Source of the DNA: Natronomonas marina
Lineage (GTDB): Archaea; Halobacteriota; Halobacteria; Halobacteriales; Haloarculaceae
Reading direction: 5' to 3'
Length of the DNA stretch: 64,000 nucleotides
Assembly: GCF_024298905.1 (NCBI RefSeq)
Contig: NZ_CP101154.1
Location: 1,922,001-1,986,000 of the forward strand
A model generated the notes under the pieces. That model was given only the letters and a program-made list of their open reading frames with translations. It did not search any database and was not told the DNA's origin. Of the stretch, positions 1-64,000 are shown piece after piece. Every line of letters begins with the position of its first letter. Position 1 is the first letter of the stretch. The position numbers and the translations under genes were made by a program.

Positions 1-90
1 GACGTACACCGTGTGGCCCGCAGCTTCGATGGCCTCCCCGAGGAGCGCCGGGGGCACGTCGCCCGCGCTGGCGGACAGTTCCTCGCTCAT
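1..90 (-). CDS. N-terminus of a PAS-domain sensor protein (partial)
   Basis: Only the first 30 codons are present; the gene runs off the left edge. The peptide begins MSEELSAS and contains EAIEAAGHTVYV, which resembles the opening strand and helix of a PAS domain in haloarchaeal sensor histidine kinases. The ATG lies 8 bases after the stop of the receiver-like gene on the same strand, so the two probably form one transcription unit. A kinase domain cannot be confirmed because it would lie outside the window. It could equally be a PAS-only regulator. Confidence 0.55.
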   Translation of the reverse strand, partial: MSEELSASAGDVPPALLGEAIEAAGHTVYV

Positions 91-98
91 CCCGACGG

Positions 99-494
99 TC
101 AGGCAGCCAGACGGTTCGATCCGGCGGACAGCGGGTGCGAGACGCCGGCCACCTCGTCGACGGCCGCCCGGAGTCGCTCGGGGTTCAGCGGCCACTCGAG
201 GACGCGGCCGAAACTGTCCCCCTCGTAGTCGGCGACGACCCCGCCCTCCGAGAGGAGCACGACGTGGCAGTCGTGACCGTCGGCTCGAAGCCCCTCCAGC
301 AGTTCCCCGGCACGCATGTCCGAGAGCTGTTGGGCGACGACCACGATGTCGGTGTCGTCGTCGACGTCGCCGAGGGCGCCGACCCCGGAGGTCGCCACCG
401 AGGTCGAAAAGCAGTCGGACAGCCACTCGGACAGCATGACGGCGCGGGAGCGCTCGCTCTCGACGATCTGGACCGTGGGTCGGGTTGCTGACAT
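99..494 (-). CDS. Receiver-like (pseudo-receiver) protein
   Basis: This 131-residue protein has the alternating strand/helix pattern of a CheY-type receiver domain and no other domain. The ATG at 494 is preferred over an upstream in-frame start because the receiver-like fold begins directly at MSATRPTVQIVES. The usual acidic pair after strand 1 is replaced by E-S, the phosphoacceptor Asp at the end of strand 3 is replaced in IVVVAQQLSD, and the conserved Lys near strand 5 is not evident in LEWPLNP. It is therefore probably not phosphorylated in the normal way. It sits just upstream of a PAS protein on the same strand and may partner with it. Confidence 0.7.
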   Translation of the reverse strand: MSATRPTVQIVESERSRAVMLSEWLSDCFSTSVATSGVGALGDVDDDTDIVVVAQQLSDMRAGELLEGLRADGHDCHVVLLSEGGVVADYEGDSFGRVLEWPLNPERLRAAVDEVAGVSHPLSAGSNRLAA

Positions 495-676
495 CGTGAC
501 CGTACATCGGGTCCCCATCCCCAACGACGTACCTCCTATCGGAATAGCCACGACGTTCGCGCTCGACCCGGAGGGCCTATACTGAAAGGTAGTCGACCCG
601 CCGGACGGGACGTGCGGGTCTCCCATCTGTCGGCGATGTCGCCGCCCTCGACGGGGGACGCGCCGACGAGGAGCGG

Positions 677-1594
677 TCAGTCGTACTGTTCACAGACGCG
701 CCGGATTCCCTCGCGGAACTCGATTTCGGGCTCCCAGCCGGTCGCCTCGCGCATCTTCGAGGGGTCGGCGCAGGTGTCGTGAACGTACACCGAGTCGGGA
801 ATCGGGTTCTCGACGTACTCGGGGTCGACGTCGGCGCCCAGTTCCTCGTTCAGCAACTCGACGACGGTGTTGAACGAGTAGGCCTCGCCCGTGCCCAGAT
901 TGTAGATGCCGTCCAGTTCGTTCTCGGCGGCCCGTTCGAGTCCACGAACGATGTCGTCGACGTGGGTGAAATCGCGGGTCTGGGTGCCGTCGCCGTACAG
1001 GACGGGCGCCTCGCCGCTGGCGATGTCGTCGGCGAACTGCGCGATGACGTTCGCGTACTCGCCCTTGTGCGCCTCGGCGCCGCCGTAGCCCTGGTACACC
1101 GAGAAGAAGCGCATGCCCGCCATCGTCACGTCGTAGTGGTTCGAGAAGTACTCCGCGTAGCGCTCGCGGGCGAGTTTCGACGCCTCGTAGCCCGTGTTCA
1201 CGGCGACCGGCATGTCCTCCGGGGAGGGCTCGGTTCGGCTGCCGTAAATCGAGGAGGTCGAGGCGTAGACGACCGTCTCACAGCCGTCCTCGCGGGCCTG
1301 TTCGACCGTGTTGACGAACCCCTCGACGTTCACGCGGGCGCCCGTGGCGGGGTCGTCCTCGTGCATCGCATAGGACGACAGCGCCGCCAGGTGAAACAGC
1401 ACGTCGACGTTCGTGGGGAGGTCCTCTGCGAGGACGCTGGTCTCGTGGTACTCGACGGCGTCGTCGAGATTGTCGGGCGTTCCCAGGTAGCCGTCGTCGA
1501 CCACCACGACGTCGTTGTCTACGGCCAGTGCGTTGGCGAGGTTCGAGCCGATAAAGCCCGCGCCGCCGGTGACGAGAACGCGCTTTCCCTGCAT
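677..1594 (-). CDS. NAD-dependent sugar-nucleotide epimerase/dehydratase (GalE-like)
   Basis: A 305-residue extended short-chain dehydrogenase. The Rossmann nucleotide-binding loop TGGAGFIG is at residues 9-16, and the catalytic Y-x3-K is at Tyr136/Lys140 in GYEASK, with Ser/Thr residues at about 112-115. The family interconverts or dehydrates UDP- or dTDP-sugars; UDP-glucose 4-epimerase is the commonest activity and the substrate cannot be read from sequence. ATG 1594 is chosen because the Rossmann strand starts there; an upstream in-frame start would add a charged, unstructured 29-residue tail. It probably feeds surface glycan synthesis. Confidence 0.88.
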   Translation of the reverse strand: MQGKRVLVTGGAGFIGSNLANALAVDNDVVVVDDGYLGTPDNLDDAVEYHETSVLAEDLPTNVDVLFHLAALSSYAMHEDDPATGARVNVEGFVNTVEQAREDGCETVVYASTSSIYGSRTEPSPEDMPVAVNTGYEASKLARERYAEYFSNHYDVTMAGMRFFSVYQGYGGAEAHKGEYANVIAQFADDIASGEAPVLYGDGTQTRDFTHVDDIVRGLERAAENELDGIYNLGTGEAYSFNTVVELLNEELGADVDPEYVENPIPDSVYVHDTCADPSKMREATGWEPEIEFREGIRRVCEQYD

Positions 1595-1892
1595 GTAGGC
1601 GGGACTGTCGCGCGAGGGGCCTATCAACTCTCGGGATTCGTCCGGGCCGGTCGAGTCCGCTCGCTCGTCGGCGTCTAGCATCCGCCCGGAACGACGAGGA
1701 ACTGCCGTGTTCGGTCGGTTACTCTTCGCGCTACCTCGTTCGGGTAGCCGAAACGTACCACGCGTTGTGCGTCGATTGCCGCTATCTCACGTCGGGCGTT
1801 CGTCTCTTGGACACTTGGATCGATTGTACTCGACGACGGGGAGAGCAAGATGCCCGGTTAGGCAGGGTGTACACGGAAGTCGGCCGTTGGTT
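1595..1892. other. Intergenic stretch without a recognisable gene
   Basis: About 300 bases between the epimerase start and the first target-site copy of the IS5-type element. No credible coding frame is seen. A sequence at 1714-1738 loosely resembles the chorismate mutase end copies found further right, but it lacks two codons and goes out of frame, so it is not counted as a copy. Confidence 0.5.
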
Positions 1893-1901
1893 TCCGAAGA
1901 G
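1893..1901. repeat. Left target-site duplication of IS5-type element
   Basis: TTCCGAAGA directly precedes the left inverted repeat and recurs exactly at 2969-2977 directly after the right one. A perfect 9-bp direct repeat is what transposase cleavage leaves behind and fixes the element's ends. Confidence 0.9.
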
Positions 1902-2968
1902 GCGGTGGCGCAGAACTGTTCTCATAGCGTGATGGTTGGGCTGGCGACATCGTTTCCTCGATGGTGATTAGCGAGTGCAACGGCCAATCGAAGGCAAAGA
2001 GCGATGAAGACGTGTGCTTTGACGCGTACTCGGCCTCGGACCCGCGGGGTCCCGAGGCCGAGATCCTTGCAGACGCCAATCGCTGTTTCAACCCGTGAGC
2101 GTTCTGCATACGTCTCGTCGAGTTGGCGCTGCCAGAGACGAACTGTGTCGCTGTGTGCTTTGATTCGTTCTTCGACGCGGTATTCTATGTCTGGAGGATC
2201 GTCTGTATTCCGTGGGTTGTACGGTGATATCGGCACGACTGACTGCTCCAGCAGCCAGTCGTGCCACCCCAGCATATCGAACTCAGAATCACCGAGGAAC
2301 CAGCGTGGCGTGTCGACGGCGAGCGCGTCACGCGTGACGCGCATCGCCGTCTCCTCATCGACCTTCTTCCCAGGAGTGAACGCCGCTGCAACCGGAATAT
2401 TGTCTGCTGCAGTGACGACACAGCAACCGTAGCCGTAGTAGTAGGCGTCTTCTGCGTGATCGTAGTTCCAGTCAGCGTCCTCGTCACGGTGATCGACGGG
2501 GATGTCTGTGCCGTCGATGCGGAAGAGCTTGCCGAGCGGGACTTGCTCGGCAAGCTCGTGGACTAACTCGATGAATACGTCCTCGGCGACCAGTTCGAAG
2601 TCGGTGATGAATCTTGAGAGTGTCCGCCGGGACGGCGGACGCTCGAAGCCACACTGTCGCCAGACGTCCTCGTTGTGGAGTTCCCGTGCCATCGGACGAG
2701 GACCGTAGATATCGTGGTAGAAGCAGTGGAGGACACCTTTCAGGAGTTCTGGTGGGTCGTGCACCCGTGTTCGCCCCCTCGGATCGGGGGCGAACACGGG
2801 ATAGTCGGTGAGAAACGAGACATCGAGGTGTTCGAACAGTGCCGTTGTCTCCGTCTCCAGTGCTTTGAAAACCTGTTCGACCGTATCGTTACTCGGTAGG
2901 ACGGACTTGCTGCTGGACACATCAATTTCGTCCTACCGCTTCCTTGTGAGGACTTCTGCACCACCGCC
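1902..2968 (-). mobile_element. Complete IS5-type insertion sequence, 1067 bp
   Basis: The ends are 15-bp inverted repeats reading GGCGGTGGCGCAGAA on the left (1902-1916) and its near-complement on the right (2954-2968), with one mismatch. The element is flanked by the identical 9-bp duplication TTCCGAAGA and carries one uninterrupted transposase gene. GGC termini and 9-bp duplications fit the IS903-like part of the IS5 family. Intact ends, gene and duplication suggest a recent and possibly still active insertion. Confidence 0.88.
1922..2920 (-). CDS. IS5-type DDE transposase
   Basis: A 332-residue transposase filling almost the whole insertion sequence. An RNase H-like DDE core is visible: first Asp in RIDGTDIP, second Asp in FLGDSEFD, and Glu in YAERSRVETAIG near the C-terminus, followed by a basic RGRVRVKAHVF helix. 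The N-terminal region contains HDIYGPRPMARELHNEDVWRQ, the helical domain typical of IS4/IS5-type enzymes. It catalyses cut-and-paste movement of the surrounding element. No stop or frameshift interrupts it. Confidence 0.92.
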   Translation of the reverse strand: MSSSKSVLPSNDTVEQVFKALETETTALFEHLDVSFLTDYPVFAPDPRGRTRVHDPPELLKGVLHCFYHDIYGPRPMARELHNEDVWRQCGFERPPSRRTLSRFITDFELVAEDVFIELVHELAEQVPLGKLFRIDGTDIPVDHRDEDADWNYDHAEDAYYYGYGCCVVTAADNIPVAAAFTPGKKVDEETAMRVTRDALAVDTPRWFLGDSEFDMLGWHDWLLEQSVVPISPYNPRNTDDPPDIEYRVEERIKAHSDTVRLWQRQLDETYAERSRVETAIGVCKDLGLGTPRVRGRVRVKAHVFIALCLRLAVALANHHRGNDVASPTITL

Positions 2969-2977
2969 TTCCGAAGA
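2969..2977. repeat. Right target-site duplication of IS5-type element
   Basis: Exact copy of the 9-bp TTCCGAAGA found at 1893-1901. Confidence 0.9.
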
Positions 2978-3009
2978 AAGTATTCCATCCCCGACCTATA
3001 GGAATACTT
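2978..3009. promoter_or_regulatory. 9-bp inverted repeat upstream of lipoprotein gene
   Basis: AAGTATTCC and GGAATACTT form perfect 9-bp arms separated by 14 bases, ending 30 bases before the lipoprotein ATG at 3040. The right arm overlaps where a TATA-like element (AATACTTATG) would sit for a leaderless transcript, so an operator is plausible. The IS5-type element lies immediately to the left and may have cut off sequences further upstream. Confidence 0.4.
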
Positions 3010-3039
3010 ATGATTGTTCTGCTCCTCTAATATTTGATC

Positions 3040-4836
3040 ATGAGTTCACGAAGACCTACCGGGACCCCGCGTGACGTGCCACACGATACCATCAGTCGCC
3101 GCCGCCTCCTCGCGGTAGGGGGCGTCGTCGGGGTCGGGTCGGTTGCTGGGTGTCTGAACCGGGGGGCGTCGGCCGTGACCAACACTGGGGCCTCTCCCGG
3201 GGCAGTGTTCGCGGGGCCGAGCGACGCTCGGTCCGACGACGACACCGACAGCAGCTTCGGCCAGTCGTTGAGCGAACCGCGCGTGACTCGACTGACGCCG
3301 ACGTTGTCCGGTGGGTCCGGGTTGGTATCCGTGGAGGTCGAACTGGAGGCGTGGGTGACTTCGGTGGCGGTTTCGGCGGCGAACTACAACAATTCGCGGA
3401 GTAATCGGTCCACAATACGCGCCGTGAATATCCTCGGAGACGACCTCGACGAATCAGACGAGTCGTTCGAGGTCGCGCTGGATCTGGAGGCCCGGCTTCA
3501 AGCGGAGACGGAGGCGGCTGTCGCGTCGATCTCGAAGCGGAGTGCGCGGACGGGTCGAAACCCGGAGACTGGCAGGGAAATCACGTCGGATCTGGGTGAC
3601 ATGGACGGGACGCTCTCGGAGCTTCGGTCGGTGCTGGAGCGGTGCCCCGACGAGTCCTGTGTGGCGGCCCTGAAGAACGTTGGTCGCATGGAGGAAGCAG
3701 TTCGTCAGGCCAGAAACCACGTCGAGAACGAGGAATGGGAGTCGGCAATCGAAGTTCTGGGCGGGGACAACACGAGTCCGATTTACGAGGGGGATGCGGT
3801 TGGGGGTGAGTCCGCGATTCACCGGGGAGCCATCGCTCCCCCGAACGGACCGCTGGCTGCGGAAGAACGCGAGGACCTCGTCGAGTATTTCGATGGAGAG
3901 CCGATTATCGGTGAGCGATTCACCGTGTGTGTGCCCGATGCGGAGGTCCCGGGTGGGAACGGAAGTATCTCCGGAGAAGTGACGCCACAGCGGCTCGTCG
4001 ACTACCTGACGGGCCGGTCTGACGGTGCCGGGCGAGTCTATTCGTGGGGAGACGCTGATTCGGACGGTGATGGGCTGGGGGACTGTGACGACGAGGACGG
4101 TGACGTTCGTCCCGGAACACTGTGTGGGACGACGCCCCATTTCGTGGCGGATATATCTGGTCCGATTGCGACGGGCGGGAGTCTCGAGGTCGCTCGGGAG
4201 AGTGACGGGATGGTGACGATTATCAACACGCCGCCGGAAACCGACGGCGGACCAGCGACGGTGTGTGCCGCTGTATCCGACGACGACCCCTGTGGACCCG
4301 GTGTGTGGGCGCGCACGACGAGGTCGGGGTCGACACCGGGAACGCTCGTCTATCAGGTGTTGGTGCAGCCACCGGAGTGTCCGCATCCGTTCCCTGCGTT
4401 GTTGTACACCCAACGGTGTCGGAGCGACGACCAGCTCGTCTACACGGGCGGGTGGGTAATCGACGAGGCGGCGCTCTACGCGGGTTCGTTGACGGTGTTG
4501 TCGATGACGACGGAGACGCAGGTGGTTCCCGTTGGGCTCGGCGACGTCGATGGAGATGGACTCGGAGACCTGGTGGAGCGGTCGGTGTCGGGTCCGCGTG
4601 CTCTGCGGGGAGCGCGGATAGATTCGGGAACAGTCGGTGCGTTGGTCGAGTCCGGAGTGCTCTCGAGTGGTGGGGCCGAGGGCATTCGGAAGCCGCCCGG
4701 GCGCCGGACGTACGGGGATATCGTTCTGAAGCACGTTGCGGTGGACGCGCCGGTACTTCACCTGGTGGGTGCGGCGCGTGCGTCTCGGGACGTGAAGTTC
4801 AAGGCGGGTGCGGAGCTCTCGAAGAGCGTGAACTGA
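3040..4836 (+). CDS. Predicted Tat-exported lipoprotein with Ca-binding-type Asp repeats
   Basis: A 598-residue protein whose N-terminus has twin arginines (SRRRLLAVGG), a hydrophobic stretch and a lipobox ending VAGC, so it is predicted to be exported folded by Tat and lipid-anchored outside the cell membrane. ATG 3040 is chosen over a TTG two codons earlier. DADSDGDGLGDCDDEDGD at about residue 337 and GDVDGDGLGDL at about residue 505 resemble calcium-binding thrombospondin-type-3 or dockerin loops. No catalytic domain was recognised. It lies between the IS5-type element and the outermost extra copy of the chorismate mutase end, so it may belong to the accessory island. Confidence 0.75.
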   Translation: MSSRRPTGTPRDVPHDTISRRRLLAVGGVVGVGSVAGCLNRGASAVTNTGASPGAVFAGPSDARSDDDTDSSFGQSLSEPRVTRLTPTLSGGSGLVSVEVELEAWVTSVAVSAANYNNSRSNRSTIRAVNILGDDLDESDESFEVALDLEARLQAETEAAVASISKRSARTGRNPETGREITSDLGDMDGTLSELRSVLERCPDESCVAALKNVGRMEEAVRQARNHVENEEWESAIEVLGGDNTSPIYEGDAVGGESAIHRGAIAPPNGPLAAEEREDLVEYFDGEPIIGERFTVCVPDAEVPGGNGSISGEVTPQRLVDYLTGRSDGAGRVYSWGDADSDGDGLGDCDDEDGDVRPGTLCGTTPHFVADISGPIATGGSLEVARESDGMVTIINTPPETDGGPATVCAAVSDDDPCGPGVWARTTRSGSTPGTLVYQVLVQPPECPHPFPALLYTQRCRSDDQLVYTGGWVIDEAALYAGSLTVLSMTTETQVVPVGLGDVDGDGLGDLVERSVSGPRALRGARIDSGTVGALVESGVLSSGGAEGIRKPPGRRTYGDIVLKHVAVDAPVLHLVGAARASRDVKFKAGAELSKSVN

Positions 4837-4848
4837 GGGGGGCTCCGT

Positions 4849-4881
4849 TCAGCGGCTCTCGCGCTGGTCCACCTCGTTCGG
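4849..4881 (-). repeat. Extra copy C of the chorismate mutase 3' coding end
   Basis: Read on the minus strand this encodes PNEVDQRESR followed by a stop. The genuine chorismate mutase ends LNKVEQRESR-stop at 8062. Seven of the last ten residues plus the stop position match, while codons differ (AGC against TCT for Ser, TGA against TAA). No gene body precedes the fragment. It looks like an integration scar. Confidence 0.6.
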
Positions 4882-4971
4882 CTTTGGACTGACGCAACGG
4901 ATCCCGTGTACCTCGTCGCTTCCGCTCGCATGGCGGACCGATTACCGCTGGAGGCTATCGCCTTCGTCTGG

Positions 4972-5574
4972 TTATCTACCCGTTCGAGTAGCGACGAGAA
5001 CGCCCACGGAGCCACTGACGATCTCCACGTCGGTGAGCGTGAAACCTGCATCGGCGAGCAGGTTCGCAACAGTCCCCATCCGCGGGAGTGTCTCGTAGTC
5101 GCCACGGGAGTCCGGTGGCCCGAAGAACATCTTGTCGGCAACGACGAGGTGACGGGGATTCAGCGACGAAATGCCCTCGATTGCGGCCCGTAGCTCCACC
5201 TTACCGCCCTCGTCGTACGCCATGTAGAGCGCGTAACTTGCGACGACGACATCCACCGCCTCGTCCACGTTCGGTTCCCGAAACGACCCACGGCCGAACG
5301 AGACGTTTTCGACGCCGTTCTCCGCTGTCTTCTTTCGGGCGTATCGAAGCCACTCCTCGTGGATGTCTCGACCGAGGACGCGTTCGCACTTCGATGCGAG
5401 TTCGAGCGCGACGGTTCCGGTTCCCGTACCTATATCGACCACCGTATCGTCGCGTCCGATCGGTGCGTGTTCGACGATGTACGACACGCACGTCTGGTAC
5501 GCCTCGTCCGCCGCACTATCTTCGTCGTAGTCCACCGGCGTGTACCCGTGATAGCTGTCCTCCGGTTCGTTCAT
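4972..5574 (-). CDS. SAM-dependent methyltransferase, island paralogue
   Basis: A 200-residue class I methyltransferase. Motif I is VVDIGTGTGTVALELA at about residues 45-60, followed by VLGRDI at the end of strand 2 and VDVVVASYALY as motif IV. It is a paralogue of the methyltransferase at 49270-49872: both are 200 residues and share VLGRDI, GxFREPNV and an MFFGxPD segment. That second copy sits behind the RNase P gene rpp30. The island copy lies between two fragments of the chorismate mutase end (4849-4881 and 5695-5730). The substrate is unknown; a role in RNA modification is only a guess from the paralogue's neighbours. Confidence 0.82.
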   Translation of the reverse strand: MNEPEDSYHGYTPVDYDEDSAADEAYQTCVSYIVEHAPIGRDDTVVDIGTGTGTVALELASKCERVLGRDIHEEWLRYARKKTAENGVENVSFGRGSFREPNVDEAVDVVVASYALYMAYDEGGKVELRAAIEGISSLNPRHLVVADKMFFGPPDSRGDYETLPRMGTVANLLADAGFTLTDVEIVSGSVGVLVATRTGR

Positions 5575-5694
5575 AGCTACTCAGCAGTAGCCTCGGTGGA
5601 AGATAAGGGTTCCAAGAGTTATCGCTGACAGGTCTGCGAAGGAGGGACGCGACGCCGTCTGGATGTCAAACGCTATCGAACATCACGGGTATCG

Positions 5695-5730
5695 CTACCG
5701 ACTCTCGCGCTGTTCGACCTTGTTCAGGTC
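5695..5730 (-). repeat. Extra copy B of the chorismate mutase 3' coding end
   Basis: On the minus strand this reads DLNKVEQRESR then a stop. The last ten residues are identical to the real chorismate mutase C-terminus at 8062-8097, but codons differ at several positions (GTC/GTG, GAA/GAG, CGC/CGA, AGT/TCT, CGG/AGG, TAG/TAA). Conserved peptide with changed codons points to a functional gene end from a related genome, not a simple local duplication. Confidence 0.75.
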
Positions 5731-5782
5731 TCGGACTCCCGTTACAGATTTTGTCCATCTTGCTGCTTTCTTCGGAGTGTAC

Positions 5783-6067
5783 TCAGTCATCGTCGGCGGT
5801 GTACGCACCACCACGGCGCTTGATTCGAGCAACCACGATGCGTCGTTCGTTCTGACGGAACGTCACGGCGAGCCGGAACCCTCCAACGCGCACTTTCTTC
5901 CGTTGACTGTTCTGCAGTGGTTCGCCGTAATCGGGTGGGTCGCGCCACGGCGACTCGACGATTTCGTCGAGTTTGTCGAGAATACGGTCTTGTTCGTGGG
6001 GGTCGAGCGCGGCGAGGTCGTTCTGAGCCTTCGATGAGAGTTCCCACGTCCAGTCGCCGTCACTCAT
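5783..6067 (-). CDS. RelE/ParE-superfamily toxin
   Basis: A 94-residue protein with the pattern of RelE-type toxins: an N-terminal strand WTWELSSKAQNDLAALDP, a helix DRILDKLDEIVESPW, and C-terminal strands carrying basic residues (KKVRVGGFRLAVTF, RRIVVARIKRRGGAY). Members usually cleave mRNA at the ribosome. Its ATG overlaps the end of the upstream ribbon-helix-helix gene by 8 bases, the usual antitoxin-then-toxin arrangement. It lies between chorismate mutase end copy B and the IS630 element. Confidence 0.82.
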   Translation of the reverse strand: MSDGDWTWELSSKAQNDLAALDPHEQDRILDKLDEIVESPWRDPPDYGEPLQNSQRKKVRVGGFRLAVTFRQNERRIVVARIKRRGGAYTADDD

Positions 6068-6344
6068 CTCCGCCCGTACCGAACTGCTCGCGCGCCTCTT
6101 CGGCGCTCATGGTTCGCCCCTTGCGGATATCCTCTTCCGCTTCGAGGAGGGCCACGAGTTCGTCGCGGTCGAACGTCGGGAACTCGATTGCGTCGCGCAG
6201 CGTATACCGGATGAACTCGCTCCGACTGTTGAAGCCGCGTCCCTGCCACGTCCCGTCTATCTCGTCGAGAAACGACTGGGTGACTTTGAAGTTCACCGTG
6301 ACGATTTCGTCCTCTTCGTCGTTTTCGGTGGTTGCTTCAGACAT
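6060..6344 (-). CDS. Ribbon-helix-helix antitoxin of the RelE pair
   Basis: A 94-residue protein with an acidic N-terminus, a ribbon-helix-helix DNA-binding region (IVTVNFKVTQSFLDEIDG followed by FNSRSEFIRYTLRDAI) and an acidic C-terminal tail that would bind and neutralise the toxin. It precedes and overlaps the toxin gene by 8 bases. Antitoxins of this type normally repress their own operon; the operator would lie in the unannotated stretch upstream of 6344. Confidence 0.82.
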   Translation of the reverse strand: MSEATTENDEEDEIVTVNFKVTQSFLDEIDGTWQGRGFNSRSEFIRYTLRDAIEFPTFDRDELVALLEAEEDIRKGRTMSAEEAREQFGTGGDE

Positions 6345-6585
6345 ACGCTTGTGTTACTACCGTCTTACCAAGTTTGTTTCGCTGGCAGATACGACTCCTC
6401 ATGAGAGGAACGAAGCGACGCCAGAATCGCTGGGCTGAAATCATGTCAGTCGTTGCGAGTCGGTGACTATCGAATAATCGTGGGATTCAACCAAAGCGAG
6501 AGGATCATATAAATAATCGCAGTAGGGACCCAGTCGTCAAGCTACAGCGCGCTTCCCTAAACAGAGAGATGCGAATCGGTCAATA

Positions 6586-7803
6586 CAGCCCACTTTTTAC
6601 AGGACCCGGCGGCATAGTCATTCGGGGAAGTTATTGAGGAAAACCGTCTTTTCGATGTAATGACTGGCCGTGAGAAAGAAGTTGTACGCCACCTGAGCGA
6701 GGAAGACCTGGATAGACTGCTCACGGAAACTGACGACGTGAAGCAACACGAACGGCTCGTGTTCATCAAACGGCTATACAAGGGAGCGACGCTCGCTGAA
6801 GCCGCTGATGACGTTGGGCGATCAGAGGGGACAGCTGACAACTGGGTCGAACGCTGGAATGAAGGAGGACTGGGCAAACTCACGCCGAACTTCGGGGGCG
6901 GCAGGCCCCCGAAGCTCGGCGAGGCCGAACAGCAGCGACTGATCGAGCGACTCCGTGAGGGCCAGCCCTGGAAAAAACAGGAGATTCAGCATCTCCTCAA
7001 CGAGGAATTCAATATCGAGTATCATCCACACTATCTACCGACGTTTCTGGACAACCTCGGCCTCTCGTACGCTATTCCACGGACGAAACGTCCTGATCGA
7101 CCAGACGACGCCGAAGGGATTCTCGACGAACGCGTCGAGTACGCGTTCGACGAGGATGCCGACGATCAGCCTCACAACAAACGAGAGAAAGATCAAGACG
7201 ACGAAGACTGGGACCGTGACGAGGATATTCGAACAGATGGTGGCACAGTCATCGGGTTTTTCGACCTGTCACATCCACAGCCGTGGGACAATTCTCAGCG
7301 GATGTACACAGTTGATGACCCACACATCACCCGGCCGCTGGTGAAAATCGACACACCAGCGGCCGGGTTCTATGCACTCAACGGTGAGAGTGTACTGTCG
7401 TTTCCGCCGAACCAGGAGAAAGAACAGATCTGTGAGTGCTTCGAGACGATCCGCGAGCAGAATCCGCGTACCCGGATTCTGCTCGTTTTAGATAACTTCT
7501 CATCTCACATTTGCAAGTACACTCGCAAGCGTGCCCACGAACTAGGAATTGATCTCGTATTCCTTCCGGTTGGATCGCCGCATCTCAATCCAATCGAGCC
7601 AGTCTGGAAAAGTCTCAAGTGGGAGTCATCACCGCTGATTGTCGAAGATGAAGACGAGTACCGAACACTCCTTGACGATCTGTTCGAAGAACTGACCGAG
7701 CAACTGAGCTTCGCTGCATCGTGGATTGACAATCACCTCAGTGGATTCCTCAATAAGATCCGCTAATCACTAAGCCGCCGGGTCGGCAAAAACGTGGGGA
7801 AAA
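6586..7803 (+). mobile_element. IS630-family insertion sequence
   Basis: An intact transposase is bounded by imperfect inverted repeats of about 37 bases. The left end shares CCCAC, TTTTT and GACCCGGCGGC-TAGT-ATT with the complement of the right end (7765-7803). A TA dinucleotide flanks each end (6584-6585 and 7804-7805), as expected for IS630 insertion. The exact outer 2-3 bases are uncertain because the repeats are imperfect there. Confidence 0.78.
6660..7766 (+). CDS. IS630-family transposase
   Basis: A 368-residue single-frame transposase. The N-terminal half has helix-turn-helix segments (ATLAEAADDVGRSEGTADNW and a second winged-helix region ending TFLDNLGLSYAIPR). The C-terminal DDE domain shows Asp in IGFFDLSHPQPW, Asp in ILLVLDNFSSH and Glu in PHLNPIEPVWKSLK, all diagnostic of IS630/Tc1-like enzymes. 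An acidic linker (about residues 165-195) separates the two. Many IS630 genes need a frameshift; this one does not. Confidence 0.93.
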   Translation: MTGREKEVVRHLSEEDLDRLLTETDDVKQHERLVFIKRLYKGATLAEAADDVGRSEGTADNWVERWNEGGLGKLTPNFGGGRPPKLGEAEQQRLIERLREGQPWKKQEIQHLLNEEFNIEYHPHYLPTFLDNLGLSYAIPRTKRPDRPDDAEGILDERVEYAFDEDADDQPHNKREKDQDDEDWDRDEDIRTDGGTVIGFFDLSHPQPWDNSQRMYTVDDPHITRPLVKIDTPAAGFYALNGESVLSFPPNQEKEQICECFETIREQNPRTRILLVLDNFSSHICKYTRKRAHELGIDLVFLPVGSPHLNPIEPVWKSLKWESSPLIVEDEDEYRTLLDDLFEELTEQLSFAASWIDNHLSGFLNKIR

Positions 7804-7822
7804 TATGCGCGCGTACTCCTTC

Positions 7823-7914
7823 CGCGACGCCGGGGGCGTCGCGTCAGTCCGTGCGCGCTACGGCGGCGCTTCGCGCCGCCGCGAACCGCCTCGGGGGCCT
7901 TCTCCGAAGGCCCC
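7823..7914. repeat. Three tandem perfect hairpins
   Basis: Three consecutive perfect inverted repeats, each with 9-bp arms and a 3-base loop: CGCGACGCC at 7823-7843, CGGCGGCGC at 7861-7881 and GGGGCCTTC at 7894-7914. A fourth, longer-looped repeat, GCCGCTCG...CGAGCGGC, spans 7978-8008. They lie between the IS630 element and the chorismate mutase stop, in 258 bases without a gene. They could end transcription, form a structured RNA or be interspersed palindromes. Confidence 0.7.
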
Positions 7915-8061
7915 GCTCGGCGGATGCCGGGCTCCGTGTACGTGGCGGGCTCGTTTCAGTTTCCAGGGAGTGAATCAGCCGCTCGATACGCAGACTCGAC
8001 CGAGCGGCTAGTCAGGGCAATTTAACGTGAAAGAAAGGACTGCACAAAATCGTGTTGTGTG

Positions 8062-8517
8062 TTACCTAGACTCTCGCTGCTCCACCTTGTTCAGCTCGAT
8101 GAGCAGCCGGAAGATGGCCTTCACCAGGTTGGCGTCGACGTCGAACTGCTCGGCGTTCTCGCCGGCCCGCTCCATGACCGCCTCCTCCTGGGACTCGTCG
8201 GTCGTCGGCATCCCCTGCTGGCGTTTGACCTCGGCGATGCTCTCGGCGACGTAGGTCCGCTGGGCGATTAGCTCGACTATCTCGCGGTCGATGGTCCGTA
8301 TCTCCGTCCGGAGTTCGTCGAGACCCATCTCCTCGGCGGTGCGGGCGGCTGCTCCACTCTTCCCGCTCGCCCCTTCCGAGGCCTCCCGCTGGTCGGCCTC
8401 GCCGCTCGCGGGTCGCTCGCGCTCCCCGATCGCCACGTCCGAGGCCTCACTGCGTTCGGCCTCGCTTTCCTCGCTCACAGCGTCGTCGCTCCCGTGTGTT
8501 GTGTCGTTGTCAACCAT
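8062..8517 (-). CDS. Chorismate mutase (AroQ type)
   Basis: A 151-residue protein. The C-terminal part, from about residue 62, is an all-helical AroQ chorismate mutase: LDELRTEIRTIDREIVELIAQR, then VAESIAEVKRQ and EAVMERAGENAEQFDV. It converts chorismate to prephenate for Phe/Tyr synthesis. The N-terminal third is a low-complexity acidic segment containing a module (GERERPASGE, ADQREASEGASG) also found in the gene at 9442. The ATG lies inside the end of the shikimate kinase gene, so the two are translationally coupled. Its last ten codons recur twice in the island downstream. Confidence 0.88.
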   Translation of the reverse strand: MVDNDTTHGSDDAVSEESEAERSEASDVAIGERERPASGEADQREASEGASGKSGAAARTAEEMGLDELRTEIRTIDREIVELIAQRTYVAESIAEVKRQQGMPTTDESQEEAVMERAGENAEQFDVDANLVKAIFRLLIELNKVEQRESR

Positions 8518-9323
8518 GTGTGTCCCTCTCGCTTCTCCCAGACGTCGCGCAACTCGACCAGCGTCTCCCGGTCGCCGACGGCGGTGTAACTCGGCCCGGT
8601 GCCAGACAGCGACGCCGCCGCTTCGGGCATCGCCTCGACGATGGGGTCGGCCGGGTACCCCAGCGCCGCACAGAAGGCGAAGCCGTTGACGCCCATCGCC
8701 CGCTCGTAGTCGCCGTCGGCGGCGAGTTCGTAGACCACGTCGGCGGTCGGCGCGATTCGCTCGCACCGCGCGACGTCGGCGTCCGCTGAGAACGCCCGCT
8801 CGTCGGGCGTGTAGACCAGCACGTCCCAGTCGGGTTCGTCCCGCCGGAGCAGGGCGTCTTCGGTGTTGTCCGTGACGGTCACGCCGCCGAGCATCGACGC
8901 GGAGGCGTCGTCGAAGGCGCCCGTGACGGTGACGCCGACCTCGCGGGCGGCGTCGACGCCCAGCCGGCAGGCGTCCTCGCGGGCGATCTCGTCGGTCGCG
9001 TCCAGCGCCGACAGCGCCGCCAGCACCGCGGCGTTGGCGGCGGCGCTCGAGGACTTCAGTCCCGAGGCCATCGGCACGTCGCTCTCGGTGCGGACGTGGC
9101 CGCCTTCACCGTCGCCGAACTGCTCGACGACTACCTCGACGCAACGCTCGATCAGTCGCGTGTCGGCCTCCGGCGCGCCGGCTATCTCGCCGGTCACCTC
9201 GCCCGTCTCGTCGAGTTCGACGGTCGCCTCCGTGTGGGCGTCGATGGCGAAGGCGGCGCCGTAGCCGTTCGCCAGGGCGTTCAGCACGGTCCCTGCCGCG
9301 GGGGCGGCTGCGCGACCTTCCAT
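8475..9323 (-). CDS. Shikimate kinase, archaeal GHMP type
   Basis: A 282-residue GHMP-superfamily kinase, unrelated to bacterial AroK. The ATP-binding motif PMASGLKSSSAAANAA is at residues 84-99, and a late Gly-rich motif SLSGTGPSYTAV lies near the C-terminus. It phosphorylates shikimate in the aromatic pathway. ATG 9323 is chosen because MEGRAAAPAAGT is the normal start; an upstream start would add only three residues. It overlaps the downstream chorismate mutase by 43 bases, which fits joint regulation of aromatic synthesis. Confidence 0.93.
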   Translation of the reverse strand: MEGRAAAPAAGTVLNALANGYGAAFAIDAHTEATVELDETGEVTGEIAGAPEADTRLIERCVEVVVEQFGDGEGGHVRTESDVPMASGLKSSSAAANAAVLAALSALDATDEIAREDACRLGVDAAREVGVTVTGAFDDASASMLGGVTVTDNTEDALLRRDEPDWDVLVYTPDERAFSADADVARCERIAPTADVVYELAADGDYERAMGVNGFAFCAALGYPADPIVEAMPEAAASLSGTGPSYTAVGDRETLVELRDVWEKREGHTWLTTTQHTGATTL

Positions 9324-9441
9324 CGTCCGCACCTCACCGTGGCGGCTACAAAGCGGTGGCGGTTAGCGCAACGGCTCCGTGACCCGTTGCTCCCGAACCG
9401 CGACCGACCGCCTTTTGAGAGCGTCGGTCCTACCGTCGGCC

Positions 9442-9975
9442 ATGCCCCAGCGAAGCGACATCGCCCCCGAGACGCTCCGCGTCTCGCTCGAACCGGAGGG
9501 TGTCGAGGTGGAGTACCTCGACGACCGGTCGGTCTTCTACCACGGCGTTCCCGAGAAACGCGAGGGGTCGGTCGTCTGTGGCCCGGGCAAGGACGTGCAC
9601 GTCCTCGTCACCTCGCCGGACGAACGGGAGGGGGTGATGGTGTACGTCAACGACCGCAACACCCACGACGAGATACTCGAGTCGACGGGCGTCGGCCGCG
9701 TCCTACTCGACGGCGGCGAGGAGACGTCGCTGTTCCCCGGCGTCGAGGCGGAGAACCACGGCTACCGAATCGAGGTGACGGCCGACCCCGAGGCCGCCCG
9801 CGGGCGCGTGTTCGTCTTCGCCGAGGACGAGATGGGAGAGGCTGCCTACGAGATAGTGGGCAGCGAGGCCGACCAGCGGGAGGTCTCGAACGGGGCGAGC
9901 GGGGAGCGCGAGCGACCCGCGAGCGGCGAGGGCGACGGGGAACCCAGCGAAGGGACCGACGAAGGGGGCGAGTGA
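9442..9975 (+). CDS. Conserved haloarchaeal protein (DUF5796-like)
   Basis: A 177-residue cytosolic protein I associate with the uncharacterised haloarchaeal family DUF5796, from the pattern RSDIAPETLRVSLEPEGVEV, EYLDDRSVFYHGVPEK and HDEILESTGVGRVLLDG. About 130 residues form a beta-rich folded part. The C-terminal tail (from about residue 140) is a low-complexity module (EADQREVSNGASG, ERERPASGE) nearly identical in DNA to one inside the chorismate mutase gene on the other strand. It overlaps the next gene by one base and is divergent from shikimate kinase. Function unknown. Confidence 0.75.
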   Translation: MPQRSDIAPETLRVSLEPEGVEVEYLDDRSVFYHGVPEKREGSVVCGPGKDVHVLVTSPDEREGVMVYVNDRNTHDEILESTGVGRVLLDGGEETSLFPGVEAENHGYRIEVTADPEAARGRVFVFAEDEMGEAAYEIVGSEADQREVSNGASGERERPASGEGDGEPSEGTDEGGE

Positions 9976-10217
9976 TGCCGCTGCGAAAGCCCTGGAAACC
10001 GCTTGAGCGGGCCACCGTCGACTCGGTTCCCGACAGCTACGGCATCTACGAACTCGGCGACGAGGCGGGTAACGTCGTCGCAGTCGAGGCGGGTCCGCTC
10101 CGGGACGAACTGAAGGAGGCCATCGCGTACGGCGACGGGTCGCAGGTCCGCTGGGAGGCGACCCCGAACCGCACCGCGGCCGAGCGACTCCTCGAAGAAC
10201 ACAGAGAGCGGCTGTAG
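9975..10217 (+). CDS. Small conserved protein with a GIY-like motif
   Basis: An 80-residue protein whose ATG overlaps the preceding stop (TGATG), so the two are co-translated. It contains SYGIYELGDEAGNVVAVEAG, which looks like the first strands of a GIY-YIG fold with the second motif degenerate, followed by two amphipathic helices. The catalytic residues of GIY-YIG nucleases are not present, so it is unlikely to cut DNA. I know this only as a conserved haloarchaeal protein. It converges with the aIF2-beta gene 7 bases away. Confidence 0.7.
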   Translation: MPLRKPWKPLERATVDSVPDSYGIYELGDEAGNVVAVEAGPLRDELKEAIAYGDGSQVRWEATPNRTAAERLLEEHRERL

Positions 10218-10224
10218 CCGGGAC

Positions 10225-10629
10225 TCAGTTGCCCGCCGGCGAGCGGGCGCCGCAGGCCTCACACCGCAGTACCTTCGCGCCGTTCTCCGTCTCCAGTCGC
10301 GTGTCCGGCAGCCCGCACTCCGAACAGAGGACGTAGGCGTCGGCGTACTCCTCCATGGCCTCCCGGACACGACTCGTGCGGAACTCGCCCGTCAGCCGGA
10401 GACGGCCCCGCTCGTCGATGTTCGCGCTGGTGCCGAGCTCGTTTTGGAGGTACTTCATGACGTGGGTGTCCTCGCGGTCCAGCGTGTCCAGCGTCGACTG
10501 GAAGTTCTCGTAGACCGTGACGTTGCCCTCCTGTCGGACGTTCGGCTCCGGGAGCGAGAACCGACTCTCCGAGCCCTCGATGTCCGGTGACGACTCGATC
10601 GCACGGTCGAGTTGCTCCTCGTAATCCAT
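10225..10629 (-). CDS. Translation initiation factor aIF2, beta subunit
   Basis: A 134-residue protein. It has an N-terminal helix (MDYEEQLDRAIES), a central alpha/beta domain (NFQSTLDTLDREDTHVMKYLQNELGTSANID) and a C-terminal zinc ribbon with two C-x2-C pairs (CSEC and CEAC). With aIF2-alpha and -gamma it delivers initiator Met-tRNA to the small subunit. ATG 10629 matches the family start; upstream in-frame codons form no domain. Length is normal. Confidence 0.94.
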   Translation of the reverse strand: MDYEEQLDRAIESSPDIEGSESRFSLPEPNVRQEGNVTVYENFQSTLDTLDREDTHVMKYLQNELGTSANIDERGRLRLTGEFRTSRVREAMEEYADAYVLCSECGLPDTRLETENGAKVLRCEACGARSPAGN

Positions 10630-10793
10630 ACCAGGCCGTTGGTAAGCGGACAGCAAAAACCTTTCAGCCACCGCGACGGTCACGCTCATCCCGAATCTCA
10701 TGATAACGTGTGTCAGGGGCCGTCTACCGCAGGTACGTGTTAACCAGTGTCAGGATAGTTCTATAAGCCCCGAGTTGTTACGCGAAGGTGACC

Positions 10794-11030
10794 ATGAAGA
10801 AGCAGGAGCTCATTCATCTCCACGGCCTGCTTGCAGAGGTTTGCGAGCATTACGAGCAGATGGCGGAGTGCGAGGTAGAGCACGCCAAGTACACCGAACT
10901 CGGTATTCGACCGACATCGATCCACAAATCGAAGACCGACCACAAGGCGGCTGTTTTTGCGCTGGCCGACGGGATCACCGAAGAGATGGAACGCGAAGCC
11001 GAGGCTCCGGTCTCGGCCGCTGCCGACTGA
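10794..11030 (+). CDS. UPF0058 family protein
   Basis: A 78-residue protein beginning MKKQELIHLHGLLAEVCEHYEQM, the signature of the archaeal UPF0058 family, which is small, helical and rich in His, Glu and Cys that could bind metal. A TATA-like TTCTATAAGC lies about 25-35 bases before the ATG. Function is unknown. It stands alone between aIF2-beta, which is divergent, and the UPF0212 gene, which converges on it. Confidence 0.85.
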   Translation: MKKQELIHLHGLLAEVCEHYEQMAECEVEHAKYTELGIRPTSIHKSKTDHKAAVFALADGITEEMEREAEAPVSAAAD

Positions 11031-11078
11031 TAGCGGACGGACGAACGGTTCTCACGGACGCGACGTTTCCAGCGTCAG

Positions 11079-11516
11079 CTACTCGTCCATCAGATCCTCG
11101 AACTCCGGCAGAACCTCCTCGTCGTCCTGGCTCTCGGTCGCCTCCGGCTCGTCGACGGCGTCCCCGTCGTCGTCCTCTTCTTCGAGCACTTCGACCTCGA
11201 CCACCTCCAGCGGGATGTTCGTGAGCCGCTGGCCGATCTCCTTGCGGGCCACCCGCGAGGCGTGTTCGTCGCGCTCGACGTTGAAGACGGTCATCTCGAG
11301 TTCGAGGGCGACCAGCCCCTCGTCGGCGGCGATAAAGGCCGGCTCCCGTTCGTCGCCGCAGTTCGGACAGGTCCGCTCGCCCATGTTGATCTCGACGTAG
11401 TTGAGGTCGGGGTTGAGCATCTCACCGGTCTTCGAAATCGCGATGCGGACGGCTTCGTCGGCCGTCTCGACGTCGTACACGGGAACGGCAGCCTCTACGA
11501 CGACCCGGCAGTCCAT
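11079..11516 (-). CDS. UPF0212 (DUF555) family protein
   Basis: A 145-residue archaeal protein starting MDCRVVVEAAVPVYDVETADEAVRIA, typical of UPF0212/DUF555. It carries one C-x2-C pair (CPNCGDE) and an acidic C-terminal tail of about 40 residues (EEEDDDGDAVDEPE). Family members are widespread in Euryarchaeota but uncharacterised. The ATG at 11516 matches the conserved start. Confidence 0.87.
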   Translation of the reverse strand: MDCRVVVEAAVPVYDVETADEAVRIAISKTGEMLNPDLNYVEINMGERTCPNCGDEREPAFIAADEGLVALELEMTVFNVERDEHASRVARKEIGQRLTNIPLEVVEVEVLEEEDDDGDAVDEPEATESQDDEEVLPEFEDLMDE

Positions 11517-11642
11517 GGTAAGACATTGCAATCCTATCGCAAAGAAGGTTCGCCCCACCGGTCGAACGCCGCTGACACCGCCCCGATGTCCCGGCCGCCC
11601 CGGACTCGAAAGGCCGAAGCCCCGCGCCCGCATGGGACCGGT

Positions 11643-12554
11643 ATGGACACGGGGAGTCGTGCGGTCGCGGCGCTCGACGGCGGGTTCGACCTACAGGCGA
11701 CCGTCGAGAGCGGGCAGTCCTACCTGTGGCGGCGGGCCGACGGCCGCATGTACGAGACGGCCGACGCCGCCGGCGGCGACGCCTGGTACCACACCGTCCT
11801 GCCGTCGACGGCGACGGAAACCAACGAACCCGAGGTGCTCCGGGTCCGGCAACGCGACGGCCGAATCGAGTGGGCAGCCTCGACGCCGAACGCCTACGCC
11901 CGACTCGAGGAGCTACTCCGCCTCGACGACGACCTCGACGCCATCGTCGCCGCGACCCCCTCCGACCCGCTCCTGGAGCGCGCCTACGACGCCTACGGGG
12001 GAATGCGACTGGTCCGGGACCCGCCCTTCCCCTCGCTGATCTCCTTCATCTGCTCGGCACAGATGCGGGTCGCCCGCATCCACGGCATGCAGGTCGCCCT
12101 GGCGGACCGCTACGGTGAGCGCGTCGAGTTCGACGGCGAATCCTACGCCGCGTTCCCGACGCCCGACCGCCTGGCGGCGGCCACCGAGTCGGAACTCCGT
12201 GACCTCTCGCTGGGCTACCGGGCGCCGTACGTCAAGCGGACCGCCGAGATGGTCGCCGGCGGCGAGGCCCGCCCCGGGGAGGCCCGCGGCCTCGACTACG
12301 AGGACGCCCGGGCGTCGCTCACCCGGTTCGTCGGCGTCGGCCAGAAGGTCGCCGACTGCGTGCTGCTGTTCTCGCTTGGCTACCTGCAGGCGGTCCCGCT
12401 GGACACCTGGATCCGGACCGCAATCGAGGAGCACTACCCCGACTGCGAGCGCGGGGGGTACGAGGCCACTTCACGGGCGATACGCGAGCGGTTCGGCGGC
12501 GAGTACGCCGGCTACGCACAGACGTACGTGTTCCACTACCTCCGCGAGTCCTGA
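11643..12554 (+). CDS. 8-oxoguanine DNA glycosylase/AP lyase (OGG1 type)
   Basis: A 303-residue bifunctional base-excision repair enzyme. The N-terminal domain has FDLQATVESGQSYLWRR, as in OGG1, and the HhH-GPD domain ends in GVGQKVADC...PLDTWIRTA. Lys235 is the predicted Schiff-base residue and Asp254 the catalytic acid, spaced 19 apart as in human OGG1. It removes 8-oxoguanine opposite cytosine and nicks the strand. Its 3' end overlaps the convergent gene at 12536 by 19 bases. Confidence 0.92.
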   Translation: MDTGSRAVAALDGGFDLQATVESGQSYLWRRADGRMYETADAAGGDAWYHTVLPSTATETNEPEVLRVRQRDGRIEWAASTPNAYARLEELLRLDDDLDAIVAATPSDPLLERAYDAYGGMRLVRDPPFPSLISFICSAQMRVARIHGMQVALADRYGERVEFDGESYAAFPTPDRLAAATESELRDLSLGYRAPYVKRTAEMVAGGEARPGEARGLDYEDARASLTRFVGVGQKVADCVLLFSLGYLQAVPLDTWIRTAIEEHYPDCERGGYEATSRAIRERFGGEYAGYAQTYVFHYLRES

Positions 12555-12949
12555 CCCGCCCGCTCGCGGGCGGTTTCGAGCCGGTCGAGCACCCGGCTCC
12601 GGGGCGTCCCGCCGATGGTCCGGACGAACTCGACGTAGCGCTCCAGGACCGAAACCTCGGCAGCCTCGCGGCCCGCCTCCCGGTAGAGGTCCGCGAGCGC
12701 CTCGTAGTGGGCCGGTGGCACGTCCATGAAGTACTCGGCGGCGGCCTCGGCCTCCGCGTAGTCGAGACACCACTCGAAGAGTGCCTCCGCCCGCTCCGGC
12801 CGGCCGTTGTCCCGGTGGCGTCGGGCGGCCGACGCCGCCTCGGTGTGGTGGGTGTAGGGGAACTCGGCCGCACGGTCCCACCCGCCGACCGACCCTCGCC
12901 GCACCGCCTCGACGTTCGGCGTCAGCGCCGCCCTGAGCGTCTCCAGCAT
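12536..12949 (-). CDS. Hypothetical helical (TPR-like) protein
   Basis: A 137-residue protein made of paired helices with small residues at repeat-like positions (AASAARRHRDNGRPERAEALFEWCLDY, PAHYEALADLYREAGREAAEVSVLERY), suggesting two or three degenerate TPR-like units that would mediate protein contacts. No enzyme motif is seen. It converges on the glycosylase gene with a 19-base overlap. Function unknown. Confidence 0.65.
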   Translation of the reverse strand: MLETLRAALTPNVEAVRRGSVGGWDRAAEFPYTHHTEAASAARRHRDNGRPERAEALFEWCLDYAEAEAAAEYFMDVPPAHYEALADLYREAGREAAEVSVLERYVEFVRTIGGTPRSRVLDRLETARERAGQDSRR

Positions 12950-13054
12950 CCGGCGACCGTTGGAACGGGAGCATCAAAAGCCGACCGTTCGGCCCTGCTC
13001 CCGGACGGCCCGGCGGAACCGACCCTTTAGAGCCTTCGTCCACAACCGCCGTCC

Positions 13055-13333
13055 ATGGGCGAGCGAACTCGCGCACACGTTTTCGTCTCCGGGACGGTAC
13101 AGGGCGTCTACTACCGCGCGAACACCCGCGATACGGCCCGTGAGAAGGGCGTCGACGGCTGGGTCCGGAACCTCGACGACGGCCGCGTCGAGGCCGTCTT
13201 CGAGGGCGATGCGGCGGCCGTCGAGGCGATGGTCGAGTGGTGTCACACCGGCAGCCAGCGGGCCGTCGTCGAGGACGTCGAGGTGGAGTACACGGACCCC
13301 AAGGGCGAATCGGGCTTCGAGATACGGTACTGA
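13055..13333 (+). CDS. Acylphosphatase
   Basis: A 92-residue protein with the family signature VSGTVQGVYYR. Arg21 would bind the phosphate and Asn39 in GWVRN would position the nucleophilic water. It hydrolyses acyl phosphates such as carbamoyl or 1,3-bisphosphoglycerate phosphate. Full family length and a single gene; it is followed by the Nnr gene 66 bases downstream on the same strand. Confidence 0.93.
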   Translation: MGERTRAHVFVSGTVQGVYYRANTRDTAREKGVDGWVRNLDDGRVEAVFEGDAAAVEAMVEWCHTGSQRAVVEDVEVEYTDPKGESGFEIRY

Positions 13334-13399
13334 ACCGCGGCCGCGGTCCGGCGTGGTCCGACAGGAACCATTAACGGCTCGCCGGCCGAACCCGCGGCC

Positions 13400-14833
13400 A
13401 TGATATCGAGCGAGGAGATGGCCGTCGTCGACGCGAACGCGGCCGCGCTCGGCGTCCCCCGCAAGCAGTTGATGGAGTCGTCGGGCAACGCCGTCGCCCG
13501 GGTCGTCCGCGAGGTGGCCGACCCGGGTGACGCCGTGGCGCTGGTCTGCGGTCGGGGCAACAACGGCGGCGACGCCTTCGTGACCGCCCGCTTCCTCTCG
13601 GCGTTCGACGTCACCGTCCACCTACTGGGACGCGCGGAGACCATCTCGACGACCATCGCACGCGAGAACTGGGACGCACTGCAGTCGGCCGAACTGGACG
13701 CCCGCGAGGTGACCGACTCGGCGGCGCTCTCGCTCGGCGACCCCGACGTCGTGGTCGACGCCATGCTCGGCACCGGCGTGACGGGCGCGCTCCGGGAACC
13801 CGAAGCGACCGCCGCCCGGACGATGAACGACGTGGACGCCACCGTCGTCTCCGTGGACGTCCCCTCGGGCGTCGACGCCGATACGGGCGAGGCGGCCGGC
13901 GTCGCCGTCGATGCCGACCACGTCGTCACCTTCCACGACGAGAAACCGGGGCTGGAGTCCGTCGACGCCGCGGTGACCGTCGCAGACATCGGCATCCCGG
14001 CGGCCGCCGAGCGGTTCGTCGAACGGGGCGACCTGCTACGGCTCTCGCGGGACCCGACCGCACACAAGGGCGACTTCGGCGAGGTCCGGGTCGTCGGCGG
14101 CGGTCCCTACACCGGCGCGCCAGCGCTCACCGCGCAGGCCGCGCTCCGGGCCGGCGCCGACCTCGCGTACGTCTCCTGTCCCGAGGGCGTCGCCGGCGAG
14201 GTGCAGGGGTACAGCGAGAACCTCATCGTCGACCCGCTTTCGGGCGACCGACTCGCGCCGAACCACGTCGAGGGCCTGCTCGCGGCCGCCGGGGACGCCG
14301 ACTGCGTCGTCCTCGGCCCGGGCCTCGGCGACCACGAGGGAACGCTCGCCGCCGTCCGCGAGTTCCTCGCCGGCTTCGACGGCACGGCCGTCGTCGACGC
14401 CGACGCGCTGCAGGTCGTCCCCGACGTCGACACCGACGCGACCCTGCTGTGTACGCCCCACCAGGGCGAACTCCGGAAGATGGGCGGCGAGACGGCCGAC
14501 GACCCCGGCGAGCGGGCCGCCCTCGTCGAGGCCTTCGCCGCCGACCTGGGCGCGACGCTGCTGGTCAAGGGCGCCTACGACGTCGTCTCCGACGGCGAGA
14601 CCACGCGGCTCAACCGGACCGGCAACCCCGGCATGACCGTCGGCGGGACCGGCGACGTCCTCGCGGGTGTCGGCGGGGCGATGGCCTGCGTCCTCGACCC
14701 GGCCGGGGCGGGCGCCGTGGCCGCCTACGCCAACGGCCGCGCGGGCGACCTCGTCGTCGAGGAGTACGGCTACGGCCTCACGGCGACCGACCTGCTGGAG
14801 GCGGTCCCGCGGGCGCTGTGGCCCGACGACTGA
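13400..14833 (+). CDS. nnr: Bifunctional NAD(P)H-hydrate epimerase / ADP-dependent dehydratase
   Basis: A 477-residue fusion that repairs hydrated NADH and NADPH. The N-terminal YjeF_N epimerase half contains SSGNAVARVV, CGRGNNGGDAFVTAR and VDAMLGTGVTG. The C-terminal ribokinase-like YjeF_C half contains HKGDFGEVRVVGGGPYTGAP, CTPHQGEL and NRTGNPGMTVGGTGDVLAGV, where the last GTGD carries the catalytic Asp. The arrangement is the normal prokaryotic fusion. MoaC follows 46 bases later on the same strand. Confidence 0.94.
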   Translation: MISSEEMAVVDANAAALGVPRKQLMESSGNAVARVVREVADPGDAVALVCGRGNNGGDAFVTARFLSAFDVTVHLLGRAETISTTIARENWDALQSAELDAREVTDSAALSLGDPDVVVDAMLGTGVTGALREPEATAARTMNDVDATVVSVDVPSGVDADTGEAAGVAVDADHVVTFHDEKPGLESVDAAVTVADIGIPAAAERFVERGDLLRLSRDPTAHKGDFGEVRVVGGGPYTGAPALTAQAALRAGADLAYVSCPEGVAGEVQGYSENLIVDPLSGDRLAPNHVEGLLAAAGDADCVVLGPGLGDHEGTLAAVREFLAGFDGTAVVDADALQVVPDVDTDATLLCTPHQGELRKMGGETADDPGERAALVEAFAADLGATLLVKGAYDVVSDGETTRLNRTGNPGMTVGGTGDVLAGVGGAMACVLDPAGAGAVAAYANGRAGDLVVEEYGYGLTATDLLEAVPRALWPDD

Positions 14834-14879
14834 CCGCGGCGCCGCAGGTTTCTTCGCCGTCCCGCCGAGAGAGGCGAGT

Positions 14880-15362
14880 ATGAGCGACGAGTCGGACCTC
14901 ACCCACGTCACCGACGACGGTGACGCCCGGATGGTCGACGTCGGGAACAAGCCGGTCACGGAGCGGCGCGCGGTCGCCCGCGGCGAGATACGGCTCCGCC
15001 CCTCGACGGTCGAGGCGATAGCGGAAAACGGCATCGAGAAGGGCGACGTCCTCGCCGTCGCGCGGGTCGGCGCCATCCAGGCCGTCAAGCACACCTGGGA
15101 GTCGGTGCCGATGTGCCACCAGATTCCCGTCACGAACGTCGATGTCGACTTTTCGGTCGGCGACGACCGGGTCGGAATCGAGGTGGCCGTCGAGACCACC
15201 GGCACGACCGGGTGCGAGATGGAGGCCCTGGAGGGCGTCACGACCGGCCTGAATGTCGTCTGGGACATGGTCAAGGCCGCCGAGAAGGACGAAAACGGAC
15301 AGTACCCCGAGACCCGCATCACCGACGTGGCGGTCGTCTCGAAGGAAAAGAGAGACCCCTGA
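14880..15362 (+). CDS. moaC: Cyclic pyranopterin monophosphate synthase MoaC
   Basis: A 160-residue enzyme of molybdenum cofactor synthesis. Family landmarks are MVDVGNKPVTERRAVARG near residue 20, AVKHTWESVPMCHQIPVT with the conserved His and Cys, and GCEMEALEGVTTGLNVVWDM. It forms cyclic pyranopterin from the MoaA product. Length is normal, and ATG 14880 places the folded domain directly after a short acidic leader. No other mo- genes are adjacent. Confidence 0.95.
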   Translation: MSDESDLTHVTDDGDARMVDVGNKPVTERRAVARGEIRLRPSTVEAIAENGIEKGDVLAVARVGAIQAVKHTWESVPMCHQIPVTNVDVDFSVGDDRVGIEVAVETTGTTGCEMEALEGVTTGLNVVWDMVKAAEKDENGQYPETRITDVAVVSKEKRDP

Positions 15363-15441
15363 CGGTCGAGGGCGGACGACGCGGCCGAATTTGGGACGGA
15401 ACACGGCCTAGCGTTTTACGTCACGGCGTGAATCCCGGACC

Positions 15442-15945
15442 ATGGCCGAGGGAATCCACCTGCCGACCGCCGCGGGCACCCTCGTCGGACTCGCCGGCGC
15501 CATGCACGTCGCCGTCGGCGTCGACGCCCTGGCGACCGAGGTGACGCCGCTTTCGCTGCTTCTGGTCGCGTGGGGCGCGGTCGCGCTGGCCGGCGTCGCG
15601 GCGACCGGTCTCGGCGCCGTCTCCCGCCGGACCGCCTACCTCGGCGGAATCGCGCTCCTTCTCGTCTCGCTGGTCGCCTACGTCGACGTCTACGCGCTGG
15701 GGCTCTCCGAGTCCGCACTCGGACTCGACTGGCAGCCGCCGGAGGCGAGTCACTCCCACGGCGAGGCGGCCGGCGGCCACACCCACGGCTGGGACACGGA
15801 GAGTACGGAACCGACCTTCCTCGAACGGCTGGCGTCGGGCCACTTCGCGCTGCCGTCGAAAATCGTCGAACTCGTCGCGCTCGGACTGCTGGCGGCGCTT
15901 CTCGTCCGGGACTCCGGCGACGCTACTCCGCGGGCGCGACGGTGA
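15442..15945 (+). CDS. Predicted membrane protein with His-rich loop
   Basis: A 167-residue protein with three predicted membrane segments near the N-terminus (about residues 8-28, 34-56 and 62-84), a His-rich loop (SHSHGEAAGGHTHGW) and a final hydrophobic segment before the C-terminus. The His cluster suggests metal binding, but no known family was recognised. The gene ends 23 bases inside the convergent hflX gene. Confidence 0.65.
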   Translation: MAEGIHLPTAAGTLVGLAGAMHVAVGVDALATEVTPLSLLLVAWGAVALAGVAATGLGAVSRRTAYLGGIALLLVSLVAYVDVYALGLSESALGLDWQPPEASHSHGEAAGGHTHGWDTESTEPTFLERLASGHFALPSKIVELVALGLLAALLVRDSGDATPRARR

Positions 15946-17230
15946 GGTCGCTGGCCTTCGCTCTGGCCTGCTCGACGACCGCTGGCCGGGCCTCGAAGTC
16001 GATGGTGACCTGCTCCCCGTAGTCGACGTCCTCGACCGCGGCGTGGTCGTGGACCCACGAGACGAAGCTCATCGTGTCGTCGGTCATCGGGACGACAAGC
16101 CGCTCGCGGCGCCAGTCGGGCAACTCGCGGTCGATGCGCTCCCGGAGCGCGTCGACGGCGTCGCCCTCCTTCGCGCTGATGGCGACGGGGTTCGGCGCCA
16201 GCGCCGACAGCGCCTCCCGCTTGCGCTCCAGTTCCTCGTCGTCGACGGCGTCGATTTTGTTGAGGACGGTGACGATGGGCGCCTCGTTGCGCTCGTAGAG
16301 CGTGTCGTGACACGTCACCAGTTTCTCGCGTATCTCCTCGATGGGGTCGGAGACGTCGACGACCAGGAGAACGAGGTCGGCCCGGTACACCTCCGAGAGC
16401 GTCGACTTGAACGACTCGACGAGCCAGTGAGGCAAATCGGAGATGAACCCGACGGTGTCGGTCACGAGCACGTTCCGGCGGTCGAACGCCGCCCGGCGGG
16501 TGGTCGTCCCGAGCGTGGTGAACAGCCGGTCTTCGGACTCGGCCGTCGAGTCGAGGTCCGGATGCAGTCCCTCGTTCTCGTCGATGTCGACGTCTTCGGC
16601 CAGGCGGCGCAGCAGCGTCGACTTGCCGGCGTTGGTGTAGCCGGCCAGCGCCACGAGGTCGAACCCCGACTCCCGGCGCTGCTCGCGGCGGTGCTGTTCG
16701 GTCTCCTCGATGCGTTCCAGTTCGTCGCTGATGCGGCTTATCTGGGCCTTGATGTCCCGCTCGCGGGACTCGTCGTACTCGCCCAGCCCCATGAACCCCG
16801 GGCGCTCGTCCCGCTTGGCGAGCGATGCCTTCGCCTCCGCCCGCGGGAGTTCGTACCGGAGTTCGGCCAGTTCGACCTGTAACTGGGCCTTCTTCGTCCG
16901 GGCGCGCTGCCCGAAGATGTCGAGGATGAGCCGGAACCGGTCGACCACCTCGACGCCCGTCGGTAGCTTCGTCCCCAGGTTGTAGGTCTGGTAGGGACCG
17001 AGCCGGTTGTCGAATATCACGGCCGTCGCGTCCGTCGCGGCGACGCGGTCGGCCAGCTCGGCAACCTTGCCCTCCCCGAGACAGAGCGCGGGATCCTCCG
17101 TCCGCGTCTGCGTCACCTCGCCGGCGACGGTGTAGCCGGCCGCCCGCGCCAGATCACGTATCTCCTCGGTGTCCGGGTGGCCGTCGTCGACCCGTTTGGC
17201 GACGACCGCCCTGCCGTTTGTCCCTGTCAC
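15923..17230 (-). CDS. hflX: GTPase HflX
   Basis: A 435-residue ribosome-associated GTPase. The N-terminal HflX domain has DNRLGPYQTYNLG, followed by a coiled region (KAQLQVELAELRYELPR), then the G domain: P-loop AGYTNAGKST, DTVGF, NKID and SAKEG. HflX splits or rescues stalled 70S-type ribosomes. A TATA-like TTAAATAT (17254-17261) lies 24-31 bases upstream, consistent with a leaderless mRNA. It follows SBDS on the same strand, so two ribosome factors are neighbours. Confidence 0.94.
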   Translation of the reverse strand: MTGTNGRAVVAKRVDDGHPDTEEIRDLARAAGYTVAGEVTQTRTEDPALCLGEGKVAELADRVAATDATAVIFDNRLGPYQTYNLGTKLPTGVEVVDRFRLILDIFGQRARTKKAQLQVELAELRYELPRAEAKASLAKRDERPGFMGLGEYDESRERDIKAQISRISDELERIEETEQHRREQRRESGFDLVALAGYTNAGKSTLLRRLAEDVDIDENEGLHPDLDSTAESEDRLFTTLGTTTRRAAFDRRNVLVTDTVGFISDLPHWLVESFKSTLSEVYRADLVLLVVDVSDPIEEIREKLVTCHDTLYERNEAPIVTVLNKIDAVDDEELERKREALSALAPNPVAISAKEGDAVDALRERIDRELPDWRRERLVVPMTDDTMSFVSWVHDHAAVEDVDYGEQVTIDFEARPAVVEQARAKASDLTVAPAE

Positions 17231-17253
17231 TCGTCGTCGACTAGGCGGTCGGG

Positions 17254-17261
17254 ATATTTAA
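17254..17261 (-). promoter_or_regulatory. TATA-like promoter of hflX
   Basis: TTAAATAT on the minus strand, 24-31 bases upstream of the hflX ATG, the spacing of a leaderless haloarchaeal transcript. Confidence 0.6.
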
Positions 17262-17302
17262 GCGTCGGGCAACGCCGTCGACAGTTGACATGCCGGGCGG
17301 CG

Positions 17303-18028
17303 TCACCGCGTCCCAATCTCGTCCTCGTCCTTGACGACGCGGGTCTCGGCCTCGCCGCTGGTGTGTTCGTTGACGAGGTCGTAGAACTCGTTTTGCAGGC
17401 CCGCGGGGAACTTCAGGACGCCGACCCACGAACCGTCGGACTGCCACTCCTCATCCTGCAGGTCGCCGAACTGCCGGATTTGCGCCTGTGCACTGCCGGC
17501 GTAGTCGGCCGGTACCTGCACCGCCATCACCACCTCGTCGAACCGGATGGGGATGACGGGCCGCAGCGCATCCAGGGCGTCGTCGACCTGGTTCTCGACG
17601 GGTTCCATCGGGTCGACCTGGAAGCCGGCCTCCTCCAGGGCGCGCTCGATGCGCTCGGGCGGGTGCGGCGCGTCGTCCATCTGGGGGTTGACCGCGTTGC
17701 GGGCGATCTGGTTGATGAGCTGTTTGTGCTTCTGTTCCTGCATCTCGCGGCGCTGCTCGGCCGTGATCTGTATCTCGCCGCGCTCGATGACCTCCGGGAT
17801 GATCTCCAGCGGCTCGGTGGTCCCGAACACCTCCTCGAGAGCGCTCTCGGGCGGGCGGTCACCGCTGGAGGCGTCTTCGAAGACGTCCTCGGCGGCGATG
17901 ACCTCCTCGAGGTCGCCGTCGAACTCGCCGCGCTTGATGGCGAGGGCCGCGTCCGGGTCGACCAGTACCTCGAACCGCTCGCCGTGCGATTCCAGGCGGG
18001 CGGTCACCGCCTCGTCGAGTGATATCAT
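17303..18028 (-). CDS. Ribosome maturation protein SBDS/Sdo1
   Basis: A 241-residue orthologue of the Shwachman-Bodian-Diamond protein. The N-terminal FYSH domain includes [26 protein letters not shown], the middle three-helix domain has [29 protein letters not shown], and a ferredoxin-like C-terminal domain follows. It helps release the anti-association factor from large ribosomal subunits. GCTTTTAACC (18051-18060) is a TATA-like element 23-32 bases upstream. It follows psmA and rnp2 as in other archaea. Confidence 0.94.
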
Positions 18029-18050
18029 ACACGCCGCTACGAGCGGGCGG

Positions 18051-18060
18051 GGTTAAAAGC
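18051..18060 (-). promoter_or_regulatory. TATA-like promoter of SBDS gene
   Basis: GCTTTTAACC on the minus strand lies 23-32 bases before the SBDS start, so this gene may be transcribed separately from psmA, whose stop is 200 bases upstream. Confidence 0.5.
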
Positions 18061-18229
18061 TGTTTACGTCGGGCGTCACGCGTTACTGCTCCGTCGAGAC
18101 GACGGTGTCGGCCGCACGCCGCCGACGGTCCCGCCGCTCCGGTGGCGGGCGTCGAGCGGCAGAATCGTCGAAGGGCGAATACGACCGTTCCTCGGAGTGG
18201 GGTCGCGCTTGCGGTCGGCGGCGACCGGC

Positions 18230-18973
18230 TTACTCCTCGTCGGTATCCAGCAGGTCGTTGGCCTCGAGGTACTCGCGGGTCTCCTCGTCGGAGAGTTCCT
18301 CGAAGGTCGCGGTTTCGGTGGGGATGGTGGCGACGCCGATGCCCTCCGGGGCGAGTCCGCCGTCGTTGACCGACGCCAGCGCCGCCAGCGCCAGCCCGAC
18401 GCCCTCCTCCAGCGTCATCTCGGCCTCGTAGTTGGCCTCGAGGTAGTCCTCGATTTCGCCGCGGTCGGCGCCGACCGCGAGCGCCTGCCACTCGTAGGGC
18501 GTCCCCGAGGGGTCCGTCTCGTAGAGGCGCGGCTCGCCGTCCTCGATGCCGCCGATGATGAGCGCGACACCGAACGGTCGGGCGCCGCCGACCTGGGTGT
18601 ACTGCTGGATGTGGTCGGTGACGGCCTTCGTCAGCGTCTCGACGCCGATCGGCTCGCCGTAGCGAAGCTGGTTGACCTGCGCCTGCCGCCGCGCGAAGTC
18701 GATGAGCTGGCGGGCGTCGGCGACGTGGCCGGCGCTGGCGATGCCGACGTGGTCGTCGGCCTTGTGGATCTTCTCGACGCTCGTCCGCTCCATCAGCGGG
18801 CTACGGATGCGCTTGTCGACCGCAAGCACCACGCCCTCGGGCGTTCGAATGCCGATGGACGCCGTGCCTCGTTTTACCGCCTCTCGTGCGTACTCGACCT
18901 GGTACAGGCGGCCGTCCGGCGAGAAGATGGTTATCCCCCGGTCGTACGCCTGCTGCTGCGATTGTCCCTGCAT
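18230..18973 (-). CDS. psmA: Proteasome subunit alpha
   Basis: A 247-residue alpha subunit forming the outer rings of the 20S proteasome. It has the alpha signature YDRGITIFSPDGRLYQVEYAREAVKRG at the N-terminus and lacks the N-terminal catalytic Thr of beta subunits. RPFGVALIIGG and the acidic tail (EYLEANDLLDTDEE) are typical for haloarchaea. It starts 2 bases after the rnp2 stop, so the two are co-transcribed. Confidence 0.96.
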   Translation of the reverse strand: MQGQSQQQAYDRGITIFSPDGRLYQVEYAREAVKRGTASIGIRTPEGVVLAVDKRIRSPLMERTSVEKIHKADDHVGIASAGHVADARQLIDFARRQAQVNQLRYGEPIGVETLTKAVTDHIQQYTQVGGARPFGVALIIGGIEDGEPRLYETDPSGTPYEWQALAVGADRGEIEDYLEANYEAEMTLEEGVGLALAALASVNDGGLAPEGIGVATIPTETATFEELSDEETREYLEANDLLDTDEE

Positions 18974-18975
18974 TG

Positions 18976-19488
18976 TTAGTTGTCGCGGATATCGAGTGCC
19001 GTCGCGCCCACATGGCCGCCGCCGACGTCGGCGTCGACCCGGTCGCCCCGGACGACGGCGTGCCGGTCGGCACCAGCGAACACGACGTTTCTCTCCTCGG
19101 AAACTTCCGCCGGGCCTCGTATATACTTTTCCTCACAGGCCCGCACCGTTCCGCTGACGCCCCGGACGACGACGCCCACGTCGTCGCCGTCGACGGCGTC
19201 GACCGTCGCCAGCACGGCACGCAACCGCTCGACCTCCCCGCGGCGAGCGCGGACGACCGCCTCGCCGGCCCCGTCCTCGAACCGGAACGTCAGCACCGAC
19301 CCGTCGAGGTCGGCGCTGCCGGCGTCGCCCAGCAAATTCTGGGCGGCGAACCACAGCGCCCGCTGGAAGCTACGGCGGTCGACGTCCGCCTCGGGCCACG
19401 ACTCCAGCCCGACCGCCAGATACCGCCACCGCGGACGGAGGTGCTTCGGGAGGTGCTTCACGGATTCGTCGACGGCGCCCACGGACAT
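18976..19488 (-). CDS. rnp2: Ribonuclease P protein component 2 (Pop5 type)
   Basis: A 170-residue protein with KHLPKHLRPRWRYLAVGLES near the N-terminus, the hallmark of archaeal Pop5, followed by the ferredoxin-like RNA-binding fold and an acidic C-terminal extension. It supports RNase P RNA in 5' tRNA processing, normally together with Rpp30. Here rpp30 is about 29 kb away at 48591 instead of adjacent. ATG 19488 is the nearest start before the conserved core. Confidence 0.87.
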   Translation of the reverse strand: MSVGAVDESVKHLPKHLRPRWRYLAVGLESWPEADVDRRSFQRALWFAAQNLLGDAGSADLDGSVLTFRFEDGAGEAVVRARRGEVERLRAVLATVDAVDGDDVGVVVRGVSGTVRACEEKYIRGPAEVSEERNVVFAGADRHAVVRGDRVDADVGGGHVGATALDIRDN

Positions 19489-19633
19489 ATCTCCGGCGGT
19501 CGAGTGCCGGTCCTGCTCGACCGAGGACCCCGGGATTGAAGGCGAGAGGTGCGCATCGGACCCACATGCGAGACGGACCACGACGAGGGGACCGAAACCG
19601 GACCGCGAACGCGACCGCAGGAGGGCGCCGCCG

Positions 19634-20002
19634 ATGACGGACTTCGCCGACGCCGAACTGCGGAAGGCACGCGAGGCGCTCGACGACGCCCAGAAACTCC
19701 GGGAAGCCGACGGCTCGACGGCCGGTGTCGTCAACCGGACCTACTTCGCGGCCTTCCACGCCGCCCAGGCCGTCCTCTCCGTCCGCGGGACGCTGCCCGA
19801 CGACGAGGACCACGTCCCCGCGCAGTTCGCCGAGGATGTCGTCATCGCCGAGGAGACGTCCATGGAGGACGCCCAGTTCCTCAACGGCCTGCGCGCCTAC
19901 CGCAAGAAGGCCGACTACGAACACGAGGACGTCGAGATGGACCTCGACGCCAAACTGGTGCGCGCCGAGCGGTTCGTCGAGGACATGGAAGACTTCTGCT
20001 AA
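19634..20002 (+). CDS. HEPN-domain protein (UPF0332-like)
   Basis: A 122-residue all-helical HEPN protein: DAELRKAREALDDAQKL, VVNRTYFAAFHAAQAVLSVRG and ADYEHEDVEMDLDAKLVRAERFVEDME. An R-x6-H motif (RKKADYEH) resembles the catalytic R-x4-6-H of HEPN RNases. Such proteins usually pair with a MNT nucleotidyltransferase as a toxin-antitoxin, but no such partner is visible on either side. It is divergent from rnp2 and may act alone or with an RNA-processing partner. Confidence 0.82.
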   Translation: MTDFADAELRKAREALDDAQKLREADGSTAGVVNRTYFAAFHAAQAVLSVRGTLPDDEDHVPAQFAEDVVIAEETSMEDAQFLNGLRAYRKKADYEHEDVEMDLDAKLVRAERFVEDMEDFC

Positions 20003-20335
20003 CCGACCTTTTTCTGCGTCGGGTGCGCTCGCTCCGCTCGCGCACCACTCCTTGAAAAACGTCGATGAAAAAACCGCCGTCACGCGGGCCTCGCCCTCGG
20101 AATCGTTCGAAGGACCGCACGCGCGGTCTTTCGTCGATGGGAGAGCCTCGCACTCCCGAACCAAAACGCCTCGCTTCGTTCGGCGTATGCTCGCCCGGGT
20201 ATCGACCGCCGCCCGCCCCCAAGAGAGAACTCTGCTCTCGTTGAAATCATCCGGTGGTGCCAGGCACGCCAGTCCTGCCGAACGGGGCGCTGTTCCCACC
20301 CTCTCACGACAGCGTCCACTACACCAGTAGCAGGG
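20003..20335. repeat. Palindrome-rich intergenic region
   Basis: About 330 bases without a credible gene. It holds several inverted repeats: GGTGCGC...GCGCACC near 20030-20056, ACCGC...GCGGT near 20119, and ACGCC...GGCGT near 20168-20188. I recall similar palindrome-rich spacers recurring in haloarchaeal genomes. It lies after the HEPN gene and before the stop of the winged-helix gene, so it separates two convergent genes. Confidence 0.55.
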
Positions 20336-20689
20336 TTACGGCCAGCCGTCCGGCAGTTCGTCCTCGTGGTCGCTCATCAATCTGAGGAGCGGTTCGATTT
20401 CCTCGAACCGCGGCCCGCGGGTGATGACCCCGGAATCGCGGTTCCAGTCGATGAATCCCGCCTCGGCCAGTTTGGGGAGGTGGGCGTGGTAGAGTTGCTG
20501 CTGTACCGAGTCGAGCGCCTCGTCGTCGCCACGCTCGTCCCTCTCCGCGACCGATTCCGATGCGATGTCCTCGTCGTCCTGCGGGTTTTGTCGTCCAACG
20601 GCCACGAGCACGCGACGGCGATGTCCGTGGCTGAGCATCTCGAACAGTTCGTTCAGCGAGCCTCCGACCTCAATCTCTTTTGTTGACAT
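20336..20689 (-). CDS. Winged-helix transcription regulator (DUF7344-like)
   Basis: A 117-residue haloarchaeal regulator with an ArsR-like wing: LNELFEMLSHGHRRRVLVAVG, then VQQQLYHAHLPKLAEAGFIDWNRDSGVITRG. An acidic insert lies between the first helices. These small proteins are abundant in haloarchaea and mostly lack known ligands or targets. It lies downstream of sdhA on the same strand, separated by about 190 bases. Confidence 0.8.
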   Translation of the reverse strand: MSTKEIEVGGSLNELFEMLSHGHRRRVLVAVGRQNPQDDEDIASESVAERDERGDDEALDSVQQQLYHAHLPKLAEAGFIDWNRDSGVITRGPRFEEIEPLLRLMSDHEDELPDGWP

Positions 20690-20881
20690 TTTATATGTCT
20701 CTCGTTGCGAAACGCGCCGCCTCGTAAATACTTACGTATATTCAGGATTTCGAGAACCCGTTCGACGGGCCGGACTGGACGGGGTTTTGGAGGGGTTCCA
20801 GACGTCTCCTGATATGTCTCTCAGTAGGGGTATCGGGGGCAGGAGGTCGAGAAAAACGGATCTACGACGGTTCCGCGAACC

Positions 20882-22708
20882 TCAGTAACTGCGGACCTTC
20901 GGCTCGTACTCCTTGTTCTCGCCTTCGAGGATGACGGGCTTGTAGTAGAGGTCGGGGGTGCCGCCGTCCCAGGCGATCATGGTGTGCTTGAGCCACTCGT
21001 CGTCCTTCCGCTCCTGGTGTTCCTGCCGCCAGTGGGCGCCGCGGAACTCATCGCGGGCCAGTGCGCCGAGGGTGATGGTCTCGGCGATGTCGATGAGGTT
21101 CCGCGTCTCGATGGTGTGGATGAGGTCGGTGTTGAACGTCCGGGAGGGGTCGGCGACGGCGACGTCCTTGTACCGCTCGCGGCACTCCCGGATGGTCTCC
21201 AGGGCCGTCTTCAGGCCCTCCTCGTTGCGGAAGACGTTGACGTTGCGCGTCATCGCCTTCTGGAGGTCCTCGCGGATTTCGGCGTGGTTGGTGCCGTCTC
21301 GTTCGAGCATGTCCTCCACGCGTGCGCGCTCCATCTCGACGGCGTGGTCGACGACCTCGGCGGGTTCGACGAGGGCGCCGTCGGCCGCGACATCGCCGTC
21401 GGTCTCGAGGGCACCGGGGTCGACCGGGGTGTCGAGGTCGGTCTCGTCCTCGCTGCGGGCGGAGGGACCCGTCGGCACCTCGGCGGTCCCGAGGTCCGTC
21501 CCGGCGGCGTGGCGGCCGGCGCGGGCGCCGAAGACGATGAGTTCCGGCAGGGCGTTGCCGCCCAGGCGGTTCGAACCGTGGACCGAGGCACACGCACACT
21601 CGCCGGCGGCGTACAGGCCGTCGATGCAGGTCTGGCCGTGCTCGTTGGTCTCGACGCCGCCCATGTGGTAGTGCTGGCCGGGTTTGACCGGCATCGGTTC
21701 CTCGACGGGGTCGACGCCCTCGAAGTCCTCCGCGAGGTGGATGATGTTCTCCAGGCGGTCATAGATGCGCTCCTCGCCGAGATGCCGCATGTCGAGGTGG
21801 ACGTACTCGTCCTCGATGCCGCGGCCCTGGTTGACCTCGGTCAACTCCGCGCGGGCGACGACGTCCCGGGAGGCCAGTTCGCCGGCGTTGTTCGCGTAGC
21901 CGTACTCGAACATGAACCGCTCGCCGTTGCCGTTGTAGAGGATGCCGCCCTCGCCGCGGACGCCCTCGGAGATGAGCACGCCCGTCGACGGCAGCGTCGT
22001 CGGGTGGAACTGGACGAACTCCATGTCCTCGACGGGGACGCCGGCCCGGTAGGCCATCGCCGGCCCGTCGCCGGTGTTCGCGACGGCGTTGGTCGTGTGG
22101 TCGAAGACCTGTCCGTCGCCGCCGGTCGCGAGGATGACGCCGTTGGTGGCCCGGAAGCCGACGATGTCGCCCGACTTGATGTCGTAGGCGACGACGCCGT
22201 GACACTCGCGGTCCTCGGGGTCGTCGTGGTCCGTCACGGCGAGTCGGGAGACGTAGAACTCGTCGTAGACCGTGATGCCCCGCTTTACGACCTGCTCGTA
22301 CATCGTGTGCAGCAGGTGGTGGCCGGTCTCGGCGCCCGCGTAGGTGGTCCGCGGGAAGGACAGGCCGCCGAAGGGCCGCTGGGAGACCCGGCCGTCGTCC
22401 TCCCGGGAGAAGGGCATCCCCCAGTGCTCGAGTTGGACGACCTCCTCGGGGGCGTCCTGTGCCAGTTTCTCGATTGCGGGGGCGTCGCCGAGGTAGTCCG
22501 ACCCCTTCATCGTGTCGTACGCGTGCAGTTCCCAGTCGTCGCCGTCCCGCAGGGCGGCGTTGATGCCGCCCTCCGCGGCGCCGGTGTGCGACCGGACCGG
22601 GTGTAACTTCGTGACCATGGCGACGTCGGCGCCCTCCTCGTGGGCCGCGATGGCCGCACGGAGACCCGCTCCGCCGGCGCCGACGACGATGACGTCGTGT
22701 TCGTGCAT
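20882..22708 (-). CDS. sdhA: Succinate dehydrogenase flavoprotein subunit
   Basis: A 608-residue FAD subunit, last in an sdhCDBA operon. HDVIVVGAGGAGLRAAIAA is the FAD dinucleotide-binding motif at the N-terminus, and RSHTGAAEGGINAAL contains the His expected to bind FAD covalently. HGSNRLGGNALPELIVFGARAGR is the conserved C-terminal FAD contact. It oxidises succinate to fumarate in the TCA cycle and passes electrons to SdhB. A stretch around residues 400-450 (SARSEDETDLDTPVDPG) is an acidic haloarchaeal insertion. Confidence 0.96.
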   Translation of the reverse strand: MHEHDVIVVGAGGAGLRAAIAAHEEGADVAMVTKLHPVRSHTGAAEGGINAALRDGDDWELHAYDTMKGSDYLGDAPAIEKLAQDAPEEVVQLEHWGMPFSREDDGRVSQRPFGGLSFPRTTYAGAETGHHLLHTMYEQVVKRGITVYDEFYVSRLAVTDHDDPEDRECHGVVAYDIKSGDIVGFRATNGVILATGGDGQVFDHTTNAVANTGDGPAMAYRAGVPVEDMEFVQFHPTTLPSTGVLISEGVRGEGGILYNGNGERFMFEYGYANNAGELASRDVVARAELTEVNQGRGIEDEYVHLDMRHLGEERIYDRLENIIHLAEDFEGVDPVEEPMPVKPGQHYHMGGVETNEHGQTCIDGLYAAGECACASVHGSNRLGGNALPELIVFGARAGRHAAGTDLGTAEVPTGPSARSEDETDLDTPVDPGALETDGDVAADGALVEPAEVVDHAVEMERARVEDMLERDGTNHAEIREDLQKAMTRNVNVFRNEEGLKTALETIRECRERYKDVAVADPSRTFNTDLIHTIETRNLIDIAETITLGALARDEFRGAHWRQEHQERKDDEWLKHTMIAWDGGTPDLYYKPVILEGENKEYEPKVRSY

Positions 22709-22746
22709 TGGTGATGTGTTTGGACTGAACTCTCTTTAGCGTGTTT

Positions 22747-23631
22747 CTACCAGAACTTCAGGTTGCTCTTGACCGCCTCGCGCTTCAGTTCCTGGATGTG
22801 CTCGGTCAGCGGGATGTCCTTCGGACACACCTCGGTACAGGAGAACTGGGTCTGGCACCGCCAGACGCCGTGCTCCTGCTCGATGATGTTGAGGCGGTGT
22901 TCCTGCATGTCCTCGCCCTCGCGTTCGTCCATGGCGAAGCGGTAGGCCTTGTTGATGGCCGCCGGCCCGAGGTACTCGTTGTCGCCCGCCGCGATGTTGC
23001 ACGACGACATGCAGGCGCCACACCAGATGCATCGCGTCGACATCTTGATCTTCTCGCGGTTGGCGCGGTCCTGCCGTTGCTCCTCGAGTTCGCCCGACGG
23101 CAGGTCGTTGGTCTGGAAGTACGGCTCGACGGACTCCATCTGGTCGTAGAAGTGCTCCATGTCGACGACGAGGTCCTTGACCACCTCGGCGTGCGGGAGC
23201 GGTTCGATGCGGACCGGCCAGTCCAGGTCCGACATCTGTGTCTTGCAGCCGAGTCGCTGGCGGCCGTTGATGAACAGCGCGTCGGACCCACAGATGGCCT
23301 GCCGACAGGAGTGTCGGAAGGTCAGCGAGGAGTCGAAGTGGTCGCGGGCGAAGATGAGCGCGTCCAGCACCGTCATCCCCTTCGTGAAGGGGACCCGGAA
23401 CGTGTCGAACCGGGGGTCGGACTTGCCCTCGACCTCCGGGTCGTAGCGGAACACCTTCAGCTTCACCGTCTCGTCGGTCTCGGACAGTTCCGCCTCGGCG
23501 CGCTGCCGCATGTCGGCGCGGTCGTGTTTGGCCGTCAGTCGGCGCTGCTGGTGAGTCGATTCGGCCTCGGTCTCCACGTCGGCCTCGGCTTCCGTCTCGG
23601 CTTCGGACTCTTGTTCTATTTGCGTACTCAT
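22747..23631 (-). CDS. sdhB: Succinate dehydrogenase iron-sulfur subunit
   Basis: A 294-residue protein with three cluster sites: the [2Fe-2S] loop CRQAICGSD...LGC (Asp replacing one Cys, as in E. coli SdhB), then CIWCGACMSSC and CQTQFSCTEVCP for the [3Fe-4S]/[4Fe-4S] clusters. An acidic 45-residue N-terminal extension (SEAETEAEADVETEAES) precedes the fold. The ATG at 23631 follows the sdhD stop by 2 bases, so translation is probably coupled. Confidence 0.96.
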   Translation of the reverse strand: MSTQIEQESEAETEAEADVETEAESTHQQRRLTAKHDRADMRQRAEAELSETDETVKLKVFRYDPEVEGKSDPRFDTFRVPFTKGMTVLDALIFARDHFDSSLTFRHSCRQAICGSDALFINGRQRLGCKTQMSDLDWPVRIEPLPHAEVVKDLVVDMEHFYDQMESVEPYFQTNDLPSGELEEQRQDRANREKIKMSTRCIWCGACMSSCNIAAGDNEYLGPAAINKAYRFAMDEREGEDMQEHRLNIIEQEHGVWRCQTQFSCTEVCPKDIPLTEHIQELKREAVKSNLKFW

Positions 23632-23633
23632 GG

Positions 23634-23999
23634 TTACACCAGGTTGGTCATCGCCAGCGAGACGCGGATGCCCTGGACGACCAGCATGACGCTGGCGCCG
23701 ACGAGCAGCCACTTGACGGCCGTCTTCGGGGTTCCCTCCAGCCCCTGGTTGACGAGGGCGTTGTAGACGCCGTTGACGCCGTGGAACGTCGCCGTCACGA
23801 GGAACAGCACCATCGTCGAGAAGTACCCGACCTGGCTCATCCGCGCGGTCGTGCCGGCGAAGGTTATCTCGGCTGCGTGGTTGACGAAGTGCAACAGCAG
23901 GAAGTGATACGCCAGGACCACCACGAGGAACGCGGCGGTGATGCGCTGGAGCAGCCAGCGCGTGCCCTTCGGCTCGAACGAGGAGTAGTAGTCCGCCAT
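23634..23999 (-). CDS. sdhD: Succinate dehydrogenase membrane anchor subunit D
   Basis: A 121-residue membrane protein with three predicted transmembrane helices (RITAAFLVVVLAYHFLLLHF, STMVLFLVTATFHGVNGVY, WLLVGASVMLVVQGIRVSL). His residues in the first and second helices are candidate haem or quinone ligands. It anchors SdhAB and passes electrons to menaquinone. The start lies one base after the sdhC stop. Confidence 0.9.
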   Translation of the reverse strand: MADYYSSFEPKGTRWLLQRITAAFLVVVLAYHFLLLHFVNHAAEITFAGTTARMSQVGYFSTMVLFLVTATFHGVNGVYNALVNQGLEGTPKTAVKWLLVGASVMLVVQGIRVSLAMTNLV

Positions 24000-24000
24000 C

Positions 24001-24390
24001 TCAGAACCCTCCCAGGAAGGTCGGAACGCTGGCGACCGTGATGGCAGCCGTGATTATCAGTGCGGCGTAGAACGCCTTGTCCTGTGCCTCCAGCCCCACA
24101 CCGAGGTCGACGAACAGCAGTCGGACGCCGTTCAGGATGTGAAAGACCGCGACGGCCAGCAGGCCGACCTCGAGGAACCGCACGACGAGCAGTTCCTCCA
24201 GCCCCTGCAGCGTCGTGGTGTAGGTGGTCCCGTCCACCGTCGCCGTGCTCAACACGGCGATGTGTGTAAACAGGTAGCCGATGAGTACCCAGCCGGTGAA
24301 CTTGTGGAACACCCAGGCCCACATCCCGGCGGAGAACTCCCGCCACCGCCCGAAGTCCTCTATCAGACCCCGGTCGTACGATTGACTCAT
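24001..24390 (-). CDS. sdhC: Succinate dehydrogenase cytochrome b subunit C
   Basis: A 129-residue membrane subunit with three helices. [22 protein letters not shown] and [21 protein letters not shown] contain the conserved His residues expected to ligate haem b. ATG 24390 is chosen because [16 protein letters not shown] is the normal haloarchaeal N-terminus and a TATA-like TACTATACC ends about 25 bases upstream. It is first in sdhCDBA. Confidence 0.92.
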
Positions 24391-24414
24391 GCACGGTAGC
24401 GTCAGTTCCCCGCC

Positions 24415-24424
24415 GGTATAGTAG
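24415..24424 (-). promoter_or_regulatory. TATA-like promoter of sdhCDBA
   Basis: TACTATACC on the minus strand, 25-34 bases upstream of the sdhC ATG, consistent with a leaderless operon mRNA. Confidence 0.6.
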
Positions 24425-24542
24425 TTACCTTCCGGGAACGTGTCACAGGGGTCTCCGGGGTCGTGGACGGGCGCCCGCCTCGAAACGTGGAGTGGCAACC
24501 GCGAACGGCGGGCGGAAAAACGGTGCGTCGGCTACCGCGACG

Positions 24543-24920
24543 TCAGCCCTCGATGGGGATGGGCTCGCCGCGGGGCTCGATGCCCTCCTGGATGGGGAGG
24601 GTCACCTCGAGGACGCCGTTGGTGTACGACGCGGAGATGGCGTCGGTCTCGACGTCCTTCGGGAACCGGAACCGTCGGTGGTAGGTGCGCTTCCGGCCGC
24701 GGTCCTCGTCGACGTGCTCGGCGGCGACGTTGAGGACACCGCCGTCCCAGGTCAGGTCGATGTCCTCGCGCTCGAAGCCGGGCGCGTCGATGCTGAGGAC
24801 GAACTCACCGTCCTCCTCGTACAGTTCGTAGTCGTTACCACCGGTGAACCCCTCGCCGAAGAGCCGGCTCGGGAGGTCGAGGCTCTGTCGCCAGCTGCTC
24901 GGGGTCGTTGGCTCGAGCAT
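24543..24920 (-). CDS. Hsp20/alpha-crystallin small heat-shock protein
   Basis: A 125-residue chaperone. The alpha-crystallin domain runs from about residue 28 to 115: YELYEEDGEFVLSIDAPGFEREDIDLTW, then RKRTYHRRFRFPKDVETDAISASYTNGVLEVTLP, and a C-terminal IPIEG resembling the I-x-I oligomer-binding motif. It holds unfolding proteins in a soluble state. ATG 24920 is supported by a strong ribosome site (GAGGTGA) 7 bases upstream, unusual in this mostly leaderless genome, with a TATA-like ATTTTTTACG about 45-55 bases upstream. Confidence 0.93.
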   Translation of the reverse strand: MLEPTTPSSWRQSLDLPSRLFGEGFTGGNDYELYEEDGEFVLSIDAPGFEREDIDLTWDGGVLNVAAEHVDEDRGRKRTYHRRFRFPKDVETDAISASYTNGVLEVTLPIQEGIEPRGEPIPIEG

Positions 24921-25028
24921 GGGTCTGTCACCTCGAGTGCATCGGACGATTGTTCGTGGTTCGTAAAAAATCTTTCTAATCTTGCTAGCAAACACCACAA
25001 TACCGACTCGAACCGACTGAACGGCCAG

Positions 25029-26039
25029 TTATTCGCGGAGCGAGGCGTGGTGGGCCTCGAACGCCCGGCGCGTCTGTTCGTCCAGCGCGACCAGGTGACA
25101 CAGCGGGTTGCCGGGATAGACGAGCGGGTTCTCCAGAACGCCGACCAGCAGGCCGGTGAACGGTGCCTCGACGACCACCGACTCGGTCTTGAAGGGGTTG
25201 GTGATGGTACAGATGGGATCGCCGGTCTCGACCAGCGACCCGCGGTCGGCGTGCATCTCGACGAGACCGCCGGCGTCGGCCCGGAGCCAGGTCTTCTCGT
25301 CGGCGCCCTCGATGACGGTCCGCCAGCCCGGCCACTTGACCCGCTCGGTCTCGCGCATTCCCAACTCCGCCATCACCGAGAGGACGCCCTCGAGTGCCGC
25401 GTCGATGAGCGGGCGCTGGAACCGGTGGGCCTCGCCCAGTTCGACGGTGATGGTCGGCGTCCCGGCCTCCGTGGCCGCCCCGCGGAGCGTTCCCTCCGGC
25501 CCTTCGCTGGAGATGACGACGTTCGAGGCGAAGGCTTTCGCCAGCCGTTCGACCCCCTCGTGGTCGGTGTCGGCCCGGACGTGGAGTACGTTCGTCCGGC
25601 CCCGCGTCGAGGTGTGGAAGTCGACGCCGAAGTCGCACGGTTCGAGGAAGTTCCGGAAGACCCGGCCAGCGATGCGGTCGGCGCTGGTACCCGTCTCCGT
25701 CCCGGGAAACGAGCGGTTGAGGTCCCGGTCGTAGATCGGGAGGTACCGTTGCTGGGCGATGAAGCCGGGGACGTTGAGGACCGGCAGACAGACCAGGGTG
25801 CCCGCGAGATCGGTGTGGTCCCACTCTTGGGCCACCTCGCGGACGATTTCGATGCCGTTGAGTTCGTCGCCGTGGGTCGCCGCCGAGAGGAACAGGGTCG
25901 GTCCCTCGCGCTCGCCGTTGACGATGGTCACGGGAACGCGCACGGGGTCCCCGAGATAGGTCTCGCTCACGGTGTAGCGGAGGTCCGCCGTCTCGCCGGG
26001 CCGGACGACCCCGCCGTCGTACGTGAATGCACCGCACAT
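25029..26039 (-). CDS. Succinylglutamate desuccinylase/aspartoacylase family hydrolase
   Basis: A 336-residue M14-like zinc hydrolase. Zinc ligands are predicted in ATHGDELNG (His and Glu) and DFHTSTRGR (His), with TITVELGEAH as the later catalytic Glu region. A C-terminal biotinyl-like beta domain (GGLVEMHADRGSLVETGDPI) follows. It would hydrolyse an N-acyl or amide bond on an amino acid or peptide. It is divergent from a RimK-retropepsin fusion, a pairing seen in predicted peptide-tagging loci. TTTATACC upstream supports ATG 26039. Confidence 0.87.
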   Translation of the reverse strand: MCGAFTYDGGVVRPGETADLRYTVSETYLGDPVRVPVTIVNGEREGPTLFLSAATHGDELNGIEIVREVAQEWDHTDLAGTLVCLPVLNVPGFIAQQRYLPIYDRDLNRSFPGTETGTSADRIAGRVFRNFLEPCDFGVDFHTSTRGRTNVLHVRADTDHEGVERLAKAFASNVVISSEGPEGTLRGAATEAGTPTITVELGEAHRFQRPLIDAALEGVLSVMAELGMRETERVKWPGWRTVIEGADEKTWLRADAGGLVEMHADRGSLVETGDPICTITNPFKTESVVVEAPFTGLLVGVLENPLVYPGNPLCHLVALDEQTRRAFEAHHASLRE

Positions 26040-26060
26040 ACGGGTTCCAGGTGCGGACAC

Positions 26061-26070
26061 GGTATAAACC
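26061..26070 (-). promoter_or_regulatory. TATA-like promoter of the aspartoacylase-like gene
   Basis: GGTTTATACC on the minus strand, 22-31 bases before the ATG at 26039, consistent with leaderless transcription. Confidence 0.6.
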
Positions 26071-26132
26071 CGTCCGGCGCCGACCGTGGTGACCGCCATC
26101 GTTTTGCTCTGCGGCGTTCCACGTTCTATACT

Positions 26133-27479
26133 ATGGAAACGGACCTCACCGTCGGCGTCCTCAGCCTCCACAGCTCCAAGGAGTCGAAGGCCATCCTCAA
26201 CGCCGCCGACGACCTCGGCTTCGGGACCGAGTGGCTCCGCGCGGAGAACACCGTCGTCGAGGTCGACGACGGCGAGGTGACGCTGGAACCCGACGTCGAC
26301 ATCGTCATCAATCGGCTGCTGCTGTCGAAGGAAGAACAGCCGGCGGAGGCGCTGGGGCTGGCGACGATGCTCGACCGGGCACGGCCGATGCTGAACACGC
26401 CGACCGCGACCATGACGGCGATGCACAAGTTCGCCACCGGGGTCGCACTCGCCGAGGCCGGCGTCTCGGTCCCGGACGCGCTGCTCGCGCTGTCGGGCGA
26501 GACGCTGAACGCCCGCCGGGAGCGGTTCGGCCCGGAGTTCGTCTACAAGACCGCCATCGGCACCCACGGCGGCGGGGCCTGGAAGCTGGACACCGACGAC
26601 CAGCTCAACCCGATGGTCGGCTCCAGGCAAGCGTTCCTCCAGGAGCTGATCGAGCACGACGAACAGCGGCACCACGACCTCCGCATCTACGTCGTCGGTG
26701 ACCGCATCGTCGGCGCGATGAACCGCTACGCTCCGGAGGGCGAGTGGCGGACGAACGTGGCCCTGGGCGGCGAGGTCGAGGACGCCACGGACGACCTCCC
26801 CGAGGAGGTCGTCACGATGGCGAAACGCGCGACCGACGTGGTCGGGCTGGACTACTCCGGCGTCGACATCGTCCAGGGCGAGGAGGGCTACTACGTCCTC
26901 GAGGTCAACCCCACCGCCGGGTTCCGGGGGCTGTTCAAGGCGACCGGACGGTCGCCCGCCCCGCACATCGTCAGACTCGCCGTCGAACGCGCCGGCGGTG
27001 AGGTCGACGAGGAGCGGGTGTACGAGCTGTCGGCGAACCTCGACGATTCGCGGCCGGCGTGTATGCCGAGAAAGCAGGCCAAATCCCCGGTCGAACCCCT
27101 CGTCATCGGCTACATCGAGGAGGTCGCCGTCATGGGAACGACCGGACAGCAGACCGTCCTGGCGAAGTCCGACACCGGCGCGACCCGGACGAGCATCGAC
27201 GCCCAGCTCGCCGCCGACATCGGCACCGGCCCGATCAAGGACATCGTCAAGGTTCGCTCCGGGAGCGTCAAGGCCGGAAAGTCCCGGCCCGTCGTCGACC
27301 TGGTGGTCGGCATCGGCGGGACCCAGCACACCGTCACGGCGAGCGTGGAGGACCGCAGCCACATGGACTACCCGATCCTGCTCGGCCGGGACATCCTCCA
27401 GCACTACCACGTCGACGTCCGCGAGCGCGCCGACGAGGCCGAACCCCCCGCGCTGTCCGACACCGAAGAGGAGGAGTGA
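26133..27479 (+). CDS. RimK-type ATP-grasp ligase fused to a retropepsin-like (RimB) domain
   Basis: A 448-residue fusion. Residues 1 to about 300 form an ATP-grasp ligase (TPTATMTAMHKFATGVALAEAG, FVYKTAIGTHGGGAWKL, GYYVLEVNPTAGFRGL), which would add amino acids, typically Glu, to a protein or peptide C-terminus. Residues 310-448 form a retropepsin-like domain with DTGATRTS starting at Asp347 and ILLGRDIL, as in RimB/DUF785 proteins usually encoded separately. The divergent neighbour is an aspartoacylase-like hydrolase. Together they suggest reversible peptide tagging; ribosomal S6 itself is absent from archaea, so the target is unknown. Confidence 0.9.
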   Translation: METDLTVGVLSLHSSKESKAILNAADDLGFGTEWLRAENTVVEVDDGEVTLEPDVDIVINRLLLSKEEQPAEALGLATMLDRARPMLNTPTATMTAMHKFATGVALAEAGVSVPDALLALSGETLNARRERFGPEFVYKTAIGTHGGGAWKLDTDDQLNPMVGSRQAFLQELIEHDEQRHHDLRIYVVGDRIVGAMNRYAPEGEWRTNVALGGEVEDATDDLPEEVVTMAKRATDVVGLDYSGVDIVQGEEGYYVLEVNPTAGFRGLFKATGRSPAPHIVRLAVERAGGEVDEERVYELSANLDDSRPACMPRKQAKSPVEPLVIGYIEEVAVMGTTGQQTVLAKSDTGATRTSIDAQLAADIGTGPIKDIVKVRSGSVKAGKSRPVVDLVVGIGGTQHTVTASVEDRSHMDYPILLGRDILQHYHVDVRERADEAEPPALSDTEEEE

Positions 27480-27566
27480 CCCGGACTGCGGCGTCCGTCG
27501 GCGGGACGGTGCGCCAGGACCGACGAACCCCGGCCGCTTTTCCCGTTCGGCGGCGACGGGCGCCAC

Positions 27567-28751
27567 ATGCAGGCTGTCATCCTCGCTGCGGGCGAAGGAA
27601 CCCGGATGCGACCGCTGACGGAGACGGTTCCGAAGCCGATGCTGCCGGTGGCCGACCGGCCGCTGTGTGCCCACACCGCCGACGCCGCCGTCGCCGCCGG
27701 CGCCTCCGAACTCGTCTTCGTCGTCGGTTACGAGGCCGACGCCGTCCGCGAGCACTTCGGCGACGCCTACCGCGGCGTGCCCGTCACCTACGCGGTCCAG
27801 TCCGAACAGCTCGGCACCGCCCACGCCGTCGGCGCCGCGACCGACCACCTCGACGGCGACTTCGCCGTCCTGAACGGCGACGACATCTACGACGAGGCGG
27901 CCATCGAGGCGCTGTTCGAGGCGACGCCCGCCGTCGGCGCCTACACCGTCGACGACCCCCGGCCGTACGGCGTCTTCTCGCTCGACGGCGACCGAATCGT
28001 CGACGTGACCGAGAAGCCCGACGACCCGCCCAGCAACCGCGTCAACGTCGGCGCCTACGGCTTCCCCGCCGAGGCGACCGACTGGTTCGACGACGTCGAG
28101 ATGAGCGAGCGCGGCGAGTACGAGATAACCGACGTCGTCGAGCGCCTCCTCGCCGAGCGCGACGTGCGGGCGGTGCCGGTCGAGCGATGGCTCGGCGTCG
28201 GCCGCCCGTGGGAACTGCTCGCGGCAAACGAGTGGAAACTCGACGGTCTCGACCGCCGCGTCGACGGCGACGTCCGCGGCGACGCCGAGTTGCGCGGCCC
28301 CGTCGTTGTCGAGGAGGGCGCCACGATAGAACCGGGGGTCACAATCGAGGGGCCCGCCCTCGTCCGCTCGGGCGCCGAAATCGGCCCGAACGCCTACGTC
28401 CGTGGTGCCACGCTCGTCGGCGAGGGCTGCAAGGTCGGCCACGGCGTCGAGGTGAAGAACTCGGTGCTGATGGCCGGCGCCGCCGTCCCGCACGTCTCCT
28501 ACGTCGGCGACAGCCTGCTCGGTCCCGACGTGAACCTCGGGGCCGGCACGCAGGTGGCGAACCTCAGACACGACGACGGCAACGTGAAACAGACCGTCAA
28601 GGGCGAGCGCGTCTCGACCGGCCGCCGCAAGTACGGCGTCGTCGCCGGCCCCGGCGCGAAGACGGGCATCAACACCAGCCTCGCCCCCGGCGTCGTGCTG
28701 TCGGCCGGTGCGACGACGGCGCCGGGCGAGTCCGTCACGCGGGACCGGTGA
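27567..28751 (+). CDS. GlmU-like sugar-1-phosphate nucleotidyltransferase
   Basis: A 394-residue two-domain enzyme. The N-terminal nucleotidyltransferase starts with LAAGEGTRMRPLTETVPKPML and has a catalytic Asp in VLNGDDIY. The C-terminal part from about residue 230 is a left-handed beta-helix (GPVVVEEGATIEPGVTIEGPALV, LGAGTQVANLRHD) like the acetyltransferase half of GlmU. It makes UDP-GlcNAc or a related nucleotide sugar for surface glycans. The SVTRDR tail is short, so the second activity is likely but not proven. Confidence 0.88.
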   Translation: MQAVILAAGEGTRMRPLTETVPKPMLPVADRPLCAHTADAAVAAGASELVFVVGYEADAVREHFGDAYRGVPVTYAVQSEQLGTAHAVGAATDHLDGDFAVLNGDDIYDEAAIEALFEATPAVGAYTVDDPRPYGVFSLDGDRIVDVTEKPDDPPSNRVNVGAYGFPAEATDWFDDVEMSERGEYEITDVVERLLAERDVRAVPVERWLGVGRPWELLAANEWKLDGLDRRVDGDVRGDAELRGPVVVEEGATIEPGVTIEGPALVRSGAEIGPNAYVRGATLVGEGCKVGHGVEVKNSVLMAGAAVPHVSYVGDSLLGPDVNLGAGTQVANLRHDDGNVKQTVKGERVSTGRRKYGVVAGPGAKTGINTSLAPGVVLSAGATTAPGESVTRDR

Positions 28752-28893
28752 ACCGGGTCGGACTGCTCCTCTTCGAACTCGGAACGGACCGCCGAGCCGT
28801 CCGTCAGTTCAGATATATTTCTGCGGGTGCTCGTTGAATCGGAATCGGGGATCTGCTGCAGTACGAGGGCGTCAGTGCGTCTTCAAGTGGCGT

Positions 28894-30144
28894 TCACAGC
28901 AAGAACAGGAACACCGGGTACGACGCGGCCACCGCGAGCGAGGGCGTCAGGACCCACATCGTCACGATGCGCTTGGCCGCCGCCGGGTCGAAGAGGCTCT
29001 TCCTGTCGAGGTCGACCGGCCCCTTCTCGCCGACCTCCGGTACGTCCGGCACCTCGTCCGGCCTTTCGGCCGGTTCCTCGTGTCGGGCGATGTCCCCGAT
29101 GGTCGGGCTGGTGGGCACGTCCTCGCCCCGCGACGCGGCCAGCGCCCCCGTGGCGATGTCCACGTCGGCCGCCGTCGGCTCGGATGCCGGCGTCGCCAGT
29201 TCCGCCAGCGTCGCCGCACGACTCGCCCGGCCCCAGCCGAGGCCGATTATCGTCGAGGTCGTACTCACCGCGAGACTGGCGGGGATGCCGAGGTAGGACA
29301 GTATCGTGATGACCGTCCCGCCGACGATGGAGACGACGAGCGACGCGAGGATGGGGAGTTCGGTGATATCGTCGCCGACCGTCTCCAGCGTCCGGCGGGC
29401 GATGGTGAAACTGCCCAGTCCGAAGGCCGCCACGGCGAGCAGGACGCCCTGGTCGACGGTCAGCGACCCGCCGGCGCCGACGAGCGGGGCAACGGCGTTT
29501 GCCGCGTTCGAGGCGCCCGCGGAGAATGCCATGTAACAGGCAATGAGGATGACCGAGAGCGACCCAACGACGTCCTGCGGTGACGCGTTCCGGTTCAGGT
29601 ACGGGCGCGGAATCGTCCGCGAGCGGTCGAGCTGGACGAAATGGAGGTCGAACTTCGTGAACGCGACGTAGCGGTCGAGATACGGGTACACGTACCGCCC
29701 GATGACGATGCCGACGGCGAAACTCAACAGCGGTGCGACGATCCACGCCGAGACGATGACGAACATCAGTGCCTGGTTGAGCGTCCCCGATGCGAGGCCC
29801 AGTCCGGCGATAGCTCCGACCGCCGTCATCGAGGTAGAGGCCGGAACGCCGTACAGATTCGAGATCAACAGTGAGAGCCCAGTGAAGAACAGGACGGCAA
29901 CACTCGCAGCGGGCGTGAATTGAACAGCCGGGACGATGCTGCTGCTCATCGTTGCGATGACGTTCCGTCCGACGGTCCACGCGCCGAGGAACGCGAACCC
30001 GACGAACAGCGCCGCAGCAGTCGTTTTGCGGACGAGACGCGAGCCGACCGCCGGACCGAACGCCACTCCTGTCGACGAGCCACCGATGTTGAACCCAACG
30101 AACACCGCTACGGCGATCCCAGCGACCAGTAAAATTGAGACCAT
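28894..30144 (-). CDS. PiT-family inorganic phosphate transporter
   Basis: A 416-residue membrane protein with about ten predicted helices and two PiT signature repeats: VFVGFNIGGSSTGVAFGP near the N-terminus and AFSAGASNAANAVAPLVGAGG in the second half. It imports phosphate using a cation gradient. A hydrophilic, Glu/Asp/Pro-rich loop of about 70 residues lies before the last helix. ATG 30144 is chosen because it starts directly at the first helix; upstream in-frame starts add a non-family tail. No phoU-type gene is adjacent. Confidence 0.87.
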   Translation of the reverse strand: MVSILLVAGIAVAVFVGFNIGGSSTGVAFGPAVGSRLVRKTTAAALFVGFAFLGAWTVGRNVIATMSSSIVPAVQFTPAASVAVLFFTGLSLLISNLYGVPASTSMTAVGAIAGLGLASGTLNQALMFVIVSAWIVAPLLSFAVGIVIGRYVYPYLDRYVAFTKFDLHFVQLDRSRTIPRPYLNRNASPQDVVGSLSVILIACYMAFSAGASNAANAVAPLVGAGGSLTVDQGVLLAVAAFGLGSFTIARRTLETVGDDITELPILASLVVSIVGGTVITILSYLGIPASLAVSTTSTIIGLGWGRASRAATLAELATPASEPTAADVDIATGALAASRGEDVPTSPTIGDIARHEEPAERPDEVPDVPEVGEKGPVDLDRKSLFDPAAAKRIVTMWVLTPSLAVAASYPVFLFLL

Positions 30145-30410
30145 CCCTTCTCTGAGCAGTCGGACGCCGCCCGGATATAGTATACGTCGAAAAATCGACC
30201 CGGCCGAGCCGCATAACAGGGTGTAGAGCTTCGTCATCCGTCGCTTTCCCAGGAGAGGATGGTGTGTCCTATCGACGGCACACCCCGTGCTCAGCACGCC
30301 CCGCCTGACAACAGGCTATGGCGGTCGGCTGTCTCTCGTTCGTGCTCCCGGTAGTGCCCGTCTCGGACGTGCGCTTGCGAATCCAGCCCAACGTTGCCGG
30401 ACGACCCGGA

Positions 30411-30417
30411 TTTAATA
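30411..30417 (+). promoter_or_regulatory. TATA-like promoter of the SDR gene
   Basis: TTTAATA, 24-30 bases before ATG 30441. Confidence 0.55.
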
Positions 30418-30440
30418 CCCGCCCCGCGAATGGGTGGGCC

Positions 30441-31304
30441 ATGACGCTCGAGAAACCGGACCTCTCCGGACGGACCGCCTTCATCACCGGCACGACCCGC
30501 GGCATCGGCAAGGCGCTGGCGCTGGCACTCGCAGAGCAGGGCTGTAACATCGTCTCGACCGGGAAGACCAGCGAGAACGACGACTACGGCGAGGACAGGG
30601 ACCTCGAGGGCAGCATCGAGGAGACCGCCCGCGAGTGCGAGGAGTTGGGCGTCGAGGCGCTGCCCATCCAGTTGAACGTCCGCAACGAGGCTGAAGTCGA
30701 GGCGGCCGCCCAGGAGGCCATCGGCCACTTCGGCGAGGTCGGCATCGTCATCAACAACGCCAGCGCCATCCAGATAGCCAACGTCGAGGACCTCCCCGCG
30801 AACCGCTTCGACCTGCTGAACGACGTGAACGTCCGGGGGACCTACCTCACCTCGCGGGCCTTCCTCGACCACCTCAAGGAGGTCGACGACGCCTGGCTGC
30901 TGGCGAACGCGCCGCCGGTCACCGTCGACCGCGCGCCCGGCGAGGCACCGTACGCCTGGTCGAAGATGGGGATGTCGTTCATCACGCTGTCGCTTTCGAC
31001 GGAACTCAGCGGCCACGGCGTCGGCTGTAACTCCTTCTGGCCGGTCACCGCCATCGACACCCGCGCGACGCGCTACTTCGGGATGGGAACAGAGGACGAC
31101 TGGCGCACGCCGGAAATCGTCAGCGACACCGTCCTCGAGATGCTGAGCCGCGACCCCTCGTCGTTCAACGGCAACGCCGTCTACGACGAGGAACTCCTCC
31201 GGGAGGCCGGCGTCGAGGACTTCTCGAAGTACAACCTCACGGAGGGCGACCCGGCACCGATGTCCGCCCAGATGTTCGACCCGAGCTACGAGCGCCCGGA
31301 GTGA
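30441..31304 (+). CDS. Short-chain dehydrogenase/reductase (HSDL2-like)
   Basis: A 287-residue classical SDR: nucleotide-binding TGTTRGIG, NNAS, and a YAWSK catalytic Tyr/Lys. The overall layout and the long C-terminus resemble the HSDL2-type family. Where the catalytic Ser is normally found, this protein reads LLANAPPVT, with no Ser, so classical activity may be altered. The substrate is unknown. ATG 30441 is supported by a TATA-like element and by the fold beginning right after it. Confidence 0.85.
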   Translation: MTLEKPDLSGRTAFITGTTRGIGKALALALAEQGCNIVSTGKTSENDDYGEDRDLEGSIEETARECEELGVEALPIQLNVRNEAEVEAAAQEAIGHFGEVGIVINNASAIQIANVEDLPANRFDLLNDVNVRGTYLTSRAFLDHLKEVDDAWLLANAPPVTVDRAPGEAPYAWSKMGMSFITLSLSTELSGHGVGCNSFWPVTAIDTRATRYFGMGTEDDWRTPEIVSDTVLEMLSRDPSSFNGNAVYDEELLREAGVEDFSKYNLTEGDPAPMSAQMFDPSYERPE

Positions 31305-31359
31305 ACCCCGCGCCGGCACCGCCTGTGGGAACATAATCGTTCATATGCGTGCCTCCTAA

Positions 31360-31369
31360 CCGTACGGTA
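31360..31369 (+). repeat. Palindromic upstream motif, copy 1
   Basis: CCGTACGGTA, containing the perfect palindrome CCGTACGG, immediately before ATG 31372. The same ten bases recur at 31777-31786 just before the next gene on the same strand. Confidence 0.55.
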
Positions 31370-31371
31370 AG

Positions 31372-31554
31372 ATGGTCGACCCTACTTCGGACCTCGGTGA
31401 GGACGTCACCGAGGAGGACGCGCCGAGATGCGATGCCTGCGGGGAACCGATAGTGAACGAGGCCACACACCGGGTCATCACTTGGATAGAGGACGACAGC
31501 GTCCAGTCGGCGCACTTCTGTGACGAGGCGTGTCGCGCCGAGTGGGAGCCCTGA
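31372..31554 (+). CDS. Small zinc-binding protein (DUF7576-like)
   Basis: A 60-residue haloarchaeal protein with two C-x2-C/C-x3-C pairs (CDACGEP and CDEACRAEW), a likely treble-clef or zinc-ribbon fold. The ATG follows the palindrome CCGTACGG by four bases. Function unknown; small zinc proteins of this kind are common in haloarchaea. Confidence 0.75.
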   Translation: MVDPTSDLGEDVTEEDAPRCDACGEPIVNEATHRVITWIEDDSVQSAHFCDEACRAEWEP

Positions 31555-31776
31555 TCGAACCGCGACCCGACTTCGGTCCCCTCCACCGTCGTGCCGTTTC
31601 GTCGCTGTCGTTTTTGCGGCTCAGTTCTCTATCGAGCATGGCGGCGCTCGCATCGCCGTGTTTCCCCGGAATCAGCCCTTATTGACTCGAATCTCGACGT
31701 TGTCGGTCTCCCGGTCGATTCACCACGAACGGACCAGCGTTTCGTTTTCTCTTTTCAGTGAGATTTTAATGCAATC

Positions 31777-31786
31777 CGTACGGTAG
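31777..31786 (+). repeat. Palindromic upstream motif, copy 2
   Basis: CCGTACGGTA, identical to 31360-31369, 13 bases before the lipoprotein ATG at 31800. It could be a shared operator or a short duplicated segment. Confidence 0.55.
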
Positions 31787-31799
31787 ATGAGTATAATCA

Positions 31800-32933
31800 A
31801 TGCGACGACGCCGCCTCCTCCAGACGATTGGTGTCGGCCTCACGGCAGGGGTCGCCGGCTGCAACCGCCTCGGTTCCGACGGCGAGGACACCCCCACCGC
31901 CACTCCGACCCCGACCCCGACCGCGACGGAGACAGAAACCCCGACGGAAACGGAGACGGATACCCGGGACTACGCCCCGGCGAACCTCACCATCCCCAGC
32001 TACATCGAGCTGCTGCCCCAGAAGCACCTCCGCGGCACCGACCGGACGAGCAACTCCAATTTCGTCCGTGTCGACTGGGAGTGGTACGTTCGGATGATAG
32101 ACGAGGAGATGGAGTTCGGGGCGGCCAGCGGCGAAGACTGGACGCTGGCTCCCAACGAAGGCAACCTGTTCCGCCCGCCGAAGTACGACCTCATCCATAT
32201 GCCTATTGGAGCCGCAATCCAGAACGCAGAGGTCATAGCCAATGTCATCGACGCCTTCCCGAACGCGGGGCCGGAGATGGTCAAGCAGGCTGGTCTCGAT
32301 GCGGAGCCGGGCGAGCGGGAGGCAGCCCGCGAAGTCGACGAAGTCATCGGATACGCGGAGCCCGGTGTCACCATGTTCGTCGGCGCGGACCTCTCGTCGT
32401 TCCGGGACGCTGTCGCAGACAATTCCTCGTCAGAATACGATGGATACCCGGATACAGTCGTTTACTCGGGTGTCGATAATGCCTCTGGGCGGAACATCAT
32501 CGTGAGTGAGGCGCGAGAGCGCGACATCATCGCGTTCGAGTCCGGCGACGAGGAGCCTGAAGCCCTGACCCCGACGTTCGGCCGGCTAGCGAAGGAGGGT
32601 GAGAGCGTGGCGGTCGAGGAGTCGGTGCAGTGGTGTCTATCGCAGTTGGTGCCGGCGGTGCCGGTCGTGCTGGGCGAGATTAACGGCGGGCGTCGGCAGT
32701 TTGGTGAGAGTCCGTATTCCAACCGGGAGGTGCAGCGGTTGCCGTCGTTCGATTCGATTTTCTACGGGTTCGACACCAACGGGTTCACGGCGACGGGGCA
32801 GGCGGTGACGTCGCGGGTCGACGGGGAGCCGCCGGGCGACGCCGAGTTGCGCGAGGTGTACGGTTCCGAGGATGGGTCGGTCAGCACGACGGCCGGCGAG
32901 AACGTCTCGGAGATCTCGGTCGCCTGGGAGTGA
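31800..32933 (+). CDS. Predicted Tat lipoprotein of unknown function
   Basis: A 377-residue exported protein. The N-terminus MRRRRLLQTIGVGLTAGVAGC is a Tat lipobox signal, followed by a Thr/Pro/Glu-rich linker (TPTATPTPTPTATETETP) likely to be glycosylated. The folded part from about residue 60 has no recognised domain; it includes HMPIGAAIQNAEVIANVIDAFPN and ends EISVAWE. A TATA-like GATTTTAATG lies about 30 bases before the ATG. Codon use in the last third is less GC-biased than its neighbours. Confidence 0.78.
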   Translation: MRRRRLLQTIGVGLTAGVAGCNRLGSDGEDTPTATPTPTPTATETETPTETETDTRDYAPANLTIPSYIELLPQKHLRGTDRTSNSNFVRVDWEWYVRMIDEEMEFGAASGEDWTLAPNEGNLFRPPKYDLIHMPIGAAIQNAEVIANVIDAFPNAGPEMVKQAGLDAEPGEREAAREVDEVIGYAEPGVTMFVGADLSSFRDAVADNSSSEYDGYPDTVVYSGVDNASGRNIIVSEARERDIIAFESGDEEPEALTPTFGRLAKEGESVAVEESVQWCLSQLVPAVPVVLGEINGGRRQFGESPYSNREVQRLPSFDSIFYGFDTNGFTATGQAVTSRVDGEPPGDAELREVYGSEDGSVSTTAGENVSEISVAWE

Positions 32934-33119
32934 CCTGAGGGCGATGGACCGACGGAGGCTGCTTGCTCGCACCTGAAGCTTGCGAACAGCCCGGCAACGA
33001 CGGACAGGGGTATCCCCGCTCCGATGCGTTTCTCTGGAGGAATCAGAGGGTCCTCCGGGAGTACCGTGACCGGCCTGACGCGCCGATCACCCCGTTCCCG
33101 GTTCCCACCAAAAGGCAAA

Positions 33120-33147
33120 GTTGCGTCAACGCCAACGTCAACGCAAC
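33120..33147 (+). promoter_or_regulatory. Candidate VapBC operator
   Basis: GTTGCGT (33120-33126) and ACGCAAC (33141-33147) are perfect 7-bp inverted arms around 14 bases, with the second arm touching the vapB ATG. The inner sequence repeats CAACG-like words. The position fits self-repression by an antitoxin. Confidence 0.5.
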
Positions 33148-33396
33148 ATGGGAATCGCGGACGAACAGATTCGAGTGAGCGCGACGGTGAAGCGAGCAAT
33201 CGAACGGCGTCGGCGGGAGGGCGAGAGTTACAACGACGTGCTGGAGCGCATCCTCGACGAGGAGGACGCCGGCGACTTCTACGACGGGTTCGGCCGCTGG
33301 TCCGACGAGGAGGCCGAGCGGGTCCGGGAGGGTCGGCGGAAGTCGAAGGACGAGCGGAAGCGTCGGATGCGCGAGCGGGCCGAGGACACCGCATGA
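33148..33396 (+). CDS. VapB-like antitoxin
   Basis: An 82-residue protein with an N-terminal DNA-binding part (EQIRVSATVKRAIERRRREGESYNDVLERIL) and a highly charged C-terminal helix (RVREGRRKSKDERKRRMRERAEDTA) that would bind the toxin. Its stop overlaps the VapC start (ATGA). The upstream inverted repeat supports autoregulation. Confidence 0.82.
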   Translation: MGIADEQIRVSATVKRAIERRRREGESYNDVLERILDEEDAGDFYDGFGRWSDEEAERVREGRRKSKDERKRRMRERAEDTA

Positions 33397-33788
33397 AGGT
33401 CCTCGACGCGACCTTTCTGATCGACTACCTGGACGGCGTCGAGGCGACCCGGGAGTTCTACGAGGAGCACGGCGGTGGCCGGACCCGATGGGTCGTCCCC
33501 GTCCCGGCGTTCGCCGAGGTCCTCGTCGGCGAGGGGAACCTCCCGAACGGGGACATCGACGGGGCCCGCGCGGACCTGGCGTGGGTCGACGTTCGTCCGG
33601 TCGACGAGCGAACGGCCGCCACTGCAGGGCACATCGCGGACGAGATAGCGCCGGACGGGCCGTATCTGGACGGGGTCGATGCACTGGTCGCTGCGGTCGG
33701 CCGTGAACTCGACGTGCCGGTGGTCTCGGGAGACGGCGACCTCACTCACGAGGAAACGAAGAGGGTCGTCGACGTCGAGGAGTACTGA
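33393..33788 (+). CDS. VapC-like PIN-domain toxin
   Basis: A 131-residue PIN ribonuclease. Predicted acidic active-site residues are Asp5 (VLDATFLIDYL), Glu42 (AFAEVLVG), Asp96 (LDGVDALVAA) and Asp114/116 (VVSGDGDLTH). VapC toxins cut tRNA or rRNA when freed from VapB. Its ATG overlaps the VapB stop, so translation is coupled. Confidence 0.88.
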   Translation: MKVLDATFLIDYLDGVEATREFYEEHGGGRTRWVVPVPAFAEVLVGEGNLPNGDIDGARADLAWVDVRPVDERTAATAGHIADEIAPDGPYLDGVDALVAAVGRELDVPVVSGDGDLTHEETKRVVDVEEY

Positions 33789-33939
33789 CCGCCGGCGAGT
33801 CCGTTCGGCCGTTCTGATGCGACTCACGGGCGTATCGGAGAATACCTCGGGTGTGCCCCGGCAGTGAACGGATCCGGTTCGGCCTCGGCACGGCCTGTTT
33901 CGACCGGCGGCGACCCTGACGGCACGGCGGCCAGCGGCC

Positions 33940-34565
33940 TCAGGCCACGTTCCGCGAGGTGTCCACCCGCACGTTGTCGGTCAACTCGAGGGTGATGGGT
34001 TCGGTCAGGGCGCGGCCGCCGCGGAACTTCGAGACGACGAGGGTGGACTCGACGGCGTCGGGGGTGACGGTCTGGTCGAGTCTGCGCACCACGTCGGCGA
34101 TGCCGAGCGTGACCTCCCGGCCCAGGTCGTCGCCGACGGTGTGGCAGTGGACGACCGCGATGCTGCCGGTGCGGCGGATGTAGGTGTGCAGGCGGTTGAG
34201 GAACTGCTGGTAGACCTGCGGGTCCCACCGCTCGAGGGGGTTCGCGGGGTCGATGATGGGGTTTTGCTCGGCACCGACCCGGCTGATGGTGCTGCCGACG
34301 TCGTCGAGGTCGGCGTCGGGGTCAGCGTAGGCAATCATCGAGTCCTCGATGTCGAGGTCGGCGCGGTGAAAGGCGTCCCGGACGCTCTCCTCGTTCCGCC
34401 GGGTCGACAGGTACAGCGTCGGCCGCTGGGCAGCGAGGTTGACACCAGGAGTTCGCTCTGCGTGGCGGGCGGGGCGACGACGGCCATGATGGTGCCAGAG
34501 GGGAGGCCACCGTCGAGGTGTTCGTCGACCACCTATACCCCGGTCGCCAGCCGTTCGTGTGACAT
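33940..34565 (-). pseudogene. Broken RecA-superfamily (RAD55-like) ATPase
   Basis: Reading from ATG 34565 gives MSHERLATGV then an in-frame TAG (34533-34535) where a sense codon such as GAG is expected, followed by the in-frame continuation VVDEHLDGGLPSGTIMAVVAPP, a Walker-A-like region without a clear GKT. About 25 codons further on the frame is lost near VSTS, and the conserved continuation AAQRPTLYLSTRRNEES is in a neighbouring frame, consistent with loss of one base near 34440. The rest, to VVSKFRGGRALTEPITLELTDNV, is intact. Two separate lesions indicate a pseudogene. Intact homologues occur in haloarchaea, to my knowledge uncharacterised. Confidence 0.75.
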
Positions 34566-34725
34566 GGCTTGACACGGTTTCTGGGTGGGGACGTATTAAT
34601 CGAACCGTCCGTTTCCAGCCTCGAACCCGGGGCCGCCCCGTCCGTCGGTTCTCCGGTAACACGCGGCCGACGGGACTCCCGGTGACTCGCTCTTCGGGCG
34701 CACACAGTCGGGGGAGGGGCGGAAA

Positions 34726-35292
34726 TCAGTCGGGCGAGTCGCCGTCGGTGGCGTCCGCCGTCCCGTCCCGCCTGTCGGTGTCGTCGACCGGTTCGGCGGG
34801 CACGCCGGCCCACGTCTCGCCCGGTGGCACGTCCTCTGCGACCAGCGAGTTCGCGGCCACCTGTGCGTCGGCGCCGATTTCGACACCCGGCAACACGACT
34901 GCGCCGGCACCGATCATCGCCCGCTCGCCGACCCGCACCTCGCCGGTGCGGTACTCGTCCTGGAGGAACTCGTGACACAGCAGCGTCGCGTCGTAGCCGA
35001 CGATGGCGTCGTCGCCGACCGTGATCAGTTCGGGCCAGAAGACGTCCGGCGTCGACTCCAGGCCCCACGAGACGCCGGATCCGACGGAGACGCCGATTCG
35101 CCGGAGGAGCCAGTTCTTCAGCCGGAGGCTCGGGGAGTGTCGCGCCGCGACGATGAACGCGTAGTTGAACGCGACCCGGAGGGGGTGCTTTGCGTCGGTC
35201 CACGACTGCAGGGAGTTGCCAGGGCCGGGCGTCGGATGCCGGGTCACCCGGCCGTATCGCCCCGTGTCGCCGTCGTCGTCGCGGTCGGTCAC
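34726..35292 (-). CDS. Hexapeptide-repeat acyltransferase
   Basis: About 188 residues. The C-terminal half is a left-handed beta-helix typical of acetyltransferases: ITVGDDAIVGYDATLLCHEF, VRVGERAMIGAGAVVLPGVEIGADAQVAANSLV and the closing EDVPPGETWAGVPAEPV. His in LLCHEF is the likely catalytic base. It probably acetylates a sugar or nucleotide sugar. The start is uncertain: GTG 35292 is chosen as the first plausible codon near the helicase stop; a later GTG would remove about 19 acidic residues. Confidence 0.78.
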   Translation of the reverse strand: MTDRDDDGDTGRYGRVTRHPTPGPGNSLQSWTDAKHPLRVAFNYAFIVAARHSPSLRLKNWLLRRIGVSVGSGVSWGLESTPDVFWPELITVGDDAIVGYDATLLCHEFLQDEYRTGEVRVGERAMIGAGAVVLPGVEIGADAQVAANSLVAEDVPPGETWAGVPAEPVDDTDRRDGTADATDGDSPD

Positions 35293-35323
35293 GGTCCCGA
35301 CATCGGGGCCGGGCCGTTTGAAC

Positions 35324-37195
35324 TTACTCCTCGGCGTCGGTCCCGGCGGCCGGCGCCCTGCCGGCCACCCGTTCGCCGTCGAAGGCGGACGGCTCGCCCT
35401 CCCGGACGCGGACGCCGCGGGCGGCGAGGTGTCGCGTGCGCTGTCGGGCGAACTCCTCCTCGCGGGTGCCGAGAGTCGCCAGCACGTACATCCTGGCCTT
35501 GCCGACGGGCCGCATCGTCCGACCGGCCCGCTGGGCACCCTGTCGGCGCGACCCGCCCAGTCCGGAGGCGGCGACGGCCACCTCGGCGTCCGGCAGGTCG
35601 ATGCCCTCGTCGCCGACCCGGGAGACGACGACGGTGTCCAGCGCCCCGGACCGGAACCGGTCGAACAGCCGGCTCCGCCGGGCGTGGGGCGTCTCGCCGC
35701 TGATGAAGGGAACGCCGAGCGCCTCGGCGATGGACTCGCCCTGGTCGAGGTACTCGACGAAGACGATGGCCTTCGACCCCGGGTGCTCGCGGAGGAGGGC
35801 CGCTATCTCCTGGCTCTTGGCGGGGTTCGTCGCCGCCAGCTGGCGTTTCTCCCGCCCCTCGCTGGCGCCGTACTCGTTTTTGTGCGTCTCGGAGGCCCAC
35901 GGCAGATACCGGAGTTCGACCTCCGGTTCGGCCACGTAGCCCGCCTCGAATAGCGCCTCCCAGTCCGTGCCGATGGGCGGCCCGACGAGCGTGTATATCT
36001 GCTCCTCCAGGTCGTCTTCCCGGATGGGCGTCGCCGTGAGACCGAGCCGGTGCTTGGTCTGGAGGTCGGCGCTGCGGCGACTGACGGGCGAGGGGATGCG
36101 CTGGCACTCGTCGTAGACGATGAGTCCCCACTTGCGGGAGTCGAACAGCGAGCGGTGGCGGTCCATCCCGGCCGTCTGGTAGGTGGCGATGGTGACGGGC
36201 CGTATCTCCTTTACGCCGCCGTGGTACTCGCCGACCTGGTCGGCGGTGAGCGTCGTGTCGGCGAGGATTCGCTCGCGCCACTGGCCCGCCAGTTCCCGCG
36301 ACGGGACGAGTATCAGCGTCTCGCCCTCGACATCGGCCATGACACCGAGCGCGGCGACGGTCTTGCCGGACCCGGGCGGGCCGACGAGGACCCCGGAGTT
36401 CGCGTCGGCGAACCGGGCGACCCAGTCGGCCTGGTAGGGGCGCAACGACAGTTCGAGTTCGACGGGCAGGTCGTCGCCCGTCTCCAGTTCGCGGTGGTCC
36501 TGGACCGGGTAGCCGGCCTCGTAGAGCGTGCGCTTGATCTCGGCGGTGCGGTCGGCGTCGACCCAGGCGGTCTCGTCGTCGATGCGGGCCCGGACGAGGC
36601 CGTCATCGAGGTGCTGCTCGGCGACGTTGCCCAGGAGGTCCGCGCTCTCGGCTTCGAGGACGACGTAGCCGTCCTCGTGAGTCCGCAGCCGGAACCTGTG
36701 GGCCCGCTCCCACTGGTCCTCGATCCACTCCTCGAGGGCTTCGTATCGGCCACCCAGCGCCGACCGGACCGTCGTCAGGAGGTCCGCGAGCGTCTCGGCG
36801 GGCGCGCTCCAGACGTCCTGCTCGCGGACGGTGTAGCGGTAGGCCCCCTCACGGTTCGTCTCCTCGAGGCGGGCGAACTGCGACAGTTGCGCCCGGGTGA
36901 ACTGGACGGGCTGGTCGGCGACTATCTCCCGGCGGTCAGGGAACACCGAGACCCGCTCGCGGGCGGCAGTCTCGCGGTAGTCAGTCGGGAACCACACCAC
37001 GGGGTCGCTGTCGACGTTTAGCCGCTCGATCCGGCCGTCGGCGACCAGGCCCTCGAGCGCCTCGACGGCCGCTGCCTGCGAGCAGTCCGCCACGCGTGCC
37101 ACCTCCGTCGCCGTGACGACGGGGCGGGTCCGGTCCTCGAGGGCGTCGTAGAAGGCGTCGACGTCGACCGCCGGCTCGTCCGCGTTCTCGGTCAC
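35324..37195 (-). CDS. XPB-type DNA repair helicase
   Basis: A 623-residue superfamily 2 helicase. An N-terminal region of about 230 residues has a winged-helix-like start (VVTATEVARVADCSQAAAVEALEGLVADGRI) and a damage-recognition-like domain. The motor has Walker A GPPGSGKT, motif II VYDECQR, motif III GLTATP and motif VI QRAGRTMRPV. XPB homologues unwind DNA in nucleotide excision repair with Bax1-type nucleases; none is adjacent. The start is GTG 37195; an ATG upstream would add a non-family tail. Confidence 0.88.
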   Translation of the reverse strand: MTENADEPAVDVDAFYDALEDRTRPVVTATEVARVADCSQAAAVEALEGLVADGRIERLNVDSDPVVWFPTDYRETAARERVSVFPDRREIVADQPVQFTRAQLSQFARLEETNREGAYRYTVREQDVWSAPAETLADLLTTVRSALGGRYEALEEWIEDQWERAHRFRLRTHEDGYVVLEAESADLLGNVAEQHLDDGLVRARIDDETAWVDADRTAEIKRTLYEAGYPVQDHRELETGDDLPVELELSLRPYQADWVARFADANSGVLVGPPGSGKTVAALGVMADVEGETLILVPSRELAGQWRERILADTTLTADQVGEYHGGVKEIRPVTIATYQTAGMDRHRSLFDSRKWGLIVYDECQRIPSPVSRRSADLQTKHRLGLTATPIREDDLEEQIYTLVGPPIGTDWEALFEAGYVAEPEVELRYLPWASETHKNEYGASEGREKRQLAATNPAKSQEIAALLREHPGSKAIVFVEYLDQGESIAEALGVPFISGETPHARRSRLFDRFRSGALDTVVVSRVGDEGIDLPDAEVAVAASGLGGSRRQGAQRAGRTMRPVGKARMYVLATLGTREEEFARQRTRHLAARGVRVREGEPSAFDGERVAGRAPAAGTDAEE

Positions 37196-37300
37196 TACCC
37201 CCCGGTAGGCGACGGGCGGATAAAAGCGCCCCGCGTCGGGACGGCCGCACCGACGACCGACGGAGGAACCGTTTACTCGCTGGGGTGCGAAGCGACGGTC

Positions 37301-37564
37301 GTGCTCAATCTGAACGTCGATTCCTTCATGGTCGAGTTCAAGGACGGAAGCATCGAGAACGTCGGCGCCCCGAACAAGTCGGCGTCGGCCAAACTGTTCG
37401 ACGTGGAGGACGTCGAGGCCAGGGCGTTCGGCGACAGCCAGGTCAAACTCGTCGCGTCCGACGCCGACGGTAACGAGGTTCAGGTCGCGCTGTTCCCGGA
37501 GCAGGCCGAGGCCGTCGTCGAGGACGTCGAGGCGCTGCGGGAGGAGGGCCCCGTCTTCGAGTGA
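37301..37564 (+). CDS. Small conserved haloarchaeal protein
   Basis: An 87-residue acidic beta-rich protein (NVDSFMVEFKDGSIENVGAPNKSASAKLF, QVALFPEQAEAVVEDVEALREEG). GTG 37301 is the likeliest start because the conserved strand begins at LNLNVDSF; ATG 37328 is the alternative. Divergent from the XPB-type helicase. No function is known to me. Confidence 0.65.
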   Translation: MLNLNVDSFMVEFKDGSIENVGAPNKSASAKLFDVEDVEARAFGDSQVKLVASDADGNEVQVALFPEQAEAVVEDVEALREEGPVFE

Positions 37565-37692
37565 CGGCGACGCCACTCGCCGTCTCGAAACGGGTGACGC
37601 GGCCCGCACGGCCCGAGTTCGGGCCACGGACCACGCCTGAACGGGAGCGTTAAGGTGAGGTGGGGTGGGGAACGGGTCGGGAACGGGGTTCC

Positions 37693-37786
37693 CGGTAGGG
37701 CGCTGGCGAGAGTTCGTCGCCGAGTGTCAGAGGCTCGTGTCAATGGGCATCGACCAGTCGTCGTCCCAGCGCATCCGCCCCTACCG
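37693..37786. ncRNA. Possible structured RNA in a 323-base intergenic region
   Basis: CGGTAGGG (37693-37700) pairs with CCCTACCG at the other end, and CGCTGG pairs with CCAGCG just inside, giving a long closing stem broken only by a one-sided 7-base bulge (CATCCGC). The enclosed 55-60 bases can form small hairpins such as CGAG...CTCG. No protein frame fits the region. A GCCTAA-CTGA-TTAGGC hairpin follows at 37809-37824. Strand unknown; a GTTAAGG-like element lies about 45 bases left. Not tRNA, 5S, RNase P or SRP RNA. Confidence 0.4.
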
Positions 37787-37887
37787 ACCGTTGGGGGTTG
37801 TGCCTGGTGCCTAACTGATTAGGCGGACGCGGGTGTGTCGGCTCCGAGGCCGGCAGGCTTTTTCTCCAGGGGGGTGGAGAATCGGGT

Positions 37888-38178
37888 ATGAGCGACCTGG
37901 ACCTCGACCTGCAGACCGCCGAGGGGGAACTCGACGAACCGGACCCGAGCGGCCGGGTCGTCCTCGGCGTTCTGGACGGCTCGACCGACGACGAGGAGTG
38001 GATCGAGCACGTCGAGAACGACGACGTGCTCGTGTTGAACGTCGAAGGGGACCTCAACGAGCTCGCCGCAGGCTTCGCCCGCGAGGTCCGCGACATGGGC
38101 GGGGAACTGATGCACTTCAGGGACTTCCTGGTCATCTCGCCGCCCGGCCGCGACATCGACACCGACCGGCTCAGCTGA
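37888..38178 (+). CDS. Conserved haloarchaeal protein (DUF5779-like)
   Basis: A 96-residue protein: GRVVLGVLDGSTDDEEWIEHV, DVLVLNVEGDLNELAAGFAREVRDMGGELMHFRDFLVISPPG. I associate this pattern with the haloarchaeal family DUF5779, uncharacterised. Its 3' end overlaps the convergent VOC gene by 8 bases. Confidence 0.75.
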   Translation: MSDLDLDLQTAEGELDEPDPSGRVVLGVLDGSTDDEEWIEHVENDDVLVLNVEGDLNELAAGFAREVRDMGGELMHFRDFLVISPPGRDIDTDRLS

Positions 38179-38866
38179 GGAGCGTCAGGTAGTGGCCGTC
38201 GGGATCGCGGATGCGGATACCGTCCTCGACGCGCTCGCGTTTCGTCACCCGCGCAGCGACGCTGTCGGCGACCGTCTCCGGGTCGTCGGCCGTCAGGCCC
38301 ACGTCGACGTGGACGCCGCCGCGTGCGTCCGCCAGTCCCAGGTGTGGCTCCCACAGTTCGATGTCGAACGGCCCGGTCGTCAGCCGGGTCCGCCTGCGGT
38401 CCTCCCCCCGGTCGACCACCTCGAAGCCCAGGTCGGTGTAGAACTGCTCCGATTCGGGGAGGTCCTCGACCTCGAAGACCACTTCGAAGACGCCCTCCAG
38501 CCTCCGTTCCGTGGCGTCGGACTCGCCCGCACCGGCTATCTCGACGCAGTTGCCCTCCGGGTCGTAGAAGTACAGCGAGCGCATCCCGCCGAAGTCCACC
38601 TCCTGGAGGTCGAAGGCGCTCTCGAGGTGGTCCCACCAGGCGTCGTAGGCGCCGGCCGGACAGGCCAGCGCGTAGTGTGTGTGGAGCCCACCGCGGGGAA
38701 CCCCGTCGGGGCGGCGAAGCCGGAGTTGCCCGCCCGTCCCGACGTCGAGGGCTACCTCCCGGTCCGTGTCCCACGCGACCGGAACGTCGAGGTGCTCCCG
38801 GTAGAAGTCGACCACCGGGTCGACGCGCTTGACCTCGAGGGCCAGCCAGCGACACGCTCGAAGCAT
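38171..38866 (-). CDS. Two-domain VOC-superfamily (glyoxalase/dioxygenase-like) protein
   Basis: A 231-residue protein with two vicinal-oxygen-chelate halves, each ending with a family strand: LYFYDPEGNCVEIAG for the first and IRIRDPDGHYLTLL for the second. Metal ligands are suggested by His/Glu pairs (LHTHYALACP and VEIAG; DIELWEPH and GVHVDVGL). Such proteins are glyoxalases, ring-cleaving dioxygenases or resistance proteins; the substrate is unknown. Confidence 0.85.
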   Translation of the reverse strand: MLRACRWLALEVKRVDPVVDFYREHLDVPVAWDTDREVALDVGTGGQLRLRRPDGVPRGGLHTHYALACPAGAYDAWWDHLESAFDLQEVDFGGMRSLYFYDPEGNCVEIAGAGESDATERRLEGVFEVVFEVEDLPESEQFYTDLGFEVVDRGEDRRRTRLTTGPFDIELWEPHLGLADARGGVHVDVGLTADDPETVADSVAARVTKRERVEDGIRIRDPDGHYLTLLS

Positions 38867-38958
38867 GCTTCGATATCGTCGTCGCCCCCGATAAAGCCCG
38901 GGCACGCCGAACTGCCGGCACTGCGGAATTTAAGCCGTCGGGACACGAACCGGAGCGC

Positions 38959-39624
38959 ATGGGAATGAAAGGCAGCGGAGCGGCCGAGTTGACCGAGATC
39001 GACCGCTTCGAGGGCGGCGTCGGCTGGCTCGCCTACCCCGGGGAGACGATGCAGCGGGCCTCCCACGCCGTCGAGAGCGGCGGGAAACTGTGGGTGATCG
39101 ACCCGGTCGACGCCGACGGCGTCGACGACCTGCTCGCCGAGTACGGCGATGTCGGCGGCGTCGTGGTCCTGCTGGACCGTCACAAGCGGGACTCGGCGGC
39201 GGTCGCCGACCGCCACGACGTGCCCGTCTACGTCCCGGAGTGGATGAGCGGCGTCGAGTCCGACATCGACGCACCCGTCGTCCGGTTCGAGGAGGGTGTC
39301 GGCGAGTTCGCCCTCGACATCGTCGTCGACAACCCATTCTGGCAGGAGGGGGCGCTGTTCGACGGCGAGACGCTCGTCGTCCCGGAGGCGCTGGGGACGG
39401 TGTCGTACTTCCGGGCACCGGGCGAGCGACTCGGCGTCCACCCGATGCTGCGTGCGGTGCCGCCCCGGTCGCTGCTGGAGTACGACGCCGACCGCTTGCT
39501 CGTCGGGCACGGCGAAGGCGTCTTCGAGGACGTCCGGGGCGTCATCCGGGAGGCTATCGACGGCTCGCGCAGGAAGATGGTGCCGCTGTACCTCGACAAC
39601 CTCCGCGGATTCATCGGTCTCTGA
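38959..39624 (+). CDS. Conserved haloarchaeal protein with metallo-beta-lactamase-like architecture
   Basis: A 221-residue protein with strands and turns in the order of a metallo-beta-lactamase fold: GKLWVIDPVDADGVDDLLAEYGDVGGVVVLLDRHKRDSAAVADRH, then EGALFDGETLVVPEALGTVSYF and DRLLVGHGEGVFEDV. The usual HxHxDH motif is replaced by LLDRHKRDSAAVADRH, so metal binding and activity may be lost or altered. It lies directly before the CHAT protease gene, 52 bases apart, same strand. Confidence 0.7.
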   Translation: MGMKGSGAAELTEIDRFEGGVGWLAYPGETMQRASHAVESGGKLWVIDPVDADGVDDLLAEYGDVGGVVVLLDRHKRDSAAVADRHDVPVYVPEWMSGVESDIDAPVVRFEEGVGEFALDIVVDNPFWQEGALFDGETLVVPEALGTVSYFRAPGERLGVHPMLRAVPPRSLLEYDADRLLVGHGEGVFEDVRGVIREAIDGSRRKMVPLYLDNLRGFIGL

Positions 39625-39642
39625 TAAAGTAGTACAGCCCGA

Positions 39643-39652
39643 TAGGTTTTTC
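39643..39652 (+). promoter_or_regulatory. TATA-like promoter of the CHAT gene
   Basis: TAGGTTTTTC, 25-34 bases before ATG 39677, suggesting the CHAT gene has its own leaderless transcript. Confidence 0.5.
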
Positions 39653-39676
39653 TTCCTGATAGTTTTCAGTGCATGC

Positions 39677-41725
39677 ATGGCCGTCGGTGACGGACGAGTG
39701 AGCGGCGACGCAGCCAGGGTCTCCGTCGAGACGCCCCCGGAGGGCGGTGTCCGTATCAACGACCGCATCGACCGGCGAAACTACACGATACGAACCGGCG
39801 GCGGGGTCTCGCCCGTCCCGGCGGACGGCGACCGATTCCGGTACCCCACGGACGTCACCATCGCCCTCTCGACGGACCATCTGGAGTTCGTTCCGACGGG
39901 TGCGTCGTTCGTTCACGGGCCCGACAACATGACCGAGGTGGAGCTGTTCGGCCACGAGGCGTTCCCGGCGGGGACCTACACCGTCGAACTGTCCGGGCCG
40001 CTGAAGCTCTACGCCGAAGTGCCCGGCCCCTTCGAGGTCGAAAACCGGGTCGACAACGTGTTGATCGACCTTCCGGAGCCGCGGACGGTCGTCGTCGGGG
40101 CCCGCTCGCACCACGAACGACCGGCCGCCACCGTCACGACCACCGAGGACCCCTGCGACGTGATGCGCGCGGTGTCGACGTTCGGGACCGAACTCAAGAC
40201 CCGAGGCAGCAAGCGCTCGTATCCGACGCTCCGTGGCCATCCGCCCGCAATCGAGGTCGGCGGGGAGCTTTCGATCCCGTCCGGGCTCGAATCGCCCGAG
40301 GGGAACGTACGCCTCGAGGTACCGCCCGAACTCGAGTACGTGCTGCCCGCGGCGCCGCTGTCGTACTACCTCGAAGCGCCGGTCCGACAGTCGGACACCC
40401 CTGCGCTGGTCGTCGAGGGGACGCGCCACCGACTCGACGGCGGCGACGGGTTCGAGCGGGCCGTCGAGCGGACCCTCAAGCGGAGTTTCTTCCTGGACTG
40501 CCTCGTCAGGACCGAAGGGCAGCGGGACGTCATGCTGTTCGAACGGGAGGTCCTCGACGGAACCCTCGGCGTGGACATCGAGACCCTCCACGGTCGGCCC
40601 CCGGCCGAACGCCTCGAGGCGTACCTCGACGTTCCCTACGGGACCATCGAGGAGCACCTCCCCGACTGGAATCTGACGGCCCACGTCCAGCCGAGTCGGC
40701 AGGGCATCGAGGCGATACCCTTCCTCGCAAACGACCTCGCAGTGGTACGAACCCACGACGGGCCGACGCCCCGCGGCGACGCGCCGGAGGGGGAGAGCGA
40801 GACAGCCGACGGGTGTGCGAGCGTGGTCCGACCACCGGGTGCGGACTCGCTGGCACAGGCCTGGGTCGGGCCGGGCGTCCCCATCGGCGCCAGCAAGGCG
40901 ACGCCGCAGGCCTACCGGAACTGGATGGAGCGCGAGCCGGCCGACGACGAGGTCCAGGTGGCGGTCGTCTGTAACGACGAGGAGATGCTAGAGGAGGGCG
41001 ACACGGCCCGTGGCGCCTACGGGTCGAACCTGAACCTGCCGTTCGAGGTTACCTTCCACGACGACCTCGACACCGAGAGCCTCCGTCTCGTCTTCGAGTC
41101 CGACCTCGATTACGTCCACTACGTCGGTCACGTCGGCGAGGGCGGATTCGAGTGCGCCGACGGCGCCCTCGACATCGCGGCACTGGAGGAGGTGGGCGTC
41201 GACATCGCGTTCCTGAACGCGTGTCGGTCCTACGAACAGGGGTACAGACTCATAGAGAAGGGCGCCGTCGCAAGCGTCGTGACGTTCGACGAGGTGCTCG
41301 ACGAGGGGGCGCTCCGTATCGGGAAGACGATGGCCCGCCTCCTCAACCGGGGGTTTCCCCTGTACGGGGCACTTGCCATCGCCAGACGGTGCAGCATCGT
41401 CGGCTCACAGTACCTCGTCGTCGGCGACGGCAACGCCGACATCGCACAGCCGAGGGGACTCATCCCGTGGGTCGCCGAAGTCGAGTCGGTCGGGGCCGAC
41501 GAGTACCGGGTGCAGGTCACGCCGCACCTCTCGGGGTCGGGCGGGATGGGCGCGCAGTTCCGCCCGGGCGTCGGCGAGGATCCGTCGGTGTTTCTCGTCC
41601 CCAAGGATCTGCCCGAAGTGCGGACGACCGCCGACCGACTCCGGGAGTACCTCGAATCGGCCTCCTTCCCCGTCTTCGTCGACGGGGAGTTCGTCTGGAG
41701 TAGCGACGCAGCCGAACGGTTCTGA
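39677..41725 (+). CDS. CHAT-domain (caspase-like) protease
   Basis: A 682-residue protein. The C-terminal part has the CHAT/caspase dyad: DYVHYVGHVGEGGFE with His485 in the G-H motif, and DIAFLNACRSYEQGY with Cys516. The N-terminal approximately 400 residues are beta-rich (DVTIALSTDHLEFVPTG, GTYTVELSGPLKLYAEVPGPF) with no known sensor domain; no TPRs are evident. CHAT proteases cut specific partner proteins, often to trigger cell-death or defence responses. It converges, 7 bases away, on a gene for a 43-residue membrane peptide. Confidence 0.82.
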   Translation: MAVGDGRVSGDAARVSVETPPEGGVRINDRIDRRNYTIRTGGGVSPVPADGDRFRYPTDVTIALSTDHLEFVPTGASFVHGPDNMTEVELFGHEAFPAGTYTVELSGPLKLYAEVPGPFEVENRVDNVLIDLPEPRTVVVGARSHHERPAATVTTTEDPCDVMRAVSTFGTELKTRGSKRSYPTLRGHPPAIEVGGELSIPSGLESPEGNVRLEVPPELEYVLPAAPLSYYLEAPVRQSDTPALVVEGTRHRLDGGDGFERAVERTLKRSFFLDCLVRTEGQRDVMLFEREVLDGTLGVDIETLHGRPPAERLEAYLDVPYGTIEEHLPDWNLTAHVQPSRQGIEAIPFLANDLAVVRTHDGPTPRGDAPEGESETADGCASVVRPPGADSLAQAWVGPGVPIGASKATPQAYRNWMEREPADDEVQVAVVCNDEEMLEEGDTARGAYGSNLNLPFEVTFHDDLDTESLRLVFESDLDYVHYVGHVGEGGFECADGALDIAALEEVGVDIAFLNACRSYEQGYRLIEKGAVASVVTFDEVLDEGALRIGKTMARLLNRGFPLYGALAIARRCSIVGSQYLVVGDGNADIAQPRGLIPWVAEVESVGADEYRVQVTPHLSGSGGMGAQFRPGVGEDPSVFLVPKDLPEVRTTADRLREYLESASFPVFVDGEFVWSSDAAERF

Positions 41726-41732
41726 AGCCGGA

Positions 41733-41864
41733 TCAGGGCCCGCCGTGCCCGTCGCCGTTGGCGATGACAGTCCCGACCTGGGACAACAACAGCATCAGCG
41801 TAAACAGGGCGCTGGTCAGCCTCGGGTGGTCGGCCAGGAACTGTTTGATCGCCTTTTTCGACAT
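41733..41864 (-). CDS. 43-residue single-helix membrane peptide (DUF7503-like)
   Basis: The peptide has a basic N-terminus (MSKKAIKQFLADHP), one strongly hydrophobic helix (TSALFTLMLLLSQVGTVIA) and a short polar tail NGDGHGGP. It resembles haloarchaeal DUF7503 proteins. ATG 41864 is chosen because the preceding in-frame residues are non-hydrophobic and a TATA-like AAGCTTAT lies 27-34 bases upstream of it. It stops 7 bases from the convergent CHAT protease gene. Signal peptide, toxin-like peptide and membrane effector are all possible. Confidence 0.72.
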   Translation of the reverse strand: MSKKAIKQFLADHPRLTSALFTLMLLLSQVGTVIANGDGHGGP

Positions 41865-41890
41865 ATTCGATTCAGTCCCGTGTCGAAGCA

Positions 41891-41898
41891 ATAAGCTT
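41891..41898 (-). promoter_or_regulatory. TATA-like promoter of the small membrane peptide gene
   Basis: AAGCTTAT on the minus strand, 27-34 bases before ATG 41864, in a locally AT-rich stretch. Confidence 0.5.
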
Positions 41899-42031
41899 TT
41901 TGTAGCCCTTTCTCCCGTTGTCATCGTTTCGCACAACAAACGAACGGCTGGTCGCCGTTCAAGTTAATACAGTAAATTTTTTCCCGCAAGGAAACCGACA
42001 GCGTTAGGGACGACAGGTCCGAACGGACGGT

Positions 42032-42445
42032 GTGGTCTACATCACACGCGGCCTGCTGACGGCACTCCTGGATCTGGGGGCCGACAGGGACCCCTCCTCG
42101 GTGACCGTCTCGCTGGCGGTGACGGCGGCCGGCGAACTCGACGCCGACCTCCCGGCGGAGGCGTCGGTGTTCACCGACATGTACCTGCCCGATACGGGCG
42201 AGTCGGTGACTGCGGTCTTCGGGATGGATCTCTCGACGCCCGGCTCGGCGGGGCGGTTCGTCACGCATCCGGAGGGTCCGCTGGCGCTGACCAAGCGGGA
42301 CGACCTCCACGAAGTCGTCTTCGTCGCCGTCCCGCCGTACGACGACGACTGCGTCGGTGCCTTCGACCGCTCCGGCGAGCAGCTGCCGATAGACGTCCTC
42401 GACGTGGCCCCACCCCACGGGACCATCGAGGACTACTCGAGGTAA
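42032..42445 (+). CDS. Conserved haloarchaeal protein near the CHAT locus
   Basis: A 137-residue protein starting at GTG: VYITRGLLTALLDLGADRDP, VSLAVTAAGELDADLPAEASVFTDMYLPDTG, AVFGMDLSTPGSAGRFVTHPEG and ALTKRDDLHEVVFVAVPPYDDD. The alternating strands suggest an alpha/beta fold; I recognise relatives in haloarchaea but no function. It converges on a ribbon-helix-helix gene with a 13-base overlap. Confidence 0.68.
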   Translation: MVYITRGLLTALLDLGADRDPSSVTVSLAVTAAGELDADLPAEASVFTDMYLPDTGESVTAVFGMDLSTPGSAGRFVTHPEGPLALTKRDDLHEVVFVAVPPYDDDCVGAFDRSGEQLPIDVLDVAPPHGTIEDYSR

Positions 42446-42642
42446 CCGAGATCCTGTAGCTGGTCGGTTATCTCCTCGAACTCCGCCTCCGTCAGTTCGC
42501 CGGACTGCTGGTGCTGGATGACGATGCTCCGCAGCAGGAACCGCACCAGATCGCTGGTCGACGAGAAGCTGGTCCCCTCGATGGTCTCCTCGACGCGGTC
42601 GGCGAGGTCCTTCGGAATCGAGACGGTCGTGTAATCCGTCAT
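42433..42642 (-). CDS. Ribbon-helix-helix transcription regulator
   Basis: A 69-residue protein: DYTTVSIPKDLADRVEETIEGTSFSSTSDLVRFLLRSIVI is a CopG/MetJ-type strand-helix-helix, followed by a short acidic helix. It would bind DNA as a dimer. ATG 42642 gives the fold directly; an upstream ATG at 42669 would add nine residues. No toxin gene is coupled to it. Confidence 0.85.
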   Translation of the reverse strand: MTDYTTVSIPKDLADRVEETIEGTSFSSTSDLVRFLLRSIVIQHQQSGELTEAEFEEITDQLQDLGYLE

Positions 42643-42722
42643 ACCGGCCGGGAGGGGCGCCGTCGGCATAGACGTTGGCAAGTCGTGTGCCTTTACGGTG
42701 GTGAACGTCCAAGGAGACGGAA

Positions 42723-43052
42723 ATGGGAGTCCGACCACCGCAGCAGGACGACGGCGACGACATAGACACCATCGCCTTCGGCATCGCGGCCCTCGACGAG
42801 CATCTGGACCGGGACGAGATCGTCTTCCCGACGACGGCCTCGGCCCTCGTCGACCGTCTCGACGACCCCGCGATTCCCTACGACGCCAAGGGCAACGAGA
42901 TGTCGCTGTCGGCGGCGCTGGAGGAAACCCACGCCGACGAGTTCGAGACCAGACAGGACCTGATGAACGCGCTGCACCCCGTCTTCGAGGCCAGGCGCGA
43001 CCGCGCGAACAACAGCATCGTCGGACAGCTCCGCTCGCTTTTGCCCTTCTAG
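42723..43052 (+). CDS. Small conserved haloarchaeal protein (DUF5789-like)
   Basis: A 109-residue acidic helical protein (TIAFGIAALDEHLDRDEIVFPTTASALVDRL, MSLSAALEETHADEFETRQDLMNALHPVFEARRDR). It ends QLRSLLPF and overlaps the convergent aglJ gene by four bases. DUF5789 is my best family guess; function unknown. Confidence 0.65.
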   Translation: MGVRPPQQDDGDDIDTIAFGIAALDEHLDRDEIVFPTTASALVDRLDDPAIPYDAKGNEMSLSAALEETHADEFETRQDLMNALHPVFEARRDRANNSIVGQLRSLLPF

Positions 43053-43984
43053 TCCTCGAACTCCCGGAGTCGGTCGGACAGCTCCTCCAGGCGGCGCGTC
43101 TGCTCGCGGTTGACCGAGACGATGATGTCCGAGAGCACGCCGAACATGAACAGCTGCATCGACAGCAGGATGACGAAGACGCCGAGCAGGGCGATGACCT
43201 CGTGGGAGATGCCGTTGATAACGTAGTCGTAGACGACGTAGCTGCCGAGGCCGAGCCCCAGCAGGGTGCCGACGGCCGCGACGAAGCCGAAGTAGAAGAT
43301 TGGGTTGTTCGTCTTCGTGAGCGTGTACAGCGTCAGGATGATCCGGCCGCCGTCCTTCAGCGGGTGGAGGTTCGTCTCCGAACCGCCCGGCCGCCGCTCG
43401 TAGCGGATGGGGACGACCTCGGTGGCGACGCCGTTGCGGACGCACTCGACGGCCAGTTCCGTCTCGATGCCGAACCCCTCGGCGTCCAGCTGGAACCGCT
43501 CGAAGGACTCGCGGGTGAACGCCCGGTACCCCGAGAGGATGTCCTCCATGTCCCGGCCGTGGACGGCCGCGAACAGGCGGTTGATGATCCGGTTGCCGAC
43601 GGTGTTCAGCCGGGTCATCGCGCCCTCCTCCATGTCGGCAAAGCGGTTGCCGACGACGTGGTCCGCCCGCCCCTCGAACAGCGGTTCCAGCATCGCGCCG
43701 GCGTCCTCGGGGCGGTAGGTGCCGTCGCCGTCGGCCATCAGGACGTACTCCCGGTCGATGCTTGCGATCCCCTCCCGGACCGCCTGGCCCTTCCCCGACC
43801 CCGACTGGGTGATGACCCGGGCGCCGTGTTCGCGTGCGATGTCCCGCGTGCCGTCCGTCGAGTGGCCGTCGACGACCAGGACGTGCTCGAAGCCCGCCTC
43901 GCGGAAGCCGTCGACCACCTCGCCGATGGTCTCAGCCTCTTCGAGGGTCGGCAGGAGTACACAGACGTCCGAGCGGTCGGGCAT
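43049..43984 (-). CDS. aglJ: Dolichyl-phosphate hexosyltransferase AglJ
   Basis: A 311-residue GT2 glycosyltransferase with C-terminal membrane helices. CVLLPTLEEAETIGEVVDGF and VLVVDGHSTDGT form the nucleotide-sugar site, LMADGDGTY is the DxD-type metal motif, and FYFGFVAAVGTLLGLGLGSYVVYDYVI plus VIALLGVFVILLSMQLFMFGVL are two membrane segments. AglJ adds the first hexose of the N-glycan to dolichol phosphate in haloarchaea. Its start faces aglB about 120 bases away, a standard divergent pair. Confidence 0.92.
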   Translation of the reverse strand: MPDRSDVCVLLPTLEEAETIGEVVDGFREAGFEHVLVVDGHSTDGTRDIAREHGARVITQSGSGKGQAVREGIASIDREYVLMADGDGTYRPEDAGAMLEPLFEGRADHVVGNRFADMEEGAMTRLNTVGNRIINRLFAAVHGRDMEDILSGYRAFTRESFERFQLDAEGFGIETELAVECVRNGVATEVVPIRYERRPGGSETNLHPLKDGGRIILTLYTLTKTNNPIFYFGFVAAVGTLLGLGLGSYVVYDYVINGISHEVIALLGVFVILLSMQLFMFGVLSDIIVSVNREQTRRLEELSDRLREFED

Positions 43985-44072
43985 TGGCGGTGCCTGCGGC
44001 ACCGAGCGACAAAAAGACTGAGCTTTCGCGGTCGGCGGTTCGCCGCCCCCGTTTCGACGACCAATGGAAAAG

Positions 44073-44080
44073 GCTTATGC
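44073..44080 (+). promoter_or_regulatory. TATA-like promoter of aglB
   Basis: GCTTATGC, 25-32 bases before ATG 44105 in the aglJ-aglB divergent gap. Confidence 0.5.
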
Positions 44081-44104
44081 GCGTTTTGACAGTTGTTGGG
44101 GGCA

Positions 44105-47002
44105 ATGAGTCAGCGGTGGGATCAGGTCGAGGAGCGACTCGACGACTACGAGTCGCAGCTCGACTCCGTATACCGACTGTACCACATCCCCGTTCTCGCA
44201 GCCCTGATGCTCTTCATGCTGTGGATCCGGGTGCGACACTACGGGCGGATGATCGGCGAGGGCGGCGAGCCGCTCTACCGCGGGAACGACCCCTACTACC
44301 ACCGCCGGACGACCGACTACGTCATCCAGAACTACCCGTTCAACATGCCCTACGAGGTCTGGAGCGGGTTCGACACCGGCACCCAGGTCGGCCAGTTCGG
44401 TACCATCTTCGACCAGATCGTGGCGACGGTCGCGCTCGTTGTCGGCCTCGGATCGCCCTCGCAGTCGACGGTCACGCTGGTCACCGTCCTGACGCCGCCG
44501 GTCATCGCGGTCCTGTGTGTCCCGCCGATGTACTACGTCGGCAAGCGCCTCGGCGGGCGCCTCGGCGGTATCATCGGCGTCCTCGTGCTCGCGCTCACGC
44601 CCGGACAGTTCCTCTCCCGGAGCGTCGCCGGCGTCTACGACCACCACATCGCCGAGGTGCTGGCGACGCTTCTCGTGCTGTCGATCGGCATGACCATGCT
44701 CACCGTCGCCCAGCGGGAAAAGCCCATCTACGAGTTCGTCGAGACCCGGGAGTTGGGCCTGCTGAAGGAGCCGGTCGCCTGGGGTGCCGCCCTCGGCGTC
44801 GCGCTCACGCTGACGATGCTCGTGTGGCCGCCCGCGGTGTTCCTCCTCGGCATCTACGCCATCTTCCTGTTTTTCCACCTCTCCGTGGAGTTCGTCCGCG
44901 GCCACAGTCCCGATCACGTCGTCATCCCGTCGGTGGTCGCGGCGCTGGTCGCCGCCGTCCTCCTGCTCCCGTTCCTGACGGCGTTCTCGCTGGAGACGAC
45001 CGAGCTATCGCTGCTACAGCCGCTGCTGGCAGTTCTGGTCGCCGGCGGCGCACTCTTCATGGCGGCCGTCGCACGGCTCTGGGAGAACCGCGACCTCCCG
45101 CGGAACGCCTACCCGATCGGCGTCGCCGGGATCGGTGCCATCGCGGCCGCCGTCCTCGCCGTCGTCGCGCCCGACACGTTCGGCTTCCTCCTCCGGCAGG
45201 TCGAACGGGTCGCCGGTCTCGGCTCGACCGACACCGCAGCCACCGTCGGCGAGGCCCAGGCGCTCGACAACCCCGTCCAGTTCTTCTTCACGAGCTACGG
45301 GCTGGCGTTCTACACCGCCATGATCGGCGTCCTCGTTGTGGCGGTGCGTGCAGTCTTCGCCCAACGTCCCCGCGCCGAACAGCTCCTGGTCGCCACGTTC
45401 ACGGCGCTTATGGTGATCTTCACCATGACGCAGTTGCGGTTCGACTACTACCTCGCTATCGGCGTCGCCGCGGGCAACGCATACCTCGTCGGGCAGGTGT
45501 TCTCCTTCATCGACCTCGACGATGTTCGGGCGGACGTCACGAAAGTCGAGCCGTACCAGGTGCTCATCGTCGTCGCCATCCTGTTCGTCGTCGCCGGGCC
45601 GCTCGTGGCCACTGCGGCGCCGATGCGTGCGTCCGACAGCGCGACGAACCCCGGCGAGTACGAGGACTGGCAGGGCAGCCTCGAGTGGCTCTCCGAGGAG
45701 ACACCCGACGTCGGCGAGTACGGCGGTAGCGGTCCTCGAGACCTGGCGTACTACGGCAGCTACGGGCCAACGGACGACTTCGAGTACACGGACGGCGAGT
45801 ACGGCGTCATGGCGTGGTGGGACTACGGCCACTACATCACCTACGGCGGCGAGCGGATCCCGGTCGCCAACCCCTTCCAGCAGCACGCCGATCAGGCCGC
45901 CGACTTCCTGCTGGCGGGCAACGAGACCGAGGCCAACGACATTCTCGCCGAGGACAGCGGCGAGGGCGAGGGAACGAGGTACGTCATGGTCGACTACCAG
46001 CTCGGCTACGCTGGGACCACGAAGTACAACGCTCCGACGGCCTTCGAGACGCGCCACGGGCTCAACACCAGCGACCTCGGCCTGTCGGTTGCGAGCCCCC
46101 GGGCGCTCCAGCGGGGACAGTACGTCCCGCTGTGGGGGATTCACACCCAGCGCGCCTACGAGAGCATGCGGGTCCGGCTCTACCAGTTCCACGGCAGCGC
46201 CCGCGAACCCGCGAGCTTCGTCAGTCGATTCCGGCGGGGTCCGGGAGGGATCCCGGTACCGCCGGAGGACGGCGCCCCGATCCAGCAGTTCGACAGCCCC
46301 GAGCAGGCCCGCGAGGCCGCCCAGAGCGACCCCACCGCGATACACGGCGGGCTGCTCGGACAGCCCGGCGAGCGGGTCGGCGCGCTCGAACACTACCGGC
46401 TCGTCCACGCCAGCGAGCAGGCACGGCCGTCGCCGCTGTACAGCAACCTCCGGGTGCAGGATCCGCCCGTCGAGTCCGAGGTCAAGACCTTCGAGCGCGT
46501 CGAGGGCGCGACGATAGAGGGAACCGGCCCCGCCAACACGGAGGTCGAGGCATCCGTCACGATGGAGATCCCGACCACGGATCAGACGTTCACCTACCGG
46601 CAGTTCGCACGGACCGACGACCAGGGCAACTTCGAGATGACGGTGCCGTACTCGACGACGGGCTACGACGAGTACGGCACCGAGGCCGGCTACACGAACG
46701 TCAGCGTCCGGGCCAACAGCAGCTACCGGTTCCTCGCGCTGGCGGACAACGGCTCGCGGATCTTCGTCGGCGGGGCCGACGTGACCGAGGGGCAGGTCCT
46801 CGGCGAGAACGACACCGTCACGCAGGTCGAGTTGCAGGAACAGACCACCTCGGACAACGAGACGGCGGGCGACGAGACGACGAACGACGCGACGAACGGT
46901 ACCGCCACGAGCGGTAACGAGACGAGCAGCGACGCCGGTGGTGGGACGAACGCGACGGCCACGGCGACCCCACAGCAGCAGCGCGGCGTCAGGGCGTCCT
47001 GA
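44105..47002 (+). CDS. aglB: Archaeal oligosaccharyltransferase AglB
   Basis: A 965-residue STT3 homologue. The N-terminal half has about 12-13 membrane helices; DDF-type acidic motifs include PLYRGNDPYYHRRTTDY in the first external loop. The catalytic WWDYG is at residues 571-575, and the soluble C-terminal domain ends in a Thr/Asn-rich tail (TTSDNETAGDETTNDATNGT) rich in sequons. It transfers the lipid-linked glycan to Asn of S-layer and other exported proteins. The DUF368 gene follows with no gap, so the two share a transcript. Confidence 0.96.
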   Translation: MSQRWDQVEERLDDYESQLDSVYRLYHIPVLAALMLFMLWIRVRHYGRMIGEGGEPLYRGNDPYYHRRTTDYVIQNYPFNMPYEVWSGFDTGTQVGQFGTIFDQIVATVALVVGLGSPSQSTVTLVTVLTPPVIAVLCVPPMYYVGKRLGGRLGGIIGVLVLALTPGQFLSRSVAGVYDHHIAEVLATLLVLSIGMTMLTVAQREKPIYEFVETRELGLLKEPVAWGAALGVALTLTMLVWPPAVFLLGIYAIFLFFHLSVEFVRGHSPDHVVIPSVVAALVAAVLLLPFLTAFSLETTELSLLQPLLAVLVAGGALFMAAVARLWENRDLPRNAYPIGVAGIGAIAAAVLAVVAPDTFGFLLRQVERVAGLGSTDTAATVGEAQALDNPVQFFFTSYGLAFYTAMIGVLVVAVRAVFAQRPRAEQLLVATFTALMVIFTMTQLRFDYYLAIGVAAGNAYLVGQVFSFIDLDDVRADVTKVEPYQVLIVVAILFVVAGPLVATAAPMRASDSATNPGEYEDWQGSLEWLSEETPDVGEYGGSGPRDLAYYGSYGPTDDFEYTDGEYGVMAWWDYGHYITYGGERIPVANPFQQHADQAADFLLAGNETEANDILAEDSGEGEGTRYVMVDYQLGYAGTTKYNAPTAFETRHGLNTSDLGLSVASPRALQRGQYVPLWGIHTQRAYESMRVRLYQFHGSAREPASFVSRFRRGPGGIPVPPEDGAPIQQFDSPEQAREAAQSDPTAIHGGLLGQPGERVGALEHYRLVHASEQARPSPLYSNLRVQDPPVESEVKTFERVEGATIEGTGPANTEVEASVTMEIPTTDQTFTYRQFARTDDQGNFEMTVPYSTTGYDEYGTEAGYTNVSVRANSSYRFLALADNGSRIFVGGADVTEGQVLGENDTVTQVELQEQTTSDNETAGDETTNDATNGTATSGNETSSDAGGGTNATATATPQQQRGVRAS

Positions 47003-47950
47003 ATGTCCGACTCCGTCGGCGTCCGGGGGTGGCTCGTCGTCTACCTCAAGGGCGCCTGCATGGGGGCGGCCGACACCGTGCCGGGCGTCTCCGGCGGCAC
47101 CATCGCGGTCATCGTCGGCGTCTACGAGCAGCTCATAACCGCGCTCACCTCCGTCGATCCGCGGGTGGTCCGACACCTCCTCTCGCTTCACACGACCGAC
47201 GGACGGGCCGCCCTCGCCGAGGACCTCCTGCGGATGGACGTACCCTTCCTGCTCGTACTCGGGGCGGGCGTGCTGTCGGCGGCGGCGACGATAGCGACGG
47301 CGATGAACGTCGCCGTCACCGAGTACCCCGCCCCGACCTACGCGTTCTTCTTTGGGCTCATCGCAGCCTCGGCGGTCGTGCTGTACCGGTACGTCGACGC
47401 GACGACGCCCCGGCGGGCGATCGTCGCCGCCGTCGGGTTCGTCGTGGCGTTCGTGGTCACGGACCCCTCGCTATCGGGGCCGACCTCCTCGTCGACGCCG
47501 CTGGTGCTGTTCGTCGCCGGCGCAATCGCCATCTCGGCGATGGTGCTACCCGGCATCTCCGGGTCGTTCCTGCTGCTGGTGATGGGCCAGTACGAGACGG
47601 TCACCGAGATTCCGAGCGACGTCGTGAACGGCCTCCTCGCGGCCGTCGGCGGTGACACCGCGTCGCTCGCCGAGGCGCTGGTGCCGTTCGGGGCGTTCAT
47701 GGCCGGCGCGCTGGTCGGCGTCTTCTCGATCGCCTACGCGGTGCGGGCGGCCCTGCAACGCTATCGGGAGGCGACGCTCGTCTTCCTCGTGAGTCTCATG
47801 GTCGGCGCGCTCCGGCTGCCGGTCTTCGAGGTGCGGACGAACGTCGAGGGGTCGCCCGCGGTGGTGGCGGCCGTCGTCGCCGTTCCCGTCGTCGTCGGCG
47901 CCGGCCTCGTCTTCGTCCTCGACAACTACACCGACGACCTGGAGTACTGA
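47003..47950 (+). CDS. DUF368 membrane protein, candidate polyprenyl-phosphate translocase
   Basis: A 315-residue polytopic membrane protein with the family motif GACMGAADTVPGVSGGTIAVIVGVYE near the N-terminus and a second inverted-repeat motif VLPGISGSFLLLVMGQYE. Bacterial DUF368 (PopT) recycles undecaprenyl phosphate across the membrane. It starts directly at the base after the aglB stop, so it is translationally coupled to the oligosaccharyltransferase, which leaves behind dolichyl (pyro)phosphate on the outer face. Returning that carrier is an attractive, unproven role. Confidence 0.88.
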   Translation: MSDSVGVRGWLVVYLKGACMGAADTVPGVSGGTIAVIVGVYEQLITALTSVDPRVVRHLLSLHTTDGRAALAEDLLRMDVPFLLVLGAGVLSAAATIATAMNVAVTEYPAPTYAFFFGLIAASAVVLYRYVDATTPRRAIVAAVGFVVAFVVTDPSLSGPTSSSTPLVLFVAGAIAISAMVLPGISGSFLLLVMGQYETVTEIPSDVVNGLLAAVGGDTASLAEALVPFGAFMAGALVGVFSIAYAVRAALQRYREATLVFLVSLMVGALRLPVFEVRTNVEGSPAVVAAVVAVPVVVGAGLVFVLDNYTDDLEY

Positions 47951-47952
47951 CG

Positions 47953-48546
47953 ATGGGCGACAGGCCGACCCTGACGACGCTGTGTCTCTTCGCCGTGGTG
48001 TTCGCGGTCCAGGCGTTCGACGGGGCGCTCGGCGTCGACCCGGCGGTGTTCGTCCTGCGGTGGCCGCTGACGAAACATCCCTCGGCCACCCTGGTGAGCG
48101 TCTACGCCCACGGGAGCCTCCAGCACCTGGCGGCCAACACGCTCGCGCTGGCCGTCGTCGGCCCGCTCGTCGCCTACGTGACCTCGCCGATACGGTTCCA
48201 CCTGTTCTTCGTCGTCTCGGGTGCGCTCTCGGGCATCGCGCAGGTGCTCGTGACGGTCCCGTTCGGGGGCGCGGGCGTCCTCGGCGGGAGCGGCGCCATC
48301 TTCGCGCTGATGGGGTACTTCCTGGTCGGCAACCGGGCCTCGACGCGCGCGCTGTCGTGGCTCCCGCTCGGGACCGCGGGGTCGCTGTTGCTATTCGGCG
48401 TGCTGGCGGCCGTCGTGACGCTTGCGACGGCCGCACCCGGCGTCGCCCTGGTGGCGCACTTCACCGGCTTCCTGGTCGGCGCCGTCGCCGGTCGGGGTCG
48501 GCTGTTGCACGTCGGGTCCGATGCGTCGCCGCAGGCCGACGCGTGA
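47953..48546 (+). CDS. Rhomboid-family intramembrane serine protease
   Basis: A 197-residue membrane protein with about six helices. The catalytic Ser113 lies in LGGSGAIFALMGY and His169 in LVAHFTGFLVGAV, and the early HGSLQHLAANTLAL motif matches the rhomboid H-x5-N region. It cuts other membrane proteins within the bilayer. It follows DUF368 by two bases, so it is the third gene of the aglB unit. Confidence 0.9.
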   Translation: MGDRPTLTTLCLFAVVFAVQAFDGALGVDPAVFVLRWPLTKHPSATLVSVYAHGSLQHLAANTLALAVVGPLVAYVTSPIRFHLFFVVSGALSGIAQVLVTVPFGGAGVLGGSGAIFALMGYFLVGNRASTRALSWLPLGTAGSLLLFGVLAAVVTLATAAPGVALVAHFTGFLVGAVAGRGRLLHVGSDASPQADA

Positions 48547-48590
48547 GTCGAGACGCAACACCAAAGGCGCGGCCGCCACGAAGGACGGTC

Positions 48591-49286
48591 ATGTACGAGG
48601 GCGTCCACGCACACCCCGACGGCGAGGCGACGGTCGCCCGCCTGGCGACGACGGCCGCCGACTACGGCTACGAGGGGGTGGTGGTCCGGAACCACGGCGA
48701 CGCCCAGGGCGACTACGACGCCAAGACCGTCGCCGCCGAATACGGTCTCGACGTCGTCTCCGGCATCGAGATACGGACCGACGACGTCGGCCAGGCCAGC
48801 GGCCTCGTCGGCAACTACCGCTCGAAGCGGGACGTCGTCTGCGTCCACGGCGGGCCGCTGAACCGCTTCGCGGTCGAGCAGCCGAAGGTCGACGTGCTCG
48901 CCCACCCGATGGCCGACGGCGACGTGAACCACGTACTGGCGAAGGCCGCCGCCGAGAACGGCGTCCACCTCGAGTTCAACTTCGGGCGCGTCCTCCGGGC
49001 CGACGGCGGCCGGCGGGTGCAGGCTATCCAGGGCCTCCGGAAACTCCGCGAACTGGTCGAGGCCTACGACGCCCCGTTCGTGGTCTCGGCGGACCCGCGC
49101 TCGCACCTCCAGTTGCGGGCGCCGCGGGAACTGTACGCCGTCGGGGAGGTCGTCGGCTTCGACCGGGAGGCTATCGAGGCGGGCCTTCGCGCCTGGGGCG
49201 ACATCGCCGCCCGGAACAGAAAGCGGCGCTCCGGGACGTTCATAGAGCCGGGCGTCCGTATCGACGAGCATGAAGAAGAGCCATGA
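48591..49286 (+). CDS. rnp3: Ribonuclease P protein component 3 (Rpp30)
   Basis: A 231-residue TIM-barrel protein: MYEGVHAHPDGEATVARLA, YEGVVVRNHGD, DVVSGIEIR and KVDVLAHPMADGDVNHVLAKAAAENGVHLEFN, ending FDREAIEAGLRAWGDI. It supports RNase P in tRNA 5' processing, together with Pop5. In many archaea it sits beside Pop5, psmA and SBDS; here those genes are at 17.3-19.5 kb. It overlaps the next gene by 17 bases. Confidence 0.93.
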   Translation: MYEGVHAHPDGEATVARLATTAADYGYEGVVVRNHGDAQGDYDAKTVAAEYGLDVVSGIEIRTDDVGQASGLVGNYRSKRDVVCVHGGPLNRFAVEQPKVDVLAHPMADGDVNHVLAKAAAENGVHLEFNFGRVLRADGGRRVQAIQGLRKLRELVEAYDAPFVVSADPRSHLQLRAPRELYAVGEVVGFDREAIEAGLRAWGDIAARNRKRRSGTFIEPGVRIDEHEEEP

Positions 49287-49872
49287 GGAGCACGCCGCCC
49301 GGTTCGACGAGAAGGCCGAAGAGTACGACGACGACAAGCGCGAGGAGTACCGCGCGGCCGTCTCGCTCGTCGTCGAGTACGCCGACCCCGGTCCCGGCGA
49401 CGTCGTCCTCGATCTGGGTTGCGGCACCGGCGCCATCGGACTCCGACTCGCGGCGGACGCAGCACGGGTCCTCGGCCGCGACATCAGCGAGGGGATGATG
49501 GCCGAGGCCCGCCGGAAGGCCGAGGAACGCGGCCTCGAAAACGTCACCGTCGGCGAGGGCACCTTCCGGGAGCCGAACGTCAAGCGGGCGGACGTCGTCG
49601 TCTCGAACTTCGCCATGCATCACCTCTCGGACGCCGAGAAGCGCGAGGCCATCGAGGTCATCGCCGACCTCGACCCGCTCCGGTTCGTCCTCGGGGACGT
49701 GATGTTCTTCGGCGAACCCGACCCCGCGGAACCGTTCTACAGCCCCGAGGTGGACGACCCGGCGACGGTCGGGGTGCTCGCGGACGCGCTGACAGCGGCC
49801 GGCTTCTCGCTGACCGCCGTCGAGATGGTCCACGAACAGGTGGGCGTCCTCGTCGCCGAGCGGACCCCCTGA
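49270..49872 (+). CDS. SAM-dependent methyltransferase next to Rpp30
   Basis: A 200-residue class I methyltransferase: VVLDLGCGTGAIGLRLA (motif I, residues about 40-56), VLGRDI, and ADVVVSNFAMHH (motif IV). It overlaps rnp3 by 17 bases, so the two are co-translated. A 200-residue paralogue with the same VLGRDI and FREPNV landmarks lies in the accessory island at 4972-5574. In other haloarchaea an RNase P-linked methyltransferase is common, to my recollection; its substrate is unknown, with RNA a plausible guess. Confidence 0.86.
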   Translation: MKKSHEEHAARFDEKAEEYDDDKREEYRAAVSLVVEYADPGPGDVVLDLGCGTGAIGLRLAADAARVLGRDISEGMMAEARRKAEERGLENVTVGEGTFREPNVKRADVVVSNFAMHHLSDAEKREAIEVIADLDPLRFVLGDVMFFGEPDPAEPFYSPEVDDPATVGVLADALTAAGFSLTAVEMVHEQVGVLVAERTP

Positions 49873-49879
49873 CGGCTCG

Positions 49880-49921
49880 TACTGCCGGCTGTAATTACGT
49901 GAATAGTTACAGCCGGCAGTA
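49880..49921. terminator. Perfect 15-bp inverted repeat between convergent genes
   Basis: TACTGCCGGCTGTAA and TTACAGCCGGCAGTA are exact complements separated by 12 bases. The repeat fills the gap between the methyltransferase stop (49872) and the convergent DUF420 stop (49922). It could act as a bidirectional terminator or processing site, or be a regulator-binding palindrome. Confidence 0.65.
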
Positions 49922-50485
49922 TCAGAAGACGTGGTACAGCATCGAATAGATGGCCAGCCCCATCGTGAAGGAGACGAGCCACAGCGCCGCCGCGACCCGG
50001 CCCGCCGTCCGGTGGCGCGTCTCGTATATCTCCGCAGTCGGGCGGGTCCCGGCGACCAACAGGGCGTAGAAGACGAAGGGGACACAGACGATGGCCAGCG
50101 CGATGTGGACGAACAGGACCGGGAAGTAGACGTACGTGCGGACGAAGGCGGGTCCGGTGAACTCGGTCGGTCCGAGGACGGCGACCCGGTAGAGGTACAG
50201 CGCGAGAAAGAGCGCGAACAGGCCGAAACTGGAAAGCATGAGCGCCCGGTGTCGCTCGACCTCGCCGCGGCGGATGGCGCGGACCCCGGCGGTTATCGTG
50301 CCGATGGCCGCGAGGCTGAGGACGGCGTTGACGTGCGGTATCGCCGCCAGAAGCCCCTCGGGACTCGGGAGCGCCCCGACGGGGAGCATCTGGAGGGCAG
50401 CGCCGAAGACCAGCGTCAGTGACACGACGGTCAGAACCGCCGTCAGTGCCGGTACGTGCTCTCTGGCCCACGTCCGGGTCTGCAT
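49922..50485 (-). CDS. DUF420 membrane protein
   Basis: A 187-residue protein with five predicted membrane helices. Conserved His residues (AAIPHVNAVLSLAAI, VERHRALMLSSFGLF, VLFVHIALAIV, RTAGRVAAALWLVSF) match the DUF420/CtaM family, whose bacterial members help assemble haem-copper oxidases. No oxidase gene is present in the window. Length and topology are normal. Confidence 0.87.
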   Translation of the reverse strand: MQTRTWAREHVPALTAVLTVVSLTLVFGAALQMLPVGALPSPEGLLAAIPHVNAVLSLAAIGTITAGVRAIRRGEVERHRALMLSSFGLFALFLALYLYRVAVLGPTEFTGPAFVRTYVYFPVLFVHIALAIVCVPFVFYALLVAGTRPTAEIYETRHRTAGRVAAALWLVSFTMGLAIYSMLYHVF

Positions 50486-50607
50486 GCGCTTCGCTACGAG
50501 CGGACGGTGGATAGATGTTGGTGATTCGGGACCGGAAACGCCCGTCCGTCTACCTTCCGAGAGTCATGATAACAGTTATCATACTCAGACACGTACGGTT
50601 CCACAGT

Positions 50608-50742
50608 ATGCGCGGGACACAACCGGAGGGAGACACCCTCTACGAGTGTATGGACTGCGGTGACCGCCAGCGGGACCCGGAGGGGCGGCTCTGCGCCTGT
50701 GGCGGCTACCTGAAGAACATCGGTATCGAACGGTCCCTCTAG
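50608..50742 (+). CDS. Small rubrerythrin-like zinc-ribbon protein
   Basis: A 44-residue protein with two metal-knuckle pairs, CMDC and CAC, in YECMDCGDRQRDPEGRLCACGGYLKN, resembling the rubredoxin-like end of rubrerythrin. Such free-standing zinc ribbons are common in haloarchaea. ATG 50608 is chosen because earlier in-frame residues are basic and do not belong to the family. Confidence 0.8.
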   Translation: MRGTQPEGDTLYECMDCGDRQRDPEGRLCACGGYLKNIGIERSL

Positions 50743-50878
50743 GTTTTTTGCGGGACGCCGGAGCAACAGCGGCAGCAACGCCGACGGCCGCACGGCTCGC
50801 GGCCGGTACCTCGGGAGAATTTGCGTGGGTGCTGTCTGCGAGCACCCGCACTGACCTCGCCGCGTTGCGAGTTGGCAG

Positions 50879-50963
50879 TGCGTGGGACCGGATTTGAACC
50901 GGCGGACCTCTACAGGACAGCGCCCTCAACGCTGCGCCGTTGGCCTAGCTTGGCTACCCACGC
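50879..50963 (-). tRNA. tRNA-Leu(GAG)
   Basis: The minus strand folds as an 85-base type II tRNA: acceptor stem GCGTGGG/CCCACGC, anticodon loop TTGAGGG giving GAG, a long variable arm (GTCCTGTAGAGGTCC region), T-loop GGTTCAAATCC, and discriminator A. The long variable arm and anticodon identify tRNA-Leu reading CUC/CUU. A TATA-like AT-rich element lies at 51003-51010, leaving a short leader. No intron. Confidence 0.95.
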
Positions 50964-51150
50964 ACGCTGTGTCTTCCGCACGCTTGCCTCGGAGTCGTTC
51001 CGTTTTAACCCTTTCCGTTCACCAGCCGTGTGGCACCCGCTGGCGATTCCGGGCGGGCGACGCGGTGTCGGCGGACGGCCGCGGGAGCGGCGGACGGCCG
51101 CACTGGCGAGGAACGCGGGGTTGAAGTACGTACCAGCAGTGAACTCCCGT

Positions 51151-51648
51151 ATGGCCAAATACTCGACCGGCGGTGTCGGGGGCGACTCCAGCGGCGCCTG
51201 CGAGCTCTGCGGCGCCGAGGACCGCGACCTCGAGACCGCGACGGTCGCCGGCGCGAAACTGGAGGTCTGCGGGGAGTGTGCCAGACACGGCGAGAACGGC
51301 GGCGACTCTGGCGGCGACGAGAGCCGAAACGAGGAGCGCGAGCGGCGCAAGAAGGCCGCACAGAACGCCGCCCGACTGGACGACGCCCGCAAGGCCGACA
51401 CCGACTTCGAGGAGGGGACCGACTACGAGGACGATCCGCTGCCCTACCTCGTGGCCGGCTACGGCGAAGTCGTCGAGGACGCCCGCCAGGCGGCCGGTCT
51501 CCAGCCCGACGAACTCGCCGCGGAACTCGGCATCGACGTGGAGGACCTCGTCGCCGTCGAACAGGGCCGGGCCGCCCGCGCCAACGTCGGCGGTTCCCTC
51601 ATCGAAGCCCTGGAGGAACGGCTCGGCGTCGAACTCGCCGAGGAGTAG
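51151..51648 (+). CDS. Archaeal multiprotein bridging factor MBF1
   Basis: A 165-residue protein. The N-terminal zinc ribbon has CELCG and CGECA; a Lys/Glu-rich linker follows; the C-terminal helix-turn-helix (VVEDARQAAGLQPDELAAELGIDVEDLVAVEQGRAARAN) is of the XRE/Cro type. It is a translation/transcription-linked factor in archaea. The upstream tRNA-Leu is divergent. Confidence 0.93.
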   Translation: MAKYSTGGVGGDSSGACELCGAEDRDLETATVAGAKLEVCGECARHGENGGDSGGDESRNEERERRKKAAQNAARLDDARKADTDFEEGTDYEDDPLPYLVAGYGEVVEDARQAAGLQPDELAAELGIDVEDLVAVEQGRAARANVGGSLIEALEERLGVELAEE

Positions 51649-51693
51649 CCCGCTTTCGACCCGCTTTTGTCGCCGCCGGCTCACCGGGCAGCC

Positions 51694-52923
51694 ATGGTGA
51701 ACTCCCTTGCATCCGACGACCCCGAGACGCTCGCCTTCGAGGCCACCGTCGAGTCCGGTGGCAGCGGGGTCGTCCTCTCGGAGACGTACTTCTACCCGGA
51801 GGGCGGCGGCCAGCCCGCCGACCGCGGTACCCTCGGCGGCCACGAGGTCCTCGATGTCCAGGAGTGCGACGGCGAGGTCGTCCACGTCCTCGACGGCGAA
51901 CTCGAGGCCGGCCGGACCGTCGAGGCCGCAATCGACCCCGAGTTCCGCCGGTACTGCGCCCGCGCTCACACGGCGAGTCACGCGCTGTACGGCGCCGGTC
52001 GCCGGCTCTTCGAGGACGTCGGCTACGGCGGCTTCGACATCGGCGCTGCCCCGCGGGGGCAGCGAGCGAACGGCGCAGCAGCGAGCACCGACGAGAAGGT
52101 CCGCGTCGATTTCACCACCTCGACGGACGTCGACGACGCGACGCTCCTCGAGTTGGAGCGACTGGTCAACCGCTGCGTCTGGGAGAGCCGCCCGGTCACC
52201 TGGGAGCGACTCGACCGCGAGGAGGCGCTCGCACGGGAAGACGTCGCGTTCAACACGAAAACGGAGGAGGGCATCGCGGGAGACACCGTGCGGATCGTCG
52301 AAATCGACGGCTGGGACGTCGCCGCCTGCGGCGGGACTCACGTCCGGAACACCCGAGAGATCGGTCCCGTGACGGTGCTGGGACGCTCGAACCCCGGCGA
52401 GGGGCTGACCCGCGTGGAGTTCGCCGTCGGGCCGGCGGGCATCGACCGCCGCGTCGCCGAGAAGGGCGCCGCCCTCGAGGCGGCCGCGACGCTCGGCACC
52501 AACGTCGAGTCGTTGCCGGACGAAGTCGCGCGCCTGCAGGACGACGTGGCGGCGCTGGAGGCCGAACGCGACGATCTCAGGGGGCAGGTCCTCGACGCCG
52601 CCGTCGCCGAGGCCGGCGACGACGGCTTCCAGCGGGACGGCCGCCGGTGGGCCGCGGCCGTCGTCGACGCCGACGCCAACGCCCTCGCCGAACGGGTCCG
52701 GGAGCGCCCAGACGGCGTCGACGTGCTCGTCCTGGTGTCGTCGTCGGGTAGCCTCGCGGTCGGGACCGGCGGCACGCCCGACGCCGGCGAGGTGGTCGAG
52801 GAACTCACGGACGAGTTCGGCGGCGGGGGCGGCGGCTCCCCGACCGTCGCCCCGGCCGGTGGACTCGACGCCGACGGCGAGACGGTCGTCTCGTATCTGC
52901 GGGCGACGGACGAGGACCGCTGA
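51694..52923 (+). CDS. Alanyl-tRNA editing protein AlaX-L
   Basis: A 409-residue free-standing editing enzyme. Zinc-ligand motifs are HTASH at about 90-94 and CGGTH at about 210, and the C-terminal half after a coiled coil (EVARLQDDVAALEAERDDLRG) carries the DHHA1 domain ending with FGGGGGGSPTVAPAGG. It hydrolyses Ser or Gly mischarged to tRNA-Ala. An odd insert (GAAPRGQRANGAAAST) lies between FDIG and DEKVRVDF; its DNA starts with a perfect palindrome GCTGCCCC...GGGGCAGC. Confidence 0.9.
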   Translation: MVNSLASDDPETLAFEATVESGGSGVVLSETYFYPEGGGQPADRGTLGGHEVLDVQECDGEVVHVLDGELEAGRTVEAAIDPEFRRYCARAHTASHALYGAGRRLFEDVGYGGFDIGAAPRGQRANGAAASTDEKVRVDFTTSTDVDDATLLELERLVNRCVWESRPVTWERLDREEALAREDVAFNTKTEEGIAGDTVRIVEIDGWDVAACGGTHVRNTREIGPVTVLGRSNPGEGLTRVEFAVGPAGIDRRVAEKGAALEAAATLGTNVESLPDEVARLQDDVAALEAERDDLRGQVLDAAVAEAGDDGFQRDGRRWAAAVVDADANALAERVRERPDGVDVLVLVSSSGSLAVGTGGTPDAGEVVEELTDEFGGGGGGSPTVAPAGGLDADGETVVSYLRATDEDR

Positions 52924-52980
52924 GGCGAGGCGGCGCCCGACGAGCGGACGATTTTTGCCGGTCGCGGCCGACGACCGGAC

Positions 52981-54108
52981 ATGGAGCTTTCGCCGGAGCA
53001 GGAGGCCATCCGGGAAACCGTCCGGGAGTTCGCCGAGGCGGAGATACGCCCGACGGCCCGCGAGGCCGACGAGACGGAGACGTTCCCCGAGGCGGTGTGG
53101 GACGGGCTGGCCGACATCGGGGTGACGGCGATGACCGTCCCCGAGGCGTACGGCGGTCTCGACGTCGAGGGGCTGACCTACGCCCTCGTCAACGAGGAGG
53201 TCGCGTACGGTCAACTGGCGGTGGCGACGGCGCTGTCGGTTCACTGTCTGGCCACCTCCTGTATCGCCGAGTTCGGCGACGAGAGACAGAAGGATCGGTG
53301 GCTGCCGGAGATGGTCGATGGCCGGCCGGTCGGCGCGTTCGCGCTGTCGGAGCCGCACGCCGGCTCCAACCCTGCCGAGATGTCCACCGAGGCCCGCAAG
53401 GAGGGCGACGAGTACGTCATCAACGGCACGAAACAGTGGATAACCAACGGCGAGCGAAGCGGCGTCGTCGTCCTCTTTGCGAAGACCGACCGCGACGACC
53501 CGCGGACGGTGACGCAGTTCGTCGTCCCGAAGGACGCCGACGGCCTCGAGGTGGGCAAGAAGGAGGAGAAACTGGGGCTCCGGGCCAGCGACACGACGAC
53601 GCTCGTCTTCGACGACGTCCGCATCCCCGAGTCCTACCGGCTGACCGAGGAGGGCCGCGGGCTATCCGCGGCGCTGTCCATCCTCACCGGCGGGCGGGTC
53701 GGTATCGCCGCCCAGTCGGTCGGCCTCGCCCAGTCCGCGCTGGACCTGGCCGTCGAGTACGCAGGGGAGCGCGAGCAGTTCGGCGACCCCATCGCCGACA
53801 TCCAGTCGATACGGCAGAAACTCGCGGAGATGCACGCCAAAACCCAGGCGGGCCGCATGCTGACCTACGAGGCCGCCCGTGGACTCGACGAGGGGTCGCC
53901 GCCGTCGATGGCCGCCAGCACCGCGAAGTACTTCGCCAGCGAGGCGGCGATGGACGTGACCAACGAGGCGGTCCAGGTTCACGGCGGCTACGGCTACACC
54001 ACCGATTTCCCCGTCGAGCGGCTCTACCGCGACGCGAAGATAACGACCATCTACGAGGGGACGACCCAGATACAGAAGAAGGTCATCGCCCGTGAACTGC
54101 TGGACTGA
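52981..54108 (+). CDS. Acyl-CoA dehydrogenase
   Basis: A 375-residue FAD enzyme of medium-chain acyl-CoA dehydrogenase type. Landmarks are VGAFALSEPHAGSNPAEMST (FAD contact), KQWITNG, and RLYRDAKITTIYEGTTQIQK with Glu of YEGT as the likely catalytic base. It introduces the C2-C3 double bond into acyl-CoA in fatty-acid or branched-chain catabolism. A HAD hydrolase gene follows 21 bases later. Confidence 0.93.
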   Translation: MELSPEQEAIRETVREFAEAEIRPTAREADETETFPEAVWDGLADIGVTAMTVPEAYGGLDVEGLTYALVNEEVAYGQLAVATALSVHCLATSCIAEFGDERQKDRWLPEMVDGRPVGAFALSEPHAGSNPAEMSTEARKEGDEYVINGTKQWITNGERSGVVVLFAKTDRDDPRTVTQFVVPKDADGLEVGKKEEKLGLRASDTTTLVFDDVRIPESYRLTEEGRGLSAALSILTGGRVGIAAQSVGLAQSALDLAVEYAGEREQFGDPIADIQSIRQKLAEMHAKTQAGRMLTYEAARGLDEGSPPSMAASTAKYFASEAAMDVTNEAVQVHGGYGYTTDFPVERLYRDAKITTIYEGTTQIQKKVIARELLD

Positions 54109-54129
54109 CCGCTTCGGGGGACCGACGCG

Positions 54130-54675
54130 ATGAGCGCCGCCGACAGCACCGACCACGACACGCTGGTCTTCGACCTCGACGGCACGCTGGTCCGTCTCGT
54201 GGTCGACTGGGAGGCGGTGGCCGACGCCGTCGCCGAGACGCTCCGAGAGCGGGGCGTCTCGCCGCCCGACGACCTCTGGACGATGCTTTCGGCCGCCGAC
54301 CGCTCCGGCAACCGCGAGGCCGTCGAATCCGTCATCGCGGAGTTCGAGCGCGAGGGCGCACGCGCTTCCGAGCGGTTGCCCGCGGCGGGGACCGTCCCCG
54401 ACGGGACCGTCGGCGTCTGTTCGCTGAACTGCGAGGCCGCCTGCCGCATCGCGCTGTCGGAGCACGGCATCGACGGGGTCGGCGCCGTCGTCGGCCGCGA
54501 CACCGTCGGGACGGAGAAACCCGACCCCGAACCGCTCCTGGAGACCGTCCGGCGCCTCGACGGCGACCCCGACGGGACGCTGTTCGTCGGCGACAGCGAA
54601 CGAGACGCCCGGACCGCAGACCAGGCCGGCACCGACTACCTCGACGTCTCCGAGTGGCTCCGGGCGTACGCGTAG
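54130..54675 (+). CDS. HAD-superfamily hydrolase
   Basis: A 181-residue phosphatase-like protein: nucleophile motif FDLDGTLV, helical cap (about 20-95), SLNCEAACRIAL, KPDPEPLLE with the Lys, and FVGDSERDARTA as the acidic motif. The substrate is unknown. The last 40 bases overlap the convergent DUF5822 gene. Confidence 0.87.
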   Translation: MSAADSTDHDTLVFDLDGTLVRLVVDWEAVADAVAETLRERGVSPPDDLWTMLSAADRSGNREAVESVIAEFEREGARASERLPAAGTVPDGTVGVCSLNCEAACRIALSEHGIDGVGAVVGRDTVGTEKPDPEPLLETVRRLDGDPDGTLFVGDSERDARTADQAGTDYLDVSEWLRAYA

Positions 54676-54878
54676 ACGGGGACGCCGATGCAGAGCCACA
54701 CGACGGCGCCGACCCGGACCGCGAACTCCGCCCGCTCGCCCCACGTCGAGAGGGTCACGAACGCCGACAGCGCCGCGACGACGGGCGCGCCGACGACGAT
54801 GGTGAGGACGAACGTGGTCTGCATCACCCACCCGTAGTCGACGCCCTCGGGGTCGGTCGTCTCGACGCGCTCCGGCAT
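54636..54878 (-). CDS. Small two-helix membrane protein (DUF5822-like)
   Basis: An 80-residue protein with two hydrophobic segments (VMQTTFVLTIVVGAPVVAALSAFVTL and FAVRVGAVVWLCIGVPVYAYA) and a polar tail. I associate it with haloarchaeal DUF5822, uncharacterised. ATG 54878 starts MPERVETTDPEG, the conserved N-terminus. Its end overlaps the HAD gene by 40 bases, unusual but clear because both proteins are recognisable. Confidence 0.7.
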   Translation of the reverse strand: MPERVETTDPEGVDYGWVMQTTFVLTIVVGAPVVAALSAFVTLSTWGERAEFAVRVGAVVWLCIGVPVYAYARSHSETSR

Positions 54879-55012
54879 ACCCCGCTCTGGGGCGCTCTCC
54901 GGGTAAGCGGTTACGGTTCGGGTCTCGACCGCCGGTGGGCCCGCTCGTCTTCGAATCCCGCCGCCGCTGTCGAAGCGACAGCGTTTAGCACACCCCCGAC
55001 GGAGTTTGGGAC

Positions 55013-55819
55013 ATGCGCGCGAAGGACATCCGCGAGAGGGCCGGCGAGGAGCCGGTGACGATGCTGACGGCCTACGACGCGCCGACGGCCCGCCTGGTCG
55101 ACGAGACCGGCGTCGACATGATTCTCGTCGGCGACTCGGTCGGCAACACACGGCTCGGGTACGACTCGACGCTCCCGGTCACCGTCGAGGAGATGGCCAG
55201 TCACACCGCCGCCGTCGCACGGGCGACCGAGGAGGCGCTGGTCATCGCCGACATGCCCTTTCTCTCGTACGGCGCCGACGAGGGCGACGCCGTCGAGAAC
55301 TGCGGCCGGATGCTCAAGGAGGCCGACGCCGACGCGGTCAAACTCGAGTCCGGTCCCCACACCGTCGAGTTGACCCGGACGCTGACCGAGTTGGGCATCC
55401 CGGTGCAGGCCCACCTCGGACTGACGCCACAGCGGGAAAACGAGACGGGATTGTTCCGGCAGGGCACCGACGCCGAGTCCGCCCGCCGCATCGTCGACCT
55501 CGCCCGCGAACACGAGAACGCCGGCGCCTTCTCGCTCGTCCTCGAACACGTCCCCGCGAACCTCGCACGGAAGGTGACCGAGGCCATCTCGATTCCGACC
55601 ATCGGCATCGGCGCCGGCCCGCACTGCGACGGCCAGGTGCTCGTCATCGACGAGGTCATCGGTCTCTCAGAGGGGACGGCGCCGTTCTCGAAGGCCTTTG
55701 GCGACGTCCGTGGCGAGATGACCGACGCCATCGAGGCCTACGTTAGCGAGGTCGAGAACGGCGAGTACCCGGCCGAGAAGCACAGCCACTACGAAGAGGA
55801 ACTCGACGACGTGTACTGA
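55013..55819 (+). CDS. panB: 3-methyl-2-oxobutanoate hydroxymethyltransferase
   Basis: A 268-residue TIM-barrel enzyme. MLTAYDAPTARLVDETGVDMILVGDSVG carries metal ligands, VKLESGPHTVELTRTLTELGIPVQAHLGLTPQ is the central core, and IPTIGIGAGPHCDGQVLV is the C-terminal landmark. It adds a hydroxymethyl group from methylene-tetrahydropterin to 2-oxoisovalerate in pantoate and coenzyme A synthesis. A hairpin follows the stop. Confidence 0.95.
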   Translation: MRAKDIRERAGEEPVTMLTAYDAPTARLVDETGVDMILVGDSVGNTRLGYDSTLPVTVEEMASHTAAVARATEEALVIADMPFLSYGADEGDAVENCGRMLKEADADAVKLESGPHTVELTRTLTELGIPVQAHLGLTPQRENETGLFRQGTDAESARRIVDLAREHENAGAFSLVLEHVPANLARKVTEAISIPTIGIGAGPHCDGQVLVIDEVIGLSEGTAPFSKAFGDVRGEMTDAIEAYVSEVENGEYPAEKHSHYEEELDDVY

Positions 55820-55829
55820 GACCGGTCGG

Positions 55830-55848
55830 GACGAGGTGGGACCTCGTC
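55830..55848 (+). terminator. Hairpin after panB
   Basis: GACGAGGT, a GGG loop, then ACCTCGTC: a perfect 8-bp stem 10 bases after the panB stop. There is no T-run, so it is a candidate terminator or processing hairpin. Confidence 0.5.
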
Positions 55849-55911
55849 AGAACGAACGACGAGCGAAGCGAGCCACGAGCGGCGGGCGAGAAACCCCGAG
55901 CGACGAGGGGC

Positions 55912-56802
55912 CTAGAAGTGCGTCGCGTCGATGTCCATGATCTCGGCGGCTTCCTCGGGCGTTGCGGGTTCGCGGCCGACGTTCCGCGTCAACTCAGCGG
56001 CCTTGGCGACCAGTTCGGGGTTCGTCGACATCTCACCGTTCGGGAGGTAGAAGTTGTCCTCGAGGCCGACGCGGATGTTGCCGCCCATCGAGAGGGCGCC
56101 GGCGGCCAGTTGCCACTGGTCGCGGGAGATGCCGATGACCTGCCAGTTGGCGTCGTCGGGCACCTGCCGGACCTGGTGGGCGAGGTTCTCGATGCTCGGG
56201 GGGATGCCGCCCAGCACGCCCATGATGAGCGAGAAGTTCAGCGGCGACTCGAGGTCGCCGGACTTCAGGAACGGCCGGATGTTGCCGACGTGGCCGGTGT
56301 CGAAACACTCCAGTTCGGGCTTGACACCGTTGTCGTTCATCGCCTGCAGGAACTCCCGGATCTCGTTGAACGGGTTGTCGAACACCATGTCGAACACGAA
56401 GTCGTCGCGGTTCTCGCTGTACTTCGCGTAGTTCATCGACCCCATGTTGAGGGCGGCGATGTCGGGCTGGACACCCTCGACGTACTCGATGCGGGAGTCG
56501 ACGGGTTCGTGCAGCGCCCCCGTCGAGAAGTTGATGAGAATGTCCGTGCGGGCCCGAACCTCGTCGTAAATCTCCTGGTACACCTCCTCGTCGAAGGTCG
56601 GCGAGCCGTTCTCGGTCCGGGCGTGGATGTGTGCGATTGCGGCGCCGTTCTCGCGGGCTTCGGCGGCGTCCTCGGCGATTTCCTCGGGCGTGTACGGGAT
56701 GGCCTCACACTGGTCGCGGGTCGTCAGCGCGCCGGTTAGCGCCGCGCTGATGACTGCCTTCTCGGGGTCGTTGCCTTTGACGGATTCTTGTTCGATTGTC
56801 AT
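55912..56802 (-). CDS. BKACE-family beta-keto acid cleavage enzyme
   Basis: A 296-residue TIM-barrel protein of the DUF849/BKACE family. IAHIHARTENG supplies the zinc-binding His pair, and ECFDTGHVGNIRPF plus NFSLIMGVLGGIPPS are family landmarks. It condenses a beta-keto acid with acetyl-CoA to give acetoacetate and a new CoA ester. The adjacent enoyl-CoA hydratase, on the same strand 43 bases upstream, points to acyl catabolism. The natural substrate is unknown. Confidence 0.92.
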   Translation of the reverse strand: MTIEQESVKGNDPEKAVISAALTGALTTRDQCEAIPYTPEEIAEDAAEARENGAAIAHIHARTENGSPTFDEEVYQEIYDEVRARTDILINFSTGALHEPVDSRIEYVEGVQPDIAALNMGSMNYAKYSENRDDFVFDMVFDNPFNEIREFLQAMNDNGVKPELECFDTGHVGNIRPFLKSGDLESPLNFSLIMGVLGGIPPSIENLAHQVRQVPDDANWQVIGISRDQWQLAAGALSMGGNIRVGLEDNFYLPNGEMSTNPELVAKAAELTRNVGREPATPEEAAEIMDIDATHF

Positions 56803-56845
56803 GGGTAGTGGGTCGTCTTCGTCGGTCCTCGTGTCGGTCGGCGGG

Positions 56846-57703
56846 CTATGCGTCCGGGTCGTCGGGGCGGCCCTTCCAGTCCGGTTCGGAGTCGGTGAGG
56901 AAGGAGTTGAACCCCTCCTCGGCGTCGTCGCTCATCGCCAGCATCGTCACCATCTCGCGCATGTAGTCCAGCGCCTCGTCGAAGCCCATCTCCCGCTGGT
57001 TGTAGAAGGACTCCTTGCCGATCTCGATCATGAACCCGGAGGGCGTGACCAGACCGTCGACGAGGTCGTCCAGTTCCGCCTCGAACTCGTCGGCGGGCAC
57101 GACGTCGGTCGTGAAGCCGATGTCGTGAGCAGTCTCGGCGTCGAAATGCTCGCCGGTGAAGAGGTACTTGAACGCCTGCTTCTCGTTGACGGTCCGCATG
57201 ACGGGAACGAGCGCCTGTGCGGGGAAGATACCGATGTCGACCTCGGGGGTGCCGAAGGTGGCTTCGTCGCTGGCGAGGACGACGTCGCAGGCGCCGGCCA
57301 GGCCCATCCCGCCGGCCAGACAGTAGCCCTCGACGGCGGCGACGGTCAGGGCCGCGGTGTCGACGGCGGCCTCGACGAGGTTCTTCATCCCGGCGAACCC
57401 TTCCCGGTAGGCCTGCGACCCCTGGCCGACGGCGCCGGCCATCGACTTGATGTCCCCGCCGGCACAGAAGGTGCCACCGGCACCGCGAATCACGACCACG
57501 CGGGCCTCGCCGTCGTCGGCGTACTCGAAGACGTCGAGCAGGCCGCCGATGACGTTCTGGTTCAGGGCGTTGCGGTCCTCCTCGCGGTCGATGGTGGCAC
57601 GGACGACGAGGTCGTCGTCGGCCACCGCCACCTCCAGGTCCTCGTTGCCGAGTTCGTCGCTCGTGACCATCCTGTCGTAGGGATACAGGGGGCGGCCCAT
57701 CAT
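56846..57703 (-). CDS. Enoyl-CoA hydratase/isomerase
   Basis: A crotonase-fold enzyme of up to 285 residues. The oxyanion-hole segment VRATIDREEDRNALNQN and GGTFCAGGDIKSM lie in the N-terminal half; VEGYCLAGGMGLAGACDVVLASDEATFGTPEVDIGIFPA supplies the catalytic Glu region. It hydrates or isomerises enoyl-CoA. ATG 57703 or ATG 57670 could be the start; the later one fits the family length better and leaves a longer leader. Confidence 0.9.
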   Translation of the reverse strand: MMGRPLYPYDRMVTSDELGNEDLEVAVADDDLVVRATIDREEDRNALNQNVIGGLLDVFEYADDGEARVVVIRGAGGTFCAGGDIKSMAGAVGQGSQAYREGFAGMKNLVEAAVDTAALTVAAVEGYCLAGGMGLAGACDVVLASDEATFGTPEVDIGIFPAQALVPVMRTVNEKQAFKYLFTGEHFDAETAHDIGFTTDVVPADEFEAELDDLVDGLVTPSGFMIEIGKESFYNQREMGFDEALDYMREMVTMLAMSDDAEEGFNSFLTDSEPDWKGRPDDPDA

Positions 57704-57784
57704 GATTTCGGACGGAAATAAACGAACAACTCGTTTAATCCAAAACTGTCGGCGAGCCGTTTCGACGGCTGCGGCAACGGTGGG

Positions 57785-57792
57785 GTTTATCC
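57785..57792 (+). promoter_or_regulatory. TATA-like promoter of the AidB-like gene
   Basis: GTTTATCC, 23-30 bases before ATG 57815; the divergent enoyl-CoA hydratase has its own TTTATT element near 57716-57721. Confidence 0.55.
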
Positions 57793-57814
57793 GGTCCTAC
57801 ACGAACGAATACGT

Positions 57815-59593
57815 ATGACTGCGGACCCGATACCGTACGGTGACTACGAGGAGGGCCGGAACTGCAACTACTGGGCGCTGGACCCGACACTGCAGTTCGA
57901 GGCCCGGCGCGTCTACCCGGACGACGAGTTCGAGTGGGCCGAACCCGTCCTGGAGGAGTTCGGCGAGGCGCTGGGCCACCGGCTGGCCGACACCGCCGAC
58001 CGCATCGACGAAGCGGGCCACGAACTCGAGTCATTCGACAAGTACGGCGACCGGCTCAACGAGGTTCAGTACCACCCGCTCGTCCACGAGCAGGAGGAGG
58101 TCGTCTACGAGGAGTTCGGCGTCACCCACGACGCCTTCCACGCACCGCCGGGACGCGACGAACCGGTCGGGCTGACCCACCCGCTGATGATGCAGGCGCT
58201 GCTTTCCTACGTCGACGCCGGCTTCACCTGCCCGGTGTCGATGACCAACGGCGCCGCCATCGTCCTCGAGAAGTTCGACGACGGCGCCCTCGAGGAGTAC
58301 TTTCAGGGGCTGACCGCCCGAAACCTCGAGGAGCACATCGAGGGCGCGATGTTCCTCACCGAGGAGCAGGGCGGCTCCGACGTCGGCGCCAACGAGGTTC
58401 GTGCCGAGCCCACCGAGAAAGACGACGTGTACGAACTGTACGGCGAGAAGTGGTTCTGTTCGAACATCGACGCCCAGGGCGCGCTGGCGCTGGCCCGGAC
58501 GCCCGACGCCCCCGACGGCGTCGAGGGGCTGTCGCTGTTTCTCGTCCCGCGGACGACGCCCGACGGCGAGGTCAACGACGCCCACTTCCGGCGGCTGAAG
58601 GACAAGCTCGGCACCATCTCGGTCCCGACCGGCGAAATCGACTACCAGGGCGCCGAGGCCTACCTCGTCGGAGAGGAGGGCGGGGGGTTCCGGTACATGG
58701 CGGAGATGATGAACTTCGAGCGACTGACGAACGCCACGGGCGCAATCGGCGTGATGGGCCGGGCGCTCCTGGAGGCGAAGGTCCGGGCGGCCCGCCGGGA
58801 GGCTTTCGGTGACACCATCGACGAGTACCCGCTGATGCGCCGGGACCTGGTGGACATGACCGTCGACTACGAGGCGGCGGCCGCCTTCTCCTTCGAGGCG
58901 GCGAGGTTGCTCGACGAGCGTGAACGGAAGGGCGACGATTCGGCGGCATACCAGCTGATGCGGCTGTTCATCCCCGTCGTCAAGTACAAGACCGCCCGGA
59001 TGTCCGTCGAGACGACGTCGTACGCGATGGAGATACTGGGCGGCAACGGCTACGTGCGCGAGCACACGACGGAGCGCCTGCTACGGGACGCCCAGGTGCT
59101 GCCCATCTGGGAGGGCCCCTCGAACATCCTGGCACTGGACACACTGCGGGCGCTGAACCGCGAGAACGCCCACGAGGCGCTGATCCCCTACGTGCAGGAG
59201 CGCCTCGACGGCGTCGAGCACCCGCTACTCGAGGAACTGGCCGACACCGTCGAGGACGAGTTCCTCGAGTTGCAGAACGCGCTGGCGACGCTGGCCACCG
59301 AGGACGGCGACTACGCCCAGTACCACGCGAAGCGGCTGGCTGACCTAATCTTCGACGTCGTCACGGCGGCGCTGCTGCTCGACGAGGCCCAGACCGCCGT
59401 CGACGAGGACGGCGACGGCCGGAAGGCACTGGTTGCCCGCCGGTTCGTCGAGACGCGGTTCGAGGAGGGCGAGGCCTACGGCGTCACATCCGGCGACCGC
59501 CTCGCCATGGAGGACGACGCCTTCGCGGCCATCGCCCACTACGCCGGCGTCGAACCGGCGTCGCTGGTCGAGACCGCGCCCGCCGACGACTGA
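57815..59593 (+). CDS. AidB-type acyl-CoA dehydrogenase
   Basis: A 592-residue, long-form acyl-CoA dehydrogenase. MFLTEEQGGSDVGANEV and KWFCSN form the FAD site; GNGYVREHTTERLLRDAQVLPIWEGPSNI is the motif with the likely catalytic Glu or Asp. A C-terminal helical extension of about 150 residues distinguishes AidB/long-chain forms. It is divergent from enoyl-CoA hydratase, suggesting one acyl-CoA pathway. Confidence 0.9.
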   Translation: MTADPIPYGDYEEGRNCNYWALDPTLQFEARRVYPDDEFEWAEPVLEEFGEALGHRLADTADRIDEAGHELESFDKYGDRLNEVQYHPLVHEQEEVVYEEFGVTHDAFHAPPGRDEPVGLTHPLMMQALLSYVDAGFTCPVSMTNGAAIVLEKFDDGALEEYFQGLTARNLEEHIEGAMFLTEEQGGSDVGANEVRAEPTEKDDVYELYGEKWFCSNIDAQGALALARTPDAPDGVEGLSLFLVPRTTPDGEVNDAHFRRLKDKLGTISVPTGEIDYQGAEAYLVGEEGGGFRYMAEMMNFERLTNATGAIGVMGRALLEAKVRAARREAFGDTIDEYPLMRRDLVDMTVDYEAAAAFSFEAARLLDERERKGDDSAAYQLMRLFIPVVKYKTARMSVETTSYAMEILGGNGYVREHTTERLLRDAQVLPIWEGPSNILALDTLRALNRENAHEALIPYVQERLDGVEHPLLEELADTVEDEFLELQNALATLATEDGDYAQYHAKRLADLIFDVVTAALLLDEAQTAVDEDGDGRKALVARRFVETRFEEGEAYGVTSGDRLAMEDDAFAAIAHYAGVEPASLVETAPADD

Positions 59594-59655
59594 CGCCGCC
59601 GGCGACCAGCGGGCCGTTCCAGTAGGGGTAAGTCGCCCCGCCCCGAAGACCGTGC

Positions 59656-60051
59656 ATGGACGCCGAGGCCACCGTCCGGGCGTACTACGACGGGCTCCGT
59701 GCTGGCGAACCGCTGTACCCGTTCTTCGCCCCCGCAGAGACGACGGTCAAGTTCGGCATCGGGGAGCGACTGACGGGGTACGAGGAGGTACGGGAGGGAC
59801 TGCGGGCACAGACCGAGACGACCGAGGAGTGGACGGTCGACTCCGAACGGCTCGTCGTCGACGGCGACGACGAGTGTGCGTGGTTCTCCGACGACGTGTT
59901 CATGGCCTGGACCGACGTCGAGCGGGACCACCGCCACGAGTTCGACACCCGCTGGAGCGGCACGCTCGTGCGGCGGGCCGACGACGCCGACATCGGGACG
60001 GCCTGGCGCTTCGCCGGGATGCACGTCAGCACAGCGGGTGACACCCGATGA
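59656..60051 (+). CDS. SnoaL/NTF2-like fold protein
   Basis: A 131-residue protein with the cone-shaped alpha+beta layout of NTF2-like proteins: MDAEATVRAYYDGLRAGEPLYPFFAPAETTVKFG, then GYEEVREGLRAQ and five strands ending RRADDADIGTAWRFAGMHVS. Such proteins are isomerases, hydrolases or binding proteins. Its stop overlaps the next ATG. Confidence 0.8.
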   Translation: MDAEATVRAYYDGLRAGEPLYPFFAPAETTVKFGIGERLTGYEEVREGLRAQTETTEEWTVDSERLVVDGDDECAWFSDDVFMAWTDVERDHRHEFDTRWSGTLVRRADDADIGTAWRFAGMHVSTAGDTR

Positions 60052-60284
60052 CGGGTCCCATCTCCGACGAGGACCGCGAGCGGACGATGACCCGTCTGAA
60101 GGTCGGCGTCGTCCTCCTCGTGGGACTTTCGGCCGGCCTCATCACCTCCCAGGGCGACGCCTCGCTCGTGGTCGTCCTCGGTGCGGTCGCGGCCGGCCTC
60201 CTCGTCGGCGCGGCGCTCGTGTGGTACCTCTTTCCGAGCGTCGAACAGCTCTCGCCCGCCTCGAACCGCGAGTACCGAAAATAA
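60048..60284 (+). CDS. Small two-helix membrane protein
   Basis: A 78-residue protein with two predicted helices (LKVGVVLLVGLSAGLITSQG and LVVVLGAVAAGLLVGAALVWYLF) and a short charged tail. It starts four bases before the end of the preceding gene, so the two are coupled. Function unknown. Confidence 0.65.
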   Translation: MTGPISDEDRERTMTRLKVGVVLLVGLSAGLITSQGDASLVVVLGAVAAGLLVGAALVWYLFPSVEQLSPASNREYRK

Positions 60285-60333
60285 GCCTGCCGCTATCGGT
60301 CGCGTTATTAGTGGCACCCTTGCATATCGGCCT

Positions 60334-61500
60334 ATGGCACGAGCCGCGGTCGTCGGCGCTGGCATGACGAAGTTCGGCGTCCACGACACACCACTGCAGG
60401 AGCTGTTCGGCGAGGCAGCCTTCGACGCGCTGGACGACGCCGGGATCGGACCGTCGGACGTCGAGGCGCTGTACTTCGGCAACGCGATGAGCGGACAGGC
60501 CGAAAACGAGACCCACCTCGGACCGAAAGTCGCCTCCTACGTCGGGATGGCGGGGATTCCGGTCCAGCGCTTCGAGGACGCCTGCGCCACCTCGGCGAAC
60601 GCGTTCAAGAACGCCGTCGCGGCCGTCGAGGCCGGCGTCCACGATGTCGTCGTGGTCGGCGGCGTCGAGCGCTGCACCCCCGAGACCGGCAAGGACACCG
60701 ACGAAATGACGCGCATCTTCGCGTCGGCCTCCCACCGCCAGTACGAACAGCCGGCGGGGCTGACCTTCCCGGGCGTCTTCGCCCTCCTGACGAAACGACA
60801 CATGCACGAGTACGGCACGACCGAGGAACAACTCGCCCACGTCGCGGTGAAGAACCACGGCAACGGCGCCCTGAACCCCCGGGCGCACTTCGGCAAGGAG
60901 ACGACCGTCGAAGAGGCGCTGGACGGCCCCGTCGTCGCCGACCCGTTCCGGCTGATGGACTGCTGTCCGTTCTCGGACGGCGCCAGCGCCCTCGTCGTCA
61001 CCAGCGAGGCGTACGCCGACTCCTACGACGCGCCCGTCGACGTCGCGGGCGTCGGTCACGCCACCGACGTGGTGCCCATCGCCGACAAGACGACGCCGCA
61101 CGTCACACAGGCGGCCCGCGACGCCGCGGGCGAGGCCTACGAGCAGGCCGGCACCGGCGCCGACGAGATGGACTTCGCGGAGGTCCACGACTGCTTCACC
61201 GGCGCCGAAATTCTCGCCAGCGAGGCGCTCGGTCTCGTCGCCGACGGCGAGGGCGGCCCCGCCGCCGAGGAGGGCCGGACCGCCCGCGACGGCGACGTCC
61301 CCATCAACCCCTCCGGCGGACTGAAGGCGAAGGGCCACCCCATCGGCGCGACCGGCGCCGCACAGATCGTCGAACTGGTCGAGCATCTCCGCGGGGAGGC
61401 CGGCGAACGGCAGATACCGGACGCCGAACGCGCGGTCGCGCACAACCTCGGCGGCGACGCCGCGACGACCGTCGTCAGCGTCATGGAGGCCCACCGATGA
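60334..61500 (+). CDS. Thiolase (acetoacetyl-CoA type, archaeal)
   Basis: A 388-residue thiolase with nucleophile Cys84 in FEDACATSANAF, EVHDCFTGAEI with the His, and PINPSGGLKAKGHPIGATGA near the C-terminus. It condenses or cleaves acyl-CoAs. The DUF35 protein that follows overlaps its stop. In archaea such pairs act as an acetoacetyl-CoA thiolase/carrier complex feeding the mevalonate pathway, or in acyl catabolism; either fits here. Confidence 0.92.
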   Translation: MARAAVVGAGMTKFGVHDTPLQELFGEAAFDALDDAGIGPSDVEALYFGNAMSGQAENETHLGPKVASYVGMAGIPVQRFEDACATSANAFKNAVAAVEAGVHDVVVVGGVERCTPETGKDTDEMTRIFASASHRQYEQPAGLTFPGVFALLTKRHMHEYGTTEEQLAHVAVKNHGNGALNPRAHFGKETTVEEALDGPVVADPFRLMDCCPFSDGASALVVTSEAYADSYDAPVDVAGVGHATDVVPIADKTTPHVTQAARDAAGEAYEQAGTGADEMDFAEVHDCFTGAEILASEALGLVADGEGGPAAEEGRTARDGDVPINPSGGLKAKGHPIGATGAAQIVELVEHLRGEAGERQIPDAERAVAHNLGGDAATTVVSVMEAHR

Positions 61501-61865
61501 GCGACGGACTCACCCACGCGGCCTGGACCGATGCGGTCCGGGATGGCAGGCTACTCGGCGGCAGTTGCGGGCAGTGCGATACGACCGTCGGCACGCCGAA
61601 GGCCGCTTGCCCACACTGCGGGGCACGCGACCTCGAGACGGTCGACCTCCCGACGGAGGGCGTCGTCTACACGGAAACGACGATCAACGTCCCGCCGGAA
61701 GGAATCGAGGAGCGCGGCTACCAGGTCGCTATCGTCGACCTCGGGGACGCCCGCCTGCTCGGCCGCGTCGACGGTGAGACCGTCGGCGTGGGCGACGACG
61801 TCGCACTCTCGGGGTACACCGAGGACGAGCAGGGCTACACCGCACCGCGGTTCGAGGCCGTCTGA
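61497..61865 (+). CDS. DUF35 OB-fold protein with zinc ribbon, thiolase partner
   Basis: A 122-residue protein: an N-terminal helix, a zinc ribbon (CGQC...CPHCG), and an OB-fold strand set (VVYTETTINVPPEGIEERGYQVAIVDLG). DUF35 proteins scaffold thiolase and HMG-CoA synthase and pass acetoacetyl-CoA between them. Its ATG overlaps the thiolase stop by four bases. Confidence 0.9.
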   Translation: MSDGLTHAAWTDAVRDGRLLGGSCGQCDTTVGTPKAACPHCGARDLETVDLPTEGVVYTETTINVPPEGIEERGYQVAIVDLGDARLLGRVDGETVGVGDDVALSGYTEDEQGYTAPRFEAV

Positions 61866-61871
61866 GCGGCG

Positions 61872-62171
61872 TCAGCTGCCGAGCTGTTTTCGGCCGTCCG
61901 GGCCGGTCGCGGAAGTGACGCCGCTGGAAAGATCCGCGATGCACCGGCGGCAGAACCGGTAACTCGGATCGTTCGGCGCGCCACAGGTCGGACAGGCGAC
62001 CCGGTCCTCGCCAGTTCCCGGCGCCCGTTCGCCGGACTCCTGTCTCGGGACGTACTCGGAGGCCGACTCGCCCTCGCTCGCAGAGGCGGCCCGATAGAGG
62101 TACGCCGCCACCGCTACGTGCAGGAGGACGAACAGGGTCGCCGCGGCACCCAGCCAGAGCAGCCCCTCCAT
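61872..62171 (-). CDS. Small membrane protein with zinc ribbon
   Basis: About 99 residues: one N-terminal hydrophobic helix (LLWLGAAATLFVLLHVAVAAYLY), an acidic linker, and a C-x2-C/C-x2-C ribbon (CPTCGAPNDPSYRFCRRC). The ATG at 62171 is chosen because the helix follows directly; ATG 62186 and a GTG at 62201 would add five or ten residues. It resembles haloarchaeal DUF7577 proteins, function unknown. Confidence 0.72.
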   Translation of the reverse strand: MEGLLWLGAAATLFVLLHVAVAAYLYRAASASEGESASEYVPRQESGERAPGTGEDRVACPTCGAPNDPSYRFCRRCIADLSSGVTSATGPDGRKQLGS

Positions 62172-62224
62172 GTGTCGTGTGAACATACGGGACGACGACA
62201 CTTAGAGGTTCCCCGGGTTCGGGG

Positions 62225-63181
62225 CTACGCCGAGCGGGGGCCGACCCGGGCGAGCCAGGCGTCGGGGTCGTCGAGTTCCTCGTCGGTCGGGAGGTTGCCG
62301 GGGGCGTCCCAGACGACGGCGGCGCCGGCGACGCCGCGGGCCTCGGCGACGGCGTCGAAGAACGCCTTCCCTCGCTCGTACTGCCGGCGCTTCCTGCCCA
62401 GTCCGAGCAGTCGACGCAGAAGCATCGAGATGGGGCCGGCGCTGCCGCGTCGTGCGTCGAGCTTCTCCCGGAGGTCGGCGTACTCCCGGTCGAAAGCCCG
62501 GTCCATGACGAGCTCGGCGTACCCCTCGACCGCGGTCATCGTGACGTCGAGTTCGCCGAGCGCCTCCCGGTCGACGTTGCCGTCGGCCAGCTCGGAGACG
62601 GCCTCCCTGACGGCCGTCTCGAGTCGGTCGGAGAGCCACGGTGCGGCCCCGAACTCGGCGGCGTGGGCGACCTCGTGGAAGGCGATCCAGCGCCGGAACC
62701 GATTGCGGTCGACGTCGAGCGCCGCCGCGACCGTCTCGATGTTCGGGTGGACGAAGTAGAGCCCGTGGTCGCCGTCGCTCAACAACAGCGGGTCGTACTG
62801 CCCGAGGACGTTGTTTGCGAGGAAACCGAGCGTGACCGCCATCGATCCGGTGTTGGCCGACCGGGCCAGCGAGGGCGCGAGAACCGTCCGCTCCTCCAGC
62901 GGCGCGAGCAGGCGCTCGAAGGTCACGAGATTGGCGTCGATCCAGTGGTGGCGGTTCTGGACCTGCACGTTCTCGGGGAGGTCGAACTCGAGGCCAGCGG
63001 TCTCGCGGATGGCGTCGCGGGCGTCCCCGACGTCGTCGGCGTACCCGCGGCGTTCGGCCTCCGAGAGCGTCAGGTCGCCGGCGTCGGTCCCCTCCCTGGC
63101 GGCGGTGCCGACGGCGGCCCAGTCGACCGGCCCGTCCCCCTCGGAGTCGGCGACGGCGCGGACGGCGCGATAGAGACTCAC
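62225..63181 (-). CDS. Zincin-like metallopeptidase (DUF2342 type)
   Basis: A 318-residue protein with HExxH in WIAFHEVAHAAEF and a downstream EGYAELVMDR. The N-terminal helical region and YFVHPNIE/PWLSDRLE segments match the DUF2342/F420-associated zincin family, whose activity is unproven. Downstream, GLGRKRRQYERGKAFFDAVAEARG is the conserved C-terminal helix. It starts about 90 bases from the stop of the same-strand small membrane gene at 63272. Confidence 0.87.
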   Translation of the reverse strand: MSLYRAVRAVADSEGDGPVDWAAVGTAAREGTDAGDLTLSEAERRGYADDVGDARDAIRETAGLEFDLPENVQVQNRHHWIDANLVTFERLLAPLEERTVLAPSLARSANTGSMAVTLGFLANNVLGQYDPLLLSDGDHGLYFVHPNIETVAAALDVDRNRFRRWIAFHEVAHAAEFGAAPWLSDRLETAVREAVSELADGNVDREALGELDVTMTAVEGYAELVMDRAFDREYADLREKLDARRGSAGPISMLLRRLLGLGRKRRQYERGKAFFDAVAEARGVAGAAVVWDAPGNLPTDEELDDPDAWLARVGPRSA

Positions 63182-63271
63182 GGTTGTGGTAGCCAGTGCC
63201 GGGACAAAGGGCTTCCGGGAGCGCGCTGGCGGCGGATCGGGCTCCGTCCGACTGTCGACGGCCGTCGATAG

Positions 63272-63532
63272 CTACACCTCGACGTCGAACTCCTCGTCGA
63301 ACTCCTCATCATCGTCGTCGAGGAACCGCCGCTTTGCGACGTAGGCGACGGCGACCAGAAAGACGAGACCGACGACGGCCGCAAGCGCCGCCCCCGTCTT
63401 CGAGCCGTCCTCGCGGTCGGGGATCTCCTCGCCGGCCTCGACGTCCTTCTCGCCGAACTCGTACGGCGCACTCGCGGTGGCGGTGAAGTCCGAGTCGTCG
63501 ACGTGGATCTCCAGGAAAGTGAACTTGACCAT
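63272..63532 (-). CDS. Small membrane protein with acidic tail
   Basis: An 86-residue protein: a beta-rich N-terminus (FTFLEIHVDDSDFTATASAPY), one membrane helix (GAALAAVVGLVFLVAVAYVA), and a tail of Asp/Glu (DDDDEEFDEEFDVEV). It is probably a haloarchaeal membrane protein of unknown role. It lies upstream of the zincin on the same strand. Confidence 0.68.
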   Translation of the reverse strand: MVKFTFLEIHVDDSDFTATASAPYEFGEKDVEAGEEIPDREDGSKTGAALAAVVGLVFLVAVAYVAKRRFLDDDDEEFDEEFDVEV

Positions 63533-63657
63533 GCTCGACGTTGGAGTCTCGCGTACTTATTGGTGACGAGGGGCCGCTACGACCGACCAACCGCAGGCGG
63601 TCCGATCCCACCTCGTAGCGCCCTCACCCGGCGGTATCGGGATAGTATGCCGGTGCG

Positions 63658-63663
63658 TTTATA
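63658..63663 (+). promoter_or_regulatory. TATA-like promoter of the lsm-rpl37e pair
   Basis: TTTATA, 25-30 bases before ATG 63688, consistent with a leaderless transcript. Confidence 0.6.
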
Positions 63664-63687
63664 CTGCCGGCGCGTGCGGTCACTCGT

Positions 63688-63873
63688 ATGACAGACCGAC
63701 CCCTCGACGTCCTCGAAGCCACGCTGGGTTCGGAAGTGAACGTCACCCTCAAGGGCGGCGAGATGTACGACGGCGTCCTCGCCGGCTACGACCAGCACAT
63801 GAACCTCGTCCTCGAGGAAGGCGACAACGTAACCATTATCCGCGGCGATAACGTCGTCTCGATACAACCATGA
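63688..63873 (+). CDS. LSm/Sm-like archaeal protein (SmAP)
   Basis: A 61-residue Sm-fold protein: Sm1 [28 protein letters not shown] and Sm2 IIRGDNVV. It forms a ring that binds U-rich RNA. Its stop overlaps the ATG of rpl37e, an arrangement conserved in archaea. Confidence 0.95.
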
Positions 63874-64000
63874 CCGGAGCAGGGACCCCGAGCCAGGGCA
63901 AGAAGAACAAGACGACACACGTCAAGTGCCGTCGCTGCGGCGAGAAGTCCTACCACTCCAAGAAGAAGGTCTGTGCCTCCTGTGGCTTCGGCAAGACCGC
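63870..64000 (+). CDS. rpl37e: Large ribosomal subunit protein eL37 (partial)
   Basis: The first 43 codons are present and the gene runs off the right edge. [42 protein letters not shown] shows the zinc-finger Cys pairs CRRC and CASC, and the basic composition is typical of L37e. It starts inside the LSm stop codon. Confidence 0.95.

Follow-up and report, generated by a model that had tools for sequence, protein, structure and literature searches.

Two divergent genes of Natronomonas marina, here called A and B, may encode between them a cycle of protein glutamylation in which B, a ligase fused to a retropepsin-like domain, extends C-terminal glutamates including those of its own tail, the protease domain trims the extension and A recycles what is released. 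We put the probability of this reading as a whole at about 0.4. Both genes lie where the sequence-only reading had placed them in the window, the 64,000-nucleotide stretch that was analysed. A, a 336-residue putative zinc hydrolase, is on the minus strand at 25029..26039 with its ATG at 26039 and its stop at 25029, and B, a protein of 448 residues, is on the plus strand at 26133..27479 with its ATG at 26133 and its stop at 27479. The divergent arrangement was confirmed, the starts being 93 bp apart (26040..26132), and this intergenic region gave no match to the models scanned in it, which were all of the sigma-70 type, the host being an archaeon. Minus-strand ORFs downstream of A, at 20882..24498, lie outside the proposed system; we take them, from their sequences, to be succinate dehydrogenase genes.

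On sequence grounds B is placed in the RimK family of alpha-L-glutamate ligases, but not as the S6:L-glutamate ligase, RimK proper. Residues 8-279 (26154..26969, plus strand) scored 146.8 bits against TIGR00768, rimK_fam, just above the cut-off of 143.4, and against the S6-ligase equivalog model PRK10446 the score was 63.3 bits, far under the cut-off of 331. In a search of PDB profiles the S6 ligase RimK ranked first (5zct and 4iwx, which we take to be the E. coli enzyme; E about 1e-32), with LysX entries behind it (E about 5e-29 to 3e-27); the record of 5zct is titled as a poly-alpha-L-glutamate peptides synthetase. Assignment of B to LysX/ArgX (118.2 bits against an equivalog cut-off of 275.6), MptN (116.4 against 350) or CofF (46.7 against 300) was rejected. 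Lys139, Asp182, Arg206, Asn208, Asp245, Glu257 and Asn259 are invariant in all 122 orthologues of B and, from the alignment of B with 5zct, are presumably the catalytic-type residues of the ATP-grasp fold. The best 50 of the 1,325 Foldseek matches to the model of B concern this RimK half. Natronomonas records are 78-84% identical to B.

The C-terminal domain of B (residues 320-431; 27090..27425, plus strand), delimited from PF05618, from alignment with RimB and from entries 9g59, 9g58 and 2pma, is by sequence a RimB-type retropepsin and thus a putative protease. Residues 367-431 matched the C-terminal half of PF05618 with 42.7 bits (cut-off 27), and hhalign of the domain with stand-alone RimB profiles gave a probability of 96.3 and an E of 1.7e-9 over 103 columns, with the DTGA motifs of both proteins aligned. 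In the AlphaFold2 model, pLDDT is below 50 over residues 342-448, which leaves the retropepsin half without a confident fold. The candidate catalytic residue, Asp347 (27171..27173, plus strand), had been numbered correctly and lies within the sequence KSDTGATR; the whole DTGA motif is invariant in 122 of the 122 main orthologues. Among 16 paralogues of B, DTG is kept in nine and is altered or missing in the others, and since the motif does decay in paralogues its conservation in the main line is meaningful. The sequence-only reading had joined an ATP-grasp ligase and a retropepsin motif in one protein, and this holds across the haloarchaea, where the seven ligase residues and DTGA are retained in every main orthologue rather than lost in most. 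A survey of 294 genomes of the phylum found the full-length fusion in 47 of the 53 genomes of the order and in none of the 241 outside it, counted from the matches listed with E of 1e-30 or better; no out-of-order match among those listed extends past model position 362, and the sole one to reach 362 crosses three stops. A match on a Vibrio plasmid was rejected as a fusion, rimK and rimB being separate genes there. Weaker matches to PF05618 are present in other families of the phylum.

What such a protease would cut is suggested by its bacterial relatives. Pseudomonas RimB is described as trimming C-terminal runs of six or more glutamates, though not aspartates, and as cutting a run of five very slowly, if the first of these is the encoded last residue (PMC11957791). 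RloA is reported to cleave RpsF bearing eight glutamates (PMC12239564). It is probable, on balance, that B combines a ligase with a protease that cuts polyglutamate.

At the C-terminus of B is a short acidic tail (residues 429-448; 27417..27476, plus strand), whose last two codons, Glu-Glu (27471..27476, plus strand), form the proposed acceptor end. Across the 122 orthologues, which are related so that the counts are not independent, the tail has a median length of 19 residues past Asp428 and occurs in 114 distinct versions. The final residue is nonetheless glutamate in 111/122 and the one before it in 100/122, falling to 45/122 at position -3 and 52/122 at position -4. Glu-Glu ends 95 of the sequences, leaving 27 without this end and 11 without a terminal glutamate. 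Aspartate occurs further inward and is found in none of the 122 at either position -1 or position -2. The pattern is similar in 37 representatives of less than 80% identity (33 ending in Glu, 29 in Glu-Glu) and in 80 named records, which overlap the 122 in species (78 and 64, respectively, with no aspartate at the last two positions).

Background ORFs from the B loci, which are predictions and may in some cases not be genes, ended in Glu-Glu in 7 of 336 after filtering and in 8 of 618 before it; the 336 were non-B ORFs chosen for a length of at least 120 residues, Asp plus Glu above 13% and Arg below 11%. Four ORFs that cluster with B without matching it were counted as non-B, two of them passing the filters. 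At position -1 this background has glutamate in 50/336 and aspartate in 34/336. A second background, of families that recur in four or more loci, B excluded, gave a single Glu-Glu end in 169 ORFs. Haloarchaeal proteins are acidic in general, and two near-fixed glutamates followed inward by a mixed acidic tail are not predicted by that acidity. By analogy, they are the pattern predicted for the acceptor of a RimK-type ligase. Among known acceptors, E. coli S6 is given as ending in GDSEE and Pseudomonas RpsF in DNADE (PMC11957791). LysW, the acceptor of the related LysX, is encoded beside a LysX-type gene in this genome and ends in EDWGE, as it does in 27 of 30 LysW loci, a weak control as the search pattern required the motif. 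We consider it close to an even chance, if slightly short of one, that the tail of B is itself an acceptor. Two paralogues (L184 and L185) keep the Glu-Glu end though DTG is gone, so that the link between this end and the protease is not a strict one.

The lengths of the encoded glutamate runs are also suggestive. The longest run does not exceed five glutamates in 106 of the 122 tails, nor four in 87, and so is mostly below the threshold of Pseudomonas RimB, so that an unextended tail would for the most part be spared and an extended one cut. This argument carries a value between distant enzymes, and 16 of the 122 tails, with at least six glutamates in a row, exceed the threshold as encoded.

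The tail could also be explained if B tags and trims another protein with a C-terminal glutamate, a counterpart of S6 that may or may not be ribosomal, and its own tail mimics the substrate and damps the enzyme. Bacterial RimK and RimB work on another protein in this way, and a tethered Glu-Glu could fill either active site as a pseudosubstrate. Ribosomal S6 itself was rejected as the target, since PF01250 has no match in this genome; as a control the same model matched 10 of 14 genomes but none of the archaeal controls, among them Methanosarcina acetivorans. Stand-alone rimB lies beside rimK in 15 of 15 genomes of one family of the phylum (f19), which we infer to be Methanosarcina-like, with RimB scores above 100 bits, and in both of its genomes whose ORFs were read RimK ends in RGKG, not in Glu-Glu. 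These pairs, together with the lack of S6 matches in the archaeal controls, speak for such a target. An outside target does not by itself explain why aspartate never replaces glutamate at the last two positions of B, and we regard it as rather unlikely. The sequence-only reading had taken S6 to be absent in archaea, which the scan of this genome supports, and the haloarchaeal target to be unknown; the second statement may be too strong, the Glu-Glu tail of B being a candidate.

A is, by score and modelled fold, assigned to the AstE/AspA family. It scored 167 bits against PF24827, AstE_AspA_cat (cut-off 25), and falls far under the cut-offs of the named equivalogs, with 106.8 bits for DoeB (402.7), 34.4 for aspartoacylase (180) and 22.3 for AstE (305.65). 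His56, Glu59, Asn108, Arg109, His142 and Glu200 are invariant in 30 aligned sequences; we assume for them, through the alignment, the roles of their counterparts in aspartoacylase and DoeB. The structure model of A has a mean pLDDT of 82.7 and, among the best 50 entries from VIA-align, is closest to 3cdx (Z 29.9) and to DoeB, 6twm (Z 29.5). DoeB/EutE, the N-acetyl-diaminobutyrate deacetylase (6twl, 6twm), is thus the closest named solved relative among those 50 and has the same fold, although the STRGR and AHxF motifs that are invariant in A differ in the aligned DoeB chains. In the same 50 entries CphZ (8ein, 8eip), which hydrolyses the beta-Asp-Arg dipeptide of the cyanophycin pathway, is more distant than DoeB (Z 24.4), and the deglutamylase CCP5, whose fold is of the wider M14 type, scores Z 15. 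Both acyl removal and hydrolysis of oligoglutamate are possible activities for A, and that it acts on the products released from B is put forward tentatively.

The relationship to DoeB would fit a route in which B joins an N-acyl amino acid to glutamate and A deacylates, the substrate being an N-acylated amino acid or dipeptide, much as mammalian RIMKL and aspartoacylase act on N-acetylaspartate. The co-inheritance of A and B is in keeping with this. Given the scores of A far under the DoeB, aspartoacylase and AstE cut-offs, and a retropepsin domain that such a route leaves unexplained, it appears quite improbable. The likeness to CphZ, which shares the fold of A, raises a different prospect, that the product of B is a small molecule, or poly-alpha-glutamate in free form, as a glutamate store or counter-ion, which A and the retropepsin degrade, much as cyanophycin is handled by its synthetase, cyanophycinase and dipeptidase. 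The title of 5zct agrees with this, and Pseudomonas RimK is reported to make poly-alpha-glutamate with stimulation by RimB (PMC11957791). If the product is free, the enzyme that makes it has no need of a conserved Glu-Glu end, and this explanation seems improbable. We know of no polymer of this kind from these organisms, which also weighs against it.

The A-B pair is judged from the genomes compared to be a conserved unit across the order and, being so conserved, not a chance association. In 146 genomes of the order, 120 carry both genes, 22 neither, two only B and two only A, the four discordant genomes being 72-86% complete (Fisher's p 1e-21, uncorrected for kinship). Presence here means a strong match, of at least 482 bits for B and 393 bits for A, and genomes with weak matches only (for A, E no better than 4e-51; for B, no better than 3e-19) were scored as absent. 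The 22 double absences span 14 genera and 10 families, and 14 of these genomes are at least 90% complete; in five of the 14 genera other members carry both genes. Two assignments of A may be paralogues, in G015 (54% identity, on another contig, with B at a contig end) and in G101 (60% identity, 433 kb from B, in a genome 99% complete), and a stricter reading that counts these as B-only gives six discordant genomes, one of them complete. The two genes are adjacent (less than 600 nt apart) in 95 of the 120 and divergent in all 95, divergent with 1.5-4.7 kb between them in 17, far apart in seven (12 kb to 3 Mb, G101 included) and on different contigs in one. A is found in the flank of B in 71 of 80 named loci, some of the other nine being short on that side, and named Haloferax records include the gene pair. 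Absence of the association from other genomes, which would have counted against the earlier proposal, was thus not what was seen.

A and B might still be neighbours through old synteny alone and serve separate pathways. The region is a generally stable one, in which A precedes the succinate dehydrogenase genes and points the same way; this gene order is conserved across the loci compared, 16 of 29 having sdhC no more than 300 bp from A and 19 having it within 1.4 kb. On haloarchaeal plasmids, moreover, seven of the nine B paralogues examined have no intact close relative of A beside them, five of them having no A within the stretch examined. On a Salinirubellus plasmid pieces of A adjoin B, and an AstE/AspA gene beside B on a Haladaptatus pallidirubidus plasmid was rejected as A, with which it shares 27% identity. 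Set against this are the joint absence from 22 of 146 genomes with just four discordant, all incomplete, the occurrence of the divergent pair on two plasmids (Halolamina and Halorarius), and the seven genomes that retain both genes though these lie 12 kb to 3 Mb apart, with the caveat that A of G101 may be a paralogue. Synteny alone is a very improbable explanation.

Returning to the glutamylation cycle that we prefer, the RimK half of B would add glutamate to a C-terminal glutamate at the expense of ATP, and the RimB-type half, as a dimer, would cut long glutamate runs back. The flexible Glu-Glu tail of B would be one acceptor, in cis within an oligomer or in trans, and B would in this way supply both primer and trimmer itself. 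The small products, whether oligoglutamate of a few residues or an acylated derivative of glutamate, would be substrates of A, which would return glutamate to metabolism; the fold that A shares with CphZ is in keeping with this. What sequence comparison establishes is the class of each domain, the retained active-site residues, the linkage of A with B and the constraint on the Glu-Glu end; the chemistry, the acceptor and the product are inferred. A fully self-primed version, in which B builds an alpha-glutamate chain onto the Glu-Glu end that it carries, the retropepsin cuts the chain off or back and A recycles what is released, is the more doubtful form, and would liken B to glycogenin, on which glycogen is begun. 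The tag-and-trim system suggested by the sequence-only reading is partly borne out: the paired, conserved ligase and retropepsin motifs and the association of the genes speak for it.

If the proposal is right, haloarchaea have a protein glutamylation cycle with writer, eraser and acceptor on a single polypeptide, and the question of the archaeal RimK target narrows to one mass measurement, that of the C-terminus of B. A positive result would point to a widespread and apparently unstudied glutamate modification or polymer, the pair being present in 120 of 146 genomes, in organisms whose life in salt depends heavily on glutamate and acidic proteins. Haloferax is a genus with good genetics. In the openly licensed literature, searched mostly as titles and abstract openings, we found no account of the fused haloarchaeal protein, of the Glu-Glu tail or of A as its partner, and the association of RimK, RimB and aspartoacylase-like genes, which had been called known, could not be confirmed there. 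The same literature yielded no glutamylation cycle with writer, eraser and acceptor in one polypeptide, no paper on autoglutamylation or haloarchaeal polyglutamylation among the best matches, and none for three Haloferax locus tags that may denote these genes. Earlier genome surveys may have noted these domains, and a 2009 review of ATP-grasp amidoligase neighbourhoods may predict their pairing. A text search of a survey of haloarchaeal annotation issues found mention of neither RimK nor aspartoacylase (PMC8305020).

The enzyme classes themselves, and a hybrid of RimB and RimK, are already known from published accounts (PMC11957791, PMC12239564); what is proposed as new is the order of the fusion, the archaeal setting without S6, the built-in acceptor and the partnership with A. 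As far as it is described, the RimK-RimB system of Pseudomonas (PMC11957791, PMC7343187, PMC4741518) shares with B a glutamate ligase, a glutamate-removing retropepsin with DTG and an acceptor with a C-terminal glutamate. It differs in having two genes rather than one fused protein, in having RimA where the haloarchaeal locus has A as a neighbour, and in its target, RpsF, which was not found in this genome, the Glu-Glu end lying here on the tail of B itself. RloA and RloC of Pseudomonas aeruginosa (PMC12239564) likewise pair a polyglutamate-cutting retropepsin with an ATP-grasp partner, but RloA is described as secreted, with a signal peptide, and is separate from RloC, unlike the fused B. The cyanophycin cycle (PMC10206079) also brings together an ATP-grasp synthetase, a polymer protease and a dipeptide hydrolase of the AstE/AspA fold, sometimes co-encoded, though for another polymer and with an unrelated protease. 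The RimBK hybrid of Desulfotalea psychrophila (PMC11957791) has both domains in one protein, as B does. The hybrid is reported to have cut polyglutamate and to have shown no ligase activity on Pseudomonas RpsF (PMC11957791). In it RimB is N-terminal of RimK, the reverse of the order in B, and since the orders are opposite the haloarchaeal fusion is probably independent. Since fusions of both orders exist, there may have been a repeated advantage in combining ligase and protease.

Between the AstE/AspA-family hydrolase gene (gene A) and the succinate dehydrogenase genes there is a gene at 24543-24998 of the window, which we take to encode a small heat-shock-like protein; none of the 28 other loci in which gene A was in view showed a match to this gene. 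In three loci of genome family f7 (L082, L083 and L104) gene A and the RimK ligase-retropepsin fusion gene (gene B) are separated by two or three genes, one of which (489-517 aa) looks like a candidate polysaccharide flippase, and the divergent orientation of the pair is kept.

Among the paralogues of gene B (L096, L183, L184 and L185, and those at the plasmid loci L325, L326 and L328) the DTG motif of the retropepsin domain is altered or missing in part of the set. Annotated universal stress protein genes adjoin several of the plasmid paralogues (L325, L326 and L328), which suggests that the ligase half has been put to a different use there. Immediately downstream of the paralogue on the Salinirubellus plasmid (L326, 8858-9384) are gene A-like pieces with 57-74% identity and no single open match. 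A Haladaptatus pallidirubidus plasmid carries a paralogue of gene B together with a distantly related member of the AstE/AspA family, and a gene annotated to the glutamate-cysteine ligase family (L322, 9450-10508) lies near these two.

Elsewhere in the window, ARAGORN reported a tRNA-like gene (59534-59628) with a four-base anticodon given as undetermined. A third RimK-family ligase of the genome (G000:C1:297552-298148) matches rimK_fam and several equivalogs, with all model scores below the cut-offs over the part tested.

Ribosomal protein S6, the known RimK target in bacteria, was not found in the control genome of M. acetivorans, although the Methanosarcina-like family f19 (L299-L313) carries a rimB-rimK pair that is bacterial-looking.

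Follow-up and report, generated by a model that had tools for sequence, protein, structure and literature searches.

How does the lipid carrier used for archaeal N-glycosylation return to the cytoplasmic face of the membrane once its glycan has been transferred? We know of no assigned archaeal step for this return of spent dolichyl phosphate, and a gene pair of the haloarchaeon Natronomonas marina raises the question whether a DUF368 membrane protein produced together with the oligosaccharyltransferase AglB could perform it. Within the window, by which we mean the whole stretch of 64,000 nucleotides that was analysed, aglB (positions 44105-47002, plus strand, 965 amino acids) is followed on the same strand by a gene at 47003-47950 for a DUF368/PopT-family membrane protein of 315 amino acids, a candidate dolichyl-phosphate re-import transporter. 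The first-pass annotation had placed the DUF368 start codon directly behind the aglB stop codon, and this proved correct: in the junction sequence gcgtccTGAATGtccgac, the aglB TGA at 47000-47002 is followed by the DUF368 ATG at 47003-47005, and the resulting TGAATG with its 0-nt gap is a candidate site for translational coupling. The ATG at 47003 is also the sole start codon located sufficiently 5' of the conserved PGVSGG motif of the protein, and this DUF368 gene is the only copy in the genome.

The assignment of AglB is based on Pfam matches to STT3, AglB_core-like and AglB_L1, on a score of 820 bits against the curated NCBIfam model TIGR04154 (cut-off 450) and on the WWDxG motif, which is present in the translation as WWDYG. 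On the other side of aglB, at a distance of about 100 bp, lies aglJ (43049-44002, minus strand), coding for a dolichyl-phosphate glycosyltransferase with 455.4 bits against the TIGR04182 equivalog (cut-off 325). The earlier suggestion that aglJ flanks aglB therefore holds for the window, where a true AglJ is found; however, the gene is divergently oriented and flanks aglB in only 3 of the 100 loci with a linked aglB-DUF368 pair described below, so that this neighbour carries little weight, and aglJ was ruled out as a conserved partner of the pair. Downstream, a rhomboid protease-like gene (47953-48546, plus strand; PF01694, E 6e-17) starts 2 nt after the DUF368 stop codon as the third gene of a putative operon, and aglB, DUF368 and the rhomboid gene likely form one transcription unit. 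The rhomboid gene adjoins the pair in the genus of the window only and was likewise ruled out as a conserved partner. Its position may nevertheless have a meaning, given that S-layer N-glycosylation is altered in a mutant of the Haloferax volcanii rhomboid RhoII (PMC4343526).

The DUF368 protein of the window matches PF04018, a family described in Pfam as undecaprenyl phosphate translocase-like, over residues 20-272 with 205.8 bits (gathering score 26, E 1e-60). It carries the duplicated PG[VI]SG motif, with one copy in each half (PGVSGG at residues 27-32 and PGISGS at residues 183-188), and residues P27, G28, S30 and G31 as well as P183, G184, S186 and G187 are invariant in 63 archaeal sequences. 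In a confident AF2 model (pLDDT 93.5, pTM 0.87), helix breaks are seen at both motifs; no solved structure resembling the protein was found by sequence or fold. With the PopT proteins VCA0040 of V. cholerae and SAOUHSC_00846 of S. aureus, it has in common the PF04018 domain, the duplicated motif and, judging from the model, probably a polytopic helical fold. In contrast to these proteins, it scores below the cut-off of 400 bits for both NCBIfam PopT equivalogs (183.2 bits for NF052564 and 83.1 bits for NF052563), its gene is linked to that of an oligosaccharyltransferase, and dolichyl phosphate is expected to take the place of undecaprenyl phosphate as its carrier. Judged by these profile scores, it is a relative of the PopT equivalogs that lies outside the same equivalog. 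Residues 89-152 match an undecaprenyl-diphosphate phosphatase profile with 19 bits, which is far below the cut-off and may hint at a distant kinship.

To follow the gene pair beyond the window, 145 haloarchaeal genomes from 58 genera and 10 families were searched for PF04018 and the AglB core, each of which was detected in 144 genomes. Genes were counted as linked when DUF368 was located within 6 kb 3' of aglB on the same strand. Conservation of the adjacency had been put forward as a check on the proposed function, and the pair is not confined to the genome of the window but kept in 100 of the 145 genomes, 41 of the 58 genera and 9 of the 10 families, which exceeds chance. The direct pair is present, for instance, in Haloferax mucosum, Haloferax sp. 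Q22, Halorubrum coriense, Halorhabdus amylolytica, Haladaptatus salinisoli, Halolamina salifodinae, Natrinema ejinorense and Halostagnicola sp. A56. Of 90 loci in which the distance could be measured, 64 have the DUF368 start between -17 and +6 nt from the aglB stop, a fraction that is somewhat favourable since the candidate start codon nearest the aglB stop was chosen, and 85 have it no further than 160 nt away. Stop and start codons overlap in relatives as TAATG, TGATG or ATGA, with TAATG or TGATG in many loci. In the remaining five loci the two genes are 1.5-2.5 kb apart, and in several of these the intervening gene codes for an AglM-like UDP-glucose dehydrogenase. Fusions of AglB and DUF368 were not noticed among the loci read. 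The 45 unlinked haloarchaeal genomes mostly carry a second DUF368 subfamily.

Could the two genes be unrelated in function and simply have stayed neighbours by descent? Every directly linked locus is haloarchaeal and thus of common ancestry, and the direct pair is absent from independent lineages, as such passive synteny would predict. The genes on either side of the pair are not stably kept. At least one of the three genes 3' of DUF368 is common to 7.6% of between-family genus pairs, and at least one of the three genes 5' of aglB to 6.0% when a lumped glycosyltransferase cluster is excluded and 30% when it is included, values that are approximate since the codon-position-GC gene picker used to call neighbours misses some genes, among them the rhomboid gene of the window. 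Compared with these flanking genes, the aglB-DUF368 pair outlasts its surroundings. As other neighbours are common to just 6-8% of between-family genus pairs whereas the pair is kept in 41 of 58 genera, and overlapping stop and start codons are frequent, the pair seems to be more than passive synteny, which we consider very unlikely.

The unlinked genomes are best understood from the DUF368 phylogeny, for which one maximum-likelihood tree and one larger quick tree were built. Linked copies were found throughout the haloarchaeal part of the trees, and one clade of 42 sequences (support 98-99), here called type II, consists of copies none of which is linked to aglB. The 108 copies outside this clade, including the copy of the window, were designated type I, and 100 of them are aglB-linked. 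Among the 145 genomes, 101 carry exclusively type I, 33 exclusively type II and 7 the two types together; three more, in which the matches were weaker, were left unplaced and one, G021, has no DUF368 protein. In an AglB tree calculated with a fast method, ten unlinked AglB proteins are scattered among the linked ones, indicating that linkage is ancestral in the haloarchaea and was lost repeatedly. In genus g15, some DUF368 genes still have an AglM-like gene beside them and an unchanged set of genes 3' of them, but aglB has relocated. The AglM-like gene adjoins DUF368 at five loci (L122 and L143 of genus g15, L093, L097 and L026), where it is found either between DUF368 and aglB or where aglB has relocated. 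Type II copies sit outside glycosylation clusters, and their replacement of type I in 33 genomes suggests that the two types can substitute for each other. No type II copy was found in the sampled genomes of the family that contains H. mucosum, and the H. volcanii homologue studied by Sit et al. is therefore probably of type I.

What could such a protein do for AglB? Bacterial DUF368 proteins re-internalise undecaprenyl phosphate: their loss leads to more undecaprenyl phosphate on the outer face of the membrane, and cells that express them are protected from a drug with affinity for this lipid (PMC9876793). The H. volcanii homologue partly complements a V. cholerae DUF368 mutant, and the same study raised dolichol phosphate translocation as relevant (Sit et al. 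2022, PMC9876793). The idea of carrier recycling in the first-pass annotation is hence not wholly new; its specific element, the link between DUF368 and aglB, was not found in the accessible literature. The donors from which Haloferax AglB takes its glycans are dolichol phosphate-linked, with dolichol-monophosphate as the carrier (PMC3871713), and some bacterial pathways release Und-P directly (PMC12826051). From the chemistry of the dolichol phosphate-linked donors we infer that transfer by AglB should leave dolichyl phosphate directly, so that a phosphatase step would be unneeded, and by analogy with the bacterial proteins dolichyl phosphate would be the kind of molecule that the DUF368 family moves.

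We propose, with a probability of roughly 70%, that DUF368 is a PopT-type transporter that re-imports dolichyl phosphate for AglB and is coexpressed with aglB. According to this model, AglB hands the glycan to the protein and leaves dolichyl phosphate on the outer face of the membrane, from where DUF368 would bring the spent carrier back to the inner face. The two genes would be co-transcribed and, in the genome of the window and many others, translationally coupled, and in this way recycling capacity would be produced alongside the enzyme that generates the spent carrier. We infer all four elements, namely the dolichyl phosphate substrate, the direction of movement, co-transcription and translational coupling. 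We lean only slightly towards a more far-reaching version, in which DUF368 is an AglB-dedicated dolichyl-phosphate re-importer that has been coupled since the early haloarchaeal radiation, an unlinked paralogue repeatedly took over its role, and the protein would be the first assigned carrier-recycling step of archaeal N-glycosylation.

Adjacency to AglB would fit equally well with a transporter working in the opposite direction, that is, a flippase that moves glycan-charged dolichyl phosphate outward and feeds AglB. However, the bacterial relatives that have been studied experimentally act on carrier phosphate in its free form, and more carrier is found on the outer face when they are lost (PMC9876793). 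Furthermore, Haloferax already has AglR and Agl15 as candidates for this step (PMC3871713), and proteins of 480 amino acids that, judged from their sequence, resemble this type recur in several aglB loci (cluster c6). We thus regard an outward flippase as highly improbable. A different question is whether DUF368 serves AglB in particular or acts as a general housekeeping transporter for all dolichyl-phosphate pathways, such as a second N-glycosylation route, dolichyl-P-mannose and exopolysaccharide synthesis, with aglB merely representing the largest consumer. Dolichyl phosphate is indeed also used by the Haloferax AglD/AglS and Agl5-15 routes (PMC3871713), type II copies are encoded outside glycosylation clusters and substitute for type I in the 33 genomes mentioned above, and one genome, G118, keeps DUF368 although matches to the AglB core and STT3 are absent. 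On the other hand, the linkage of 100 of the 108 type I copies to aglB is tighter than a pure housekeeping function needs, and we consider this explanation unlikely, if less so than an outward flippase.

The proposal of a re-importer is strengthened by the ancestral and often overlapping adjacency, but an exclusive role of DUF368 is not supported in view of the unlinked haloarchaea, of G118, of the other archaea in which DUF368 lies away from STT3 and of the distribution of another family. DedA/UptA flippases, the other family known for carrier flipping and for which the same job has been proposed in bacteria, belong to a different Pfam family (PF09335) and were found in 145 of 145 haloarchaeal genomes. 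As DedA proteins are universal in the class, they may be redundant with DUF368; in the genome of the window, the one copy listed is located approximately 430 kb from aglB. The G118 genome is listed as 100% complete and its DUF368 protein (locus L153) is of type II; N-glycosylation by way of AglB has apparently been lost there. The reverse situation is seen in G021, a small haloarchaeal genome with AglB (locus L166) and DedA, which lacks DUF368.

Across a mixed draw of 158 genomes of the phylum, DUF368 was detected in 47, 25 of which are haloarchaeal. Given its absence from the other 111, archaeal N-glycosylation does not seem to depend on DUF368 in general. STT3 was not found beside DUF368 in 21 non-haloarchaeal loci read, methanogen-like genomes included, and in three genomes of family f29 it is 13-15 kb away with housekeeping genes intervening. 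An isolated and weak case of STT3 linkage is an STT3-like ORF two genes 5' of DUF368 on a Thermoplasmata contig; there, genes for the STT3-like protein, AMMECR1, an amidohydrolase, DUF368 and an inositol phosphatase are encoded on one strand (L237:2-6637). In seven non-haloarchaeal loci (L014, L180, L182, L184, L185, L187 and L188), DUF368 has a fixed neighbourhood, with a divergently oriented sugar-nucleotide epimerase gene in most of them and, 3' of DUF368, a family that matches no Pfam entry (FIGIDHGTTAIRF...). Based on this distribution, DUF368 probably transports carrier phosphate, with its production having become tied to that of AglB in haloarchaea, and would not be obligate for N-glycosylation everywhere.

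The agl cluster of H. volcanii, which extends from aglJ to aglM, belongs to the same pathway, and aglJ and aglB are also present in the window. Whereas the H. volcanii cluster ends at aglM in its published description (PMC5867893), aglB of the window is followed by DUF368, and some genomes of the Haloferax group have a gene for an AglM-like UDP-glucose dehydrogenase positioned between aglB and DUF368. Neither a description of DUF368 as an agl gene nor its linkage to aglB was found in the accessible literature; the study by Roney and Rudner 2022, the abstract of which reportedly mentions syntenic analyses, is outside this coverage, and priority is uncertain. The DUF368 family as such is already known, and it is the AglB-coupled archaeal subfamily that appears to be new and to have a testable role.

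Taken together, since haloarchaea are genetically tractable and conserve the aglB-DUF368 pair, the question of carrier return is reduced to a one-gene test, and our survey identifies the paralogues that would have to be removed alongside, namely type II DUF368 and DedA. Haloarchaea also provide a peptidoglycan-free physiological setting for the DUF368 family, without confounding effects on undecaprenyl phosphate. We therefore regard the DUF368 gene as a strong candidate, and one open to experimental test, for the recycling step that is still missing from archaeal protein glycosylation.
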